Shown here piece by piece: positions 1 to 64,000 of a stretch of 64,000 nt of DNA (positions are counted from its first letter, which is position 1; the number at the start of each line of letters is the position of its first letter). A model generated the notes under the pieces. That model saw only the letters and a list, made by a program, of their open reading frames with translations, did no database searches and was not told the origin of the DNA. The stretch lies in the NCBI RefSeq assembly GCF_028728065.1, contig NZ_CP117811.1, positions 744,001 through 808,000 of the forward strand, read 5' to 3'. The position numbers and the translations under genes were made by a program. The stretch is from Lentisphaera profundi (GTDB lineage: Bacteria > Verrucomicrobiota > Lentisphaeria > Lentisphaerales > Lentisphaeraceae).

Positions 1-4
1 ATAA

Positions 5-1117
<1,113 letters not shown>

Positions 1118-1143
1118 AGAAGTCACCAGTCTAAGTTAGAAAT

Positions 1144-1173
1144 AAAAAAGGCCTCAATACGAGGCCTTTTTTT
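1144..1173. terminator. Bidirectional rho-independent terminator
   Basis: GGCCTC (1150-1155) pairs with GAGGCC (1161-1166) across a five-base loop. The stem is flanked by an A-run on the left and a T-run on the right, so it can stop frmA on the plus strand and the convergent 1172-2194 gene on the minus strand. Confidence 0.85.
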
Positions 1174-2194
1174 ATAAGTTGAGTAGTGTGATCATGTTTT
1201 CTTTAATGATTTCACCCATATTTTTGCACTTTAAAAAGCTTTTAGTCTTGTGGAACTCAGCGAGTTCTGTTCTGAGTTGTAAAATATTTTCATCTGCCGC
1301 GAGTTTATCTTTGCTCATGCATCGAACGAGGCTTTTGACCTGTTGCTTTGAATAGAGAAAGCGACGGTTAATAATATTGCGCTCTTCGCGTTGGTACTGA
1401 CGTACGGTCTCAGGATTTAAGAGATCCATACAAAGTTGGACAATTTTTTGATTCTCAGGGAAAAATTGAGGTAAGTAAACCTGAACTTTGCCTTCGTGAC
1501 AAAATTGATCAAAATCAATCGGTCGAACTCGGTATTGATCTTCTTCTACATCGGGAGTGACCGTTACAACGTAATTATATGAACGCATATCACCAATTAA
1601 AGAGGTGAAGCAACGTTCGTTAAATTTGACAAATTCCTTACAAAGACGCACGGGATTAACAGTTTTCTGCGAGAGATTATGTTCAATAAAATGATCACCG
1701 GGAATGCCAATGATATGCTCTTCGATTAGAGTGCTATGGTCAACCATATAATTGACGCGATTAGGAGATAAAAGTCCTTCAAATTCGAGGCCATAGATAC
1801 GGGAAGCATCGGCTTTTTTGACATAGAAGTGATCGCGATTATCATTAAATTTATTGATAACGCGAATTCGGAAAGGACGCGAGTTGGCAAAAGCACAGTA
1901 GTCAATGCGATCAATACTCAAATGTTCAATAATGGATTTATCACCACCTGCTAATAGTGTCACATAAATTTCGATTAAAGCCTTTTCGAGGATGATTTGA
2001 TCTTGAGTGGGGTAAATAACTGTTTCCCATAAAGTAGGTTCGTCATCTTTGTCGTACACGGGAAGAGAATCTTGGAATCGTAGTAAATCTTCGTAGTCGA
2101 GCGGTAATTGAAAATGTCGACTATGCGCTTCAAGGTACTGAGCAAAGTTATCAGTGATCTTGATGATAGGTTTTTTATTTTTTATAAGTATCAT
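1172..2194 (-). CDS. Uncharacterised protein, possibly a kinase-like fold
   Basis: I do not recognise a family with certainty. The 340-residue protein has no signal peptide or membrane segment. Its central part has a protein-kinase-like look: a lysine in a strand (FYVKKAD, about 125), then a GDMRSYNYVV segment (about 211-220) and an RPIDFDQ segment (about 232-238). These could play the parts of a catalytic loop with Asp and Asn and of a DFG-like metal site. That reading is inference; the usual HRD and glycine-loop signatures are absent. It is transcribed divergently from the YjbQ gene and convergently with frmA. No neighbour suggests a substrate. Confidence 0.6.
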   Translation of the reverse strand: MILIKNKKPIIKITDNFAQYLEAHSRHFQLPLDYEDLLRFQDSLPVYDKDDEPTLWETVIYPTQDQIILEKALIEIYVTLLAGGDKSIIEHLSIDRIDYCAFANSRPFRIRVINKFNDNRDHFYVKKADASRIYGLEFEGLLSPNRVNYMVDHSTLIEEHIIGIPGDHFIEHNLSQKTVNPVRLCKEFVKFNERCFTSLIGDMRSYNYVVTVTPDVEEDQYRVRPIDFDQFCHEGKVQVYLPQFFPENQKIVQLCMDLLNPETVRQYQREERNIINRRFLYSKQQVKSLVRCMSKDKLAADENILQLRTELAEFHKTKSFLKCKNMGEIIKENMITLLNL

Positions 2195-2290
2195 AATTGA
2201 GAGCTTTGTTTGAGATGGATTTAGCTCAACATACCATTGAGGTGTATAATACCCAATGATTATTAATCCTTAAATTGAAATTATTTACTT

Positions 2291-2716
2291 ATGTGGAAAC
2301 AACAGACAATTCGCCTTGGCGCGAAAGCTCGAGGATTTTATCTGATTACTAGAGAAATCGAGCAGGAATTGGAAGGGCTCGATCAGTATAGGATTGGTGT
2401 ACTTCATATATTTATTCAGCATAGTTCAGCATCACTCACTATCAATGAAAATGCGGATCCCACCGTTCGCGTCGATTTTGAAAGTCACTTTAATAAAATG
2501 GTTCCTGAGAATGCACCTTATTATTTACATACTTGCGAAGGGCCAGATGATATGCCTGCCCATTTAAAATCATCAATTCTGGGGTCCAGTTTAAGTATAC
2601 CGATAAAGAATGGTCGGCTCGCACTGGGAACTTGGCAGGGGATATATCTTTGCGAACACCGCGATTACGCTTCGGGACGTAGCTTGGTATTAACTCTCAA
2701 TGGCGACTTAGCTTAG
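2291..2716 (+). CDS. yjbQ: YjbQ/UPF0047 family protein
   Basis: A small cytoplasmic protein of the YjbQ (UPF0047) family; E. coli YjbQ has weak thiamine-phosphate synthase activity, but the physiological role is not settled. The 141-residue length is typical. Family features present are the FIQHSSASLTINENAD segment (about 43-58), the HTCEGPDDMPAHLKSS segment (about 80-95) with conserved histidines, and LGTWQGIYLCEHR (about 117-129) near the end. Start ATG follows an AT-rich leader without a clear Shine-Dalgarno site. It appears monocistronic, with a set of hairpins directly downstream. Confidence 0.9.
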   Translation: MWKQQTIRLGAKARGFYLITREIEQELEGLDQYRIGVLHIFIQHSSASLTINENADPTVRVDFESHFNKMVPENAPYYLHTCEGPDDMPAHLKSSILGSSLSIPIKNGRLALGTWQGIYLCEHRDYASGRSLVLTLNGDLA

Positions 2717-2732
2717 AGGAGTTACTCATAAC

Positions 2733-2814
2733 GAGGGGCAAAGCCTCTTAGTCGCCTGGTTAAGGATTGGCAAATCCTTACAGGGAGAGCTCGAGAGGGA
2801 CCGCGTCCTTCTCG
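2733..2814. repeat. Three consecutive hairpins between yjbQ and the sulfatase operon
   Basis: Three inverted repeats stand in a row. GAGG/CCTC closes on GGCAAAG (2733-2747). TAAGGATT/AATCCTTA is a perfect eight-base stem around GGCA (2761-2780). CGAGAGGGAC pairs with GTCCTTCTCG (2792-2814) with one mismatch around CGC. They may terminate yjbQ, although no T-run follows, or belong to the wider hairpin-repeat population of this genome. The remaining bases up to 2971 hold no ORF I would call. Confidence 0.5.
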
Positions 2815-2971
2815 TATGCGCAGCATCATGCCCTCTCTTCTGGATAATCGTATTTCTATTTGAGTCAAGACTGATTTTCGGAATACCCTATTTTTTGAAT
2901 TAGAGTGAAAGGTTTATCACTTAGCTGAGAATATCTAATATGTTTATGAAGTGAAAGACTAAAAAGATAAG

Positions 2972-4444
2972 ATGGATAAGCGAATGAATAAATTTAGACA
3001 AATACTCTTTTATGCTTTGTTTTTGACGCTGGTAATTTCGGCGCAAAAAAAACCAAATATCGTACTCATCTACGCGGATGACCAAGGCTGGAAAGATATC
3101 GGTTATCAATCAGATGGTGAATTTAAAACCCCTGTTCTCGATAAGCTAGCAAGTGAGGGCATGATTTTTACTGATGCCTACACCAACGCAGCCAATTGCC
3201 AACCTGCACGGGCCTGTCTCCTTTCAGGGAATTATACACCACGCCATCACGTTTTTGCTGTAAATAGTACGAATCGTGGTCCCTCATCTAAAATGCGCCT
3301 CATCCCCATTCCTAATCGTGATGGCCTCGCAGTCGAAAATATCACAATAGCAGATGCTTTAAAAGAAGCAGGCTATGCAACAGGGCATTTTGGTAAGTGG
3401 CATCTTTATGAGAAAGGCGGGAAAAATACCCCAGGAGGCGGAGGGGCATTACCAAGTCAGCAGGGCTTTGATGTCACTTATGATAGCTTTGGTGAGGGTG
3501 AACATCCCGAAGGAGCCAAGGGGAATCTCAAGGGGCCCAGCAATGATGCCAAAGGCGTTTATACGCTTTCAAGAAAAGCCTGTGAATTTATGGAGGCCAA
3601 TAAGGATAAGCCTTTTTTCGTTTATCTCGCTCACCATGCACCTCATGGTCCTGTTCAGGCGCGTGAATCAACACGTAAAATGATCAGTGATACTTACAAA
3701 GCCTGTATCTATGACCTAGATGATAGCGTCGGTCACGTACTTAAGAAAATTAAAGAGCTCGGTCTCGAAAAGGATACTCTAGTTATCTACACCAGTGATA
3801 ATGGCAGTGGTGCAAAATCACAGGAACCCTTACGAGGCAAAAAGGGTTGTTATTATGAAGGAGGCATACGCGAGCCGATGATTGCTTATTGGCCTGGTGT
3901 GATCGAAGCAGGCTCGGTGAGTTCCGTCCCAGTGATGCAAATTGATTACTTTCCCACCTTTCTCGATATGGCAGGTGTTAAAAGTTCAAAAATTCTCGAT
4001 GGTGAAAGTTTGATGCCTCTTTTGACTCAAACTGGCAAATTGAAGCGTCAATCGCTTTTCTGGCATATGCCCGGTTACCTTGATAAAGCTGTGCTTCGTG
4101 GACGTGATAAAATCTTTCGAACTCGTCCGGTTACAGTGATGCGCAAAGGGCGCTGGAAAATGCATCTTTACCTCGAGGAATGGCTTCTCGACGGAGGAAG
4201 GGCTGGTTTTCCAGATAACAAGGCAATTGAACTTTACGACCTAGAGCATGATCGCGGCGAGTATAAGAATATCGCCACTGAAAAACCTGAATTAGTGGAT
4301 CAATTACTGACAGAATTACTGGAGTGGCATGGTACGTGCGAGGCTCCGATTCCTACGGAAAAGAACCCTGCGTATGGAATTGAAGAGCCATCAAAAGGCA
4401 AGAAATCAAAAAATAAGCGTAAAAATAAAAAGGAAAGCAAATGA
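2972..4444 (+). CDS. Secreted sulfatase (formylglycine type), first of a two-gene operon
   Basis: A type I sulfatase of the alkaline-phosphatase superfamily, 490 residues, hydrolysing sulfate esters, probably on an exported glycan. The N-terminal hydrophobic stretch (about 9-24) is a signal peptide. Metal-binding D36-D37 follow in IYADDQGW. The sulfatase signature is CQPARACLLSG with C76 the residue to be converted to formylglycine; the motif is C-x-P-A-R rather than the commoner C-x-P-S-R. HFGKWH follows (about 133-138). The C terminus is a lysine-rich tail. Met5 (base 2984) is an alternative start; neither has a strong Shine-Dalgarno site. It overlaps the next sulfatase by four bases (ATGA). 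Substrate not determinable. Confidence 0.92.
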   Translation: MDKRMNKFRQILFYALFLTLVISAQKKPNIVLIYADDQGWKDIGYQSDGEFKTPVLDKLASEGMIFTDAYTNAANCQPARACLLSGNYTPRHHVFAVNSTNRGPSSKMRLIPIPNRDGLAVENITIADALKEAGYATGHFGKWHLYEKGGKNTPGGGGALPSQQGFDVTYDSFGEGEHPEGAKGNLKGPSNDAKGVYTLSRKACEFMEANKDKPFFVYLAHHAPHGPVQARESTRKMISDTYKACIYDLDDSVGHVLKKIKELGLEKDTLVIYTSDNGSGAKSQEPLRGKKGCYYEGGIREPMIAYWPGVIEAGSVSSVPVMQIDYFPTFLDMAGVKSSKILDGESLMPLLTQTGKLKRQSLFWHMPGYLDKAVLRGRDKIFRTRPVTVMRKGRWKMHLYLEEWLLDGGRAGFPDNKAIELYDLEHDRGEYKNIATEKPELVDQLLTELLEWHGTCEAPIPTEKNPAYGIEEPSKGKKSKNKRKNKKESK

Positions 4445-5844
4445 ATAAAAGCTTGATGAAAAATAAAATAATAAGTTCACTCCTATTCCTAGCACTTTCC
4501 TTAATGACTTATGGAGAGGATAGCAAGCCGAATATAATTTTTATCATGGCAGATGATTTAGGTATCGGTGAAATCGGCTGTTATGGTTTTAACGACATTA
4601 TCAAAACACCGCATATCGATAGTCTCGCTACAGAAGGAACCATGTTTACTCAGGCTTATACGGGTTCACCAGTTTGCGGACCATCACGCTGTGTCCTTCA
4701 AACGGGAAAGCACTCAGGTCATGCCCGCCGCCGTGATAATACCTCTACAGATGGTAATAAAACCCTCGTCCCACTTAAAGCAGCAGATTTTACTATTGCA
4801 GAAATGCTCAAAGATGCGGGATACGCAACAGGCGGTTGTGGCAAATGGGGTCTCGGAAATGCCGGTACGAGCGGTAGTCCAGATAAGCAGGGTTATGATC
4901 ATTTTTATGGTTATCTCGACCAAAAGAAAGCGCATAAATATTATGTGGATACGCTGTGGAAGAATGGTAAAGATGTTCCAGTGGAGCGCATTGATGGCAA
5001 GCCGCGTTACTCACATGATTCGATGGCGGATGACATGCTCAAATGGATTGAAGATAATCATGAAAAACCATTTTTTTACTACGCAGCTTTTACGATTCCA
5101 CATAATGAATACAAGGTTCCCGATTTGGGGATTTATGCAGAGGTCAAAAATCTGAGCCCGACAGAAAAAATATTTGCGGCCATGATTACTCGCATGGACT
5201 CAGATGTAGGACGCCTGATGGCACTTTTGAAAAAATTGGAGATCGATGATAATACCATTGTTTTTTTTACGAGTGATAATGGACCAGCCAAGATTTGGAA
5301 AGACGATAAATTTAATTCTCGGGGTGATCAGCAGGGGATTAAGCGCTCCTTATTTCAAGGGGGAGTCAATGAGCCGATGTTAGTGCGTTGGCCTGGGAAA
5401 ATTCCCGCTGGAAAAGTAAGTGATTTCAAATGGGTTTTTTATGATATAATGCCGACATTTGCGGAAATGATTGGCATCTCCAAGCCAGAATCTACAGATG
5501 GAATATCAGTCTTGCCCACGTTACTCGGGAAAAAACAAAAGCCCCATGACTTCATTTATTGGGAGTTTTATTCGGGTTTTCAGCAGTCAATCATTATTGG
5601 CGATTACAAAGGCATTCGATTTGGTACTAAGGATGCAATGCAGCTTTATAAATTAAGCGATGACCGCAAAGAAGCTAATGATATCGCTTCTTCTTATCCT
5701 GAGCTCGTTTCACGTATGACTAAGATCATCGATAGAGAACACGTCGATGATACTCATTGGCCAACAAAAGAGCACAAAGCTTCTAGTAAAAAAGGAAAGA
5801 AAAGCAAAAAGAGTGGCAAGTCTAAGAAAGGCAAGAAAGCTTAG
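4441..5844 (+). CDS. Secreted sulfatase (formylglycine type) with polylysine tail
   Basis: Second sulfatase of the operon, 467 residues, with a signal peptide over about residues 8-25. Metal ligands D38-D39 lie in IMADDLG. The canonical CGPSR core has C79 as the formylglycine precursor. It also carries GKWGLG (about 134-139) and FTSDNGP (about 277-283). The last 25 or so residues are almost only Lys, Ser and Gly. The ATGA overlap with the upstream gene indicates translational coupling. A 144-bp stretch covering this tail and its 3' flank recurs at 7521-7664, the trace of a paralogue. Substrate unknown. Confidence 0.93.
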   Translation: MNKSLMKNKIISSLLFLALSLMTYGEDSKPNIIFIMADDLGIGEIGCYGFNDIIKTPHIDSLATEGTMFTQAYTGSPVCGPSRCVLQTGKHSGHARRRDNTSTDGNKTLVPLKAADFTIAEMLKDAGYATGGCGKWGLGNAGTSGSPDKQGYDHFYGYLDQKKAHKYYVDTLWKNGKDVPVERIDGKPRYSHDSMADDMLKWIEDNHEKPFFYYAAFTIPHNEYKVPDLGIYAEVKNLSPTEKIFAAMITRMDSDVGRLMALLKKLEIDDNTIVFFTSDNGPAKIWKDDKFNSRGDQQGIKRSLFQGGVNEPMLVRWPGKIPAGKVSDFKWVFYDIMPTFAEMIGISKPESTDGISVLPTLLGKKQKPHDFIYWEFYSGFQQSIIIGDYKGIRFGTKDAMQLYKLSDDRKEANDIASSYPELVSRMTKIIDREHVDDTHWPTKEHKASSKKGKKSKKSGKSKKGKKA

Positions 5845-5901
5845 CGAGGGACGAAATTCTGAAGAGAAGATGCCCCACGCTATTTTCTTAGCTTCCTATT
5901 T
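5758..5901 (+). repeat. 144-bp repeat, copy 1 (sulfatase tail and terminator)
   Basis: Covers the last 28 codons of the second sulfatase and about 57 bases beyond. It matches 7521-7664 with roughly nine substitutions by eye. Confidence 0.85.
5842..5890 (+). terminator. Possible terminator after the sulfatase operon
   Basis: AGCGAGGG just after the stop codon can pair with CCCACGCT (5876-5883) with an A-A mismatch, followed by ATTTTCTT. The same structure is kept in the diverged copy at 7605-7653, which suggests it is functional. Confidence 0.45.
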
Positions 5902-6270
5902 TCATTCTTCTTAAGAGTTCACTTTGATTAGAGCAGATTTATCAGCTGAATCGGTGACGTTATTTGTGCATCTCAGAGCAGTGGAGTCGTGAATCCTTTC
6001 ATATAAAATTCTTTCCAGTTTCGGGGATATTGGATTTTCATAATGATAGAAATTAAATCATCCGAAATTTTCATCATTTTGACTTTTCAGAAAAGAAAAA
6101 AGAGATTAATTTAAGGTGTCAAAATAATAAAATAATTTTTGATCTTAGCATATATTGATATGATCAACGCATAGATTTTTTTTTGATAATTTTTCAGTAG
6201 ATTCAAAGTATTAATTAACATCAATTATTATCATAAATAAACAGCGTTTATAGATTAACAGGAATACAGT
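5902..6270. other. AT-rich intergenic region before gshB
   Basis: About 370 bases without a credible ORF. Homopolymer A/T tracts are dense from 6100 onwards (for example a T-run at 6177-6184). It presumably holds the gshB promoter, but I cannot assign -35/-10 boxes reliably. Confidence 0.4.
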
Positions 6271-7302
6271 ATGCGAATAGGTTTTATTATTGAAAACTGG
6301 GAGAAAATCGATCCTCCAAACAGTTCTACATTGGCAATCATCAAAGAGTGTCTATTACGTAAACATAGGGTTTCGATCCTTTACACAAATGACTTAACTG
6401 TACGTGATAACATCGTCCATGGCTTTGTAAAGGAGCTAAGCTATGAGGGGAAGTTCACGGAAAACATCACAAGTTTTTACAAGAAGATTCAGGTAGAACG
6501 TAAACTTATCGCCTTACATGCTTTTGACTGTATCATGATGCGTAAAGATCCTCCAATTAATCCAATTGTCTTTAACTTCCTTGATGCTATTAAAAATGAG
6601 ACTATTATCATTAATGATCTCGATGGTATTCGTAAAGCGAATAATAAACTCTATACGACGACTTTTCATGATCCTAGTGGAAGTTTTCTACCTGAGACCC
6701 ATGTTTCTGGTAGTAAAGCCTATATTAATCGTATTATTGATGAATCTAATCACGAAAAAATGATAATGAAACCACTGGATGGGTCTGGTGGTCGCGGGGT
6801 AATTGTACTGGAAAAAAATGCTCGTACAAACATCAACTCTCTGCTTGATTTCTATCTTGATGAGTCGAAAGATAGTTACGTAATCCTCCAAGAATTTATT
6901 GAAGGGGCGGAAGAAGGAGATGTTCGTGTAATCATGCTGAATGGTAAAGCTATTGGAGCGTATCAACGTAGACCAGCAGATGGAGAAATCCGTGCTAACA
7001 TTCAACAAGGTGGTTCCGCGCACAAATATGAATTGACAGAGAGCCAAAAGCGCATTTGTAAAAAAATAGGAACTAAACTTCTTGCAGATGGTTTATTCTT
7101 TGTAGGTCTCGATATGATTGGTGACAAAATTCTGGAAGTCAATGTTCTCAACCCTGGGGGAATCACCAATATAAATCGTTTAAATAAATTAAAACTACAT
7201 CGGCAAGTAGTAGATTTTTTCGAAGAAAAAGTAGATGAAAAGATCGAAAAACGTGTAGAGTTGGAGTATTTACTGAAACATCTCAGCGAACTTAGAAGCT
7301 AA
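6271..7302 (+). CDS. gshB: Glutathione synthetase
   Basis: ATP-grasp ligase joining gamma-glutamylcysteine and glycine; cytoplasmic. The 343 residues match prokaryotic GshB in length. Visible features are MMRKDPP (about 90-96) in the N-terminal domain and KPLDGSGGRGV (about 167-177), the ATP-binding glycine-rich loop. GDVRVIMLNGKAIGAYQR (about 215-232) and EVNVLNPGGI (about 289-298) carry the metal and substrate residues. It stands alone, with an AT-rich hairpin immediately after the stop. No gshA is in the window. It pairs functionally with frmA near the window start. Confidence 0.9.
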   Translation: MRIGFIIENWEKIDPPNSSTLAIIKECLLRKHRVSILYTNDLTVRDNIVHGFVKELSYEGKFTENITSFYKKIQVERKLIALHAFDCIMMRKDPPINPIVFNFLDAIKNETIIINDLDGIRKANNKLYTTTFHDPSGSFLPETHVSGSKAYINRIIDESNHEKMIMKPLDGSGGRGVIVLEKNARTNINSLLDFYLDESKDSYVILQEFIEGAEEGDVRVIMLNGKAIGAYQRRPADGEIRANIQQGGSAHKYELTESQKRICKKIGTKLLADGLFFVGLDMIGDKILEVNVLNPGGITNINRLNKLKLHRQVVDFFEEKVDEKIEKRVELEYLLKHLSELRS

Positions 7303-7343
7303 TATATATAAGAAGATCTGACTAAGTATACTTCTTATATATA
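7303..7343 (+). terminator. AT-rich inverted repeat after gshB
   Basis: TATATATAAGAAG (7303-7315) and CTTCTTATATATA (7331-7343) are perfect 13-base arms with a 15-base loop. It starts at the gshB stop codon, so a terminator or 3'-end stabiliser is likely, although the following T-tract is weak. Confidence 0.5.
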
Positions 7344-7520
7344 CTCAATTTCTTCCTTGAATCCTATTGCCTAAGAGATAGGATTTAGGGATAAAAGCTT
7401 CACTAGTGAATTAGAAAGTGGCGTTTGGGTTAAATTAGTTTCGACCCAAGCACCACTGATTCACGATGCTCAAAATTATATATAAATGATTTATTTCGCG
7501 TCTCAGATAAGTGGGGATGG

Positions 7521-7664
7521 TGGCCAACAAAAGAGCATAAAGCTTCTGGTAAAAAAGGAAAGAAAAGCAAAAAGAGTGGCAAGTCTAAAAAAAGTAAGAA
7601 AGCTTAGCGAGGGACGAAATTCAGAAGAGAAGATGCCCCACGCTATTTTCTTAGCTAGCTATTT
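7521..7664 (+). pseudogene. Relic 3' end of a sulfatase gene
   Basis: Bases 7521-7607 encode the same Trp-Pro-Thr-Lys-Glu-His start and Lys/Ser/Gly-rich tail as the end of the second sulfatase, in frame to a TAG. The terminator-like hairpin follows. Copies differ by about nine bases in 144; most coding changes are synonymous and one is Gly to Ser, so the copy probably derives from a once-functional paralogue. No sulfatase sequence is recognisable upstream: the body of the gene is gone. The overlapping reading frame at 7486-7683 is not a gene. Confidence 0.75.
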
Positions 7665-7675
7665 TTTGAACGAAT

Positions 7676-8104
7676 TTAATTAAGGAAGGCAATGGTGAGT
7701 TTATCCTCGAGGCCTTCTTTGGCTAATAGATCAATTATATTGATGAGCTGTTCTGTTTTTGCATTGCCTTCGAGTTTGAGACAAATTTTGCTTGAACTAC
7801 CTGCAGTGTTTTTTGCGTAAGTCGCAATAAATTCATTCATATCCGAGGCATGTTTAAAACTATGTCCTAAGCTCGGGAGATGGTAGTGATCTTTCATCAC
7901 CATGAGGTCAAGATTGGCATCTGTGAGAATAGTGATGTCGGGGGAATGAGAAGGCGCATTTACCGCTACATGAGCTTCTTCAATGACAGGGCTATTGGTA
8001 ATTAAGAAATACGTTAACAATAGAAATGTAACGTCAATCATTGCCGATAAGGGAAGCTCAGTATCGCCAACTACCACTTTTAATCTTTTCTTTTTCTTTG
8101 CCAT
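7676..8104 (-). CDS. ExbD/TolR family biopolymer transport protein
   Basis: ExbD/TolR proteins work with an ExbB/TolQ proton channel to energise outer-membrane transport. The chosen ATG at 8104 (reading MAKKKKRLKV) has GAGG nine bases upstream; a TTG three codons earlier is less likely. The protein has a basic cytoplasmic N terminus, one membrane segment (about 22-40) containing the family's membrane Asp (AMIDVTFLLL), and a periplasmic domain of normal size (142 residues in all). No exbB, tonB or tolQ is adjacent, so it is an orphan here and its partner must be elsewhere if it works. Confidence 0.85.
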   Translation of the reverse strand: MAKKKKRLKVVVGDTELPLSAMIDVTFLLLTYFLITNSPVIEEAHVAVNAPSHSPDITILTDANLDLMVMKDHYHLPSLGHSFKHASDMNEFIATYAKNTAGSSSKICLKLEGNAKTEQLINIIDLLAKEGLEDKLTIAFLN

Positions 8105-8346
8105 GATTATCAACCTCGTTTAATTAAGTGAACAGCATAGTGCATTTGCGCCTATTCTTAACTATAGGGTCTGAGCTTTAGCTAAAGCAAGTTTTTATGG
8201 GCGGACGGCTTTTGGTTTCTGTAAAGTATTGATATAAAAGGGGAAAGGTATTAGTGGATCGCATGCTTAATTACGATTAAGCAGGTTAGAAGGCTAGATT
8301 CTAAATAGGAGAGGGGAATTAAAATTCCACACATTTTGGCTTACTT

Positions 8347-8640
8347 TCATATGCCCTCCCGCCTTTTTTCTTCCCCCGCATTATTCCTTAAGAACTTTTT
8401 TATTTCATTCGAAGTAAAAGATTTCCATGAATGAATAAGATCACTCAAAGAATGCCCCTCATAAGTCTTAATCAAAACATGCACATGATTGGGTATCACC
8501 ACATACGATATCAAATCATAACACTCCCCATCAAAAAACGTCCAGGTATCTAGGACTATTTGAGCAGAAGCAGGATTTCTAAGCACACAGGAACCGTAGC
8601 CCTTATCGAGAAGTCTTTCAATTTCCTTGCGTTCTGAGCA
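8347..8640 (-). pseudogene. Truncated REP-associated tyrosine transposase (Y1/HUH family)
   Basis: The readable frame starts directly after a TAA at 8641-8643 with CSERKEIERLLDKGYGSC and continues through SYVVIPNHVHVLIKTYEG. NHVHVLI is the HUH metal site of IS200-like and RAYT transposases. There is no ATG at the 5' end, and the protein stops before the region that should hold the catalytic tyrosine, so both ends are missing. A hairpin repeat of the kind such enzymes mobilise lies a few bases from its 5' break. Non-functional as it stands. Confidence 0.75.
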
Positions 8641-8647
8641 TTATTTT

Positions 8648-8725
8648 GCGGGCGAGACGCCCGCGCTCCCAGGTTTTATTTCCTCATCTTTTCTTTTTAT
8701 GCAGGCAAGATGCCAGCGCTCCCAG
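8648..8725. repeat. Two REP-like hairpins (GCTCCCAG family)
   Basis: GCGGGC-GAGAC-GCCCGC followed by GCTCCCAG occupies 8648-8672. GCAGGC-AAGAT-GCC(A)GC followed by GCTCCCAG occupies 8701-8725; its right arm has lost a base compared with the copies at 11625 and 13429. The stem sequence varies while the trailing GCTCCCAG is constant. Confidence 0.7.
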
Positions 8726-8750
8726 CGCATTTATCTTCGCGCAGGTATTT

Positions 8751-8816
8751 CTAGGCCATGACGGCTTCCTGATAGACCTCGGATAAAACGTCTTCTATGA
8801 AGGTGAACTTAGTCAT
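8751..8816 (-). pseudogene. 21-codon gene-start fragment downstream of RhuM
   Basis: ATG at 8816 opens MTKFTFIEDVLSEVYQE and stops at 8751 after 21 residues, 13 bases after the RhuM stop codon. It looks like the beginning of a longer co-transcribed gene cut off by the repeat-rich DNA at 8650-8730. The start loosely resembles N termini of type I restriction subunits, which often neighbour RhuM genes, but the fragment is too short to identify. Confidence 0.3.
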
Positions 8817-8829
8817 AATCAATTAGGAA

Positions 8830-9849
8830 TCACGAATGATCCCTAAAGTTTCTCCTTTTAATTTCCTCTTCCACTATCTTTAGTTCCTGCATATCTTCAA
8901 AGTCAGCTTGTTCGACCTCTTCCTGTTTGCGCCTTTGTTCAAAAGACTTATAAATTTCTGAGACTTCCTCTTCCACCTCTTTCTTGCTGATACTGCCTTT
9001 TCCTTCCAAAAGGGGGAAGTCATTTGAAGAGAGTACTTTATCTACATTTTCCTGCCAGAAACTCATAGTAAATGACTTACGGGTTTTGGCCCGAAGTTCA
9101 GCACTCTCCAGGAAAATCGTGACAAGTCTATTTAGGGTGTCTATTTCATCTTCTATCAGGTAATTTTTAGCGATGAATATATCCTGCTTACGAACTACTC
9201 GACCTTTCCAGGATGTCAGGGCCATATTGCTCTTATCTGAATCGGCTCTTTCAACGATAAGCTCTGCAGCAGTTTTTTGGGTACTGGCAAAAATCAGTTT
9301 ATTTTGAGTTTCAGCGAAAAACATCTGAGTCGCTTTATCTGTAGTGTCGTAGTCTGTACTCAAGGCAAATAGATCGCGCACCTTCTGGTAAAAACGCTTT
9401 TCGGAAGATCTTATATCGCGGATATTTGCCAGTAATTCATCAAAATAATCGGCACGGCCATCTGGGTTTTTAAGGCGTTCCTTATCCATGACGAAACCTT
9501 TGACCATGTATTCTTTAAGATTTTGATTAGCCCAGACTCTAAATTGCACACCGCGTTTACTGCGCACTCGAAAGCCAATCGCCAAGATCATCTCAAGTGA
9601 GTAGTGGCTTACTTCATACTTTTTGCCATCAGCGGCAGTTGTAAAGTATTTCTTTATAACTGAATTTTCATCTAACTCATTGTCATTGATAATACTTGTG
9701 ATGTGCTGGCCGATATTTTGTTTCGAGGTGGAAAAAAGTTCTGCGAGCTGATTTTGTGTCATCCACACCTGGCCATCCTGGGCAAAAAGACTAACCGAAG
9801 CTTTGCCATCTTTACTGGTGTAGATAATTATATTTTCTTCTTCTTTCAT
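8830..9849 (-). CDS. RhuM family protein
   Basis: Full-length (339 residues) member of the virulence RhuM family, cytoplasmic, function not established. These genes are frequently found inside type I restriction-modification and other defence loci. The N-terminal half carries the family segments QVWMTQNQLAELFSTSKQNI (about 27-46), a winged-helix-like DNA-binding look, and ILAIGFRVRSKRGVQFRVWA (about 89-108). The C terminus is charged and predicted coiled (about 290-339). The start ATG lies one base after the stop of the preceding gene fragment. The neighbours are remnants, so whether it is still part of a working system is doubtful. Confidence 0.85.
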   Translation of the reverse strand: MKEEENIIIYTSKDGKASVSLFAQDGQVWMTQNQLAELFSTSKQNIGQHITSIINDNELDENSVIKKYFTTAADGKKYEVSHYSLEMILAIGFRVRSKRGVQFRVWANQNLKEYMVKGFVMDKERLKNPDGRADYFDELLANIRDIRSSEKRFYQKVRDLFALSTDYDTTDKATQMFFAETQNKLIFASTQKTAAELIVERADSDKSNMALTSWKGRVVRKQDIFIAKNYLIEDEIDTLNRLVTIFLESAELRAKTRKSFTMSFWQENVDKVLSSNDFPLLEGKGSISKKEVEEEVSEIYKSFEQRRKQEEVEQADFEDMQELKIVEEEIKRRNFRDHS

Positions 9850-9859
9850 ATTAACTGCA

Positions 9860-9892
9860 TTCCTTCCACTCGATGTATTGTGACTCCATCAT
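9860..9892 (-). pseudogene. Probable start of an AlbA_2 (Schlafen-like) domain gene, cut off after 11 codons
   Basis: MMESQYIEWKE matches the way many AlbA_2-domain putative DNA-binding/ATP-binding proteins begin. It is followed by Cys-Ser and a TAA. GGGGACAG upstream could be its ribosome site. Everything after residue 11 is missing and RhuM starts three bases past the TAA region. Identification rests on a very short match from memory. Confidence 0.4.
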
Positions 9893-9952
9893 GAAATATC
9901 TGTCCCCGGGGTTTCGGGGTGAGAGAAAAGCTGTTTGAATCAGCCTGTTTTT

Positions 9953-10027
9953 TAAACCCATCGCTTTTTGGCCGTCGTTCTCTAAGTGACAACTCTCATC
10001 ACAATAAATGTTTACAATTCCACTCAC
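9953..10027 (-). pseudogene. N-terminal fragment of a DUF3800 protein
   Basis: GTG at 10027 follows GGAGAGTTAAA and starts VSGIVNIYCDESCHLENDGQ. The IYCDES...NDGQKAM pattern is the acidic N terminus of DUF3800 proteins (RNase H-like fold suspected). The match stops after about 25 codons and the frame runs into unrelated sequence. It begins two bases after the KAP gene stop codon, so the complete ancestor was probably translationally coupled to the NTPase. Confidence 0.5.
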
Positions 10028-10028
10028 T

Positions 10029-11363
10029 TTAACTCTCCAAAATATCATTATTAAATAAATTCATGGCGTCAAAATGATCTTTTAAATAATCAGACCTGGT
10101 AGTCCTGTCATTATGATCAGTTTTCAATTCTCTAACTAAACGTGAATCGTGATTATTATTTTTCATTCCCAATACTAATTCATAGCATTGTGAGATTCCA
10201 ATATTGAAAGTGGTGATTTTAAGATTCAAAACATCATTGTAAAAACGGTCGGATTTAAGGACGTTAACATCATTTCCGGTCATTCTTTTATAGGCTAGAT
10301 GTAGGGTTTCGTTCCTAGAACTTTCACTTTTTAAAAAGTAAAAGAAATCTAGTTTTATATCTTCCATTATAACAAAAAGCTGAACTAGAAAAAGATTTAA
10401 ATTTTTATCACTAGAGTTCATTATTAAAAAGATTTTCGAATACATTCTATTAATTGTTCTGAGTTCAATATTAAAGTCATTAAACAAAGAACTCATAAGA
10501 CGTTTACTCAGTTCTGGTGAGTTATCAGATTGAGAAATTCGATTGGCGTAAGGCATCGGATATTTCTCAAAGATGAGCTCAATAAATCCACATGTGTCTG
10601 GCTTAGGTAATATTGTCTGTTGGTCAAAGAAGCGTTCTAAATACTTAGATGCAGAAAACTCATCACCATAAAACTTTTTAACCGTAGCTGAGAGTTGGTC
10701 GTTATCTGTAGCAATGACAAAGATAATATTATCAATCTCAAAAAAATGTTTAATTTTTTCTAGTACTTCAACAGAAAAACTTGGACGGCAGCGATCTAGC
10801 TCATCAATGAAGATGAACACTTTGCCATTACTTGATAGGTCTGTTGATTTTTGTAATGAGGTTTTATAATTCTCTAATTCACTTTGTTTGTTCTGAAATG
10901 AATCTATTACCTTTTGACCAAACACATCTGTAATAGCATCTACAGTTTCATCTCCAATAAATTTTTTCCCTAAACCAAGAATTAATTTTCCTCCAGTATC
11001 TAAAATCGAATTATAAATATCTTTTTGCTTTTGATCGTTTCTCGGTAGGTTATCTGCAATAGTAGCAAAAATAGGTGGGAAAGCATTTTCTTCATGATCA
11101 TGCTTCCAAGCATTGAAATATATACAAAGCTTATTTTCGGACAATAATTGTTTTTGCCACTCTCTTAGGAAGTACGTTTTTCCAGAACCCCACTCTGAGT
11201 CGATATTTAAAACAAAGTCAGATTGAGTATTTTCTAAAAAACGAGTTAAGACTTCTGCAAATTTCGCTCGATCACCATCACGTCCCTTGAAAGCATCACT
11301 TTCAAAAGCCGAATCACCTGATGGTGAGTACTCACGATTCTTTAAAGAGTAATTTTCAACCAT
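10029..11363 (-). CDS. KAP family P-loop NTPase
   Basis: KAP NTPases (Kidins220/ARMS and PifA) include bacterial proteins tied to phage exclusion, such as PifA of the F plasmid. Counting from the ATG at 11363, the 444-residue protein has Walker A GSGKT at 59-63, the FNAW strand at 83-86, and Walker B VFIFIDELDRC at about 182-192. A sensor-like VIATDND follows (about 213-219). I see no pair of membrane helices inserted between the Walker motifs, unlike many KAP proteins, so it may be soluble. A TTG four codons upstream is an alternative start. Its stop is two bases before the start of a DUF3800 fragment. Its leader lies within a 702-bp direct repeat. Confidence 0.85.
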   Translation of the reverse strand: MVENYSLKNREYSPSGDSAFESDAFKGRDGDRAKFAEVLTRFLENTQSDFVLNIDSEWGSGKTYFLREWQKQLLSENKLCIYFNAWKHDHEENAFPPIFATIADNLPRNDQKQKDIYNSILDTGGKLILGLGKKFIGDETVDAITDVFGQKVIDSFQNKQSELENYKTSLQKSTDLSSNGKVFIFIDELDRCRPSFSVEVLEKIKHFFEIDNIIFVIATDNDQLSATVKKFYGDEFSASKYLERFFDQQTILPKPDTCGFIELIFEKYPMPYANRISQSDNSPELSKRLMSSLFNDFNIELRTINRMYSKIFLIMNSSDKNLNLFLVQLFVIMEDIKLDFFYFLKSESSRNETLHLAYKRMTGNDVNVLKSDRFYNDVLNLKITTFNIGISQCYELVLGMKNNNHDSRLVRELKTDHNDRTTRSDYLKDHFDAMNLFNNDILES

Positions 11364-11535
11364 CAGAGATTCCAACTATTCAAAATTAAGCATTTAGAAT
11401 TCAACATTATTAGAATTCTCTTTTGAACGCGTTTTTTACTCGGAGAGAACTCATCTTTCCAAAACATATCCCAAATACGATTATTCTTAATTTTATCCGT
11501 AATCATTTAGCCAACCCTCGTTTTTTCTTTTAATG

Positions 11536-11698
11536 CCGCAAGGATTGCGGTGCTCCCAGCGTTTTCGTAAATGCGGGCGAGACGCCCGCGCTCCCAGCAA
11601 GTCCTAAATCTCTCATCTTTTTATGCAGGCAAGATGCCTGCGCTCCCAGGTTTTATTTCCTCAGCTTTTTTAATGCCGCATGGAATGCGTGCTCCCAG
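11536..11698. repeat. Four REP-like hairpins (GCTCCCAG family)
   Basis: CCGCAA-GGA-TTGCGG (11536-11550), GCGGGC-GAGAC-GCCCGC (11573-11589), GCAGGC-AAGAT-GCCTGC (11625-11641) and CGCA-TGGAA-TGCG (about 11677-11689). Each is followed by (T)GCTCCCAG. The stems differ at several positions yet remain paired. This stretch and the rest of 11376-11802 show no convincing gene. Confidence 0.75.
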
Positions 11699-11802
11699 CT
11701 CTTGTCCGCTCGTGTGGCAACACTAAATTAGGGTGAAGATGATAGAAATCATGTGCAAGTTATGGAGAATTATAGAGAAAATATCCATAAATAGGCTCAG
11801 AT

Positions 11803-11833
11803 AAAGAAAAAGGCCCGACAAAGTTGTCGTGCC
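11803..11833 (-). terminator. Rho-independent terminator of the chimeric prepilin
   Basis: Read on the minus strand, GGCACGACAA and TTGTCGGGCC form a ten-base stem with one mismatch around CT, followed by TTTTTCTTT. An identical copy at 13607-13637 serves the discoidin gene. Confidence 0.8.
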
Positions 11834-11939
11834 TGACTACGCTACAATTAAGTTAGAATACTAAGTTCTTAAATCAAAGCCAACACGGAGTGTTATTTAT
11901 CACTACTACTCAAGTAGGTTTTACCCGATCTGTAAATTT

Positions 11940-12707
11940 TCAAATATAAATTAATTTATCAGCTTTTTTTGGACTTGTGGGTTTCTTTGGTTGAGTGGTT
12001 TTTTTTGGCGGCGCGGGTTTGACTGTTTGCGGTAGTTTAACGGAGTCTTCTTCTTTCGAGAGGAATTTTTTTGAAGTCGATGGCAAGAAGGTACTTCTGA
12101 CACTGCCATCGGCAAAACCGATGTTTGAAAACATTTGTTTTCCATGCTGAGAATGAGTTCCCGCCCAATCAGAATATCCCGAAATCGCGTACTGTCGACT
12201 GCCCAAGTTCCTAGGGGCGACGAATTCTCTAATCATAACCGTTGAAGAAGGCTTTGCAACATCAGCTTGTGTTGCCGAGCCCTTAGTCCAGCTTAAGTTT
12301 GAGTTGAGTATGTAATTTCTCTTTGGGTAACCAGCAGCATCTATCTGGCTAAATTCCGCGGATGGGCAATAATATAACTTGTCCCCTCCCTGCACATTAT
12401 TTGGATGAATCCAGTTCCAATACGTCCACCCCAATAACATCTTTCGACCATCATAGCCATCTAAAGCCAAGTAGTCATCCCAGACATCATTTGTACGGTA
12501 CTTTTTAAGGCCAACAACATAGTGATCTTGGTTGTCATCGGGAACCATCAGTAAAAACGTAGAAACTTGTTTGAGGTTATTGATACATACAGATGTCTTA
12601 GCTTTCCTTCTTGCTTTACCAAGGCTAGGTAAAAGTAAGGATCCAAGAATGCCGATGATTGCGACAACTACCAAGATTTCAATGAGGGTAAAATTTTTCT
12701 TATTCAT
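11940..12707 (-). CDS. Chimeric type II secretion-type prepilin
   Basis: A secreted prepilin-like protein with an N-terminal methylation motif, [16 protein letters not shown] (residues 6-21), cleaved before Phe6, and a hydrophobic helix. The body ends in [16 protein letters not shown], the C-terminal DG motif of planctomycete/lentisphaerote prepilins. Residues 1-211 equal the intact copy at 29687-30364 except Asn/Ser at 74. The natural end ([12 protein letters not shown]) is replaced in frame by the Pro/Lys-rich last 44 residues of the neighbouring discoidin gene. AAAGGA precedes the ATG. Whether the hybrid folds or is exported is unknown. Confidence 0.85.
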   Translation of the reverse strand: MNKKNFTLIEILVVVAIIGILGSLLLPSLGKARRKAKTSVCINNLKQVSTFLLMVPDDNQDHYVVGLKKYRTNDVWDDYLALDGYDGRKMLLGWTYWNWIHPNNVQGGDKLYYCPSAEFSQIDAAGYPKRNYILNSNLSWTKGSATQADVAKPSSTVMIREFVAPRNLGSRQYAISGYSDWAGTHSQHGKQMFSNIGFADGSVRSTFLPSTSKKFLSKEEDSVKLPQTVKPAPPKKTTQPKKPTSPKKADKLIYI

Positions 12708-13176
12708 AATTTTTCCTTTTTCAATACCTATTTATAGAACTCTATATTCTGTTAATGTGTAAAACACGCATAATAAGCACCTTGCTACTGTATAATTTTT
12801 TTATTATGATGTATAATGAATCTAATATGTAAAAATATGCACTATCTCGAGCCTGATGCAGAGTTGTTTTATCACTATTCAGCAAGAACTTATGACTTTA
12901 AGAGATTACCTAAAAAGGCCGTTTTTTGAAGCTATTAATTTGGTGACAATAGCATCGAAGATGCGTCATGTTTTTAGCCTTGGGGGTAGGCGAAGCTCAC
13001 TCCCAAGGAATCGATTATCCATCACTAGATCATCGAAGATGGTCAATTAATTCGCCCTCGTCGAGGACGAGATTTACAATCTGTTTTTTCACCTGGGGTT
13101 TTACTCCAGGCTAAGTACATTCATCCTCTCCGAGGGTGTAAAATCATGCTTCCGTTTTTCAAATACAATGATTTTC
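12071..13176. repeat. Duplicated block A, copy 1 (about 1.1 kb)
   Basis: Matches 29728-30833 at offset 17657 with two substitutions noted (near 12487 and 12797). It contains the prepilin body and about 470 bases upstream with several small inverted repeats, such as GCATC-GAA-GATGC and CCTGG...CCAGG. A short plus-strand frame at 12837-12929 (MHYLEPDAELFYHYS...) is present in both copies and may be a gene fragment, but I cannot support it. Confidence 0.9.
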
Positions 13177-13876
13177 CAACTATTCAAAATTAAGCATTTA
13201 GAATTCAACATTATTAGAATTCTCTTTTGAACGCGTTTTTTACTCGGAGAGAACTCATCTTTCCAAAACATATCCCAAATACGATTATTCTTAATTTTAT
13301 CCGTAATCATTTAGCCAACCCTCGTTTTTTCTTTTAATGCCGCAAGGATTGCGGTGCTCCCAGCGTTTTCGTAAATGCGGGCGAGACGCCCGCGCTCCCA
13401 GCAAGTCCTAAATCTCTCATCTTTTTATGCAGGCAAGATGCCTGCGCTCCCAGGTTTTATTTCCTCAGCTTTTTTAATGCCGCATGGAATGCGTGCTCCC
13501 AGCTCTTGTCCGCTCGTGTGGCAACACTAAATTAGGGTGAAGATGATAGAAATCATGTGCAAGTTATGGAGAATTATAGAGAAAATATCCATAAATAGGC
13601 TCAGATAAAGAAAAAGGCCCGACAAAGTTGTCGTGCCTGACTACGCTACAATTAAGTTAGAATACTAAGTTCTTAAATCAAAGCCAACACGGAGTGTTAT
13701 TTATCACTACTACTCAAGTAGGTTTTACCCGATCTGTAAATTTTCAAATATAAATTAATTTATCAGCTTTTTTTGGACTTGTGGGTTTCTTTGGTTGAGT
13801 GGTTTTTTTTGGCGGCGCGGGTTTGACTGTTTGCGGTAGTTTAACGGAGTCTTCTTCTTTCGAGAGGAATTTTTTT
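13175..13876. repeat. Direct repeat B, copy 2 (about 702 bp)
   Basis: Second copy of 11371-12072. It joins block A at 13175 and continues into the discoidin gene at 13877, which is the natural context of its right end. REP-like hairpins sit at 13340, 13377, 13429 and 13480. Bases 13177-13606 otherwise hold nothing I can call. Confidence 0.9.
13607..13637 (-). terminator. Rho-independent terminator of the discoidin gene
   Basis: Same sequence as 11803-11833: a ten-base stem around CT, with a T-run on the minus strand. It lies about 105 bases beyond the stop codon. Confidence 0.8.
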
Positions 13877-14322
13877 AGTGTTTTTCCATTGAGTTTAATC
13901 TCAATAATCGAGAAGCCATACTTTGTTTTTCTCTTAATTAAATCAAACATTATGTATCTAACTTGTATGGGTGATTCTAATTTTATGTAATCGGGAGTTG
14001 CACGGTTTTTATTCGTTTTATTATGAATTGTGGTCCATTTTTTATTATCTGTGGACACTTTAATATTGTAGTCTTGAGCGTATGAGTCCTGCCAGAAAAT
14101 TTTAACTTGCTTGAGTGTGTAAATTTTTGGAAGTTCGATGCTCAAAAATTGTTTATTAGCAAACTGAGAACTCCAGCGTGTGTTCATTTTGCCATCAAAG
14201 GCATTCGATTCTTGAAATCACAGAGAATTTTTTTCTCGCGAACTAGCCGTGATTATAGCTTCTTGTGAGGATAGGTACTGAAACTGTAATAAGACTAAAA
14301 ATATCAATAGATAAACCTTCAT
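13744..14322 (-). pseudogene. Secreted F5/8 type C (discoidin) domain protein with in-frame TGA
   Basis: From the ATG at 14322 the frame reads a signal peptide (MKVYLLIFLVLLQFQYLSSQ), then ITASSREKNSL, a TGA at 14218-14220 (codon 35), and continues in the same frame with FQESNAFDGKMNTRWSSQ. That is the start of a discoidin fold, usually a carbohydrate-binding module. The domain runs to about residue 150, followed by a Pro/Lys-rich tail. Without the TGA the product would be 192 residues. No other lesion is seen. It could be a recent nonsense mutation, a sequencing error or readthrough; translation from Met46 would lose the signal peptide. Confidence 0.75.
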
Positions 14323-14447
14323 TACACAGATCTCCGTACGTCTATATTAAGTCAATAAATGGAACCTAGAGTAATCAAGACGGCCTTAGATAGCATAGTT
14401 ATTATAGGGTGATTCTTTTAAATTAAAAACTTGTATCAATTTAAAAC

Positions 14448-14478
14448 AAAAAAAACGGGAACTCATGCGAGTTCCCGT
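14448..14478 (-). terminator. Rho-independent terminator of dapD
   Basis: ACGGGAACTC (14455-14464) pairs with GAGTTCCCGT (14469-14478) around ATGC. On the minus strand it is followed by a run of eight T. Confidence 0.9.
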
Positions 14479-14499
14479 AAAAGTTGATTTTAGGTCGAC

Positions 14500-15576
14500 T
14501 TAATCGTTGAGATGAAGTGAGCTATTGAGTTCAACTGTTTTTGGATTTGGACGGCAGATGAGTTTGCCAGAAACCGAATCTTGGTAGAAGAGTAATTTAT
14601 CTTTGCCGCTAAGGTCGAGGCCTTTGACGATATTTTCACCCTCAGCAACTAAGTCGCCATTGAGGTTGATTGCGTTATTATTTTCGTCATAGAGCGAAAT
14701 TTTTGAGCTAGCAGTTACGTAAGTTCCCGCACCCACAGTACAGCCAAAGCCGAGTGAGATACCCGTACCTGCATTGGCACCAAGAAGACATTTTGAGCCA
14801 ATAGCAACAACTTCTTTGCCACCACCAGAGAGTGTACCCATAATAGAAGCACCACCGCCAACATCAGAATCTTTAGAAACGAATACGCCAGCAGATACGC
14901 GGCCTTCGATCATGGCGTTGCCTTCAGTACCAGCATTGAAATTCACAAAGCCTGCTTGCATAACTGTTGTGCCTTCGCCGAGGTGAGCACCGAGACGGAT
15001 TTTTGCGCCATTACCAATGCGAACACCAGAAGGCACGTGATAGTTAGCCATGTAAGGGAACTTGTCTACGTGTGTGATAGAGAGGGGCTGGATAGAGGAA
15101 AAAGTTTGGATGGTGAGTTCTTGAACATGCTCAGGGAAGATCGGACCATAGTTAGTCCACGCTAAGTTAGGGAGCTTGCCAAAAACACTATCGAGACTCA
15201 CACCATGGGGTTGAACAAGACGCTGACTGAGCATTTGTAAACGAAGGTAAGCATCTTCAGTAGATTCTACTGAGCTTTCAGTGAAATTAGGAAGCACCGT
15301 GATAACGCGATCAGTGATTGAATAGATGTTGTCATTCATGTCAAAGTCAGTGAGCATAGTCGCTAAGCTCAAGTCATTCGAGTTGTGCTCAACGAGGGCT
15401 TGCAACTGATCTTCAGAAAGAGTCTGAGTATTGATTGAAGCGGAGCTTGCACCAGTGATTTTTGCGATGTCCGCAAACTCTTCAGGAGTGCTAGCTTTGA
15501 TAAAAGGGAAGAGGACGTCAAGAACTTTGTCGTCATGGCTACGGCGGAGGCCAACGGCCCAATAAATAGTGCTCAT
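14500..15576 (-). CDS. dapD: Tetrahydrodipicolinate N-succinyltransferase
   Basis: Transfers succinyl from succinyl-CoA to tetrahydrodipicolinate in diaminopimelate/lysine synthesis; cytoplasmic trimer. The C-terminal half (about 180-310) shows the hexapeptide left-handed beta-helix: IGNGAKIRLGAHLGEGTTVM, then FNAGTEGNAMIEGRVSAGVF, then GTLSGGGKEVVAIG. The overall form is the larger 'type 2' DapD (358 residues). The ATG at 15576 (MSTIYWAVGL) is preferred over an upstream TTG; GGAAAA precedes it. It has its own terminator and is not clustered with other dap genes. Confidence 0.9.
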   Translation of the reverse strand: MSTIYWAVGLRRSHDDKVLDVLFPFIKASTPEEFADIAKITGASSASINTQTLSEDQLQALVEHNSNDLSLATMLTDFDMNDNIYSITDRVITVLPNFTESSVESTEDAYLRLQMLSQRLVQPHGVSLDSVFGKLPNLAWTNYGPIFPEHVQELTIQTFSSIQPLSITHVDKFPYMANYHVPSGVRIGNGAKIRLGAHLGEGTTVMQAGFVNFNAGTEGNAMIEGRVSAGVFVSKDSDVGGGASIMGTLSGGGKEVVAIGSKCLLGANAGTGISLGFGCTVGAGTYVTASSKISLYDENNNAINLNGDLVAEGENIVKGLDLSGKDKLLFYQDSVSGKLICRPNPKTVELNSSLHLND

Positions 15577-15733
15577 ACTTAAATTTTCCAAATAGTTTAA
15601 TTAAGATATAGTCGGCAATATAGAGCACAGTCGAAGAAAAACATCTGTTAAAGGAGGCTTTCCTTCGGATAAATTTGTAGAAGTGTAGGGATCAAAAAAT
15701 GATCTGTGAGGCGAGTGAAATAATTTAGTAAAA

Positions 15734-17815
15734 CTAAACGAATTTACGCCAATACCATTCTAAACAGAAGAAGAATAAGATTAAGCAGAGAATGAAGTAG
15801 TTATCCCAGAGTGGAGTGTTTTTAACTTGTAGAGAAACGGAGTGAACACGGCCAGTACGATTCATTTTTTTGAGCCAGTCAGAAAAATCACTACGCAAGA
15901 CTTGAGCTCCCTTAGTTTGTTCGCTGAGAGTATTGAGTAATTGAAGATTAGTACTGATATCCTTAAGCTCATTATGTTCTTGGTTAACATAGAGTTGAGC
16001 AGGGAGTGAGACTAAACTTTCCTCATTCATTTTACTTTTGGCCTTAAATTCAATGAGGCCACTTTGCTCAAAAACTTGTGTGTGAGCATAGGATAAAGCC
16101 ATGGGTGTCATACTATGGTTTTGATCTTTGAAAGTGAGTTTCACATCAGCACCTTTAACTTGTGTACCTTCGGCATTTTTTAGACTCGCCGTAAAAAAGA
16201 CTTTTTCTTTTTGGACATAGTTTAGTTTGTTGCTTTTTACATTGAGTGAATCTTTGAGATCGTTTTCGCGAGCGCATAAAAAATAAGCGAGGCGAGTGAT
16301 GATGTCGTGGTAGAATTCTTGGTTTTCATTGAGGTTTAATTGCCAAAGTGAGTTGGTTTGAATCATGCCCAAGCGTGATGCTTTCCATTGGCGAGTGACA
16401 ATGAGTGGGGCAAGCGAACTATCTAGAATAACTTGTGAGCCAGGATTGGCACGACTCGGGAAAGTGATGCCGCTAATGGCTAGAGTATTTAAATTGTAAT
16501 CTTTAAAGTTTTTACTGATGAAGTGATTCTGGCTGAGTTCATTGATAATGATGTCTTGTTCGAGAGGGGCTCCTACAGGTAAAATGGGCAACGAATCAGC
16601 GAAAGCTAAATCTTGACTGAGGTATTTATTAAAGTCACTGCCATTAATAATGAGTACACCCTTTTTATTTAATGAGTAAAGTTCATAGAGTTCATTAAAA
16701 AAACGAGGCTTCAAGAATTTGGGATTGACCTGCGAGAGGATAATGAGGTCGTAATCATCCAATTGCGTTTCTTTCCAAAAATCATCTGCTCTTGAGCTTT
16801 GTAGTACGAAAGGTGAAGGACTGGTGAGAGTGAAGTGGGGGTTGGTTTCTAGGCTGCGGCGAAGGAATTTATAGTCAGCGGAGGGATGGGTGGCAAGCAA
16901 TAATATTTTGAGGCCTTCTTCACGAACGAAAATCAAGCGTTGAGCTTCGTTATCCAGAGGGGTGATTTCATTAGCGCGCGGAGGAGCCTTAATCGTCAAT
17001 AATTTGTAGGAAGCTTTGAGTTTTTTTTCAGGGACAATCATTTCGAGCTCTACAATATCATGATTGCTTTTAGCTAGGTAAGTTTGCGAAGTGAGCAATC
17101 GGCCTTCATGCATCAATTCAAAACTTTGGTTTTTCCCTTTCAGGCCTTTGAGTTCGGCGCGGAATTTTATTTTCAGATCTTGCTTATCTTGGATAAATTC
17201 AGGACTTCTCAACTCACTTAGTGAAATATCAGAAAATTGTCCTTGGAGTTTCTCTTTGCCAAAGGCGACAAAATAAACGGAGGTTTCATTTTGTTTAATA
17301 GTGTAAATCACTTTTTCTAAATCTTGACCATGGTTTTGGATGCCATCACTTAAGAGCATGAAGGCTTTTATTTTGTTATCTTCCTGAAGGCAAGTACTTA
17401 AAGCATTTGAAATAGAAGTCGCCGAACCAAGCTTATCTGGTGATGTTTCGTGGAGCTTTAAATCGAAGAAGCGGATTTCTACATTGAGGCGATCGAGTTC
17501 ATCAATTTCTTCTCTATGTTTCTCAATAAGACTAAGAGCATTTTTATATCTCGAAGGGAGCTCATCTTCAACTTCCATACTCTGAGATGAGTCAATGAGG
17601 ATGTAGAGACTCTGCTTCGAACTGATTGTTTGAGAGATCTTCCATGCGGGCTTTAAGGCACAAAAGAAAATTAATAGAGTGGCAATAAAACGAAAAATAA
17701 GATAGATAGGTTTCTTGCCTTGTTCGCGCTTCCAAAGGGCCCATAGAGACCAGAGGTAGAGGACAAAAATAATCGCTAGAATCGGTAGCGGTATAATCGG
17801 GGAGAAACTAGGCAT
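15734..17815 (-). CDS. Membrane protein with von Willebrand factor A domain
   Basis: Predicted inner-membrane protein, 693 residues. Two hydrophobic helices lie at the N terminus (about 8-27 and 38-57). A VWA domain follows with the metal-ion adhesion motif DSSQSM (about 75-80) and LLSDGIQNHG (about 156-165). A long extracytoplasmic part ends in a C-terminal helix (about 670-688). Such proteins follow BatA-type genes in MoxR-associated operons. Its start overlaps the upstream gene's stop by one base (TAATG). MoxR and DUF58 partners are not in this window. Role unknown; a chaperone-like or envelope-stress function is only a family-level guess. Confidence 0.8.
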   Translation of the reverse strand: MPSFSPIIPLPILAIIFVLYLWSLWALWKREQGKKPIYLIFRFIATLLIFFCALKPAWKISQTISSKQSLYILIDSSQSMEVEDELPSRYKNALSLIEKHREEIDELDRLNVEIRFFDLKLHETSPDKLGSATSISNALSTCLQEDNKIKAFMLLSDGIQNHGQDLEKVIYTIKQNETSVYFVAFGKEKLQGQFSDISLSELRSPEFIQDKQDLKIKFRAELKGLKGKNQSFELMHEGRLLTSQTYLAKSNHDIVELEMIVPEKKLKASYKLLTIKAPPRANEITPLDNEAQRLIFVREEGLKILLLATHPSADYKFLRRSLETNPHFTLTSPSPFVLQSSRADDFWKETQLDDYDLIILSQVNPKFLKPRFFNELYELYSLNKKGVLIINGSDFNKYLSQDLAFADSLPILPVGAPLEQDIIINELSQNHFISKNFKDYNLNTLAISGITFPSRANPGSQVILDSSLAPLIVTRQWKASRLGMIQTNSLWQLNLNENQEFYHDIITRLAYFLCARENDLKDSLNVKSNKLNYVQKEKVFFTASLKNAEGTQVKGADVKLTFKDQNHSMTPMALSYAHTQVFEQSGLIEFKAKSKMNEESLVSLPAQLYVNQEHNELKDISTNLQLLNTLSEQTKGAQVLRSDFSDWLKKMNRTGRVHSVSLQVKNTPLWDNYFILCLILFFFCLEWYWRKFV

Positions 17816-19656
17816 TAGATATCTCCCTTTTGCGTAAGGCGCAATTCAATTAAATTGATGGCCAAAATGACAATGAGTAAAATGATGGTCATGAAGGAGC
17901 TCGTGATATGAAAACCTTGGGAAGATATCTTATTGAGGTCTTGTTGTTTTTGGGCGTCAAAATAATCGTCGACAGCCATTTTTCGTTCGAGATTAACGGC
18001 ATAGGATTGATCATTACTGAGATCATAAAAGCCGCTTAAAAGCATTTTATTGTAGGAGATCGTCTTGGCCTCGATCTCGCTCTTGATGCCCTCAGGATTG
18101 GTGATGCTGACTTGCTTGCCAGTGTTTAACTGAATCGATTGCCCAATAGTGATATTATAAAGTTCTAAATGACTTTTAGCGGCAGTCAAAAGATGAATGA
18201 GTGGAGCAATAAAATTTGAATTCACCAATTCAGGACTGATGCCAAGTCCGCAAAATTTTAGTTGAGAATTATTGAATGAAGTACTGAAAACGATGTCTTT
18301 TTTAGTGAAAGTTTTTATTAGACTTTTTGTGGGACGGGATCTTTCTGAAAAGAATACGGTGCTGACTTGAGTGCTGTAGAGCTCATGACTAAAATCTTTG
18401 AGAATGGGGTTATTGCTAGAGAACTGCTTTAAGTTTTGTTCGGAATGAAAGCGGTCACTAAAAAGAGGTAGGAGTCGCGGGCTCCACTTAGCAAGATCAT
18501 CTTCGGGCATCGGCCAAAAGATGATGACTTTATTGAGTTGACTTAAGTTATTGATTTTATTCCAATCGGCTTCTGCAAGATTGCTTAAGCCAGAAAATAA
18601 GTAGATGTCGGAGGCGATAGCTAAGTTATTGAGGCTCGAAGATTTGATTTCGAAAGAGGGGCTTTGTTGTAAAGCAAGTTTACATAAGAGTCCAGGGCTA
18701 AGTTCGCCGTGTGCTGCTTGATCAATGATATGGAATTTTTTAGGGGATTGTGCTTGGCCCACAAAGTAATAATGATTGTCGGCTTCAAAGTTATCATCTA
18801 TATCGAGTTTGAAGTGGAGCTTAAATACATTTTTCTTGGGCGTGTAATTAAAGCTTAGTTTAATAGAAGATTGTTTATTCATGGGGATAGCTCGAGTTTG
18901 TATGATCTCGCCATCTTCATAGAGCTGTACATTCAAACCCGATAAGGAAGTATCGCCGCCCAAGCTTAATTCTAATTTAGAACTTTGATTAAGGATAAAA
19001 TTTGGCGGAGTCTTGAGCGTGTTGATATAATTATTGAATCTCCGTTTTTGAGTCGTATAAATAATGATGTTTTCTTGTTCGGGAAGTTTGTTTTTCCACG
19101 CATTTTTATTTAAATCCGTGATGCAGTGGATGGTAACTTTTTGTTTTTTATCATCGCCTTGATTGATGATTTTAGGGAAGTTAATGAGGCCAGTACTAGG
19201 GGAGAGCGATTTTATTTCTTCGAGAATATCTTGATGGATATAGCTGTAATCATTAAGTGAATTATTGACAGTGGCAATTTTGAGTGCACTGCCTTCGGGT
19301 AGGGATTTAATGATATCTCGAGCCATTTCTTTGGCTTCGTTTAATTGCTGGCCTTGTGCTGAATAGTATGAGTTATCGATGATAATGAGGTGCTGTTTCC
19401 CTAAATCTGCATTAAGGCCAGGAATAAAGGGTTGTGCTAAAAGAAGGACGGGGAGCGCAATAAGAAGCATGCGCATGAAGAGCAATAGCGAGCTTTTGAT
19501 TTTACGTGAGGAGGAGCTTTCGCTTAGGGCTTGCTCAATAAAAGCAAAGGTGGGGATTGCGACAGTTTTTGGTTTTTGCTTTTGAAACAAATGAATCAAA
19601 ACTGGAATAAGAATGGCCAATAAACCAAACAGCAATGAGGTGTGTATAAACTGCAT
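17815..19656 (-). CDS. BatA-type (aerotolerance N-terminal domain) membrane protein
   Basis: 613 residues. The N terminus is the BatA domain: helix 1 (about 5-24), the basic PKTVAIPTFAFIEQAL linker, and helix 2 (about 59-80, LLLFMRMLLIALPVLLLAQP). A VWA-like region follows (HLIIIDNSYYS, about 95-105) with a degenerate metal site. A C-terminal helix lies at about 588-606. It is first in a two-gene operon with the VWA protein, divergent from alanine dehydrogenase. The Bacteroides-style Bat operon is the closest known arrangement; function remains uncertain. Confidence 0.8.
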   Translation of the reverse strand: MQFIHTSLLFGLLAILIPVLIHLFQKQKPKTVAIPTFAFIEQALSESSSSRKIKSSLLLFMRMLLIALPVLLLAQPFIPGLNADLGKQHLIIIDNSYYSAQGQQLNEAKEMARDIIKSLPEGSALKIATVNNSLNDYSYIHQDILEEIKSLSPSTGLINFPKIINQGDDKKQKVTIHCITDLNKNAWKNKLPEQENIIIYTTQKRRFNNYINTLKTPPNFILNQSSKLELSLGGDTSLSGLNVQLYEDGEIIQTRAIPMNKQSSIKLSFNYTPKKNVFKLHFKLDIDDNFEADNHYYFVGQAQSPKKFHIIDQAAHGELSPGLLCKLALQQSPSFEIKSSSLNNLAIASDIYLFSGLSNLAEADWNKINNLSQLNKVIIFWPMPEDDLAKWSPRLLPLFSDRFHSEQNLKQFSSNNPILKDFSHELYSTQVSTVFFSERSRPTKSLIKTFTKKDIVFSTSFNNSQLKFCGLGISPELVNSNFIAPLIHLLTAAKSHLELYNITIGQSIQLNTGKQVSITNPEGIKSEIEAKTISYNKMLLSGFYDLSNDQSYAVNLERKMAVDDYFDAQKQQDLNKISSQGFHITSSFMTIILLIVILAINLIELRLTQKGDI

Positions 19657-19832
19657 AAAAAACTCCTAGTCTATTTTACATAAGCCTAAACTGAGTACAA
19701 GCCATTTTAGGCTAAGTATGAGCGTAAAGAGCGTATATTTTTTTGCTAAAAAAAAATGGAGAAAATTTCATAAAAAATTCGTTTTTGTAGCGTAGTGAAA
19801 TATATTAATTGGCATTAATAGGAGTTGAAATC

Positions 19833-20903
19833 ATGAAAATAGCTGTTCCAAAAGAAGTTAAAAAAAATGAGTCTCGCGTGGGTTTAAACCCTGTGAGTGC
19901 CGCTGCATTAGTAGATGCAGGTCATGAACTTATGATTGAGTCGAAGGCAGGAAGTAGAGCTGGTTTTAATGATGTTTTTTATGATAAATCCGGCTGTATT
20001 ATTTGCGAAGATCGCAAAGTTTTACACGATTGGGCCGATATGATTATAAAAGTCAAAGAACCCCAAAAAGATGAAGTCGCACTTTATCATGAAAATCAAA
20101 TTATCTTTACCTACCTTCACCTGGCCGCGGATGATGATCTGCTTCAGGGCTTATTAGATAAACGCGTACATGCTTTGGCCTACGAAACACTTCAGCTCGA
20201 TAATGGCTCATTGCCCTGTTTAAAACCGATGTCTCAAATTGCGGGACGCTTAGCCATACAAGAAGGAGCCAAATACTTAGAAAAACCCAGTGGGGGCCGA
20301 GGAGTGCTTCTAAGTGGCGTACCAGGAGTTCGCACGGGTAAAGTCTTGATTTTAGGTGCGGGAATCGTGGGTTTAAGTGCCTTGAAGATTGCAGTGGGAA
20401 TGGGTGCGGCTGTTACTATTATGGATATTAATGAAGCTCCCTTAGGTCGAATTGACGAAATTCATGAAGGGCGCGTGCAAACCTTGTTTGCGACTCGGGC
20501 AAATATCGAGCAGGAATTACCCTCAGTAGATTTAGTTGTGGGTGCGGTATTAATACCAGGTAGTAAGGCTCCGAAGCTCATTAGTCGTGACATGCTCAAG
20601 TTAGTGAAAATGGGTGCAGTCATCGTGGATGTAGCCGTCGATCAGGGGGGTTGTGTTGAAACGTCTCGACCAACGACTCATGATGATCCCGTTTACGAGA
20701 TTGATGGTGTTTTACATTATTGTGTAAGTAATATGCCTGGTGCGGTCCCACTTACGGCAACGCAGGCCCTATGTGCACAGACCTTACCTTACATAAAAAT
20801 GATTGCGGACTTAGGTTTAGAGAAAGCCTTAGAATCTAATACGGCACTGCAAAGAGCCGTAAACTTAAGCCGAGGACAAATCATCCATCCTGCCTTGATG
20901 TGA
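19833..20903 (+). CDS. ald: Alanine dehydrogenase
   Basis: NAD-dependent interconversion of L-alanine and pyruvate plus ammonia; cytoplasmic. The chosen ATG at 19833 (MKIAVPKEVKKNESRVGL) has AGGAG eight bases upstream and gives 356 residues; an ATT/TTG-type extension upstream is unnecessary. Substrate residues R15, K74 and catalytic H96 are in place. The NAD fold has VLILGAGIVGLSAL (about 171-184), and VDVAVDQGG (about 267-275) provides the active-site Asp. It is single, with a strong terminator after it. Confidence 0.95.
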   Translation: MKIAVPKEVKKNESRVGLNPVSAAALVDAGHELMIESKAGSRAGFNDVFYDKSGCIICEDRKVLHDWADMIIKVKEPQKDEVALYHENQIIFTYLHLAADDDLLQGLLDKRVHALAYETLQLDNGSLPCLKPMSQIAGRLAIQEGAKYLEKPSGGRGVLLSGVPGVRTGKVLILGAGIVGLSALKIAVGMGAAVTIMDINEAPLGRIDEIHEGRVQTLFATRANIEQELPSVDLVVGAVLIPGSKAPKLISRDMLKLVKMGAVIVDVAVDQGGCVETSRPTTHDDPVYEIDGVLHYCVSNMPGAVPLTATQALCAQTLPYIKMIADLGLEKALESNTALQRAVNLSRGQIIHPALM

Positions 20904-20930
20904 TTAGAGTATTTATTTTTATCTGAATAC

Positions 20931-20964
20931 AAAAAAAAGCGAAGCCCGGAGGCTTCGCTTTTTT
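20931..20964. terminator. Bidirectional rho-independent terminator
   Basis: An A-run plus AGCGAAGCC pairs with GGCTTCGCT plus a T-run around CGGA. It serves ald on the plus strand and the fucose operon on the minus strand. Confidence 0.9.
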
Positions 20965-20982
20965 AAATGATTGAAGTAAGAC

Positions 20983-22122
20983 TTAAGCTTCGATTAAGTG
21001 CTTATGTAGATCTTCGACTTTTTCACAGCCGACTTGTTCCATAACTTGCTGAACTTGCTTCTTAAGGATTTGCATGGCTTGATCACCACCCTTTGATCCC
21101 ATTGCACAAGCGCCAAACATGGGTGCACGTCCGAGAAAAGTGAAATCTGCACCGGAAGCGACAGATGATGCAATATCTACACCAGAGCGAATACCACCAT
21201 CCATCATAAGAGTCGTTTTGCCTTTCAGGGCTTTGGCTAATTTATTAAGAGGCTTAATAGTAGATTCACCTGAGTCGAGCTGGCGACCGCCGTGATTTGA
21301 TACAATCATACCATCTACGCCCAAGGCAATAGCTTTATTAGCATCTTCCTCATTCACGATACCTTTAATGACCAAGTTTCCTTTCCATTTATCACGGAGG
21401 GGTTTGATTTTTTCTTCAGTCAAACGGCCAGAAAAAGTTTTGTTCATAAAGAGACCTAAGTGCTTCATGCTAAGCCCTTTTGGGATATAAGGCTTCATCG
21501 TTTCGAATTCAGGTTTACCCGCAAGTAATTGTTCCCAAACCCAACGAGGTCTGCCCATCATTTGCATGATGTTGCGAGCCGTCATACGAGGTGGGATAGA
21601 GAGACCATTACGAATTTCTTTCGGACGGTAGGCAAATGTTGGTGTATCAGCTAAGATAACTAAAGTTTTGCAGCCGGCAGCCCAAGCACGCTCGAGAAGT
21701 TTATCACGAAGATCGTTTTCGGCTGGGTGGTAAAGCTGGAACCAAAAATCGCCTTCGGTAATTTCGGCAACAGTTTCAATGCTGGCAGTACCAACTGTAC
21801 TCAGGCAAAAGGGGACATTGTGTTGCTTTGCGGCTTTCGCAAGGATTTCACAAGATTTAGGCCACATTAGTCCCTGAAGACCTACAGGAGCAATGCCGAA
21901 AGGGGCATCATAAGTTTTGCCAAAGAGAGTGGTCTCTTGTGAGGCGCCTTTGAAATCTCTTAGGTAGTGAGGTTGTAGTTGAACATCGCGAATTTCGCTA
22001 GTATTACGAGCTAAATTGACTTCGGAAAAGCATCCGCCAGTTAAGTAGTCATAAGCAAAACCAGGCATGCGTTTTTTGGCGCGTTCAGCTAACCATTCTA
22101 TCGAGGGGTAACGTGAGTCCAT
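20983..22122 (-). CDS. lldD: FMN-dependent alpha-hydroxy-acid oxidase, probable L-lactate dehydrogenase
   Basis: FMN-dependent 2-hydroxy-acid dehydrogenase family, 379 residues. Visible are PVGLQGLMWP (about 77-86), the FQLYHP loop (about 133-138), the catalytic SNHGGRQLD (about 276-284) and the FMN phosphate site DGGIRSG (about 309-315). It is last gene of the L-fucose cluster. The final step of that pathway releases L-lactate and pyruvate, so L-lactate is the likely substrate (inference from context). 31 bases separate it from the upstream dehydrogenase gene. Glycolate or another 2-hydroxy acid cannot be excluded from sequence alone. Confidence 0.85.
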   Translation of the reverse strand: MDSRYPSIEWLAERAKKRMPGFAYDYLTGGCFSEVNLARNTSEIRDVQLQPHYLRDFKGASQETTLFGKTYDAPFGIAPVGLQGLMWPKSCEILAKAAKQHNVPFCLSTVGTASIETVAEITEGDFWFQLYHPAENDLRDKLLERAWAAGCKTLVILADTPTFAYRPKEIRNGLSIPPRMTARNIMQMMGRPRWVWEQLLAGKPEFETMKPYIPKGLSMKHLGLFMNKTFSGRLTEEKIKPLRDKWKGNLVIKGIVNEEDANKAIALGVDGMIVSNHGGRQLDSGESTIKPLNKLAKALKGKTTLMMDGGIRSGVDIASSVASGADFTFLGRAPMFGACAMGSKGGDQAMQILKKQVQQVMEQVGCEKVEDLHKHLIEA

Positions 22123-22153
22123 TTTGATTTATCCTTTTAGTTTAAGTGAAGTA

Positions 22154-22936
22154 TCACTTAACGGTACATTTACGGTCAAGGTGAGTATATCCGCCATCAG
22201 CGTAGAGGATTTGACCTGTGGTGTGTGAAGAGCGAGTCGAAGCAATGAAAGCCGTTAAGTCAGCTAATTCTGCAATAGTGGTCATGCGTTCACCGAGAGG
22301 TATCATTTGAGAAATGCGATCTTCTTCGGCTTGTGGATCATCAAGAGTACTGAGCCAGTTTTCATAAAGAGGCGTCATGCATTCGGCAGGAATGATAGAA
22401 TTCACACGAATATTTTTCATGCGGAATTCGAGTGCCCATTCACGAGTCAGAGCATTGATAGCACCTTTTGCAGCGGCATAACCTGTAGCATTGCCTTGGC
22501 CTGTTTCGGCAACTTTAGAGCCAATATTGATGATATTGCCCTGAGATTTTTCTAAGTGTGGAAGAGCGTAATGAACGAGCTCAAAAACATGGATAAGGTT
22601 ATTTTTAAGTGATTGCTGAAATTTGTCTAGTGAGTCAGTGATATTACAGCCATCATTGATACCGGCGTTATTGATCAAGACATCAATGGCGCCAAATTTT
22701 TCAATTGTTTGATTGATAATGCTTTCACAGATACCAGGAGAGGTTAAATCACCTGGAATATAGAGAACTTCAGTGCTTTCTTGAAGTTTAGCAATAGCTT
22801 TTTCTGTCGCTGCAGAAGGACGGCTAGGGATAACGAGTTTTGCGCCTTCAGCTGCTAATGATTCGGAAATACCACCGCCGATTCCGCGAGCGCCACCAGT
22901 GACGATGATGACTTTATCTTTTAAATTGAGGTCCAT
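22154..22936 (-). CDS. SDR-family dehydrogenase, probable L-fucose dehydrogenase
   Basis: Short-chain dehydrogenase of 260 residues: TGGARGIGGG nucleotide motif (about 14-23), NNAG (about 90-93), Ser139 region and the YAAAK catalytic pair (about 153-157). The C-terminal DGGYTHLDR is shared with bacterial L-fucose dehydrogenases of the non-phosphorylating pathway, as are NNLIHVFELVHYALPHL and IPAECMTPLYENW. It would oxidise L-fucopyranose to L-fucono-lactone. Position between the hydrolase and lactate oxidase genes supports this. A rhamnose- or related sugar specificity remains possible. Confidence 0.82.
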   Translation of the reverse strand: MDLNLKDKVIIVTGGARGIGGGISESLAAEGAKLVIPSRPSAATEKAIAKLQESTEVLYIPGDLTSPGICESIINQTIEKFGAIDVLINNAGINDGCNITDSLDKFQQSLKNNLIHVFELVHYALPHLEKSQGNIINIGSKVAETGQGNATGYAAAKGAINALTREWALEFRMKNIRVNSIIPAECMTPLYENWLSTLDDPQAEEDRISQMIPLGERMTTIAELADLTAFIASTRSSHTTGQILYADGGYTHLDRKCTVK

Positions 22937-23052
22937 AGAGTTTTCCTGAGTTTAGTGAAACTTGAAGCGCAAGTCTCATGTGAAATTATAAATGGCTACT
23001 TTGATGACTTAGGTCGAAATTTTGCAGGTTCCGCAGAACCTGCAAAACAGAA

Positions 23053-23901
23053 TTAGGCTTGGTGAGCTTTAGCCGTTTGAGCTGATTCGCCAAGACCTTC
23101 GATACCGAGCTCGATGACATCACCAGGCTGAATATACTGAGCAGGCTTGAAACCAAGACCAACGCCAGCAGGAGTACCTGTAGAGATAACGTCACCCGGC
23201 TCGAGTGTCATGTATTGACTGAGGTAAGAGATCACATGCTGAACATTGAAAATAAAGTTTTCTGTTGTGCCGTTCTGCTTTTGAACGCCATTCACTTTGA
23301 GCCACATTTTGAGACTATTTGGATTAGCAATCTCGTCAGCAGTCGCCATGAATGGACCGAGTGGTGCGAAAGTATCACAGCTTTTACCTAGTACCCATTG
23401 ACCTGATTTTTCGAGCTGATAAGCGCGCTCAGAGTAATCATTGTGAAGTGAGTAGCCAGCTACATAGTCGAGTGCATCCGCTTCAGAAACATAAGAAGCT
23501 TTTTTGCCGATAACGACTGCGAGTTCAACTTCCCAGTCAGTTTTTTCACTATTCTTAGGAATAACGATGTCATCATTAGGACCTACGAGTGCACTAGTCG
23601 CTTTAAAGAAAACTACGGGTTCAGCAGGAACAGCCATTCCGCCTTCTTCAGCGTGATCTTTAAAGTTAAGACCGATACAAACGATTTTACCTGGACGTTT
23701 AAGGATGGCACCGAGGCGAACATCAGCAGCTACAGCTGGGCAGTTAGAAAGATCAGCAGCAGAAAGTTTTTCTAGGCCACCATTTTCGAAGAATTCTGGT
23801 GTGTAGTCTTCAGTGATTGAGCTAACATCGATACGTGATCCGTCTTCTAATTGGAGACCTGGTTTTTCTGCGCCGAAAGCGCCAAAGCGAATAAGTTTCA
23901 T
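23053..23901 (-). CDS. Fumarylacetoacetase-family hydrolase, probable 2,4-diketo-3-deoxy-L-fuconate hydrolase
   Basis: FAH superfamily, 282 residues, cytoplasmic. IVCIGLNFKDHAEE (about 73-86), the metal-binding DWEVELAVVIG (about 122-132), and the C-terminal STGTPAGVGLGFKP (about 240-253) are typical of the 2,4-diketo-3-deoxy-L-fuconate hydrolase branch. That enzyme cleaves its substrate to pyruvate and L-lactate. It lies between two SDR genes of the same operon, with a ribosome site (AAAGGAT) before the ATG. Confidence 0.85.
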   Translation of the reverse strand: MKLIRFGAFGAEKPGLQLEDGSRIDVSSITEDYTPEFFENGGLEKLSAADLSNCPAVAADVRLGAILKRPGKIVCIGLNFKDHAEEGGMAVPAEPVVFFKATSALVGPNDDIVIPKNSEKTDWEVELAVVIGKKASYVSEADALDYVAGYSLHNDYSERAYQLEKSGQWVLGKSCDTFAPLGPFMATADEIANPNSLKMWLKVNGVQKQNGTTENFIFNVQHVISYLSQYMTLEPGDVISTGTPAGVGLGFKPAQYIQPGDVIELGIEGLGESAQTAKAHQA

Positions 23902-23946
23902 TATTTTATCCTTTTTATCTGTATTTATTATATAGTTATTGAATGA

Positions 23947-24723
23947 TTATTTTTTGATCTTTAGGAAACCGCCATCAACAGGGAAGTCTGTGCCTGTAAT
24001 GAAAGCCGCTTCTTCAGATGCGAGGAAAAGAGCCATGTTGGCGATTTCTTCTGGTTTTCCCATGCGACCAATTGGTTGAGTAGCAGAAAGTTTTTTGAAC
24101 ATTTCTTCTTCTTCACCAGGGTAGTTTTTGGCGATGAAACCATCAACGAAAGGAGTGTGGACACGCGCAGGTGAAATTGAGTTACAACGAATACCTTTAT
24201 CAACGTAGTCAGTAGCAACCGAAAGAGTCATGGTATAAGCTGCGCCTTTGCTCATGCTGTATGCAAAGCGATCAGGAATACCAATGCTTGAGGCGATTGA
24301 AGCGAGATTTACAATGGAGCCACCGCCATTTTCGACCATTTGTGGGATGCCAGCTTTGAGGCAGTTAAAAACACCTTTCACATTGACGTTGTAGATGCGA
24401 TCGAGTTCTTCTTCAGTACAAGTCTCGACGTTGCCAACGGCAGCAATGCCGGCATTGTTTACGAGGACGTCAAGAGGGCCATGTTCAGCTTTAAGGCTTT
24501 CGAAAATAGTTTGAATACCAGCGCCATCGGAAACATCACATTTATAAAATTGAACTTTGCCACCGCTAGATTTAATGGCATCTACTGTTTCAGTAGCTTG
24601 TTCTTCGTTAAAATCTAGGAGTGCTACAAAAGCACCTTCAGCTGCAAATCTTTCTGTGATTGCACGTCCAATACCAGATCCGCCGCCAGTAACGACTGCG
24701 ATTTTATTGTCTAATTTACCCAT
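23947..24723 (-). CDS. SDR-family dehydrogenase, probable 2-keto-3-deoxy-L-fuconate dehydrogenase
   Basis: 259 residues from the ATG at 24723 (MGKLDNKIAVVTGG), which has AAAGGA upstream and lies one base after the regulator's stop codon. TGGGSGIGR (about 12-20), NNAGIA (about 87-92), Ser and YSMSK (about 151-155) give a complete SDR active site. Context implies oxidation of 2-keto-3-deoxy-L-fuconate at C4 to the 2,4-diketo acid. The family is broad, so the substrate assignment is from the operon rather than from unique motifs. Confidence 0.8.
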   Translation of the reverse strand: MGKLDNKIAVVTGGGSGIGRAITERFAAEGAFVALLDFNEEQATETVDAIKSSGGKVQFYKCDVSDGAGIQTIFESLKAEHGPLDVLVNNAGIAAVGNVETCTEEELDRIYNVNVKGVFNCLKAGIPQMVENGGGSIVNLASIASSIGIPDRFAYSMSKGAAYTMTLSVATDYVDKGIRCNSISPARVHTPFVDGFIAKNYPGEEEEMFKKLSATQPIGRMGKPEEIANMALFLASEEAAFITGTDFPVDGGFLKIKK

Positions 24724-24724
24724 G

Positions 24725-25426
24725 TTAATTTCCTTTGTTATGATATAATTTTTTTGATTGTTGAACATGTTTTAAGAGCAGAGTTGAAGCAAGATCGGCA
24801 TCTTGATTTTTTATTGCTTGAGTTATAGCCGCGTGCTCATCGCATAAGTTGGCAAGCATTTCTTTTGAGCTATAAACCTGCATGCTTATTTTCACGAAGG
24901 CTTCATAGAGTGATTCTAGAAGAGTGTAAAATAAATCGTTTCCAGAGGCTTTAATGATGCTCAAATGAAAGGAATGATCCAAACGGCCAAATTTCTCTAA
25001 ATCATCAAAGTTATTACGCATCTCTTCAATGCGCTTCTCAAGAGTTTTGATGAGCGAATCATCGGGATTTTGGCAAACAGTTCTGATGCAGTCAGTTTCT
25101 AATAATTCACGTAATTCGATGATTTCTTTATAGAGTGGCGTATCAAGGTTTAAACTTGCCAAGAGGGACATAGACCTCTGTAAGTTTGAGGTGTTATTGC
25201 GACTTATATAATTGCCACTTCCGGGAATTGAATGAATGATTCCTTGGGATTTGAGTTGCTGAATAGCTTCTCTCACAACGGTTCGACTCACTCCAAATGA
25301 TTGACAAAGACGAGCCTCGGATGGAATAGGCTGATCTGGAACAAAGCGTTTGTCTAAAATGCTTTTCTCAAGTTCTTTCGCTACTTGGGCGCTCAGTTTT
25401 TCTCTGTCGTTTAAAGTCTTGAACAT
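24725..25426 (-). CDS. GntR/FadR-family transcriptional regulator
   Basis: DNA-binding repressor or activator of 233 residues. An N-terminal winged helix-turn-helix (about 8-72, PSEARLCQSFGVSRTVVREAI) is followed by an all-helical FCD effector domain with the acidic/histidine metal pocket (DHSFH about 151-155, DEHAA about 200). The preferred start is the ATG at 25426 (MFKTLNDREK). It is first gene of the fucose operon and couples to the SDR gene one base away. Two 23-bp direct repeats lie just upstream and are candidate operators. A fucose-pathway acid is the likely effector (inference). Confidence 0.85.
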   Translation of the reverse strand: MFKTLNDREKLSAQVAKELEKSILDKRFVPDQPIPSEARLCQSFGVSRTVVREAIQQLKSQGIIHSIPGSGNYISRNNTSNLQRSMSLLASLNLDTPLYKEIIELRELLETDCIRTVCQNPDDSLIKTLEKRIEEMRNNFDDLEKFGRLDHSFHLSIIKASGNDLFYTLLESLYEAFVKISMQVYSSKEMLANLCDEHAAITQAIKNQDADLASTLLLKHVQQSKKLYHNKGN

Positions 25427-25453
25427 TTTAGCCTTAGAATAAGTTATTGCAGC

Positions 25454-25504
25454 AGTATAGATCTGTATGACAGCTTCTTGTAGTATAGATCTGTATGACA
25501 GCTT
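25454..25504. promoter_or_regulatory. Two direct operator-like repeats upstream of the GntR gene
   Basis: AGTATAGATCTGTATGACAG is repeated exactly at 25454 and 25482 (identity continues for 23 bases; spacing 28). The core ATA-AGATCT-GTA is a near-palindrome centred on AGATCT. The location 28-78 bases before the regulator's ATG suits autoregulation, though a plain tandem duplication is possible. Confidence 0.55.
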
Positions 25505-25574
25505 TATCAAGTGCTGAATAATATTTTTTAAGAAGTGGAGGGAAAGAGGCTACTTAAAAGATGGATAAGCACCT

Positions 25575-25911
25575 TGATGCGTTCCTTCAGAACTCCCTTT
25601 GGAAATTTATCATTCCGTTCCTAGGGCTGACGCCCTAGGCTAATCTGATGCGTGCTTTCAGCACTCTCTGAACCAATTCCTTATCTCATACTCCTAGGGC
25701 TGACGCCCCAGGCTAATTTGATGCGTTCCTTCAGAACTCCCTTTGGAAATTTATCATTCCGTTCCTAGGGCTGACGCCCTAGGCTAATCTGATGCGTGCT
25801 TTCAGCACTCTCTGAACCAATTCCTTATCTCATACTCCTAGGGCTGACGCCCCAGGCTAATTTGATGCGTTCCTTCAGAACTCCCTTTGGAAATTCATCA
25901 TTCCGTTCCTA
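25575..25911. repeat. Tandem array of 144-bp hairpin-bearing units
   Basis: TGATGCGTTCCTTCAG recurs at 25575, 25719 and 25863, a period of 144. Each unit carries GTTC-CTTCA-GAAC, CCTAGGGC-TGAC-GCCCTAGG, GTGCT-TTC-AGCAC and a second GGGC-TGAC-GCCC hairpin. The third unit is interrupted by the IS4-like element inside its GGGC...GCCC stem. No gene is present between 25511 and 25923. Confidence 0.85.
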
Positions 25912-25929
25912 GGGCTTACGCCCTGGCTT

Positions 25930-26265
25930 TTATACACTTTTTTGAAGAGCTAATAATTCGAGGGAAAGGTCTATCCATTCACCAGTCAATTGTTTAAGTT
26001 TTTTATAGTTGTGAATTTGCTCTGAAACATTGTGTAGATCTGCTTCTTTTATGAACTGTGTATATCCTTTGCCTTTTCTCCTATAACTAAGCTTATGATA
26101 TGGCCCATGCTTTTGGGGATCCTGCTTGTCTTTACACTTACAGCTGGGGTTTCCACACACATTATATTGTTGTGAAATACTTCCAGGTCGGAGTTCTCCT
26201 AGTTCAGAGATTTCCTGTTTTATTCTTTCGATTCGTGCTTTTATTTCCTGATCAGTTTTACTCAT
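25930..26265 (-). CDS. DUF6788-like IS accessory protein
   Basis: 111 residues from the ATG at 26265 (MSKTDQEIKARIERIKQEIS). An N-terminal coiled coil is followed by a compact zinc-like cluster, CGNPSCKCKDKQDPQKHGPY (about 39-58), and the aromatic/basic segment YHKLSYRRKGKGYTQF, then a second coiled region. This layout matches what I recall of DUF6788 proteins, small proteins of unknown function. The stop codon lies in the left inverted repeat, so it belongs to the IS. A longer upstream reading would translate the palindrome and is rejected. Nucleic-acid binding is plausible but unproven. Confidence 0.65.
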   Translation of the reverse strand: MSKTDQEIKARIERIKQEISELGELRPGSISQQYNVCGNPSCKCKDKQDPQKHGPYHKLSYRRKGKGYTQFIKEADLHNVSEQIHNYKKLKQLTGEWIDLSLELLALQKSV

Positions 26266-26285
26266 TATAAAGCCCCTTTTATTCG

Positions 26286-26333
26286 TTGAAATAATTACCG
26301 ATATCACTATAGTGATATCGGTAATTATTTCAA
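26286..26333. promoter_or_regulatory. Perfect 48-bp palindrome between the divergent IS genes
   Basis: Left arm 26286-26309 (TTGAAATAATTACCGATATC then ACTA) is the exact reverse complement of 26310-26333. It begins 21 bases before the accessory gene's ATG and ends 30 bases before the transposase ATG. It could be an operator, a cruciform, or a hairpin in both leaders that blocks translation from outside transcription. Confidence 0.9.
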
Positions 26334-26362
26334 TATAAATCAATCGATGGAAGGTGATTAAA

Positions 26363-27898
26363 ATGATAGCGGAAAAAGAACTGGAGCTATGGCATGAACT
26401 TGCTCAAAAAGTTGGGATGAAACATCTTTCTACGAAGAAGGCTTTTCTACGTCAGCTGGAGCTATATAGCAACTCACCTACGGGATCATCATGTCAAATA
26501 GCGGGTAGGTCCCCAAGTACTCTTCCTTGGAGTGAAGTTATTTCTACGTATCGTTTTATGGATAATGAAAATATTAGTTTAAAGGCTTTGCGTAGTTTTC
26601 GTCGTGAGCTCAGCTTAGCACATCACCCCAAAGGAAGTGATGTACTAGTCATGAACGATATTTCATTATTAGACTATTATCATCACACTACCAAGGAAGA
26701 TCGACGAGCTATTGGTGACGGCAAAGGGAAAGGTTATGAGTATGTTTGTAACCTTGCGGTCAACCCAAGTGATGGAGGTGTCCTAGGCGTTCTTCACGAT
26801 TGTCTAGTTAACTGTGATGGGCCTGACGATGTGGATATGGTGGATTATTCAGATTCGTATCTGAAGAAATATCTGAGCACAGATGATTTAGAAGAAATCA
26901 AAGAAAACCATAAACACCAAATGGTCTCTCATATTCGCGCTAGTGCAGAGCACTTGAAAGAGTGGAACCCAATTCATGTAGGAGATCGGGAGTTTGATGA
27001 TATTTTTATCATGTTAGCCACGATGGATAAAAACCATGATTTTGTACTGCGAGCCAAGAGTATTCGGAATGTTCAAACACCAAATTTTGACGCGTTACCT
27101 GAATCCGCTCTTGTAAAAAAACAGGGTGGACATCCCATGAAAGATGGATATGTCTGTACAAAAATTAGTGAACTTATCAAGTATATCCCACTCAGTCCTT
27201 ATAAGGAATTGCCCTTAGATGGACGCGGTCGAGTAACGGAGCAGATAAATGCTAAACGTAACGCGCAATTACATATAGGCAGTGTACCAATCAGCTTATA
27301 TCGTCAGGCCAAACGAAATCATAAATATATAAAAACCCCGCAAGCAGTAGATGTCAATTTAGTTGTTATCAAAGAACTTAACCCTCCTGAAGGTGAAGAA
27401 CCTTTGTTGTGGATTCTTTTTACAAACAGGGATGTAGATACCTTAGAAAAAATGACCTATATTGGAAAAATTTATGAATTGAGGTGGAAAATTGAGGAAT
27501 TTTTTCGCCTCTTAAAGACCACTTATAAATTGGAGCAAGCACGCTATAATTCAGCTTCCAAAGTCGCCCGTTACCTAGTTTTAATAACTATTGCAGCTCA
27601 AATGACCATGAAACTCCGAAGTCTTGCGGGTATTAGTCAATCAGCTTCTCTCGACGATGAGGAATACCATAAAGTCAAAGAAGCCATGAAACACCCAAAT
27701 GATGATAAGATCGACATCAATTTGAGACTCTTTGCTCTTATCGCTCGTAGAGGCGGTTGGTTAGGACGAAGGCGAGACCCCATTGGTTCAACAATTTTAT
27801 CCAGGGGTATGATGGATGTCTTGACCGTATTGCAATTTCAACAAGAACACAAAGACTTGTTAAATGAACTGCAAAATAATCCTCAAAATATCTTTTAA
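26363..27898 (+). CDS. IS4-family DDE transposase
   Basis: 511 residues from the ATG at 26363, preceded by GGAAGGTG; an upstream GTG is less likely. DDE residues can be placed: first Asp in VMNDISLLDY (about 97-106), second in VGDREFDD (about 209-216), Glu in YELRWKIEEFFRLLKTTYK (about 371-389). The last is the YREK signature of IS4/Tn5-type enzymes. The N-terminal part carries the Tn5-like DNA-binding region (RSPSTLPWSEVISTYRFMDN). The frame is intact and both ends match, so the element is potentially active. Confidence 0.9.
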   Translation: MIAEKELELWHELAQKVGMKHLSTKKAFLRQLELYSNSPTGSSCQIAGRSPSTLPWSEVISTYRFMDNENISLKALRSFRRELSLAHHPKGSDVLVMNDISLLDYYHHTTKEDRRAIGDGKGKGYEYVCNLAVNPSDGGVLGVLHDCLVNCDGPDDVDMVDYSDSYLKKYLSTDDLEEIKENHKHQMVSHIRASAEHLKEWNPIHVGDREFDDIFIMLATMDKNHDFVLRAKSIRNVQTPNFDALPESALVKKQGGHPMKDGYVCTKISELIKYIPLSPYKELPLDGRGRVTEQINAKRNAQLHIGSVPISLYRQAKRNHKYIKTPQAVDVNLVVIKELNPPEGEEPLLWILFTNRDVDTLEKMTYIGKIYELRWKIEEFFRLLKTTYKLEQARYNSASKVARYLVLITIAAQMTMKLRSLAGISQSASLDDEEYHKVKEAMKHPNDDKIDINLRLFALIARRGGWLGRRRDPIGSTILSRGMMDVLTVLQFQQEHKDLLNELQNNPQNIF

Positions 27899-27941
27899 CC
27901 TAGCCCTTCAAAAAAGTGTATAAAAGCCAGGGCTTACGCCC

Positions 27942-28190
27942 CAGGCTAATCTGATGCGTGCTTTCAGCACTCTCAATCATATATAAGTGATTTATTTTGA
28001 ATACTGAAAGTATGGATTAGTATAGCCCAATGGCGTAAGCCTTGGGTACATAGAGCCTGATCAAATATAGAATGCTGAAGGCATGGATAAGTGCCTTGAT
28101 GCGTGACTTGTGATAAATTATTTTCATTTAAAATTCACAAAAAATTGTAATCATTTATGAGCTTAAGTAAATTATAGGTAAAGGAAAGGA
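27942..28190. repeat. Hairpin-repeat array upstream of the IS200-like tnpA
   Basis: Continues the interrupted unit (CCCCAGGCTAAT), then GTGCT-TTC-AGCAC, ATACT-GAA-AGTAT, a CCCAATGGC/GCCTTGGG stem and ATGC-TGAAG-GCAT, each between short shared spacers such as CAATCATATATAAGTGATT. The last 90 bases before the gene are AT-rich leader. Confidence 0.75.
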
Positions 28191-28196
28191 GTAGTC

Positions 28197-28661
28197 ATGA
28201 GTCAGTCACTTTGTCAAAATTATATACACATCATTTATCACATTAGTTTTAGTGAGCCAGTTAACATTCCCTTAGAATTAGAAGCAGGCTTACACGCCTA
28301 CTTGGCAGAGATTTGCAAAAGTCAAAATTCGCCTGCTTTGGTAATAAATGGAACTAAAGATCATGTACATATCCTATGTCAATTATCGAAGAAGTTATCG
28401 ATCGTGGAATTATTAATGAAATTAAAGTCAAACTCATCACGTTGGATGAAAGTGCAAGACAGCCTAAATCCCTATTTAGAGAAATTTTCTTGGCAAAAAG
28501 GATATGGCAGTTTTCCTGTGAGTGCATCTAAGTTAGATATAGTGCAGCAATATATTTTAAATCAAAAAGAGCATCACAAGAAATTAACATTTAAAGAAGA
28601 GTATTTAATGTTTTTGGATAAGTATCATGTTGAATACAATGACAAATATTTGTGGGATTAG
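28197..28661 (+). CDS. tnpA: IS200-like Y1 (HUH) transposase
   Basis: Single-strand DNA transposase of the IS200/IS605 TnpA type, 154 residues, full length. The HUH metal site is KDHVHILCQL (about 57-66). The catalytic tyrosine should be Y124 in IVQQYILNQKEHHKK (about 120-134), with downstream acidic/histidine helix residues. AGGAG lies nine bases before the ATG. There is no accompanying tnpB. The gene is embedded in arrays of small hairpins on both sides, the type of structure these enzymes bind, so it may be the mobiliser of the arrays (inference). Confidence 0.88.
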   Translation: MSQSLCQNYIHIIYHISFSEPVNIPLELEAGLHAYLAEICKSQNSPALVINGTKDHVHILCQLSKKLSIVELLMKLKSNSSRWMKVQDSLNPYLEKFSWQKGYGSFPVSASKLDIVQQYILNQKEHHKKLTFKEEYLMFLDKYHVEYNDKYLWD

Positions 28662-29580
28662 GGACTTGATGCGTTCCTTCAGAACTCCCTCTGGGAATTT
28701 ATCATTCCGTTCCTAGGGCTGACGCCCCAGGCTAATCTGATGCGTGCTTTCAGCACTCTCAATCATATATAAGAGATTCATTTTTGAATACTGACAGTAT
28801 GGATAAGGGCCTTGATGCGTGCTTTCAGCACTCTCAATCATATATAAGAGATTCATTTTTGAATGCTGAAGGCATGGATAAGAGCCTTGATGCGTGCTTT
28901 CAGCACTCACTGAAGCAATTCCTTATCTCATAATCCTAGGGCTGACGCCCCAGGCTAATCTGATGCGTGCTTTCAGCACTCTCAATCATATATAAGTGAT
29001 TCATTTTTGAATACTGACAGTATGGATTAGTATAGCCCAATGGCGTAAGCCTTGGGTACATAATGTGTATCACAAAAACTGAATGCTGAAGGCATGGATA
29101 AGAGCCTTGATGCGTGCTTTCAGCACTCACTGAAGCAATTCCTTATCTCATAATCCTAGGGCTGTCGCCCCAGGCTAATCTGATGCGTTCCTTCAGAACT
29201 CCCTTTGGAAATTCATCATTCTGTTCCTAGGGCTGACGCCCCAGGCTAATCTGATGCGTGCTTTCAGCGCTCTCAATCATATATAAGTGATTCATTTTTG
29301 AATACTGAAAGTATGGATTAGTATAGCCCAATGGCGTAAGCCTTGGGTACATAGAGCCTGATCAAATATAGAATGCTGAAGGTATGGATAAGGGCCTTGA
29401 TGCGTGCTTTCAGTACTCACTGAAGCAATTCCTTATCTCATAATCCTAGGGCTGACGCCCCAGGCTAATTTGATGCGTGCTTTCAGCACTCACTGAACAA
29501 ATTCCTTATCTCATATTCCTAGGGCTGACGCCCCAGGCTAATCTGATGCGTGCTTTCAGCACTCGTTTCTGTATTTTTTT
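28662..29580. repeat. Large hairpin-repeat array downstream of tnpA
   Basis: About 0.9 kb made of recurring modules. CCTAGGGC-TGAC-GCCCCAGG appears at about 28711, 28936, 29225, 29449 and 29518, with a TGTC variant at about 29156. TGATGCGTGCTTTCAGCACTC appears at least eight times. ATACT-GACA-GTAT or its GAAA form, ATGC-TGAAG-GCAT and CCCAATGGC...GCCTTGGG also recur. Order and spacing vary, so it is not a clean tandem repeat and not a CRISPR. Frames starting MSAESTHQ are translations of the repeat. Confidence 0.85.
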
Positions 29581-29623
29581 TATCCCTAGGCCTGTACTTA
29601 AAGTATTTGCTTAAAAAGCCATG

Positions 29624-29651
29624 AAAAAGTGCTTCCGTGAAGAAGCACTTT
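29624..29651 (-). terminator. Rho-independent terminator of the intact prepilin gene
   Basis: AAAGTGCTTC (29626-29635) and GAAGCACTTT (29642-29651) form a perfect ten-base stem; on the minus strand a short T-run follows. It lies 36 bases beyond the prepilin stop codon. Confidence 0.8.
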
Positions 29652-29686
29652 ATATGAGTTTTTGCTTGGGCAATAAGTTTTCTTAA

Positions 29687-30364
29687 TTAATCTAAATCAT
29701 ACATGTCTTCGGAGCCAGAACCCAGGGTTGAAGTCGATGGCAAGAAGGTACTTCTGACACTGCCATCGGCAAAACCGATGTTTGAAAACATTTGTTTTCC
29801 ATGCTGAGAATGAGTTCCCGCCCAATCAGAATATCCCGAAATCGCGTACTGTCGACTGCCCAAGTTCCTAGGGGCGACGAATTCTCTAATCATAACCGTT
29901 GAAGAAGGCTTTGCAACATCAGCTTGTGTTGCCGAGCCCTTAGTCCAGCTTAAGTTTGAGTTGAGTATGTAATTTCTCTTTGGGTAACCAGCAGCATCTA
30001 TCTGGCTAAATTCCGCGGATGGGCAATAATATAACTTGTCCCCTCCCTGCACATTATTTGGATGAATCCAGTTCCAATACGTCCACCCCAATAACATCTT
30101 TCGACCATCATAGCCATCTAAAGCCAAGTAGTCATCCCAGACATCACTTGTACGGTACTTTTTAAGGCCAACAACATAGTGATCTTGGTTGTCATCGGGA
30201 ACCATCAGTAAAAACGTAGAAACTTGTTTGAGGTTATTGATACATACAGATGTCTTAGCTTTCCTTCTTGCTTTACCAAGGCTAGGTAAAAGTAAGGATC
30301 CAAGAATGCCGATGATTGCGACAACTACCAAGATTTCAATGAGGGTAAAATTTTTCTTATTCAT
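29687..30364 (-). CDS. Type II secretion-type prepilin (intact copy)
   Basis: 225-residue prepilin with a short basic leader (MNKKN) and the [16 protein letters not shown] helix. Glu at +5 after the cleavage site is the residue needed for pilin assembly. The body has CINNLKQ (about 40-46) and the [20 protein letters not shown] region (about 95-122). The C-terminal block reads [28 protein letters not shown]. Such proteins are numerous in Lentisphaerae and Planctomycetes; they may be pseudopilins or surface proteins. AAAGGA precedes the ATG. This copy has the family-like C terminus, so it is probably the donor of the chimeric copy at 11940. Confidence 0.88.
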
Positions 30365-30833
30365 AATTTTTCCTTTTTCAATACCTATTTATAGAACTCT
30401 ATATTCTGTTAATGTGTAAAACACGCATAATAAGCACCTTGCTACTGTATAATTGTTTTATTATGATGTATAATGAATCTAATATGTAAAAATATGCACT
30501 ATCTCGAGCCTGATGCAGAGTTGTTTTATCACTATTCAGCAAGAACTTATGACTTTAAGAGATTACCTAAAAAGGCCGTTTTTTGAAGCTATTAATTTGG
30601 TGACAATAGCATCGAAGATGCGTCATGTTTTTAGCCTTGGGGGTAGGCGAAGCTCACTCCCAAGGAATCGATTATCCATCACTAGATCATCGAAGATGGT
30701 CAATTAATTCGCCCTCGTCGAGGACGAGATTTACAATCTGTTTTTTCACCTGGGGTTTTACTCCAGGCTAAGTACATTCATCCTCTCCGAGGGTGTAAAA
30801 TCATGCTTCCGTTTTTCAAATACAATGATTTTC
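29728..30833. repeat. Duplicated block A, copy 2 (about 1.1 kb)
   Basis: Matches 12071-13176 (offset 17657) with two substitutions noted. The region upstream of the prepilin start (30365-30833) carries only inverted repeats such as GCATC-GAA-GATGC and CTCGTC-GAG-GACGAG and no gene I can support. Confidence 0.9.
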
Positions 30834-30880
30834 ATGCCGAAGCTAAGCCTCTGCAGCGTAGCTTCGGCAGGCATGTTTTT
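30833..30880 (+). terminator. Long hairpin with T-run beside block A
   Basis: CATGCCGAAGCTA (30833-30845) pairs with TAGCTTCGGC and GGCATG (30859-30875), followed by seven T. It resembles a plus-strand terminator, but no plus-strand gene lies upstream. It may be a repeat. Bases 30881-30987 show nothing else. Confidence 0.45.
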
Positions 30881-30987
30881 TTCAAACACCACGGACTTAC
30901 TCCATGGCTATTTTATGCGTGTTTTTAGTACTCCATGAGAGAATGACTTAGGCATGAAGCGCAGCAGGAGCTACGCGGTCCAGTTGT

Positions 30988-31027
30988 AAAAAAAAAAGCC
31001 CTTGACTGGTGAGTCAGGGGCTTTTTT
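30988..31027 (-). terminator. Rho-independent terminator of the fuconolactonase operon
   Basis: AAAAAAGCCC-GAC and GTC-GGGCTTTTTT arms with a small internal mismatch lie just beyond the stop at 31050. A T-run is present on either strand. Confidence 0.8.
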
Positions 31028-31049
31028 GAGTGAGTTTTTTAGAAAGAGT

Positions 31050-31871
31050 TTAAAGCTGATAGAACTTAGCGGCGTTGGCGCCAAAAACTTTAGCTTCTGC
31101 AGTAGCAGAATGTTTTTTGGTGAAGTCAAGAGCGAGATTATGAACTTCAGAATACGTTCCGCTTAGTAGGCAAACGGGCCAGTCGGAGCCATACATGATG
31201 CGATCTTCGCCAAAGGCATTAAAGATAACTGACATATATGGATCAAAATCAGCACTATCCCATCCTGGCTTGGTTTCTGTTACCATGCCCGAGAGTTTGC
31301 AATAAACATGAGGGTATTTAGCGACTTCATTTATATCTTCAGCCCATTCATCAATTTGGCCTTCGCCAATTAAAGGTTTGGCAATGTGGTCAATCACTAA
31401 GCGCATTTCAGGAAGTTCTTCCAGTAATTGTTTAACTGCTTTAAGGTGTTTTGGAAAAACTAAGATGTCATAGCTGTAGCCTTTTTCAGCAAGTAGTTTG
31501 AGGCCACGGATAAAATTGGGGTCGAGCATAAATTCAGGCTCTTGGCCTTGAAGAATTTCGCGAAAGCCGCAAAGAGTTTTTTCATCTTTGAATTCTTCGA
31601 GAACTTCAGCAAGCTTATCGTCTTTTAAATCAATCCAGCCCACAACTCCAGCAACATGCTTATATTGCTTAGTGAAGTCCAGGAGCCAGCGCGTCTCTTC
31701 TAAAGTACAGCGAGCTTGAACCGCAACAGAAGCATCAACTTGATGTTGATCGAATTCTTCTTTTAAGTGAGGAGGAAGAAAATCACGACGGAGAACACTC
31801 ATGGAGTCGTCAATCCAGTCATATTCTTCTAGAGAGTAATTCCAGAAATGTTGGTGTGAATCAATGCGCAT
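31050..31871 (-). CDS. Amidohydrolase, probable L-fuconolactonase
   Basis: Metal-dependent hydrolase of the COG3618 group, 273 residues, cytoplasmic. MRIDSHQHFW (1-10) gives the HxH metal ligands. The WIDL segment (about 79-82), VIDHIAKP (about 159-166), KLSGM (about 192-196) and YGSDWPV (about 226-232, catalytic Asp) are all present. It would open L-fucono-1,5-lactone to L-fuconate. Its start is 18 bases after the stop of the UxaA-type dehydratase gene, so the two form an operon. Substrate assignment rests on the pathway context. Confidence 0.85.
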   Translation of the reverse strand: MRIDSHQHFWNYSLEEYDWIDDSMSVLRRDFLPPHLKEEFDQHQVDASVAVQARCTLEETRWLLDFTKQYKHVAGVVGWIDLKDDKLAEVLEEFKDEKTLCGFREILQGQEPEFMLDPNFIRGLKLLAEKGYSYDILVFPKHLKAVKQLLEELPEMRLVIDHIAKPLIGEGQIDEWAEDINEVAKYPHVYCKLSGMVTETKPGWDSADFDPYMSVIFNAFGEDRIMYGSDWPVCLLSGTYSEVHNLALDFTKKHSATAEAKVFGANAAKFYQL

Positions 31872-31889
31872 AAGATACTCTTTTATAAA

Positions 31890-33542
31890 TTAAAGTGAGG
31901 TGCCACGTTTCCAAGGGATGAAGTCGTCTTGACCGAGTTTTTCCGCCTTACTGATGGTAGTGCCTGACGCGACGTCAATACAGTGTCGAAGTAAGTCTTG
32001 TCCTGTTTCTTCAAGTGATTTCTCGCCGGAGATAATGCAGCCGGTATCGAAGTCAATGATATCGGGCATAGTGATAGCGACTTTTGTATTGGAGGAAACT
32101 TTAATAACAGGAGTGACAGGGTTGCCTGTAGGAGTTCCGAGTCCAGTAGAGAAAAGGATAAGGTTGCAGCCTGCACCGGCTAAAGCGGTACAAGATTCTA
32201 CGTCATTACCAGGAGTATTGAGAAGATTGAGCCCCTTTTTGGTAATGTAGCCCGGGTAATCTTGGACATCTTGGATAACGGCCGTGCCACCTTTTTTTGC
32301 GGCGCCCGCAGATTTCATGGCATCGGTAATAAGACCATCTTTGATATTGCCTGGAGAAGGATTGCTTGACATAGAAGTGCCATCGGCTTCTGCACGTGCT
32401 TCGTAGCTACGCATAAGATCAATGAAGGTATTAGCCGTTTTTTCATCTTTACAGCGCATGATCATTTCTTTTTCAACGCCAAATAATTCGGGGAATTCAG
32501 AAAGAACTGCAGAGCCACCAAGTTTAACAATGAGGTCACTCACTTGGCCAATAGCAGGGTTTGAAGAAATACCTGAGAAACCATCGGAGGCGCCACATTC
32601 AACACCAATGACTAGCTTGCTCAAAGGTGAATCTTGACGTTGATGTTGATTAGCTTGAATGAGTCCAGCAAAAGTAGACTTGATAGCTTTGCTAATGAGT
32701 TCTTGCTCGGTACCAATCTGCTGCTGTTCGTGGAAGTATATAGGTTTATTGGCAATGTCTAAACGTTCAAGATAGGATTCGAGTAAGCCCATTTGAGTTT
32801 TTTGACAACCGAGACTAAGGATCGTTGCGCCTGCAGTATTTGGATGCTTGATATAACCTGCAAGCAGTTGTGCGAGCACTTGGGAATCTTCGTTAGTACC
32901 ACCGCATCCCATGTTGTGGAAAAGGAATTTTAAGCCATCTACATTTGGGAATAAATTATTTGAGCTTTGAGTTTTTGCACCACTTGATTCCGCTGAATTG
33001 AGAATGTCATCCACACTTGCGCCATTTTTATAGAGCTCAGTAAGATTGCGTAATTCATCTTGGTAGGAGCTGTGATCAGTGAAACCTAGTTCACGATTAA
33101 AGACTTCTCTAAGTGTCATTAGATTATTATTTTCGCAAAAAACTAAAGGAATAACGAGCCAGTTATTGCGTGTTCCTACTTGACCGTCTGCACGCTGGAA
33201 GCCTTTGAAAGTCTGACCTTCAAATTTACTGGCATCAGTAGGAGGAGCTTGGTAGCCAGGCATCCAATTACACATATCATCACTACTGTGTTCAGTATTT
33301 TCCGTGGTGATGGCTTCGCCAGTTTTAATATCAGAGAGTGCACGACCAACAGGAACGCCGTATTGAGTCATGATTGAATCTTTGTTGAAATCTATTAGGG
33401 CAAATTTATGCTTAACTTTAACATCTGTTAGAAGTGTAATGGTCTGGTCACTGTGTACGATTACTTTACCCGCACTTAGGGGAGTGAGTGCAACTGCTAA
33501 ATCATCTTTGGGGTGAAGCACGAGGAAGCTTTTTTTAGCCAT
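31890..33542 (-). CDS. UxaA-family dehydratase, probable L-fuconate dehydratase
   Basis: 550 residues: an N-terminal SAF-like domain (about 1-95) and a UxaA/altronate dehydratase body. Visible are GYQAPPTDAS, DGQVGTRNNWLVIPLVFCENN (iron-binding region, about 116-136), HNMGCGGTNEDSQVL (about 209-223) and GVECGASDGFSGISSNPA (about 311-328). The family dehydrates sugar acids such as altronate or galactarate. UxaA-type proteins stand at the fuconate step in the Campylobacter jejuni fucose locus, so L-fuconate is the likely substrate beside a fuconolactonase. Altronate is the main alternative. Confidence 0.8.
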   Translation of the reverse strand: MAKKSFLVLHPKDDLAVALTPLSAGKVIVHSDQTITLLTDVKVKHKFALIDFNKDSIMTQYGVPVGRALSDIKTGEAITTENTEHSSDDMCNWMPGYQAPPTDASKFEGQTFKGFQRADGQVGTRNNWLVIPLVFCENNNLMTLREVFNRELGFTDHSSYQDELRNLTELYKNGASVDDILNSAESSGAKTQSSNNLFPNVDGLKFLFHNMGCGGTNEDSQVLAQLLAGYIKHPNTAGATILSLGCQKTQMGLLESYLERLDIANKPIYFHEQQQIGTEQELISKAIKSTFAGLIQANQHQRQDSPLSKLVIGVECGASDGFSGISSNPAIGQVSDLIVKLGGSAVLSEFPELFGVEKEMIMRCKDEKTANTFIDLMRSYEARAEADGTSMSSNPSPGNIKDGLITDAMKSAGAAKKGGTAVIQDVQDYPGYITKKGLNLLNTPGNDVESCTALAGAGCNLILFSTGLGTPTGNPVTPVIKVSSNTKVAITMPDIIDFDTGCIISGEKSLEETGQDLLRHCIDVASGTTISKAEKLGQDDFIPWKRGTSL

Positions 33543-33857
33543 TAGATTTGTTACCTAGTTTTTTAAATTATCTTAGACAATAGGAGATTTTTGGTCAGAA
33601 TACAAGACTGGAAGCTTGGATAGTGCAGCTCTGCAATTATTAAATGATCGAATAGTTTAAGTTGATCCTATTTTTTCTGTGTGAATAAAGTAATCAATTA
33701 TTTATTATCATTGAATCATATACAATATAAAGGGGATCTCAATCTTCTCACGTAGATTTATATATGGGGAATTTAATGCTTATCATTACAGGTTCTGTCA
33801 ATTCCCCAGTCTCAAGAGCTATTGTTAATAAGAAATATTAAACACTCAAAGGCACTT
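33543..33857. other. Divergent intergenic region between the dehydratase and the third sulfatase
   Basis: About 315 bases, AT-rich, no credible gene. It must hold two divergent promoters. The AGATCT operator repeat seen before the GntR gene was not found here by eye. Confidence 0.4.
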
Positions 33858-35411
33858 ATGTTATTTTCAAAATTCTCTTTAGTTTTTTTAAGTTCTTTAG
33901 CTCTACTTGCAGACGCTCCAAATATTCTCGTTATTACTGTGGATGATTTAAAGCCGACACTAGGCTGTTATGGTGATGAATTCGCAATAACGCCAGCGAT
34001 AGATGCCATTGCTGCTCGGGGTACATTATTTAACGCGAATTATTGTCAGCAAGCAGTTTGTGCCCCCTCACGAATTTCGATGTTTACAGGTTTGCGTCCG
34101 GACACAACGGGCATTCTCGATTTACATACCAGTATGAGAGATATAAATCCCAATGTGATCACGATGCCACAATATTTTAAGGAGAAGGGCTACTTGAGCA
34201 TTGGCTATGGTAAAATTATGCATGGAGCCAAGAATGACGATACAGAATTATCGTGGTCGGAGCGAGATGAGGAACTCCCCTATAATAGGGAAATAGGGAA
34301 ACCGGTGCTTGATAAGTTTCAAAATCCTAAAGCACAGGAAATTTTAAAACGACTGAGTAAAAAATCTAAAAAGTTAAAGACTAATTTGTTGATGAAGGAA
34401 CTTAAGAAAGAAGGTGCCTACTTTGTTTCAGAAGCGTATGATCTGCCCGATGATGCCTATAAAGATGGTGCAGTTGCCAAGGCAGGAACTAAGCGTTTAA
34501 AAGAATTGTCAGAGACAAAAGAAAAGTTTTTCATGGTCCTGGGATTTAATAAACCTCACCTACCTTTCAATGCACCTAAAAAATATTGGGATATGTACGA
34601 TCCGAATAAGCTGCCATTAGCGGAATACCGTAAGCAAGATAAACAAAGACCTAAGTATGCCTACCATAGCTTTGGAGAACTCGCTGCATATAAAGATTAT
34701 AAAATAGGTGAAGCGGTAGATGACAAACGCAAGCGTCATTTGATTCATGCTTATTATGCCTGTGTAAGTTATGTTGATGCACAAATAGGCAAAGTGATGA
34801 GCGAGTTGAAGGCTTCAGGTTTAGATAAGAATACAGTCGTTGTTTTATGGGGAGATCATGGTTGGCATTTAGGGGATCATGGCTTGTGGTGCAAGCATTC
34901 GAACTTTGAACAAGCAACGAAAGCACCACTCATTATTTCTGCGCCGAATTATCCTCAGGGGAAAGTAAGTCAATCGTCAACAGAATTTATCGATATATTT
35001 CCGACTTTATGTAAGTTGAGTGGCTTGGAAGTTTCCGAACAATTGGAAGGGCTGGATCTTAGTCCCATTTTATTAGATCCCAAAGAGAAAGTAAAAGATA
35101 TTGCAGTGAGTCAATACCTACGTTGGGCGAGTCATGGTTACACCATGCGTTCGGGTCAATATCGTTTGACATTATGGATGCCAAAGGACTATTATAGTTT
35201 CAAGAAATTTGATGAGAATCAAATTCAGGAAATAGAGCTTTACGATTATAAAAAAGATCCTAATGAGAAAACGAATTTTGCGAATAACCCTGAATATAAA
35301 GAAATTTTAGAGAAATTAAAAAAGCAATTCGCTGAACATTTTGCGGAGCAATATGATGCAGAAAAAGCCAAGGCAATGCCTGGCTTAATCAAAAAATATA
35401 GTCGTAAATAA
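33858..35411 (+). CDS. Secreted sulfatase, iduronate-2-sulfatase-like
   Basis: 517 residues from the ATG at 33858 (MLFSKFSLVFLSSLALLADA, a signal peptide with likely cleavage near residue 18-20); an upstream TTG is unlikely. Metal ligands D29-D30 lie in ITVDDLKP. The CAPSR core has C68 as the formylglycine precursor. LGFNKPHLPF and LWGDHGWHLGDHG are characteristic of iduronate-2-sulfatase-like enzymes. It is divergent from the dehydratase gene of the fucose pathway, which hints at action on a sulfated, possibly fucose-containing polysaccharide. The exact glycan cannot be told from sequence. Confidence 0.92.
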   Translation: MLFSKFSLVFLSSLALLADAPNILVITVDDLKPTLGCYGDEFAITPAIDAIAARGTLFNANYCQQAVCAPSRISMFTGLRPDTTGILDLHTSMRDINPNVITMPQYFKEKGYLSIGYGKIMHGAKNDDTELSWSERDEELPYNREIGKPVLDKFQNPKAQEILKRLSKKSKKLKTNLLMKELKKEGAYFVSEAYDLPDDAYKDGAVAKAGTKRLKELSETKEKFFMVLGFNKPHLPFNAPKKYWDMYDPNKLPLAEYRKQDKQRPKYAYHSFGELAAYKDYKIGEAVDDKRKRHLIHAYYACVSYVDAQIGKVMSELKASGLDKNTVVVLWGDHGWHLGDHGLWCKHSNFEQATKAPLIISAPNYPQGKVSQSSTEFIDIFPTLCKLSGLEVSEQLEGLDLSPILLDPKEKVKDIAVSQYLRWASHGYTMRSGQYRLTLWMPKDYYSFKKFDENQIQEIELYDYKKDPNEKTNFANNPEYKEILEKLKKQFAEHFAEQYDAEKAKAMPGLIKKYSRK

Positions 35412-35415
35412 AAAC

Positions 35416-36957
35416 TTAGAGTTTAGCAAACTCTTTCGCAAAAATTGCCTCCGCACAGCGTATACCATCTACTGCTGCGGAAGTAATTCCACCGGCATAA
35501 CCAGCGCCTTCACCGCAAGGATATAAATTCATACAAGAAGGCGACTCTAAATTTTCTTTATCCCTAGGAACTCGAATAGGGGAAGACGTGCGACTTTCCA
35601 CTGCATGAAGTAGGGCATTGTTCGTAAGGAAACCAGGGATCTTTCTTTCGAAATTTTCGAGAGCTTTTACGTAAGCTTCGGTGAGTTCTTTAGGATAGAT
35701 ATCCTGTAGATTTGCAGAGATCACACCAGAGGGACAGGAACTTCTTCCTATATCTCCTCGAATACCTCTCATGAAATTTTCAGGAGTTTGAGCAGGTACT
35801 TGTATTGTGGCACCAACATCTTGACCCGTAGCAAAGGCCTTTTGTTCAATTTTACTTTGAAACTCTAAGGCTTTCAGAGGATCATTGCCTAACCACTTAT
35901 CTTTATCAATAGTGATAACTAAGCCAGAGTTAGCAAAGGGTGAACCGTGATTGTAATTAGACATGCCGTTAACAACCATGTGGCCTGCTTGAGCACTGGA
36001 AGCCAGGACATATCCACCAGGACACATGCAGAATGAATAAACTCCGAGGTCAGATTTTTTATCATGACAAGATATTTTGTAGTTAGCGGTAGGAATGTCC
36101 GGATGATTGTAGAGTTTTCCATATTGAGCTTTGGTGATGAATTCTTGTGGATGCTCTATACGAAAGCCCATAGCAAAAGATTTTGATTCGCATAAAATAT
36201 TAGCCGCAATTAAGCGATGATAAACATCATGAGCTGAATGGCCACTAGCCAAAATCCAATGATCTGATTCGAATTTTTCGCCTTTGTGTGAAGTTACTGC
36301 CGTCAGTTGATTTCCATGCATGTGGAATTCTTCTGCTCGAGTCTCGTATTCAATGCTACAGCCTTTTTCTTGGAGTAAATCGGATAAGCGAGAAATGACT
36401 TTGCGGATTTGGTTTGAACCTACATGAGGGTTCGCAAGGTATAATATTTCTTCAGGTGAACCAAAGTCAACAAAGCGCTGCATGACGTAGTCAATATGCT
36501 CAGATTTAATTCGCGTGATCAGTTTACCATCAGAAAAAGTTCCTGCGCCACCTTCGCCAAAACAGACGTTTGAATCGGGGTTGAGTTGCCCTTTTTTCCA
36601 ATGTCTAGAGATATCTCTCATACGTTCGAGAATAGGCTTTCCTCGTTCGAGGATCCGACAAGGCAGTCCACGCTCAACTAAGCGCAAAGCGGCAAATAAA
36701 CCCGCAGGGCCGGCACCAATTATGGTGGTCATAGGTTTTTTGTCTGAGGGGAATTTATCTAAAAGGATTTTTTCGAGCGGAGGGGGACTCACAGAAGCAA
36801 ATGTCTCTACGGTGTAGATATACATGATCTTACTTTTTTTACGAGCATCCAAAGACTTCTTTAGAATCCGAAAAGATTTAAATTGTGGGTCTAATTTCTT
36901 AAGGGCATTCTCTAAAGAAGCGCCAGGGGAAAGTGAGATGTTATTAAAGAGTGGCAT
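35416..36957 (-). CDS. FAD-dependent oxidoreductase of the COG2509 type
   Basis: 513 residues, cytoplasmic. After a 75-residue N-terminal domain comes the FAD motif TIIGAGPAGLFAALRLVERG (about 78-97), then the conserved CFGEGGAGTFSDGKL (about 130-144). FMCPGGYVLASSAQAG follows (about 310-325), and CGEGAGYAGGITSAAVDG (about 481-498) closes the FAD site. These are hallmarks of an uncharacterised but widespread FAD-dependent dehydrogenase family. Its start overlaps the end of the ClC gene by 14 bases, implying co-transcription. No specific reaction is known. Confidence 0.85.
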   Translation of the reverse strand: MPLFNNISLSPGASLENALKKLDPQFKSFRILKKSLDARKKSKIMYIYTVETFASVSPPPLEKILLDKFPSDKKPMTTIIGAGPAGLFAALRLVERGLPCRILERGKPILERMRDISRHWKKGQLNPDSNVCFGEGGAGTFSDGKLITRIKSEHIDYVMQRFVDFGSPEEILYLANPHVGSNQIRKVISRLSDLLQEKGCSIEYETRAEEFHMHGNQLTAVTSHKGEKFESDHWILASGHSAHDVYHRLIAANILCESKSFAMGFRIEHPQEFITKAQYGKLYNHPDIPTANYKISCHDKKSDLGVYSFCMCPGGYVLASSAQAGHMVVNGMSNYNHGSPFANSGLVITIDKDKWLGNDPLKALEFQSKIEQKAFATGQDVGATIQVPAQTPENFMRGIRGDIGRSSCPSGVISANLQDIYPKELTEAYVKALENFERKIPGFLTNNALLHAVESRTSSPIRVPRDKENLESPSCMNLYPCGEGAGYAGGITSAAVDGIRCAEAIFAKEFAKL

Positions 36958-38785
36958 GTATGGGGTCCTCTTCTTCAGAATTATGTAGATTTACACTTTT
37001 GTGATAGGCTTCAATCAAGTCTTGGTAACGTAAGACATTGATAACTTGATTCTCATCATTAACGACACAGAGTTCTAAGTGGCCATCATTTAAGAATTTG
37101 CCTAAGGCTTCGTATAGCGTCATATTGCTTTTTAGTACGACTGATTTTTCCATGATGTCGGCAACAATTAGCATTGAGTAGGTATCTTGATTAAACATAA
37201 CCGTACGGATTTTGTCAAGGTTTGCAATGCCGATAAGGGTTCCCTTATTAACAACGGGAAAAATATGTTGTTCCGTGCTTTGAACTATTTCGGAGAGTTC
37301 GCCTAGCATGGTGGTGGCTTCAACTGTTTTAGTTTTTTGGGATAAATCTAGGGCATCACCCACTTGGATTTCTTGAAGGATATTTACGGTCATGTCTCCC
37401 TTGTGGGCAGGAGATTCAAATTTGTTTAAAACTTGAGGTTTAAAAATGGATACTTTGCTGGTGAAAAGCATGCTGAAAGCTGAGGTTAGAAGTAGTGGAG
37501 CCAATAAGTTATAGGTCCCCGTTATTTCACAAACCATGATAATGGAGGCAATAGGGGCATTAGCCACGCCTGCAAAAAATGCAGCCATGCCAACCATGAC
37601 GAAAGCGGTGATGGAAGGGATCATGGGATTATCAGGAAATTGCATGTGAAGGAAAGTGCCTAAGCAACCGCCCGTCATAGCTCCAATAAATAAACTTGGA
37701 CCAAAAATTCCTGCAGAGCCGCCTGAACCAATGGTTAATGAGGTGGCGATGATTTTTATGATTACCGCTAGGGCAATAAAGCCAAGCGCCAACTTACCAT
37801 CCATAACATCTTGGATGGCACCCCAACCATCACCTAAGGCGTAGGGCATCATAAGTGCGAGGACTCCAGTGAGCATTCCACCAATAACAGGCTTCATCCA
37901 AGTAGGTATTGTTAGTTTGATAAAAAAATCTTTAGTCGCCTGATAAAATTTGACGTATATGGCTCCGATAACACTACAGATTAGGGCAAGTAAAATATAA
38001 GATGGGATATGGAAGAAGCCTTCAAAACTTTCGACTTCACCTAGATTGAAAATTGTATGGCTGCCAAAGGTGAGCATGAAAGTAGAGTAGGACGTTACGC
38101 TTGCAATGACGCAGGGCATGATTGATTCGGATTCAAAATCTTCGCGATATAATACTTCTACGGCAGTAATAGCGGCACCGAGGGGGGCTCGAAAAATAGC
38201 GCCCAAACCACCTGCACAACCAGCTAAGAATAGGCTTCTTCTTTCTTTAACGGATAAAGAAAGTTTATCAGCTACGTAGCAACCAAATCCTGCACCCATT
38301 TGTGCCACGGGACCTTCTTTGCCGCCACTACCGCCACTCGCTAAAGTCATAATGGAAGCTATGCCCTTTACGATAGCGGTTGAGATTTTCATTTTTGCTC
38401 TTTTGTTGTGGAATGTGTCAACTAGCGCTGAGGTGCCATCGTAAGAAGCCTCAGGTGCGTAGCGTCTAACGATGTATCCAGCTATACCACAGCCAATCCC
38501 AGGGACGAGAATGATAAGTAGAGTTTGTGGAAGTGATGAGAAGATTTGATCGTAGAGAGAGGTCTTTATATGGTGTAAGTTCTCCTCACTTATGATATGA
38601 TCTCCTGGAGGAGAAGTAAGTTCCAAGCCAAGGACACCGTCGAAAATTATAGCTTTTGCCCACTCTAAGGAAAGAAAGAATAGACTCGCTAATAAGCCAG
38701 TGATAATACCCACTAAAATGGAAAGCATAACCAGTTTGAAGGCTTTGTTTTTCTGTAGTTTAAATTTGAGTTTGTTGATATTCAT
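36944..38785 (-). CDS. clcA: ClC-type chloride channel/transporter with CBS domains
   Basis: Integral inner-membrane protein, 613 residues. The chloride selectivity segments GSGGKEGPVAQMGAG (about 153-167) and GSGGSAGIFGPS (about 354-365) are present. The first includes the gating Glu that marks proton-coupled exchangers. About ten hydrophobic helices end near residue 440, followed by two CBS domains (about 470-600) that typically sense nucleotides. Function is anion/proton exchange, perhaps in pH or osmotic homeostasis. It is followed, with overlap, by the FAD oxidoreductase gene. Confidence 0.92.
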   Translation of the reverse strand: MNINKLKFKLQKNKAFKLVMLSILVGIITGLLASLFFLSLEWAKAIIFDGVLGLELTSPPGDHIISEENLHHIKTSLYDQIFSSLPQTLLIILVPGIGCGIAGYIVRRYAPEASYDGTSALVDTFHNKRAKMKISTAIVKGIASIMTLASGGSGGKEGPVAQMGAGFGCYVADKLSLSVKERRSLFLAGCAGGLGAIFRAPLGAAITAVEVLYREDFESESIMPCVIASVTSYSTFMLTFGSHTIFNLGEVESFEGFFHIPSYILLALICSVIGAIYVKFYQATKDFFIKLTIPTWMKPVIGGMLTGVLALMMPYALGDGWGAIQDVMDGKLALGFIALAVIIKIIATSLTIGSGGSAGIFGPSLFIGAMTGGCLGTFLHMQFPDNPMIPSITAFVMVGMAAFFAGVANAPIASIIMVCEITGTYNLLAPLLLTSAFSMLFTSKVSIFKPQVLNKFESPAHKGDMTVNILQEIQVGDALDLSQKTKTVEATTMLGELSEIVQSTEQHIFPVVNKGTLIGIANLDKIRTVMFNQDTYSMLIVADIMEKSVVLKSNMTLYEALGKFLNDGHLELCVVNDENQVINVLRYQDLIEAYHKSVNLHNSEEEDPIHATL

Positions 38786-38908
38786 ATCTCAGTCTTGGCT
38801 AGCGTAAAAGTGCTGCAAGATAGAGCCGACTTATATCCTGTCCACAAACAAATGATATTTTCCTAAGGATTCATTAATAATGTTAAAGGCGTTTAACTAG
38901 GAAGTGTT

Positions 38909-40393
38909 TTATGCATGAGGACTTAAAAAGTGATAAGCTTTTGAAATCAACTCAGGAAATTTATTCATAGGGAAGGATCTTTTGGCCCCTGTGTAAAGCT
39001 CTGCACTTAAGCCATGTATGAAACAGGCTAATTTAGCTTGCTCGTAATAATCAATGTCTGGCCTCGCCCAGATGGAAACTAAAATACCAGCCAAGGCATC
39101 ACCGCTACCAGCGCTAGAAAGAGCCTTGTTGCCACTGGTATTGATGGAGTAATTACCGTCCTTATTGAAGACTTTACTCTGAGGTCCTTTGAGGATTATA
39201 TAGATGCCAAAATCTTTGGCGATTTTCTGTGCTGCTTTAAGTAAATCTTTAGTGGGATAATTCAGGGCTTTGCTAAGACGAAGTAGTTCTCCTTCATGTG
39301 GGGTGATAATAGTCGGAAATTCTCTAGGGAATGAAGTACGATTTTTGGCGATAAGATCAATCGCCGCAGCATCGATGACTAATGCTTTGTTTGACTGAAT
39401 CAGTTGTTTAAATATAATTTCATTTTCGTCTGTGATCTCTAAGCCGGGACCGATTAAAACGGATTGGGATTTCACAAAAAAATGGGAATCTAAGAGCTTA
39501 ACATCATGTTGTAAGCATATTACGCCAGGGTTTTGCGGAAATCGCGAATTGGGATGAGAAAGAATCGTCATGCCAGCACCGCTTACAGCAGCGGCGTCGG
39601 CAGCAATTATCGCAGCGCCGGAATAATTTGCGGATCCCGCGATGATAAGACATTGTCCTCTGAGGTACTTGTGAGCGTTATAGTCTATCTCTATGAGAGC
39701 TTTTTTTGCGTCCTCCGCAAAAAAAGCTTGGCCGACTTCTTCAGCTTGATCAATATATTCATGGGGGAAAGAGATGTTGAGGTTACGTAGGGCGCCGATA
39801 TGTACAGGGCCAGAATTTTCGAAATAGGCAGTCTTAGCTAAACCAATACTCAACGTTAAATGGGCTTTGACACAAATACCTAGAGCTTCGCCTTCTGAGT
39901 TTAAACCAGAGGGAGAGTCAATTGAAATGACAGGAACTGTTGAACTGTTGATGTCGTTAACTAGTTCTGCAATACGAGCTGATAGGGGGCGATTTAAGCC
40001 CGTGCCAAATAAACAATCAATAATGATATCTCCCTCATGTAAATCTTTTATGAGTGAAGACTGATAATCGAAATTGCAAATATCTATTTGAGATTGACTC
40101 ATGATGAGCGCGTCTCGGCTTAGTTTTTCTTGAGTATGGGTACAGAGAATTTTTACGCTATAAGAATTTCTTAAATGTCGTGCAATAACAAAGCCATCAC
40201 CGCCGTTATTTCCTGGGCCACATAAGATGATGATTCGTTTAAGGTGATGCTGTGCTAAAGAGGCACAATAAAGATCGATTTCATTAGCACATTTTTCACC
40301 CGCTCTTTCCATGAGTATCAAAGAGCTAGCTTTACCATTTTTTATAGTTTGTTGATCAATAGTCCTCATGGTGTGTGAACTTACAATCTTCAT
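38909..40393 (-). CDS. nnr: Bifunctional NAD(P)H-hydrate repair enzyme
   Basis: Repairs hydrated NAD(P)H. The N-terminal epimerase domain (about 1-215) has ILCGPGNNGGDGFV (about 56-69) and the GTGLNRP loop (about 130-136). The C-terminal ADP-dependent dehydratase (about 225-494) has IIAGSANYSGAA (about 251-262), ITPHEGEL (about 363-370), KGPQS (about 401-405) and the catalytic NKALSSAGSGDALAG (about 420-434). Length (494) is that of the fused form. It is single, divergent from mqnD. Confidence 0.95.
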   Translation of the reverse strand: MKIVSSHTMRTIDQQTIKNGKASSLILMERAGEKCANEIDLYCASLAQHHLKRIIILCGPGNNGGDGFVIARHLRNSYSVKILCTHTQEKLSRDALIMSQSQIDICNFDYQSSLIKDLHEGDIIIDCLFGTGLNRPLSARIAELVNDINSSTVPVISIDSPSGLNSEGEALGICVKAHLTLSIGLAKTAYFENSGPVHIGALRNLNISFPHEYIDQAEEVGQAFFAEDAKKALIEIDYNAHKYLRGQCLIIAGSANYSGAAIIAADAAAVSGAGMTILSHPNSRFPQNPGVICLQHDVKLLDSHFFVKSQSVLIGPGLEITDENEIIFKQLIQSNKALVIDAAAIDLIAKNRTSFPREFPTIITPHEGELLRLSKALNYPTKDLLKAAQKIAKDFGIYIILKGPQSKVFNKDGNYSINTSGNKALSSAGSGDALAGILVSIWARPDIDYYEQAKLACFIHGLSAELYTGAKRSFPMNKFPELISKAYHFLSPHA

Positions 40394-40516
40394 TGGTAGG
40401 TGTCCTTTTTTATTTAATTTATAGACTTAAAATCTTAGATCAAGTTATTGCAAGTTTTGGAAAGGATTTTCTCTAGCGTGTGCTAAATTAATTAAAATTA
40501 GCAAAAGTGATCACAA

Positions 40517-41359
40517 ATGAAACCAAAAATCAGTTTAGGTATGTCGCCTTGTCCAAATGATACGTTCATGTTTTATCATTTACTTCATCATTCAGATTTC
40601 AGTAAAAAGTACGATATAGATTTACAAATCATGGATATACAGGATTTGAATGAGCTCTTGAAGTCTAAGGAAGTGGATTTTTGTAAATCTTCTTTTGGGC
40701 TTATCCCTAAGGTATTAGAGGATTATGTAGTGTTACGATCCGGCTCAGCTTTAGGTCATGCCTGTGGGCCACTATTGGTATCAAAGAATAAAGCAATGAC
40801 TAAGCAAGACTTATTAGGATCAAAGATCTTGATTCCAGGTTTAGATACGAGTGCTTTTAGTTTGTTGAGAGCTTATTTGGGTAGTGATTTTAATGCAGAG
40901 GAATGTTTGTTTTCAGAAATCATGCCTGCTTTAGGGCGAGGCGAAGCCGACGCCGGCCTCATTATTCATGAAAGTCGTTTTACCTATGAAGACTTTGCTT
41001 TGTCCTGCCTAGTCGATCTGGGCGAGTGGTGGGAGCAAAAGTATTCATTACCCATTCCTTTAGGAGCAATAAGTGCAAAGCGATATGTAGGCAATGAGGT
41101 GATTGAAGAATTTTCTAATGCACTGAAAGCGTCGGTTGAGTGGGCTTTTTCTCAAGACTGGAAAGAAAATAAAGAATTTTCAAATTTTATATGTGGACAT
41201 GCAAAAGAGATTTCTGAAGAAGTCTTGGACTCTCATATAGCCCTGTATGTCAACCAAGAATCTATCGAATTAAGTGAACAAGCAATTGGAGCGATTGAAA
41301 AAATGTTTAGTCAGTTAAAAAATAGAGAGATAAGTCGCAGCGAGTTTCTGTTTTCATGA
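40517..41359 (+). CDS. mqnD: 1,4-dihydroxy-6-naphthoate synthase (futalosine pathway)
   Basis: Acts in the futalosine route to menaquinone, turning cyclic dehypoxanthinylfutalosine into 1,4-dihydroxy-6-naphthoate. The periplasmic-binding-protein-like fold of 280 residues starts GMSPCPNDTFMFY (about 8-20), the family signature. It also carries CKSSFGLIPKVLEDY and a GEADAGLIIHESRF segment with the catalytic His. It overlaps the next gene by four bases (ATGA). Its presence indicates anaerobic or microaerobic menaquinone use by the non-canonical route; mqnA, mqnC and mqnE are not in the window. Confidence 0.9.
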   Translation: MKPKISLGMSPCPNDTFMFYHLLHHSDFSKKYDIDLQIMDIQDLNELLKSKEVDFCKSSFGLIPKVLEDYVVLRSGSALGHACGPLLVSKNKAMTKQDLLGSKILIPGLDTSAFSLLRAYLGSDFNAEECLFSEIMPALGRGEADAGLIIHESRFTYEDFALSCLVDLGEWWEQKYSLPIPLGAISAKRYVGNEVIEEFSNALKASVEWAFSQDWKENKEFSNFICGHAKEISEEVLDSHIALYVNQESIELSEQAIGAIEKMFSQLKNREISRSEFLFS

Positions 41360-42018
41360 TTGCTTTATTGATAGCAACAGAGTTTGAACTAAAAAATCAG
41401 AACTATGTATGGGAAGACTTTGAAGGTTTAGCCATTACTTACATTAATGATGGGCTTTGTGCAATAATTGTAGGTGCCGGCGTAGCTAAGGTATCTTTAA
41501 GTTTGATCCCATTGACTGAATTTAAAGAAAAGAACTCTGAAGTCATCTTCATTAATTTAGGTATAGCAGGAAATTTGGCTGACCGTAATCTTGCCCAGGC
41601 GTATATGCCAGGGAAATTCATTTTCAATACTTATGCGAGTAATGAATCACCTACCGCGGGTTTTATAGAGGCTTGTTATCCTGGTATCAACTTATATCAA
41701 GGGCCGACTTTAGCGACGAGCGCAATGCCAATCTGGGAGGCTCGTAATAAAGATTTTTTATCAAAAAAAGGTGCTGAGCTAGTTGATATGGAGGCATATA
41801 TTTTAGCCTCTTGGGCAAAACAATATGGACTCACTGTTTATTTCATTAAAGTCATTTCTGATTTAGCCTGTGAGGAAAGTAAACAAAACTTTGAAATAGG
41901 TGCATTAAGAGCGATAGAGATTATTTCACATGGGATCTTTGAGCTAGATGCTTTGATCTCAGCCTCAATAGAAGTAAATTCATGCTCTATAAAAAAATGT
42001 TTTGGAATTAAATCATGA
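41356..42018 (+). CDS. mqnB: Futalosine hydrolase / nucleosidase
   Basis: Nucleoside phosphorylase superfamily, 220 residues. FINLGIAGNL (about 66-75), the VDMEAYILA active site (about 142-150) and FIKVISDLACEES (about 161-173) with the catalytic Asp are present. Located between mqnD and trkA with four-base overlaps at both ends, it is best read as the enzyme removing hypoxanthine from futalosine. A general MTA/SAH nucleosidase is the alternative. The C-terminal 15 residues are unusual and Cys/Ser-rich. Confidence 0.85.
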   Translation: MIALLIATEFELKNQNYVWEDFEGLAITYINDGLCAIIVGAGVAKVSLSLIPLTEFKEKNSEVIFINLGIAGNLADRNLAQAYMPGKFIFNTYASNESPTAGFIEACYPGINLYQGPTLATSAMPIWEARNKDFLSKKGAELVDMEAYILASWAKQYGLTVYFIKVISDLACEESKQNFEIGALRAIEIISHGIFELDALISASIEVNSCSIKKCFGIKS

Positions 42019-43391
42019 AAGTAGTCATTGTCGGTGCAGGTGAAGTTGGAACGGGTTTGGCCGAAACACTTTGTTTAGAGAAAAATGCCGTTGTAGTTAT
42101 TGATTTAGATAATGATCTTTTGCGTAATCTATCGAATAAATTTGATTTGATGATTATTAATGGCAATGGAGCTTCGGGTAAAGTTTTAAGCGAAGCGGAG
42201 ATTAAAGACGCTAATTTAATGGTGGCAGTGACTGAATCTAATGAAGTGAATGTTTTATCTTGCCATACAGCAAAAACGCTTAATCCTTCGCTTAGGACAA
42301 TTTGTCGTGTCAATGACACGGATTACTTCAATGAAGATGAGTCTTTTGATCTTAAGAATTTTGGTATTGATCACTTAGTTGTCCCGCAAAAAGAATGTGC
42401 CCAAACAATTTTAGATGTTTTAGCAGGACCGAATTTAAAAGAAATTACTAAGTTATCAGTTGAGGGCGCGGTGATTTGTGGCTTTCATTTATCACCAGGT
42501 TCCGCAATGGTGGGAACTCAGCTATTGTCATTTCCTCGACCCGATTTATTGGATAAAATCCGAGTCTGTGCCATTTGGCGGCGCGGTAAACTTATTATCC
42601 CTAGGGGTAAAGAGCGTTTTAATAATTATGACGATGTTTATGTAGCGGGAGAACGATCAGAAGTTTTAGCCTTAGCGGAATGGTCATGCTTGGATGAAAA
42701 AAAGGTCAATAATATCGTCATTGGTGGCGCGACAGAATTGGGTACTTATTTAGTTGATGAACTCAGTAAAGAGGGCAAAAACGTTACCTTAGTCGAAAGC
42801 GATGAGCGCTTAGCCGAAAGAGCCCTTAAAAAACTCGAGAGTTCCGTGAATATTCTCCATGGTAATATTACTGATAGTGACATCCAAAAAGAAGCGGGAG
42901 TTGATGCCGCAGATTTATATTTATCTGCAATGAACAGTGATGAAAATAATATATTAAGTTGTCTTTTAGCGAAGAGAAAAGGTGCTGAAAAAGTAATCAC
43001 AATTATAAATAAGCCTGATTACCGCGAAATTATTTCCAGTATGGAGAATATTGATGGTTGTTTTAGCCCTCGTACAGCAGCTTTGAATTCAATTATCAAC
43101 CTTATCCAAGGCGAGAATCGTAGGATTGGTGCCATTCTTCATAGGATATCCGCAGAAGTTTTTGAAATGACAGTCGTACCTAAAAGTCGTGTTGTGGGTA
43201 AAACAATTAGTGAATCAGCTTGTCCTCGAGGTGCGGTATTCGCAATGATCTTCAGAGGAAATGTCATTATTCCCGCAACAGGTGACCAGATTTTTCAAGT
43301 GGGTGATCTCGTGGTGATGATGGGGGAGCAGTACGCGTTAAAGAAAGCCCAAGCCCTATTTGCACCAAAGAGCATTATGGGCTTGTTATAA
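42015..43391 (+). CDS. trkA: Trk potassium uptake regulatory NAD-binding protein
   Basis: Cytoplasmic gating subunit of the Trk/Ktr potassium transporter. The 458 residues form two RCK halves, each with an NAD fold and a C-terminal ligand domain: VIVGAGEVGTGLAETL (about 3-18) and IVIGGATELGTYLVDEL (about 234-250). The second glycine motif is less canonical (GGATELG). It overlaps mqnB by four bases. The membrane partner TrkH is not in the window. Its 3' end overlaps the convergent gene by six bases. Confidence 0.93.
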   Translation: MKVVIVGAGEVGTGLAETLCLEKNAVVVIDLDNDLLRNLSNKFDLMIINGNGASGKVLSEAEIKDANLMVAVTESNEVNVLSCHTAKTLNPSLRTICRVNDTDYFNEDESFDLKNFGIDHLVVPQKECAQTILDVLAGPNLKEITKLSVEGAVICGFHLSPGSAMVGTQLLSFPRPDLLDKIRVCAIWRRGKLIIPRGKERFNNYDDVYVAGERSEVLALAEWSCLDEKKVNNIVIGGATELGTYLVDELSKEGKNVTLVESDERLAERALKKLESSVNILHGNITDSDIQKEAGVDAADLYLSAMNSDENNILSCLLAKRKGAEKVITIINKPDYREIISSMENIDGCFSPRTAALNSIINLIQGENRRIGAILHRISAEVFEMTVVPKSRVVGKTISESACPRGAVFAMIFRGNVIIPATGDQIFQVGDLVVMMGEQYALKKAQALFAPKSIMGLL

Positions 43392-44630
43392 AATATTGTT
43401 AATTTGATTCTCTAATTTATTAAACCAGTTGTATGCCTCGGGAAAGAATTTTTCATTACGTCTTTTTAGCTCGTCGTAAGAGTTGAGGATTTCGGGGTAT
43501 ATAAGAGGGCTTTTATATTTTTCTTTGACAATGCTTTTGAACCATTGGTGACGTTTCATTTCTAGTTCACGACTCTCTTGTATCTGCTTTTTTAAGTGTA
43601 AGATTTTTTTCTTGTATCCGCTTTTTTTACCTCGACTAAAATCGATTAGAACCTTTTGGATATCGAGTAAGTAGGGTCTTGTGTAGAAAGGGCTTTTATT
43701 GATGGTTTTAGAAAAATTATTAATGATAGTAGTTAGGTATTGAGTGTTGATGGTAGAGTTTTTGTAAGTGGCAAGGTCTTCAAGAGGGAGCTGAACTAAT
43801 TCAAATTGTCCTAGTTTATTCTTTCGAGATATAGTGAGGTTTGATAGTTTATCTAATTTGCTTAAGATTAATCCACTATGAATAGGATATAAATGATTAA
43901 AAATCATTTTATTAATTTGTTCTTGGAGCCAAAGTTCAAAGGTGATATTTTTTTGTTTTGCTAAAATATGAAGTGCATTGAGCAGGTAGGCATTGTCGTA
44001 TGTATTTTTATTTATTTTAGAAAATACATCGTGTTTTAATTTTTTGTTTTTGAAGACTATGCGGCTCAGGATTTTTGATTTTTCTAAATAAACTGATTTT
44101 ATCAAGTAGGGAGCATTTTTTAGTAAGTCTAGATGCTTAATGAAATCTAGTTTAAAATCGCCTTCATTTAAGTTGTTGTATCGAGTGAAAAAATACCGTT
44201 TTTGTAAATGGGTAAAGTCATTTTTAGTATGTAAGGCATTATATACTATGGATGCATTAATCCAATTGGGGACCGTGTCGCTATCAAAGTGTGCTCTTAG
44301 CAAGCCTTTATTGATTAAAAAAATCAAACTTATGTCATCTAATTTTTTTACTTGTTGTTGGTTTAAATATATATGACTGTGTGTAGAATCTTTATTGAGG
44401 ACAGTTTCGTAGAGGAAAAAACGAGTGATACTATCATTGTTTTTTTTTCCGATTGATGCACTAATATTTTTTGCACATAAATCGAGGATTTTTATGAAAT
44501 TACGCGAATCAATATTGTCTTTCTCTGCATAAAAAGAAAAACCTGCATTAGAATCTAATCTAAACAGGTTTTTCTCATTGTCAGCTCCGTATAAATAAAC
44601 GGAAAGGACTAGTAGAAGAAACTTCTTCAT
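43386..44630 (-). CDS. Exported protein of unknown function
   Basis: Not recognised. 414 residues with a short signal peptide (MKKFLLLVLSVYLYGADN). The rest is rich in Lys, Asn and Leu, without cysteine-rich or repeat features. A central FLINKGLLRAHF...PNWINASIVYNAL stretch is faintly reminiscent of peptidase-MA-like surface proteins, but no HExxH is present. Its 3' end overlaps trkA by six bases. Strongly AT-rich codon use. No neighbour on the same strand suggests a role. Confidence 0.7.
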   Translation of the reverse strand: MKKFLLLVLSVYLYGADNEKNLFRLDSNAGFSFYAEKDNIDSRNFIKILDLCAKNISASIGKKNNDSITRFFLYETVLNKDSTHSHIYLNQQQVKKLDDISLIFLINKGLLRAHFDSDTVPNWINASIVYNALHTKNDFTHLQKRYFFTRYNNLNEGDFKLDFIKHLDLLKNAPYLIKSVYLEKSKILSRIVFKNKKLKHDVFSKINKNTYDNAYLLNALHILAKQKNITFELWLQEQINKMIFNHLYPIHSGLILSKLDKLSNLTISRKNKLGQFELVQLPLEDLATYKNSTINTQYLTTIINNFSKTINKSPFYTRPYLLDIQKVLIDFSRGKKSGYKKKILHLKKQIQESRELEMKRHQWFKSIVKEKYKSPLIYPEILNSYDELKRRNEKFFPEAYNWFNKLENQINNIL

Positions 44631-44650
44631 TAAATAAAAGTTCTGAACAA

Positions 44651-44850
44651 TTATTTACGATTGGTTTCTATGTAAAGACCAATTGAATCTTTTCCTTCTT
44701 GTGTGGAAGTCCAATCACTAAAACCTTGATCTGTGAGGTCTGTAATTAGAATTGTCCAGCTAGCTTCATTCCAGTCTGGATTTTTTTTCAACCAAGTATT
44801 AAGTTCTTTTTTTGGAAAGCGAACTTTTCCTTTGATTTTTTTAGTGCCAT
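44651..44850 (-). CDS. Small conserved-looking protein requiring a frameshift at an A7 run
   Basis: ATG at 44850 (AAGGA ten bases upstream) opens MALKK, then the zero frame dies 15 codons later. Switching to the -1 frame inside the run of seven A (44836-44842) gives IKGKVRFPKKELNTWLKKNP and continues with DWNEASWTILITDLTDQGF to a TAA at 44651, about 66 residues. The second frame has no start codon of its own after its upstream TAA. The zero-frame phase is A_AAA_AAA, a classic slippery heptamer. The product is basic at the N terminus and acidic/aromatic later; family unknown. Confidence 0.55.
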
Positions 44851-44894
44851 TTTTGTTATGTCCTTAGTTGTGTTTGTCGTGAAATTTTTGGAGA

Positions 44895-45107
44895 TTACTC
44901 TTCAGGGATATCATCGCTTTCAATGATGACAGCAGTGTCTCTAAAGATAGGTTGGTAAAGTGTAACGATGGGGTTTCCGGCTTCTTGGTGTGCCCAAGGA
45001 TTGCCATATAATTCCCAGCCATCATTAAGACATTCAGTTACTAGAGTATCGAAAGCTTCGCCTTCAACGTTAAATACTACTTTATAGTCTTTTACTGTTA
45101 CGCGCAT
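44895..45107 (-). CDS. Small DUF1737-like protein
   Basis: 70 residues from the ATG at 45107 (MRVTVKDYKVVFNVEGEAF), with GGGAG eight bases upstream; an ATG 11 codons earlier is less likely. YKVVFNVEG...LVTECLNDGWELYGNPW resembles the DUF1737 pattern of a strand, a helix and a 'GWE-YG-P' turn. Function unknown. The C terminus is acidic. It precedes the frameshifted small gene on the same strand by about 45 bases and may be co-transcribed. Confidence 0.7.
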   Translation of the reverse strand: MRVTVKDYKVVFNVEGEAFDTLVTECLNDGWELYGNPWAHQEAGNPIVTLYQPIFRDTAVIIESDDIPEE

Positions 45108-45255
45108 CTGTAATCTCCCATTTTTAAGATTGTCGTACAATTTATAATTTCTTGTTAGCTATTCAAAACAAAGCAGGATCTTTTTGTGTAATAAGTCTAG
45201 ATTTTTTCATGCTTTCATTTATACTTTATTAAATAACGATTAAGTAATAGTTTAT

Positions 45256-46203
45256 ATGCTGAATTTTTTAAAAAACATATTCAAACAAAAACCAAAAGAA
45301 GAGCTTCTTCTTGGTGACTTATGTAGTTTTTGTGAGAGTCCTTTACCTGTAGAAAGTAAATTTAATATATTTAAATGTAAATCCTGCAATACTTTGAACT
45401 TCAAAGAGTTCAATATTGGTGAAATTCGCTTAGAAGAATTCATTTCGTATGGAGGTTCAGGAGCCGTTTTTAGATCAGGTGACAAAGCTATTAAATTAGT
45501 TGATAAAAGGAATGCTGTTGCCTTAGCTGAGTTAGAAAATGAGTATCAAGTTTTTGTCGCTCTTAAAGAAGTAAGTGATCACCTATTAACTCTAGAAGCC
45601 TTTTTTGAGAATGATGAATATGCAGGCTTAGTAACACCTTATGAAGAGGGTGGTGACTTAGCTGATTTTATTGAGTCGAATGGGGTTATGGATTTTCGAA
45701 AAGGCTTAGAGTTAATCCTCCAAGTAACTGACGCCGTCCAATGTCTTTATAAAAATGGTTTTTTATATCCAGATATAAAACCCCAAAATATATTGATTTC
45801 AAAAGAAGGGCGAATTCGTGTCTGTGATTATGGGCATGTATCTAGTTTAAGCGAAGTGAAAGGTATAGAAGAGGACGTGTCTGGCACAGCAGGTTTTATT
45901 TCTCCTGAGAGGTTGACTGGAGAAAAGGAGGATTGTAGAAGTTCGATGTATAGTATAGGTCTACTCATTCATTATATTTTCACAGGTCGTAAACTATATA
46001 GTGGAGAAGATGGTCAAGAGACAGCAGAAAAGCATGTTAATAATAATGCGGCATCCTTGATGAATAGTGAACTTAAACACTTACCGAGAAACTTCGTTAA
46101 ACTCGTCGAACGATTAACTAATAAAAATCGGGACTTACGCTTAAGTTCATTCCCTGAGTTTAAGGGAATGATTCGCAAACAATTAACGTCTATTCCTGGT
46201 TAA
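45256..46203 (+). CDS. Zinc-ribbon Ser/Thr protein kinase with altered catalytic loop
   Basis: 315 residues. An N-terminal zinc ribbon (C23, C26, C41, C44) precedes a kinase domain from about 58: glycine loop SYGGSGAVFRSG, lysine in AIKLV (K80), catalytic loop YPDIKPQNIL (171-180) and a metal motif CDYG in place of DFG (D191). SPERL follows (216-220). The usual HRD is YPD: the Asp and following Lys and Asn are kept, so activity is plausible, but loss of the Arg implies no activation-loop phosphorylation control. No membrane helix. Targets unknown. Confidence 0.85.
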   Translation: MLNFLKNIFKQKPKEELLLGDLCSFCESPLPVESKFNIFKCKSCNTLNFKEFNIGEIRLEEFISYGGSGAVFRSGDKAIKLVDKRNAVALAELENEYQVFVALKEVSDHLLTLEAFFENDEYAGLVTPYEEGGDLADFIESNGVMDFRKGLELILQVTDAVQCLYKNGFLYPDIKPQNILISKEGRIRVCDYGHVSSLSEVKGIEEDVSGTAGFISPERLTGEKEDCRSSMYSIGLLIHYIFTGRKLYSGEDGQETAEKHVNNNAASLMNSELKHLPRNFVKLVERLTNKNRDLRLSSFPEFKGMIRKQLTSIPG

Positions 46204-46616
46204 TTAGGCCAAGGTAGTCCCTTTCCTGTCTCGATTAAGGTTTTTAGTTGTGATATGGAGCCTGGCCAATGGTTTTTACTGACATCTATAACGGGATCAT
46301 TATCTTTGATATCGTCAATGATGATACTCAAAGAAGACATTTTTCCCAAGGGATAAAAAATAATTTTGACCACGACTGTTGAGTTGGTTTCCGCGTAGTT
46401 TAATTCAATCTCGATCAGCTTATTCACATTTATTTTTTTGAATTTAGCATTCAAAATATGGATTTCCGACGTGCCTAAAGAAAAGCCTTTGCCTTCTTGG
46501 AAGTCAAAGGAGTTCAAAGGAGCGATTTGGAATTGAGCGAAGAGTTGTTGCTTGGCAAAGTATGGCCAGATCTGTTCTACTTCGGCTGCTATAAAACTTA
46601 TATATTCATATTGCAT
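46200..46616 (-). CDS. SRPBCC/AHSA1-like domain protein
   Basis: 138 residues from the ATG at 46616 (MQYEYISFIAAEVEQIWPYF), preceded by AGGA; an ATG 27 codons upstream (46697) is possible but adds a lysine-rich segment that does not fit the fold. The IAAEVEQIWPYFAKQQLFAQF start and the final HWPGSISQLKTLIETG helix are the two most recognisable parts of START/AHSA1-like ligand-binding folds. Ligand unknown. It converges with the kinase gene (four-base overlap) and is divergent from the antiporter. Confidence 0.6.
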   Translation of the reverse strand: MQYEYISFIAAEVEQIWPYFAKQQLFAQFQIAPLNSFDFQEGKGFSLGTSEIHILNAKFKKINVNKLIEIELNYAETNSTVVVKIIFYPLGKMSSLSIIIDDIKDNDPVIDVSKNHWPGSISQLKTLIETGKGLPWPN

Positions 46617-46731
46617 AAAATGATTTATCCTAGTTTTTTTATAACTTGTCTCATAATCATACTTTGGCAAGATACATTTCTTGATTTTTGCCATCAAAGT
46701 ATTAGCCTTAATGACTGTGAATTGATAGGGA

Positions 46732-48579
46732 ATGAAAAATTTGAATAATGATCCGCACTTAGTTGAAATAACTAGTCAAATATTAATTGTTGGAGTCTTA
46801 ATATTTTTGGCCTATGTAGGAGGCCGTATTACTAGGCGTCTCGGCTTAGGTGAGATAGTAGGGCAAATTTTGGGCGGCTTTATAGGTGGCCCCGTACTAA
46901 TGTCTTACTCACATAAAGTTGCGGAGCAGTATCCACATGTAGATGAACTTTTGAAGTGGAGTTTTCCTTTAAAAGAAGTGCATAGCTTTGCCATTAGTAG
47001 TTTTATCTTTTTTATGCCAATTTATTTAGGCGTGATTTTATTTTCGATCACAGATGAAACACATGTTGATCGAGTGAAGGAAAATTGGAAGTTTTCAGGT
47101 TTCAACTTCTTTTTACAGTCGACCTTAGCCTTTGGCCTTGTCTCAGGTGCCTTATACTTTTTGACAGACTTGGGTTGGCCAATCAGTTGTATTGCAGGGT
47201 GTTTAGCTGTGGGGACATCACCATGCGCGGCTTTTATCTCTATTTCAAGACGACAGGTTGAGGGGAAGTTCAAAACAGTGTGGTCTCAAACTATGGTGCT
47301 GGAGGCTGTGGCAGAGGTTTTTATAGTTTTTCTAATGGTTAACTATTTTGTCGATGGGGGTGAAGCGTGGGATTTACGTTTTATTGGTAGATCCTTTGTC
47401 ATTATTACAGTTATTAGTATTGTTGGATTTTGGTTGATTCGTACGGCAGCAAGTAACTCTTTTAGTGCGGATGAAATTAAAGGAGTAGTTAATGATAGTA
47501 AATTGAAGAATTTATTATCTTCGGATACAATTCCTACTGTAAATATCGTACTTGTTATTTGGTCAGTGATCGCCATGATCGTGGGGATATCATTAGGTTT
47601 AAAAGTGCCTTTTATGTTACCGGTTATTTTGGCAGGAGTGATTACTGCTAATGTACATAATCAATACATTTTTGACTCTTTGAGGATTCAAGACATAATG
47701 AGTTTCTTTCATTTGATCTTTTTTACTATGCTCGGGGTTCATTTAGATTTAGCGGCCTTATGGAATAAAGAAACCTTAACGATAGTAGTTATTTATTTTG
47801 TGATGCGCCTAATAGGTAAATTAGGTGGAGGCTATATAACATGCTCAATTTTTGCTATGCGGCCAGAAACTAAAAAGTACTTGCCGTTATTATTTATCCC
47901 TAATATGGGGGCTACGGGAATTGCGTTTGTTGTTCTTCATCAACACGGCAATAACCCTTTACTAGATACTTTTATTAGCAGTCTTGTGCCAGCCTTTATT
48001 ATATCGGAATTATTAGGAGCACCGCTCATTAATTGGAGTGTAAAAAAGTGGAAACAAATTTTAATTAATGATAAACAGAGTCATTCCCAGTTTGAAAATG
48101 TTAATAAATCTGAGCAAATAGAAAAAATTCCACTAGAGAGTTTATTTCATGATAGAGTATTGCTCAATGTGGAGTTAAGGAATAAAGAAGATGCCGTAAA
48201 AATGCTTTGTTCTGAATTAATGAAAAAGGGCGACATTACCGACTTACAAGCTACGATTTCTTTGGTGTTAGAAAGGGAAAAATTGAGTACAACTGGGATC
48301 GGAGATGAGCTGGCTATTCCTCACTGTCGCTCAGCAGATGTGGAATACCCTATGGCAGTTTTTGCTTATGTAAGAGAAGGAGAAAGTATAGATTGGGATA
48401 GTATTGATGGTGCAGGCGTACGTTTCATAATTCTTTTAGTGAGTCCACTCAACGAACCTCAAATGCATATCGAAGCCATGAAAACAATTACAAAAAGTCT
48501 GATGAAGCCAGGTTTTATCGATGGTCTACACACGGCAGCTAAAAGGAAAAGTACGAAAGAATGGTTAAAAAATCAGTAA
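46732..48579 (+). CDS. Cation:proton antiporter fused to a PTS EIIA-type domain
   Basis: Inner-membrane CPA2-like antiporter with about 12 hydrophobic helices (residues about 10-450). It is followed by a PTS EIIA type 2 (fructose/nitrogen) domain (about 470-610) with the phospho-accepting His531 in TGIGDELAIPHCRS. Fusion or pairing of such antiporters with EIIA-like domains is known in several phyla and suggests control of ion exchange by phosphorylation state. The start has no strong ribosome site. The stop overlaps the ATG of the next gene by one base. Confidence 0.88.
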   Translation: MKNLNNDPHLVEITSQILIVGVLIFLAYVGGRITRRLGLGEIVGQILGGFIGGPVLMSYSHKVAEQYPHVDELLKWSFPLKEVHSFAISSFIFFMPIYLGVILFSITDETHVDRVKENWKFSGFNFFLQSTLAFGLVSGALYFLTDLGWPISCIAGCLAVGTSPCAAFISISRRQVEGKFKTVWSQTMVLEAVAEVFIVFLMVNYFVDGGEAWDLRFIGRSFVIITVISIVGFWLIRTAASNSFSADEIKGVVNDSKLKNLLSSDTIPTVNIVLVIWSVIAMIVGISLGLKVPFMLPVILAGVITANVHNQYIFDSLRIQDIMSFFHLIFFTMLGVHLDLAALWNKETLTIVVIYFVMRLIGKLGGGYITCSIFAMRPETKKYLPLLFIPNMGATGIAFVVLHQHGNNPLLDTFISSLVPAFIISELLGAPLINWSVKKWKQILINDKQSHSQFENVNKSEQIEKIPLESLFHDRVLLNVELRNKEDAVKMLCSELMKKGDITDLQATISLVLEREKLSTTGIGDELAIPHCRSADVEYPMAVFAYVREGESIDWDSIDGAGVRFIILLVSPLNEPQMHIEAMKTITKSLMKPGFIDGLHTAAKRKSTKEWLKNQ

Positions 48580-49190
48580 TGAAAAATATTTTCAGTCTCC
48601 TGATTATTACTTTTTTCGTGTCTTGTGCATCGGAAGATCGTAGTCATTATAAGCGGCTACAGACTTTAGAAAATGATATAGTTAATATTGTTCCTATCTT
48701 ACAGGATAATTCGGCTATACTAACAGATGCTAAAGGACAAAGGACCGCAATTTTAATCCCAGGAGGTTTATTGTTGACGTCTTCATTGAACAGTGACAAA
48801 AGTGGGGAGTTGATGTCTTTAGATTTTCCGCATTCCTCACAACTCCAAGTAGTTATTGTAGGTTTAAATAAGCACTTGATGGTTGTTCGTTTAGTGTCGA
48901 ATCTAAATCATCCAAATTCCAAAGGCATAGGTTTTTCCACGACAGAAGAACTTTCTGGCACAGGTTTATTTATTTCTTTTTCAGATACTAATGCACCTTA
49001 CCCGGCTATTCGACTTGTGAGAGATTTAAGTGATCCCTTAAATTCATTTACCTTTGATGAATTAGATGATGGTGGTGCGTTCGTAAATATGAAAGGTGAG
49101 TTGTGCGGTATCTATTCCCATTCAGATAAAACCTTTATTGGCCCGAAAGATTTTAGACGCATGTGGCTCAGTATTTTAGAGTCAAATTAA
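48579..49190 (+). CDS. Putative lipoprotein, possibly a degenerate trypsin-like fold
   Basis: 203 residues from the ATG at 48579, which overlaps the antiporter stop (TAATG). The leader MKNIFSLLIITFFVSCASED has a weak lipobox ending at Cys16. The body has ILIPGGLLLTSS near the beginning and DDGGAFVNMKGELCGIYSH near the end. The latter is laid out like the GDSGGP...G-x-x-x-GI of trypsin-like proteases, but the nucleophile Ser is missing. An inactive protease-like periplasmic partner of the antiporter is an inference; an unrelated lipoprotein is equally possible. Confidence 0.65.
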   Translation: MKNIFSLLIITFFVSCASEDRSHYKRLQTLENDIVNIVPILQDNSAILTDAKGQRTAILIPGGLLLTSSLNSDKSGELMSLDFPHSSQLQVVIVGLNKHLMVVRLVSNLNHPNSKGIGFSTTEELSGTGLFISFSDTNAPYPAIRLVRDLSDPLNSFTFDELDDGGAFVNMKGELCGIYSHSDKTFIGPKDFRRMWLSILESN

Positions 49191-49336
49191 AGATCACAGC
49201 GAGATAAAAAAGTGTTCTATATTTTTAAGGAATTTATTATCCTTAAAAGTTAAATCAGTGGGCTCTAGAGTTTGGAATTTTTACTTTAAGTGATAAATAA
49301 GCCATTATATAAAAATTAGATAAAGAATTAGATCCA

Positions 49337-50947
49337 ATGAAACAAACAAAACATCTTTTTGTCACTGGTGGAGTTGTCTCATCCTTAGGAAAAGGGATTA
49401 CAGCTGCATCTATTGCTCTGTTGCTAAAGCGTCGCGGTTACTCGGTCAAAATGCAAAAGCTCGACCCTTATTTAAACGTTGATCCAGGGACAATGTCTCC
49501 CTATCAGCATGGTGAAGTCTATGTTACCGAAGATGGTGCAGAAACGGATTTGGATTTAGGCCATTATGAAAGATACTCTGGGACGCCTTGCTGTGAGCAT
49601 TCAAATTACACTGCAGGTAAAATATATCAGACGGTTCTAGAGCGTGAAAGACGTGGAGAATATCTGGGTCGTACAGTTCAAGTTATTCCACATATCACAA
49701 ATGAAATCACACGTGCTATCTCCGCAATGGATACAGAGGATGTTGATATTGTGATTACCGAAATCGGTGGAACGGTTGGAGATATTGAATCCCTCCCATT
49801 TATGGAAGCGATTCGTCAGTATAGGCATAAAATTGGTGTTAAGAATGGTTTATTCATTCACTTAACTTTAGTTCCTTATATCGCGGCAGCCGGAGAGCTT
49901 AAAACAAAGCCTTCGCAGCAGTCTGTAAGTAAATTAAGAGAAATTGGAATTATGCCTGATTTCTTAGTTTGTCGCTCAGAGCGCCCTTTAGATCCTGACC
50001 ACATTGATAAGCTTTCTTTATTTTGTAACGTTGAAAGAGATAAAGTTATTCAAGAAGTAGATGTGGCACATACAATCTATGAAGTGCCATTAGAGCTCAT
50101 TGATCAAGATGTAGATGTTAAAATCCTTCAATCGCTTGATTTAAAAGTTAATGATTTAAAGATCGACGACTGGCGCAAAATGGTTGAAACCTATATTTCA
50201 CCAGAGAATGGAATACTTGAATTGGCAGTGGTAGGCAAATATGTCTCTCTTGCAGATGCTTACAAGAGTATAAATGAAGCGCTTATTCATGCGGGTATTG
50301 CTCATTCTACAAAAGTTAAACTTCGTCATATAGAAGCCGAAAAAATCAATCAAGATAATGTAGCAGAATTACTTGCGGGTGTATCTGGCCTAATGGTACC
50401 AGGTGGTTTTGGCCATCGCGGCGTCCAAGGTAAAATAGATTCTATTAATTACGCTCGTACAAATAATTTACCATTTTTTGGAATTTGTTTAGGAATGCAG
50501 TTATCAGTTGTTGAAACTGCACGCCATGTAGCAGGTTTAACAGGAGCCAACTCCAGTGAATTTGATGAAAGTTCTCCAGCTCCAGTAATTGACCTTATGC
50601 TTGAACAACAATCTGTCACAGAGATGGGTGGTACTATGAGACTTGGTTCATATCCTTGCGTATTAAAAGAAGGTACAAAGGCACATGCAGCTTATAATAC
50701 GAGTCGTATAGATGAGCGTCATAGGCATCGTTATGAATTCAATAATAAATTTAAAGAAGAGCTAGAAGCGGCAGGTCTAATTGTTTCAGGGACTTCACCT
50801 GATGGCAGTTTAGTCGAAATTGTGGAGCGTAGTGATCACCCATGGTTTGTGGCTTGTCAGTTCCACCCTGAGTTTAAATCTACACCATTAGATGCTCATC
50901 CTTTATTTAGTGGTTTTGTTAAAGCTTCTCTAGATTATAGAAAGTAA
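49337..50947 (+). CDS. pyrG: CTP synthase
   Basis: Amidates UTP to CTP with glutamine and ATP. The 536-residue length is normal. The N-terminal synthetase has [18 protein letters not shown] (about 8-25), [20 protein letters not shown] and [12 protein letters not shown]. The C-terminal class I glutaminase has PGGFGHRG (about 356-363), FGICLGMQ with nucleophile C384, and CQFHPEF (about 515-521). It is single, with a good terminator downstream. Confidence 0.97.
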
Positions 50948-50969
50948 ATAACGCTTCAGTGATTGATTG

Positions 50970-50998
50970 GCCGGGAATTATTTCCTGGCTTTTTTTTT
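50970..50998 (+). terminator. Rho-independent terminator of pyrG
   Basis: GCCGGGAA (50970-50977) and TTCCTGGC (50982-50989) with one mismatch, followed by nine T. Confidence 0.9.
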
Positions 50999-51065
50999 GC
51001 TAAAATCACCCAAGTATTTGATTTATACAGAGTGATAATAATATATTAAATTAAACGAGAAAATT

Positions 51066-52850
51066 ATGAAAATCATATTTTTATTGATGGCCTACTCATA
51101 TTTGAGTGTTTGTGCCTTCGCAGATAAAGCATTATTTGATGCTTATGAAGAGTTTACACAAGTTAAAGCAGAAGATTTCACGCGAAAAATTAGCTATGAT
51201 TTTAAGCCGCATAAAGGAGATTCTATTTCGGGTGACTTAAGCTACTTAAGTAAGGGAGAAAATCGTTTTTCATTAAGTTTCACTTTGGGATTAATGAAAA
51301 TTATCCTCACGAGAGATGATAATAGGATTCAGTTCTATATTCCGCATAATAAAACCTTGTTTACGAGTTCTGCGGGTGAAAAATCTTTTTCCTTAAATGC
51401 CATTATGTCAAGTTTAGAAATGATGGATAGTAAAATGGCAATGGATATTAAATCTCTTCTTTCACTGCGAGATTTGACCGAAAATTATAAGCTTATCATC
51501 AGTGATAATTCATCTATATATTATATATATGCCAGTGGTAGATTGCTAGCGGAAATTAGCCTAGCAAAAGAAAGACTGGATAAGGCTAAATTATTTTTTA
51601 AAACGGGAGTTATGAATTTAAGTTTCTCGAGTTCTAAAACAAGTTATTTAATCTATAGAAATTCACGAGCTAAAAAAATCAAAAAGCTTGGTCAGGATGA
51701 TATGAGCCGTAGTTTGACTCGGGCTCTGGCGCGTTATATACAAATTCGTTACCATGAATTACTAGCTAAAAAGAAAGAGGATATTTATAAAGTTGGGAAA
51801 TACGGCAACTTGAGATCTTATCAGGGCCTTAATCTAGTTTACTTAAAAGGCTCTGCGTACGAAATTGGTTGGCAACATGGACAATTCCTTGCTAAAGAAA
51901 GCCGAAAAGTTGTGGATAGTACATTGTACTTGATGGGTATGGTATACACCATTAAAACAGGCGATTGGTTTATGAATAAAATACGAGAAGCACAGAGATC
52001 TTTAGATCAACATACGCCCCCAGAATATATAGAAGAGTTGCGTGGTTTAGCAGATGGCTCGGGGATTGCTTATGAGGAATTGCATTTAGCGAATTATTTT
52101 CCAGCCTTGTTTCATTGCTCAGGCTTTACAGTTAAAGATGATAAAACTCTTGATGGGGTTTTATATCATGGTCGTGTATTAGATTATATGTGTCGTATTG
52201 GCCTTCAGTATGAAAATGCAGTTTTTTCAGTTGAGAAGACAGGTAAAATCCCGTTTGTTAATGTTGGCTTTGCGGGTTTTATTGGTTCCGTTAGTGGGAT
52301 GAATCAAAGTAAGATTTCCTTGGGTGAAATGGGAGGCGCCGGTGAAGGGCTTTGGGATGGTGTACCTATGCCAATTCTCATGCGTATGGCATTAGAGGAA
52401 GGTAAGGATTTGAATCAAGTAAAAGCAATATTTAAAGATAATCGACGTACCTGTGAATATTACTATATCTTTGCAGATGGTAAAGATAGGTCGTCAACAG
52501 CGGTTTATGCGACACCAGAATCTATTGAGTTTCTTGATCCAGGGATGAAGCACGAAAAGCTGCCTCATGAAGTCCCCAAATGTCTAATGATTGCATCAGG
52601 TTCGAGGTATGAATCTCTACATAATAAAGTGAAGGTGACATCACAAATTGATGAGGAAAAAGCGATAGATTTAATGAATGCGCCTACGGCGAGTATAAAG
52701 AATAATTTACATTCAGTTCTTTTTGTTCCCGAAAAACTCAAGTTATGGATTTCTTATGCAGGTATCTACACAGGGGCATACGACGAAGTATTTATTGATC
52801 TTAAACTGAGCGATCTTCTAGATCCAGAATTCTATGAACTTGCGGAGTAG
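51066..52850 (+). CDS. Exported C45/acyltransferase-like N-terminal nucleophile hydrolase with an extra N-terminal domain
   Basis: 594 residues with a signal peptide (about 1-19). Residues about 20-215 form a beta-rich domain (GDLSYLSKGENRFSLSF...IQFYIPHNKTLF) that looks LolA-like. The C-terminal part is a C45 peptidase/isopenicillin N acyltransferase-like domain: LKGSAYEIGWQHGQFLAKES (about 262-281), LRGLADGSGI (about 328-337) and FHCSGFTV with C351 as likely nucleophile exposed by self-cleavage. The natural substrate is unknown; amide or acyl hydrolysis at the cell surface is expected. It overlaps the next gene by 17 bases. Confidence 0.82.
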   Translation: MKIIFLLMAYSYLSVCAFADKALFDAYEEFTQVKAEDFTRKISYDFKPHKGDSISGDLSYLSKGENRFSLSFTLGLMKIILTRDDNRIQFYIPHNKTLFTSSAGEKSFSLNAIMSSLEMMDSKMAMDIKSLLSLRDLTENYKLIISDNSSIYYIYASGRLLAEISLAKERLDKAKLFFKTGVMNLSFSSSKTSYLIYRNSRAKKIKKLGQDDMSRSLTRALARYIQIRYHELLAKKKEDIYKVGKYGNLRSYQGLNLVYLKGSAYEIGWQHGQFLAKESRKVVDSTLYLMGMVYTIKTGDWFMNKIREAQRSLDQHTPPEYIEELRGLADGSGIAYEELHLANYFPALFHCSGFTVKDDKTLDGVLYHGRVLDYMCRIGLQYENAVFSVEKTGKIPFVNVGFAGFIGSVSGMNQSKISLGEMGGAGEGLWDGVPMPILMRMALEEGKDLNQVKAIFKDNRRTCEYYYIFADGKDRSSTAVYATPESIEFLDPGMKHEKLPHEVPKCLMIASGSRYESLHNKVKVTSQIDEEKAIDLMNAPTASIKNNLHSVLFVPEKLKLWISYAGIYTGAYDEVFIDLKLSDLLDPEFYELAE

Positions 52851-53799
52851 CATTCAGTACATTTTGGTGCTTGTGCTATGCAGCTCATGTCATTTCCGTC
52901 AGTCGGTATATGAAATAGAGCAGGATAGTACGTTTGATCATCCTATGAAAGCGTTTAATCATGAGGCTTATAAAGACTATGATTATAAGATGACAATCAT
53001 CAGTGAAGAAAAGTTTGGTAGTGTCTTTGAATATGAACTCAAGGCCAAAGAGAGCTTAGTCATTGATGAAGAACGTTGGATAAACATGATTGTATATCTT
53101 AATGAAAAGCCTTCTGCTAAGTTACTTATAATCCAGCCTATTTCCAAGGGGAAATATCGAATAACGGACTACGTAGCAAGATACTTTGTTTCTAAGGGAT
53201 GGAATTGTTTGATTGTAAAAAGAGATAAGAGATATTCAAAAATACGTGAGCCAAGTCGGCTTAATCTTCAGTTATACGAGTGGGTTTTAGATAATAGATT
53301 AATACTTGATTTTTTATATGATAAAAAACCTTTTGAATTCTCGAAAGTTGCGATGTTTGGCATAAGTAAGGGGGCAATAAAAACAAGTTTAATCTTAGGG
53401 GATGATAAGAGGGTTTCTGCGGGTGTGATGGTGTTAGGGGGTGGTAATTTATCTGAGTTTCTTCCGGAGTCACAAGAGAGAGGTGTGAAGAAAGCTCGAT
53501 TAGCGTACATAGAAGAAAATGGAAGCGGTGTCGAGGCATTTAAATTAGCATTAGAAAAATCTTTAAGTATTGACCCCTTAGATATGGCCAAGTATGTAGA
53601 TGGTAGGAAAACCTTGCATGTTTTAGCTTATTTTGATACAGCCGTACCTTATAGTTATGGAAAAGAACTTTACCAAGCTATGCCGGGGGCAGAGCTATAT
53701 ACAATTTTGGCAGGGCATTATACTGCGATCTTGTACCTTCCTTTTATTCTTAATCGTAGTGAAGCCTTCTATCAGAAAAAACTAAGTCTTGGGCAATAG
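52834..53799 (+). CDS. Alpha/beta hydrolase lipoprotein
   Basis: 321 residues. The leader LVLVLCSSC suggests a lipoprotein anchored at about Cys19. The hydrolase nucleophile elbow is FGISKGA with Ser178. The domain is circumscribed by LLIIQPISKGKYRITDYVARYFVSKGWN (oxyanion side), written here in two parts: LLIIQPISKGKY then RITDYVARYFVSKGWN. A late DTAVP...GHYTAIL provides Asp and His candidates. The 17-base overlap with the C45-like gene implies the two exported hydrolases are made together. Substrate unknown. Confidence 0.8.
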   Translation: MNLRSSIQYILVLVLCSSCHFRQSVYEIEQDSTFDHPMKAFNHEAYKDYDYKMTIISEEKFGSVFEYELKAKESLVIDEERWINMIVYLNEKPSAKLLIIQPISKGKYRITDYVARYFVSKGWNCLIVKRDKRYSKIREPSRLNLQLYEWVLDNRLILDFLYDKKPFEFSKVAMFGISKGAIKTSLILGDDKRVSAGVMVLGGGNLSEFLPESQERGVKKARLAYIEENGSGVEAFKLALEKSLSIDPLDMAKYVDGRKTLHVLAYFDTAVPYSYGKELYQAMPGAELYTILAGHYTAILYLPFILNRSEAFYQKKLSLGQ

Positions 53800-54870
53800 C
53801 TTAAAGCTCTCGGTTAAAAACTTTATGCCGTTGATTTTTATACTTATGTAATGTTTTCCTGGGTAGTACTTGCGGACACTTCTCTTTTGAAAAGAATGTT
53901 TTTTTGAAATCTTTTTTTCTGAGTTTTTGTCTAGGACTTCACTGATTTTAAATACCTTAGTGCTATAGCTTGCGTTAGCTTTCAGATGCATGATTTCATA
54001 CTCGATGCGTATTAAGCCAAGAGCTTGTTCTTTGCTGCTTAAGGAGAATGAAAACTCTAAGCTACCATTCCAGTCAACACTTTCACTTAATTTAAAGTCA
54101 TCTACGGCAATATGTTGGGGTAGAGGGTAAGAAAATATTTTTAGAATTTCTTCATCGCCAGATTTTAATAAATTGCGGCTGGCGTGTTTTAGCATTTTAT
54201 CACAGTCAGAAGAAACTTTAGTATAGTTGAGGAGTACAAAATTCTTCAATAATTGCGGGTGATCTTTTCCGATGTCATTTAAGTTGTTGGCGACGGACCG
54301 GCGAACATATTCACTGGGGTCATTTTTTAAAACATTTAAAAGCTTTAGTAGCTTGGTGGGATCTCGCTTGAATGTGATTAATGCTTTCCCCCAAGGTAAG
54401 CGAGGACGATATCCTTCCGAAGCGAGACGTCGTACGTGTTCGTTTTTATCGTGAGCCCATATTAAAGCTTGAGCGAGCATTTGACTTGGGTATTTTTCGA
54501 TAAAGGGGCGCACGGCAAATTCAGACGTTGAATAGCGTGTCATTTCTTCGAGGCATTTAATTGAAAGTGATAGATCGTTTAATCCAAATTGCTCAATGAA
54601 GTCGGGGAATACACAGGCAGGGTAGCTAGAGAAATGAGCACTGACTTTAGTTAATACTTTAGCTTTTGATTTAAAAGTACCAGGCATTACTGAATTAAGA
54701 GCGCATGAGATTTTTTTCATACGTTCTTTTAAAGATAAATCATCCCATTCCTTACTCAAGCAATAATCAAGGAATTCAGAGGTCTTAAAGTCGCTCAAAT
54801 GTACACAGATATGAGCTGCAATTTGCTTAAGATAAGTTTCGTTATATGAGTCTTTTAATAATGTAGACAA
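53782..54870 (-). CDS. DNA alkylation repair (AlkD-like HEAT repeat) protein
   Basis: HEAT-repeat protein resembling the AlkD group that excises alkylated bases or binds damaged DNA. The TTG at 54870 (reading L/MSTLLKDSYNETYLKQIA) mimics family N termini and starts one base after the stop of the upstream small gene. A GTG 14 codons earlier (54912) would overlap that gene by 41 bases. EGYRPRLPWGKAL (about 152-164) is the family's signature, followed by DPSEYVRRSVANNLNDI (about 183-199). An extra beta-rich C-terminal domain (about 265-362) follows. Converges with the lipoprotein gene (18-base overlap). Confidence 0.82.
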   Translation of the reverse strand: MSTLLKDSYNETYLKQIAAHICVHLSDFKTSEFLDYCLSKEWDDLSLKERMKKISCALNSVMPGTFKSKAKVLTKVSAHFSSYPACVFPDFIEQFGLNDLSLSIKCLEEMTRYSTSEFAVRPFIEKYPSQMLAQALIWAHDKNEHVRRLASEGYRPRLPWGKALITFKRDPTKLLKLLNVLKNDPSEYVRRSVANNLNDIGKDHPQLLKNFVLLNYTKVSSDCDKMLKHASRNLLKSGDEEILKIFSYPLPQHIAVDDFKLSESVDWNGSLEFSFSLSSKEQALGLIRIEYEIMHLKANASYSTKVFKISEVLDKNSEKKISKKHSFQKRSVRKYYPGKHYISIKINGIKFLTESFKLLPKT

Positions 54871-54871
54871 A

Positions 54872-55168
54872 TTATTCGCAGTAAGGACAGCAATTCGCAG
54901 CAAGTTCTTCACTGCATTGGGAGCAGTACTTTAAGCTTAAACTTTCTTTTAAAAGTTTATCAATTTGCTGTTCTTCAATATCGGATAAAACTACTGAATC
55001 TAGTAGAGCATTGGTTTTCTTTTGCATACTTTGCCTTTCTTTAATGGCAAAGTTTTGAGCGTTCATTGTGCGGCTTAGATGAAGGTACGCGAAGGGACCT
55101 TTAGTTTGCTTAGTTTTTGGAGTTATGTTGGTAGGGTTTAGACTTGGACGGACATAAACATTTGGCAT
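54872..55168 (-). CDS. Small zinc-ribbon-tailed protein
   Basis: 98 residues, strong AAGGAG ribosome site before the ATG. The protein is mostly helical and polar, ending in CSQCSEELAANCCPYCE, a CxxC...CxxC cluster that probably binds zinc. No family recognised. Its stop is next to the AlkD-like start, so the two are probably co-translated and the small protein could help in nucleic-acid handling (inference from context). Confidence 0.75.
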   Translation of the reverse strand: MPNVYVRPSLNPTNITPKTKQTKGPFAYLHLSRTMNAQNFAIKERQSMQKKTNALLDSVVLSDIEEQQIDKLLKESLSLKYCSQCSEELAANCCPYCE

Positions 55169-55585
55169 AGTTCTCTCCTTATTTCACTGTGTATTTCTAA
55201 TGTATCCCAGCGGATATAAAAATACAAAACTAATAGCAGTGAAATGCGCTTAAAGAGGGGAGTATTATGAAGTTTTTCACTCGGATTTTACGTATTGAGC
55301 TTCTTAAGTTATTTGCTCAATAAAAAAGCGGCATGGGGGTGTCCTAAATAATTAAATTTAACCCATGCCGCTAGTCTGTAGGAACGAATTCCATTGGCTC
55401 ACAATAATAAAATGAAAAGTATTTCCACGCAAGGGTTCTGTTAATAAAAAATTAACATTTCTTGATGGAGGTCCATTAAAACTTATGGCGGAGGGCTTGA
55501 GTTCTAGGGGATTTTTCGGTTTGAATATCTTTGAGTAAGCCACTCATAGCCTTGATAGGGAACTTTGTTATTTTAGCTGAGAAAC
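55169..55585. other. Intergenic region with a long-loop hairpin
   Basis: GCGGCATGGG (about 55329-55338) pairs with CCCATGCCGC (about 55363-55372). On the minus strand a T-run follows, so it may end transcripts from the Nudix gene. Two tiny frames have plausible starts: an 18-codon plus-strand frame at 55267 (MKFFTRILRIELLKLFAQ) after GGGGAG, and a 23-codon minus-strand frame ending near 55482 (MSGLLKDIQTEKSPRTQALR...). Neither can be supported further. Confidence 0.4.
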
Positions 55586-56026
55586 TTAATTCTTTAAGTA
55601 ATTTAAAGCTTTGAAAGCATTTATTCGGAGCTCTTCTTCAGGGACATGTTGATCGAGTAAGACGGTATCAAACCAGCTGTATTCGTCGGCTTCAGTCAAG
55701 TTTAGTTTAAGGAGTGAGTCTTCGTTAATTATTTTAGCATAGTAAATGAAGTCGATATTATTTAAACCATGGGGATTATTCTCGACCTGTATATGGATTG
55801 GCGGGTGAATTATATTAATTGAGGGGTGTTCATTCAGTTTGTCCCCGAGCAATTCAATGTCAATGCCTACTTCTTCTTTAACTTCTCTAATGGCAGCCTG
55901 ATCCGGAGTTTCATGGCTTTCAATACAGCCACCCGGAGGAAGCCAGCGCTGGAGTTTTTTATGCTTGATTAAGAGCACTTTATCCTGTTTTAGTATAAAG
56001 ACGGCACAGGTATAGCGGTAAGACAT
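55586..56026 (-). CDS. Nudix hydrolase
   Basis: 146 residues, hydrolysing a nucleoside diphosphate linked to another group. The Nudix box is GGCIESHETPDQAAIREVKE then EVGI (about 32-55), complete with the REx2EE metal ligands. PPGG just before it and the KHKKLQRWLPP lead-in are typical of ADP-ribose/NUDT-like members. The substrate is not predictable. It is divergent from grpE-dnaJ. Confidence 0.88.
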   Translation of the reverse strand: MSYRYTCAVFILKQDKVLLIKHKKLQRWLPPGGCIESHETPDQAAIREVKEEVGIDIELLGDKLNEHPSINIIHPPIHIQVENNPHGLNNIDFIYYAKIINEDSLLKLNLTEADEYSWFDTVLLDQHVPEEELRINAFKALNYLKN

Positions 56027-56175
56027 TTGTATCTCCAGATAAATCTATTGAGTCAAAATTATATCCATGCGCGATTTTTTCAAAATAGTAGACGAAGCAA
56101 TGACTTGAATATTAGCTTGAATGAGGCTAAAATCGGCGACTAAAAATTATATTAAAATTTAAGGATTGAACCAAT

Positions 56176-56826
56176 ATGTCTGAAGATACAAAAGACCTTA
56201 ACGAAGAGCAACTTATAGATTCAGTGGAAGCTACTGAGGAAAATATTATCGAGAATGAAGTTATAGATGAACAAACTGAAGCAACTGAAGTGGATTCAGA
56301 AGAAAATGCGGAAGTGGTAGAAGAAGTTGAAGAGCCTAAGACAGCTGAAGAGATTATCGCTGATTTAGAACTGTCTTCATTGAGACAAAGGGCTGATTTT
56401 GATAACTTCAGAAAGCGTAGCATTCGAGATCAAGATGATGCCCGCCAAAGAGGAAAGATAAGTGTATTAGAGGACGTGCTCCCTGTATACGATACTTTTA
56501 AAATGGCAATGCAGGCAACGCAAATGGAGAATGTTAATTTAGATATGATTGTTCAGGGTATGAACATGATTCAAAATATGTTTGTGAAAGCCATGGATGA
56601 TATGGGTGTAGTGGATATAGATGCCCGAGATAAGAAATTTGATCCCAACATGCATGAAGCGACTTCCGAGTCGTTTTCTGAAGATGTTAAAGAGGGGGAT
56701 GTGCTTTCTCAAACACGCTGTGGTTATAAACTAGGCGAAAGATTATTACGTCCTGCAATGGTTGTCGTAAGCAAGGGTGCTGAGCCTGAAGAAGTCGATG
56801 AGATTATCGAAAGTGAGGAAGCGTAA
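56176..56826 (+). CDS. grpE: Nucleotide exchange factor GrpE
   Basis: Co-chaperone that releases ADP from DnaK. The acidic N terminus (about 1-60, nearly all Glu/Asp/Thr/Val) precedes the coiled coil. The family core [18 protein letters not shown] (about 74-91) and the C-terminal beta domain, [10 protein letters not shown] (about 155-164) and [21 protein letters not shown] (about 175-195, in two parts around GYKLG), are present. 216 residues. One-base overlap with dnaJ (TAATG). dnaK itself is not in the window. Confidence 0.95.
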
Positions 56827-57977
56827 TGTCTCAAGATTATTATGAACTTTTAGGAGTATCTCGTTCAGCCTCTGCTAGTGAACTCAAAAAAGCCTATAGA
56901 AAGCTTGCTGTAAAATATCATCCGGATAAGAATCCAGACGATGCAGTGGCAGAAGGTAAATTTAAAGAAGTATCAGAAGCATATGAGGTTCTTTCTGACG
57001 AAACTAAGCGTCGTCAATATGATCAGTATGGTCATGAAGGTTATACACAGCGTGGCGGCGGAGGCGGCGGAGGCGGCGGAGGTATGCATGGTGATCCATT
57101 TGATATCTTTAGTCAAGTTTTCGGAGGCGGCGGCGGAGGCGGCGGAGGTGGATCCAGTATTTTTGAGTCTTTCTTTGGCGGCGGCGGAGGTGGTGGACCA
57201 CAGCCAGGCGCAGATTTAAGAAAAGATTTTGAGCTTACTTTTGAAGAGGCAGTCTTTGGCTGTACTAAAGAAATATCTTTAACCAAGAATGAAGCATGTG
57301 AACGTTGTGACGCGTCTGGTGCGGAGCCTGGGTCCAAAATGACCACATGCCCTACATGTCGTGGCAATGGTCAGGTTCATGTTAAGCAAGGGTTCTTTTC
57401 AATTAATCAAGAGTGTCCTCATTGCCATGGAAGTGGTAAGAAGATTGAAAAGCCATGCAATACATGTCGTGGGAATGCAACTGTACGCAAAGAGAAAAAA
57501 GTTAAGATAGACGTACCTGGTGGTGTGGATACCGGTTCGAAAATGAGAATTAGAGGTGAAGGTGATGCTGGTGAGAAAGGTGCGCCAGCGGGAAATCTTT
57601 ATGTCGTTTTTCATGTGCGCAATCATGATATTTTTGAAAGAGATGGCGATAATATTTATTGTAAAATTCCCGTAAGTTTTTCAACGGCGGTATTAGGTGG
57701 TTCTATCGAAGTGCCGACCTTAAATGGCAAAGAAAATTTGAAAATCCCAGCTGGCACTCAGTCGGGAACTAAATTTCGCATCAAAGGTAAAGGTGTTAGA
57801 AATCTTAGAAGCCATGATACGGGACATCAGATTGTTACCATCATTGTAGAAGTTCCAACAAACCTTAACACTGAACAAAAAGATGCTTTGAAAGTTTTTG
57901 CAGATCTTTGTGGTGATAATGTGCAGCCCATGAAAGAATCATTTTTCGAGAAAGCTGGCCGTTTCTTTGGTGGCTGA
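56826..57977 (+). CDS. dnaJ: Chaperone DnaJ
   Basis: 383 residues: J domain with HPD at 32-34, then a very glycine-rich linker with three runs of six or more Gly (about 78-125). A zinc region of four CxxCxGxG-like repeats follows (about 158-225: [32 protein letters not shown]). The last repeat ends in Ala, not Gly. The substrate-binding beta domain is next. Stimulates DnaK ATPase and binds unfolded protein. Co-transcribed with grpE and followed by a terminator. Confidence 0.96.
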
Positions 57978-58002
57978 TCTTATACGTTCGATTGCTATCT
58001 TC

Positions 58003-58037
58003 AAACGAGTGACTCATTGAAAGTGAGGCACTCGTTT
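58003..58037 (+). terminator. Terminator after dnaJ
   Basis: AAACGAGTG (58003-58011) and CACTCGTTT (58029-58037) form the base of a hairpin extended by CTC/GAG inside; T's follow. Confidence 0.8.
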
Positions 58038-58147
58038 TATGTAGGGCTTAGGACTTATGATAGCGGATTTAAAAGCTAGCTAAATACAGCCTCTGAAAGG
58101 CTTGACTAAATGAAGAAATCTCCTAAAGGCCTTATTGGTGAATAATC

Positions 58148-59035
58148 ATGCTATATCCTAGAAAAAAGTTTCGAAAAATATACATAGAAATTAGTAACGT
58201 TTGTAATTTGAAGTGCAGTTTTTGCCCACAAACTGATTTGCAGAGACAGTCTGACTTTATGACGGTAGATTTTTTTCATTCATTGGTGAAACAGGTATCG
58301 CCCAAGGTCTATTTACTTTGCTTACATGTTATGGGGGAGCCTCTCAATCATCCTCAATTAAATGAAATGATAGATGTCTGTGAAAAAGAAAATCAGGCAG
58401 TCTCGATTGTAAGTAATGGTGTTCAATTAAGTGATGTAAATATTAAAGCCTTGCTAAATCCGACCGTGCATCAAGTTAATTTTTCACTGCAAAGCTTTGG
58501 CGATAATTTTCCTCAAGCGAGTAATAAAAATTATTTAAAGAGAGTTTTTCATTTTGTGCAACTGGCAACTGAGTTACGTCCTGATATGCATATTAATTTA
58601 CGCTTGTGGAATGCCGGGCATGATCAAAAGACAATAGCTCAAAACCGAGAAATCCTTGCTGAGATCGCAAGTTTTTTAAAATTAGATTTGGATGAATTAG
58701 CAAAGTTGAGCCTCAAAGGGCATCGTATAACGGGGAATATTTTTCTTAATTTAGCCGAGCGTTTCGAGTGGCCTGAAGTAGATGGACCCATCGTTGCTGA
58801 AAGAGGCTTTTGCCCAGCTTTGAAACATCAGTTTGCTATATTAGTTGATGGCACAGTTATACCCTGCTGTTTTGATCGCGAAGGAGTTATTAAACTGGGA
58901 TCCTGTAAAGAAATGAGTTTGGATGAAGTGTTAAGTGGTCCGCGATCCCAAGCAATGCGTGAAGGATTTATGCAGAATAAGCTTGTCGAGGATTTGTGCA
59001 AAAGGTGTACTTATCGTTTGCGTTTTAATTCTTAG
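58148..59035 (+). CDS. Radical SAM protein with SPASM domain
   Basis: 295 residues. The radical SAM cluster motif is CNLKCSFC (C19, C23, C26), preceded by IYIEISNV. MGEPLNHPQL (about 73-82) is the SAM-binding GGE-like motif. A SPASM-type C terminus carries CPALKHQFAILVDGTVIPCC (about 223-242) and CKRCTY near the end for auxiliary clusters. The substrate is unknown; peptide or cofactor modification is usual. Anaerobic sulfatase maturation uses related enzymes, but this one lacks enough specific signature to call it that. Confidence 0.85.
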   Translation: MLYPRKKFRKIYIEISNVCNLKCSFCPQTDLQRQSDFMTVDFFHSLVKQVSPKVYLLCLHVMGEPLNHPQLNEMIDVCEKENQAVSIVSNGVQLSDVNIKALLNPTVHQVNFSLQSFGDNFPQASNKNYLKRVFHFVQLATELRPDMHINLRLWNAGHDQKTIAQNREILAEIASFLKLDLDELAKLSLKGHRITGNIFLNLAERFEWPEVDGPIVAERGFCPALKHQFAILVDGTVIPCCFDREGVIKLGSCKEMSLDEVLSGPRSQAMREGFMQNKLVEDLCKRCTYRLRFNS

Positions 59036-59058
59036 AAAACGTTCGAATAGTGAAATGC

Positions 59059-59759
59059 TTATGAGTTAGGTAAGTAATGCTCTAGTATGCACTCGGATCG
59101 TTTTATTGATTTTAAGGTCCAATCAATTTTGGTGTCTAAAGTTTTTTCTGAATTCAATTGATAGGGCACTTCTTGCTCAATGAGTTTATTTCTCAATGTT
59201 GAAAGAGATAAAGCGGAAGCAACTGATACATTAAAACTTTGAATGAAGCCACTCATGGGTATGTACACCATGTAATCAGCAAGTTCATGTGCTTCTTCGC
59301 TCAGTCCAGTTAATTCAGTTCCAAAACACAAGGCGAGGGGCTGGTCTACTGGTAGTTCATCGATAGTTATAGAGTCGGGGCGTAGACTGGTTGCACATAT
59401 TTTATAGCCTTGATCTTTTAAGGATTTGAGGCAATTACGTGTGTTGTTCTGACTCTCTTCATTCCATGCTTTAATATCGAGCCACTTATGTGCCGACATA
59501 GAGATTTCTTTGTTGGCTGCGAAATCATTATTATTTTCGATAACATGTATGTTTTGTATGCCAAAAGCATCTGCATTTCTTAAGATAGCAGATGCATTAT
59601 GTTCTTGGTAAAGATTTTCCAAAACAAGACAGATATGCTCGGTTCTTTGTGAGCACACCTTATCAATAAGCTCAATACGATCATTAATTAAATGAGATTG
59701 AAGCTTATCGAGTAAAGATTTTTTTGGGTATGGGTTAAAGCACTTAAAGACTGAGTCAT
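59059..59759 (-). CDS. trmH: TrmH-type tRNA 2'-O-methyltransferase interrupted by an apparent frameshift
   Basis: SpoU/TrmH knot methyltransferase, probably of tRNA G18. Motifs: NASAILRNADAFG, LCFGTELTGLS and YIPMSGFIQSFNVSVA. The ATG at 59759 directly follows the TAA of the upstream gene and reads MTQSLSALTHTQK. At a run of seven A (59719-59725) the frame must shift by -1, or gain one A, to continue KSLLDKLQSHLINDRIELID and DKVCSQRTEHICLVLENLY, which is the family's normal N-terminal region. A GTG at 59658 would give a truncated 199-residue form; intact length is about 233. Sequencing error, recent mutation and programmed slippage are all possible. Confidence 0.8.
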
Positions 59760-61694
59760 TTATTTAGTCATGTAAAAGTAAATGCCAACACCTAAGAGTA
59801 GGAGAAGATTAAAGATGCCAATCTTTATTTTGATTGCTTTTGATTTGACTCTAGTTTCTTCGTCAAGCTTCCTTCTCATATCTGAAGTTAAACCAGTTTT
59901 AGCGCGAGGGCGCTCAGTCTTTGTTTTAGGTTTTTTAGTGCGAGTTGGCTTATCACCATTTGCTCCAGGAGCTTGATCACCTGTACTAGTTTTCTTTGTG
60001 CCTGCAGTTCTTCTATGTTTTTCGGAATCAGTGTTCATGCCGGTTCTAGTCTTGGGGCCACCTTTTGCAGTTCTTTTTCCTTTTGAGCCGACGGCTCCCT
60101 TAGCACTAGGAGGACGTTTCTTAGTAGGAGTTTTTGCGCCATCTTTACTACCAGGGGGACGTTTCTTAGTAGGAGTTTTTACGCCATCTTTACTGCCAGG
60201 GGGACGTTTTTTAGTTGGAGATTTTGCACCATCTTTCTTATCCTCAGCTTTAGCGTCGTCTTTCGTGGCCTCAGCTTTAGCGTCGTCTTTCGTGGCCTCA
60301 GCTTTAGCGTCGTCTTTCTTGTCATCAGCTTTAGGATCTTCTTTCGTGGCATCAGCTTTAGGATCTTCTTTCGTGGCATCAGCTTTAGCGTCGTCTTTCG
60401 TGGCATCAGCTTTAGGATCTTCTTTCGTGGCATCAGCTTTAGCGTCGTCTCTCTTGTCATCGGCTTTAGCGTCGTCTTTCGTGCCATCGGCTTTAGCGTC
60501 GTCTTTCGTGGCATCAGCTTTAGCGTCGTCTTTCGTGGCATCAGCTTTAGCTTTTTCAGCAGCGATACGAGCTTCTTCATCTTTCTTAGCTTTTTCAGCA
60601 GCGATACGAGCCTCTTCCTTAGCCTTAGCTTCGGCGATAATACGAGCTTCTTCATCGGCCTTAGCTTTTTCAGCAGCGATACGAGCCTCTTCCTTAGCCT
60701 TAGCTTCGGCGACAATACGAGCTTCTTCATCTTTCTTAGCTTTTTCAGCAGCGATACGAGCCTCTTCCTTAGCCTTAGCTTCGGCGACAATACGAGCTTC
60801 TTCATCGGCCTTAGCTTTTTCAGCGGCAATACGAGCGTCTTCTTTAGCCTTAGTTTCAGCAGCAATACGTGCAAATTCAGCTTTTTCAACGGCAATGCGA
60901 GCGTCATTTTCAGCTTTAGCTTTTTCAACGGCAATGCGAGCAAGTTCAGCTTGTTCGGCAGCGACGCGAGCCTCTTCTTCGGCAGCGTCGGATTCAGCTT
61001 GTATGCGTGTAAATTCAGCTTCAACTTTAATTCTTTCTGCTTCGATTTGACGCTTTTTCTCTTCTAAGTCTAAGCGTTGTTTTTCCAAGGATGGAGTTTG
61101 GCTGACTTGAGCTGTGCTGAAAGTAGGTGCATTTGAATTGAATGAAGGCGCGCCAGTAATGGTCTCCGCAGAAGACATGCTTCTGGCAGTAGTAGGCGAG
61201 GCAAAACTCGGAGCCCCCATTGGTGCAGGAGCACTTCTTCGTGTATCAGTTTTAGAAAATGCAGGAGCCCCGGGGTTTGTTGAAGCATTGCCAGGATTTA
61301 AAAGGTCGTTATTTACTGGTTGCGCGACTTTGAGCTTACCTAGTTTTTTTGCAGTTGCAACGGGGGTGTTAAGAGGCATGAGGTTATTGCTAGTCTCAGT
61401 TTTCTTTACTTCGGGTTGCGTTGCTTTCATCGCTTGTTTGAGTAAATCTTGTCGGGAGAATGAAACTGTAATAGTTTCACGCATATTACCCGTGCTTTTA
61501 TCAACTTTTTTCACAGAATTCGTTTGGAACATTTCGATGTCAGAGTCAGGATCTAGAGCATCTAAAAATTGATCGGGGTTTTCAAAAATAATATTTAATC
61601 CACAAGAACCACAGTGGGCTTCCTTAGAATTATTGACAAAGGGAACGTGACCGGCACAGCTAGGGCACGAGAATTCAAAAGTTAGTTCAAACAT
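59760..61694 (-). CDS. Zinc-ribbon protein with long Ala/Glu/Lys coiled coil and low-complexity repeats, tail-anchored
   Basis: 644 residues. A zinc ribbon (C10, C13, C28, C31) is followed by a Ser/Pro/Ala-rich linker, then a long coiled coil of repeated EEARIAAEKAK/EEARIVAEAKAK units (about 205-385). Repeats of DDAKADATK type follow (about 390-480), then KTPTKKRPPGSKDG repeats (about 487-525), a Lys/Arg/Thr-rich part and one C-terminal membrane helix (about 620-641). It is probably anchored by its tail with the ribbon in the cytoplasm; role unknown. The tandem DNA repeats make length variation likely. Its stop abuts the trmH ATG. Confidence 0.78.
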   Translation of the reverse strand: MFELTFEFSCPSCAGHVPFVNNSKEAHCGSCGLNIIFENPDQFLDALDPDSDIEMFQTNSVKKVDKSTGNMRETITVSFSRQDLLKQAMKATQPEVKKTETSNNLMPLNTPVATAKKLGKLKVAQPVNNDLLNPGNASTNPGAPAFSKTDTRRSAPAPMGAPSFASPTTARSMSSAETITGAPSFNSNAPTFSTAQVSQTPSLEKQRLDLEEKKRQIEAERIKVEAEFTRIQAESDAAEEEARVAAEQAELARIAVEKAKAENDARIAVEKAEFARIAAETKAKEDARIAAEKAKADEEARIVAEAKAKEEARIAAEKAKKDEEARIVAEAKAKEEARIAAEKAKADEEARIIAEAKAKEEARIAAEKAKKDEEARIAAEKAKADATKDDAKADATKDDAKADGTKDDAKADDKRDDAKADATKEDPKADATKDDAKADATKEDPKADATKEDPKADDKKDDAKAEATKDDAKAEATKDDAKAEDKKDGAKSPTKKRPPGSKDGVKTPTKKRPPGSKDGAKTPTKKRPPSAKGAVGSKGKRTAKGGPKTRTGMNTDSEKHRRTAGTKKTSTGDQAPGANGDKPTRTKKPKTKTERPRAKTGLTSDMRRKLDEETRVKSKAIKIKIGIFNLLLLLGVGIYFYMTK

Positions 61695-61709
61695 AATAAG
61701 AGGGAGTCC

Positions 61710-62222
61710 TTAGGTGTTGCAGCTGATGATTTTTTCGTAGGGAAGTCGAAGAGTTTGCTCTTGCCCCTTGGGATTAATAGTCTGTATGACGAGAAGTTGT
61801 TTTTGTATTTCAATTATAAATTGAGCGGTAATAATACCTTGGTCAGTTTCAAAAATAAAGGGGCCAGCACGATGGCCGCTTTTATCAGTGGGGTATTGTT
61901 TGAAAAAGTCTTCATTGATGTCGATAGCAATGTCCAGTTCAGGGATGTCGTCATCCTCTTCTTCTTCGGAAGCAATGCTGCTGACAGTAGCGCTGGCTTT
62001 GAGTTTATTTTTCATTGAGCCAAAAATAAAAATTGGGTAGACTATAGGTAGAATTAAACCTAGGAAAAAATGGATAACATAGGTATGCCCCCGTTTTTCT
62101 GCAATTGTAGAAGAAAGGGCCGCGGAGTAAATGATAATAGTTATCATTATAAGAAGGACGATAAGGAGGCCCCAATTGAGATCGTTTATATTAATCTTTT
62201 TTAATTCATTCACTGCTATCAC
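61710..62222 (-). CDS. Small membrane protein of unknown function
   Basis: 170 residues with two membrane helices (about 18-38 and 49-69), then an acidic linker (EEEEDDDIPELD, about 88-99) and a C-terminal domain (about 105-170) predicted to be beta-rich. Family not recognised. It precedes the zinc-ribbon repeat protein by 15 bases and probably heads that operon with trmH. Confidence 0.7.
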   Translation of the reverse strand: MIAVNELKKININDLNWGLLIVLLIMITIIIYSAALSSTIAEKRGHTYVIHFFLGLILPIVYPIFIFGSMKNKLKASATVSSIASEEEEDDDIPELDIAIDINEDFFKQYPTDKSGHRAGPFIFETDQGIITAQFIIEIQKQLLVIQTINPKGQEQTLRLPYEKIISCNT

Positions 62223-62388
62223 TTCCTCTTCTGTAATCTTATAGATTTAAAATTAACTTCTGCTTAATAAGATACAAGGTTTCGAGCCTTAAATGTTATT
62301 TACTTGTCTAAAAATTAAAAAAGAAATCACTTATATTGAGCTAAGTAAGAGTTTTTTACCTCGTCTTGATAAGATTAAAAATAATTTA

Positions 62389-63918
62389 TCAACTAAACTT
62401 TGTACTGAATGCTCGGTGAAATATTTTAAAGGCGATGAAATAAAACAGGCTAAATGAAGCACAAACACAGAGTGTAAATATAAGATTAGTGACAAACTCA
62501 AGCGATGGTAGGAGCTGGTTGAAATATTGTTGAATGACGAGATTAACGATAATAAAACTAAGGATCGCTGAAAAAAGTGGTAGCAGAAAAGTTTTTAATA
62601 AGGGTTTGAGTTCACTAAGGTAGCTTAGTTTTTTTGCAAAAACCAATAAAATAATGAAGTTAAGAGTGCCGCTCACTACACTAGCCATGGCTAATGAAGC
62701 ATGGCTGAGGAGGGGTATAAAACTTATGCCTAAAATCAGATTCAACGCAATCATATAAACCGAAACTTTAAGTGGAGTTTTGGTGTTTTTGTTTGAGTAA
62801 TAGAGCGGGAGGATAACTTTTAAGGCTGTGAAAAAAGGAATTCCAGGTAAAAACCATAAAAAGGCTCTGAGGGTGAAGGCAAGGCTATCTAAGTCAAACG
62901 CACCTCTTAAAAAAAGTATTTTTAAGAGGCTTTCTCCGATTAGGTAGAATAATAAACTACAGGGTATAGAAAGGAAAAAGGTTTGTGCCAGGGCTTTGTG
63001 GAAGTCTTTTTGAACACTTTCTTGGTCACCTTTGGCTAAGGATTCTGATAGCGACGGTAAACAGACCGAGCCTAATGAAACACCGACTATGCCTACCGGA
63101 AGGTAAATGATTAACTCACTATAACTTAAAGAACTGACAGCGTGTGGGCCAATGAATAAGGCAATGGTTTTGTCTAATGCGGTTGAGATTTGTTGTGCTG
63201 AAGCACCGATAATGACAGGAATAAAACTTTTCCAAAAAGTTTTTAATTCGGGAGCTTTGAGTGAGCAGGTTTTGAATTTTAGACTAATAAATTTTGTGGA
63301 AGACTTTAATAGGATTCCCACTTGTAAGAAGCCTGAGCTGAGGAGGGTGAAAGCTAAGAGATAAATAGTTTGCTCTGGAGTCATTTTTAAAAAAATGGAG
63401 ATGATTGAGGCACTGATTAAACAAGCATTCATGCTTGAAGACATTAAGGCAGGCAATGAAAATTTTCCGTAGAGATTATGAATACTACCAAGTAGGCCTG
63501 CTAAACAAATAAGTGGCAAATAGGGCATCATAATACTGCCGAGGTAGATGAGTGAACTATTTTCTTCTTTTATAATCCCCATGAAACCAAGAGAAAAGAG
63601 AATGACGATGCCTAGTAGTGCTAGAGCGGTATTTAAAATGGTGGTGAGGGTTAATATTTTTGAGGAAAAATCACTGGCTAATTTTTGGTCTTCTTTTTTG
63701 ATGTCTGCAAGAAGAGGAATGAAGGCATTTGCTAGGGCACCCTCGCCAAACATTCTCCTCGCTAAATTTGGCAATGAAGCCGCGTACTTGAAGTAGCCGA
63801 TGAGTGGAGAAGTCCCAAATAGATAGGCATAGAGCATTTCTCTGATGAGTCCACTCATGCGTCCAGTAAGGTTGCCTAACCCCGAGATAATTGCGTTTAC
63901 TGTGTTGCGTTTAGACAT
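62389..63918 (-). CDS. murJ: Lipid II flippase MurJ
   Basis: MOP-superfamily integral membrane protein, 509 residues with about 14 helices, moving lipid II across the inner membrane for peptidoglycan synthesis. The start SKRNTVNAIISGLGNLTGRMSG and the RMFGEGALANAFIPLLADIK segment (about 54-73) are the MurJ/MviN signature. The conserved basic residues of the N lobe are visible. It is single; the window ends 82 bases upstream of the ATG. Confidence 0.93.
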   Translation of the reverse strand: MSKRNTVNAIISGLGNLTGRMSGLIREMLYAYLFGTSPLIGYFKYAASLPNLARRMFGEGALANAFIPLLADIKKEDQKLASDFSSKILTLTTILNTALALLGIVILFSLGFMGIIKEENSSLIYLGSIMMPYLPLICLAGLLGSIHNLYGKFSLPALMSSSMNACLISASIISIFLKMTPEQTIYLLAFTLLSSGFLQVGILLKSSTKFISLKFKTCSLKAPELKTFWKSFIPVIIGASAQQISTALDKTIALFIGPHAVSSLSYSELIIYLPVGIVGVSLGSVCLPSLSESLAKGDQESVQKDFHKALAQTFFLSIPCSLLFYLIGESLLKILFLRGAFDLDSLAFTLRAFLWFLPGIPFFTALKVILPLYYSNKNTKTPLKVSVYMIALNLILGISFIPLLSHASLAMASVVSGTLNFIILLVFAKKLSYLSELKPLLKTFLLPLFSAILSFIIVNLVIQQYFNQLLPSLEFVTNLIFTLCVCASFSLFYFIAFKIFHRAFSTKFS

Positions 63919-64000
63919 TTAATTAAATTAAACTCGATGGGTATTTTACTTGAAAAGCTTCGATTTTCTTTTGGCGAGACTCGATAAATTTTAAGCTTTC

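Follow-up and report, generated by a model that had tools for sequence, protein, structure and literature searches.

A private one-base deficit at a seven-A run in the trmH gene of Lentisphaera profundi: assembly error or recent ordinary mutation as the most likely origin

In the stretch of Lentisphaera profundi DNA analysed here, referred to as the window (64,000 nucleotides, positions 744,001 to 808,000 of contig NZ_CP117811.1), the gene trmH lacks one base where its sequence has seven consecutive As. Neither congener examined shares this deficit, and conserved coding sequence flanks it on either side. Most likely the case is one of assembly error or of recent ordinary mutation and not of an unusual mode of decoding; with little more than even confidence we hold that trmH is otherwise intact and that one base of a homopolymer was undercalled in a finished assembly. 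An undercalled base and a real deletion are not separable from the assembly alone, and the weights given to the several readings below are matters of judgement, not computed values. No paper on the L. profundi genome was found in the literature.

The gene lies on the minus strand. Its zero-frame ATG (59759-59757) directly follows the TAA (59762-59760) of the upstream gene, and the codons from there run into the A7 (59725-59719, T7 on the plus strand) in the phase CAA AAA AAT, which contains the heptamer A_AAA_AAT (59724-59718) as a potential slippery site. As written, the zero-frame ORF (59759-59688) yields a product of 23 aa, MTQSLSALTHTQKNLYSISFNLI*, and stops at the TAA at 59690-59688. From 59763 to 59059 the -1 frame has no stop codon; it carries the body of a TrmH-family SPOUT methyltransferase (59718-59059) and has as its first ATG, GTG or TTG a GTG at 59658-59656. 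The segment between the A7 and this GTG is coding according to the comparison with congeners (SLLDKLQSHLINDRIELIDK vs TLLTKLQSHLIDDRIELIDK). Frameshift-tolerant alignment puts the frame change at the A7 or just upstream of it; A/T runs of length 7 occur about 65 times per 100 kb, so the A7 alone is ordinary. The preliminary description of this DNA, which had an ATG abutting a stop codon, zero-frame codons entering the A7 as A_AAA_AAT and the rest of TrmH in the -1 frame, is thus borne out in coordinates and phase. The upstream gene (59760-61694, minus strand), whose synteny with trmH is conserved, encodes a repeat-rich protein with a long Ala/Lys/Glu/Asp-rich region that varies in length and composition among three Lentisphaera species; its zinc-ribbon-like N-terminal start (CxxC..CxxC) and a C-terminal membrane segment are conserved.

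The -1 frame matches PF00588, the SPOUT methylase domain, at 109.6 bits (cut-off 29.7) and also matches solved TrmH structures, 1v2x with an E value of 1.3e-26, the best solved relatives (1v2x, 1zjr and 7edc) being Gm18 methyltransferases. All three SPOUT motifs are present in this ORF. The equivalents of Asn35, Arg41, Glu124 and Asn152 of Thermus TrmH, the catalytic residues whose roles are described in PMC5372735, are aligned and invariant among nine relatives. The N-terminal segment is conserved as well, with L15 and L19 invariant out to the Bacteroidota and an Arg that falls, in the alignment, close to the tRNA-binding Arg8 of Thermus TrmH (PMC5372735). Compared with TrmH of Thermus thermophilus (1V2X) and Aquifex (1ZJR), the product belongs to the same fold family and has all of its catalytic residues in the -1 frame; the gene in the window differs in missing a base after codon 12. 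The product would be a TrmH-family SPOUT 2'-O-methyltransferase, probably acting on Gm18 of tRNA. The modified position is something we only infer, because the best model for the frame, the NCBIfam TrmH equivalog NF008295, is matched below its cut-off (115.3 vs 227 bits).

Two congeners were compared, Lentisphaera marina and another genome of the genus. Both carry an intact trmH ORF of 233 aa in the syntenic place with the same TAA|ATG junction, and at the position of the A7 the gene is exactly one base longer in both. Where the window has CAA AAA AAT, the congeners have GAG AAA CAG followed by ACT or GTA, and neither an A-run nor a slippery heptamer was found at the site in either genome. Once one base is allowed for, the protein alignment with L. 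marina is ungapped. The lesion is thus, on sequence comparison, private to the L. profundi assembly, in agreement with the earlier proposal that one base is missing, by mutation or homopolymer error. Since the segment ahead of GTG 59658 is coding and conserved, full-length trmH is the ancestral form. Between the window copy and the congeners pN is 0.15-0.18 and pS, which is saturated, about 0.8. The ratio of the trmH branch length to the congener distance is 1.09, the 33rd of 38 orthologue trios (range 0.06-1.90), a high value but no outlier. Neither pN and pS nor this branch ratio, which lies within the range of the trios, gave a sign of relaxed selection on trmH, and beyond the one-base deficit no second defect was found in the window copy. 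The downstream frame being well conserved and free of other defects, the lesion is either very recent or absent from the DNA.

One-base losses elsewhere in the genome were surveyed by frameshift-tolerant protein-to-DNA alignment, with paralogues included, over 864 kb of L. profundi (419 pairs with L. marina proteins, 69 with those of the second congener); the control directions gave 292 pairs on L. marina DNA and 142 on DNA of the second congener. The survey is partial, covering 864 kb of L. profundi, 1.86 Mb of L. marina and 139 kb of the other congener, and leaders, mobile genes and fragments were removed before counting. Three non-mobile full-length genes in the 864 kb are each one base short: trmH, at its A7; a DUF1294 gene, at a G5 (G000:C1:1131047), where L. 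marina conserves the sequence on either side and the lesion is of the same type as that of trmH; and a sulfatase, at T4C2 (G000:C1:1079412) within GGTTTTCCTTAGG, a stretch bearing the DQGF..LGEHG motif, as compared with several congener sulfatases. The same reading of the control congener DNA (about 434 pairs) gave no comparable loss, a difference (3 of about 419 pairs vs 0 of about 434) that is not significant. The assembly does not show gross homopolymer compression, as the A/T run-length spectrum is not truncated relative to the congeners; the normal spectrum excludes gross undercalling but not sporadic undercalling.

Several other matches of the survey were set aside. Those at 46614 and 62244 of the window and at 84780 in window-based numbering lie near N-termini and correspond to conserved non-coding leaders of over-extended ORFs; the leaders at about 46614-46697 and 62222-62244, upstream of the likely starts, are conserved between congeners, are not coding in both and may be regulatory. 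Matches in mobile genes (IS66 and RAYT/Y1 transposases) were likewise discounted, as was a pair of compensating shifts at C1:688685-688710, which resembles misalignment. The HGSNAT_cat match at G000:C1:1333078 is a recent gene remnant, namely a C-terminal fragment of about 83 aa, itself frameshifted, that is 95% identical to an HGSNAT-type acyltransferase of L. marina. Within the window, a second gene with the same kind of lesion had been announced in the preliminary description; among non-mobile window genes with a homologue in the compared congener DNA, the frameshift-tolerant survey found none. At about 8347-8645 lies what is left of an IS200-like/RAYT transposase (PF01797), interrupted by an internal stop and a frameshift, and the overlapping ORFs at 54872-54912, considered as a candidate for the second lesion, are two neighbouring genes. 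The argument that the lesion is systematic relied on that example in the window; two comparable losses do occur elsewhere in the genome, in the DUF1294 and sulfatase genes. A direct duplication was also noted at about 11363-12885 and 13101-14268, its copies about 1.8 kb apart and part of it present again near 30306-30771; in it the ORFs at 11940-12707 (prepilin-like) and 13744-14187 (F5/8-type C) share a 3' end, and the flanking small ORFs repeat.

An undercalled base is favoured because both congeners have an intact, syntenic trmH one base longer, because trmH shows no further damage and its branch length is not exceptional among the trios, and because two further non-mobile genes are one base short, against none in the congener DNA surveyed. 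It is favoured also by the position of the loss at a homopolymer, since errors of long-read assemblies cluster in such runs and are mostly false deletions (PMC12007338), and by base rates: in a survey of 1106 genomes, sequencing error was expected over genuine indels for protein-validated frameshifted genes without a clustered counterpart (PMC3711429). The likeness to long-read homopolymer deletion errors lies in the loss of one base from a homopolymer while the conserved gene is otherwise intact, with two similar cases in the assembly; unlike gross error of this kind, the run-length spectrum of the L. profundi assembly is not truncated. If a base was undercalled, the missing base would be a read or assembly error, and trmH in the cell would be read in a single frame over about 233 codons, starting at the ATG coupled to the upstream stop. 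Against this stand the untruncated A/T runs and the three losses, which are not significant and could all be real.

A real one-base deletion, recent and probably due to replication slippage in the A-run, is a plausible but less likely reading, second in weight. It would have inactivated trmH, leaving a fresh pseudogene or the revertible off state of a short homopolymer tract, and TrmH would be made in small amounts at most, through leaky slippage or a start at the internal GTG. Genuine indels are frequent in homopolymer runs, the branch ratio of trmH is among the higher ones, and the DUF1294 and sulfatase losses might just as well mark young pseudogenes. A loss would be tolerated, since trmH is dispensable in E. 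coli, where a disruptant had no growth defect in laboratory media (PMC5372735), a point that counts against an undercalled base. The mutation would, however, need to be very young, as there is neither a second lesion nor relaxed selection, and trmH is intact in both congeners.

It is improbable that the A7 is real and decoded, by -1 ribosomal frameshifting on A_AAA_AAU with the predicted hairpin at 59711-59663 or by RNA polymerase adding one A, either of which would join the initial 13 codons to the -1 frame and yield the complete TrmH, perhaps in a small, fixed amount. In its favour, the heptamer stands in zero-frame phase, the -1 frame is conserved beyond the A7, and the predicted hairpin, a strong one, begins 6 nt past the heptamer, within the usual spacer of 5-8 nt (PMC4066793). 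Predicted folding of 79 nt gives an MFE of -18.6 (z of -3.4, none of 200 shuffles as good; z of -2.9 with the smaller shuffle set used for the heptamer-site control), and the congener segments at the site fold at -9.4 and -11.6. Heptamer, spacer and hairpin thus come in the order seen in bacterial -1 programmed frameshifting (dnaX, IS3-family, IS911). Unlike those systems, the site is not conserved, both heptamer and hairpin being absent from the congeners with their one continuous trmH ORF; it has no SD-like stimulator in the sequence upstream of the A7 and no shorter functional zero-frame product (23 aa); and its heptamer is of a poor type in E. coli, where ZZN codons that mix purine and pyrimidine, AAU among them, are inefficient at shifting (PMC4066793). 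In-frame AAAAAAT is common (138 of the 1839 in-frame heptamers in ORFs of at least 150 aa in the 864 kb). Folding as strong as that of the trmH hairpin occurs in 1.6% of 4583 GC-matched coding windows (0.7% when comparably anchored); about 1% of coding windows reach a z of -3.36 or lower, as do 4 of 410 A_AAA_AAN sites that lie in frame in intact genes. Heptamer and hairpin are both private, and their occurring together would be a coincidence of about one in a hundred.

As for transcriptional slippage, one extra A in the mRNA would restore the frame, as at the A9 of Thermus dnaX and the runs of 8-9 A in IS elements, but unlike these the trmH run has seven As and is not conserved. E. coli RNA polymerase showed no detectable slippage in reporters on fewer than eight As, and 0.39% insertion was seen at an A7 by mRNA sequencing (PMC6260861); the A7 is thus below the eight As needed in reporters and marginal. 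There is, furthermore, no evident benefit of recoding for trmH. The slippage proposed in the preliminary description finds no support in conservation, as heptamer and hairpin are absent from the congeners, and its motif is of a weak kind in E. coli; given the heptamer, the 6-nt spacer and the strong hairpin, it keeps a low probability. Slightly more improbable still is that a newly arisen, species-private -1 signal (A_AAA_AAU, 6-nt spacer and strong hairpin) rescues or tunes the tRNA methyltransferase 12 codons past its start. Least credible of all is a functional TrmH of 199 aa starting at GTG 59658 with the upstream ATG unused: that ORF is open and keeps all three SPOUT motifs, but the codon is a Val codon, GTT or GTC, in the congeners, the conserved N-terminal segment with L15, L19 and the Arg near Thermus Arg8 would be lost, and the GTG has no clear ribosome-binding site ahead and lies at the base of the predicted hairpin.

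For annotation, a private homopolymer frameshift in a conserved gene calls for a check against the reads before the gene is called a pseudogene or a case of recoding. Should the A7 be in the DNA and full-length protein be made, trmH of L. profundi would offer a rare view of a frameshift signal arising within one species while its sisters remain intact.
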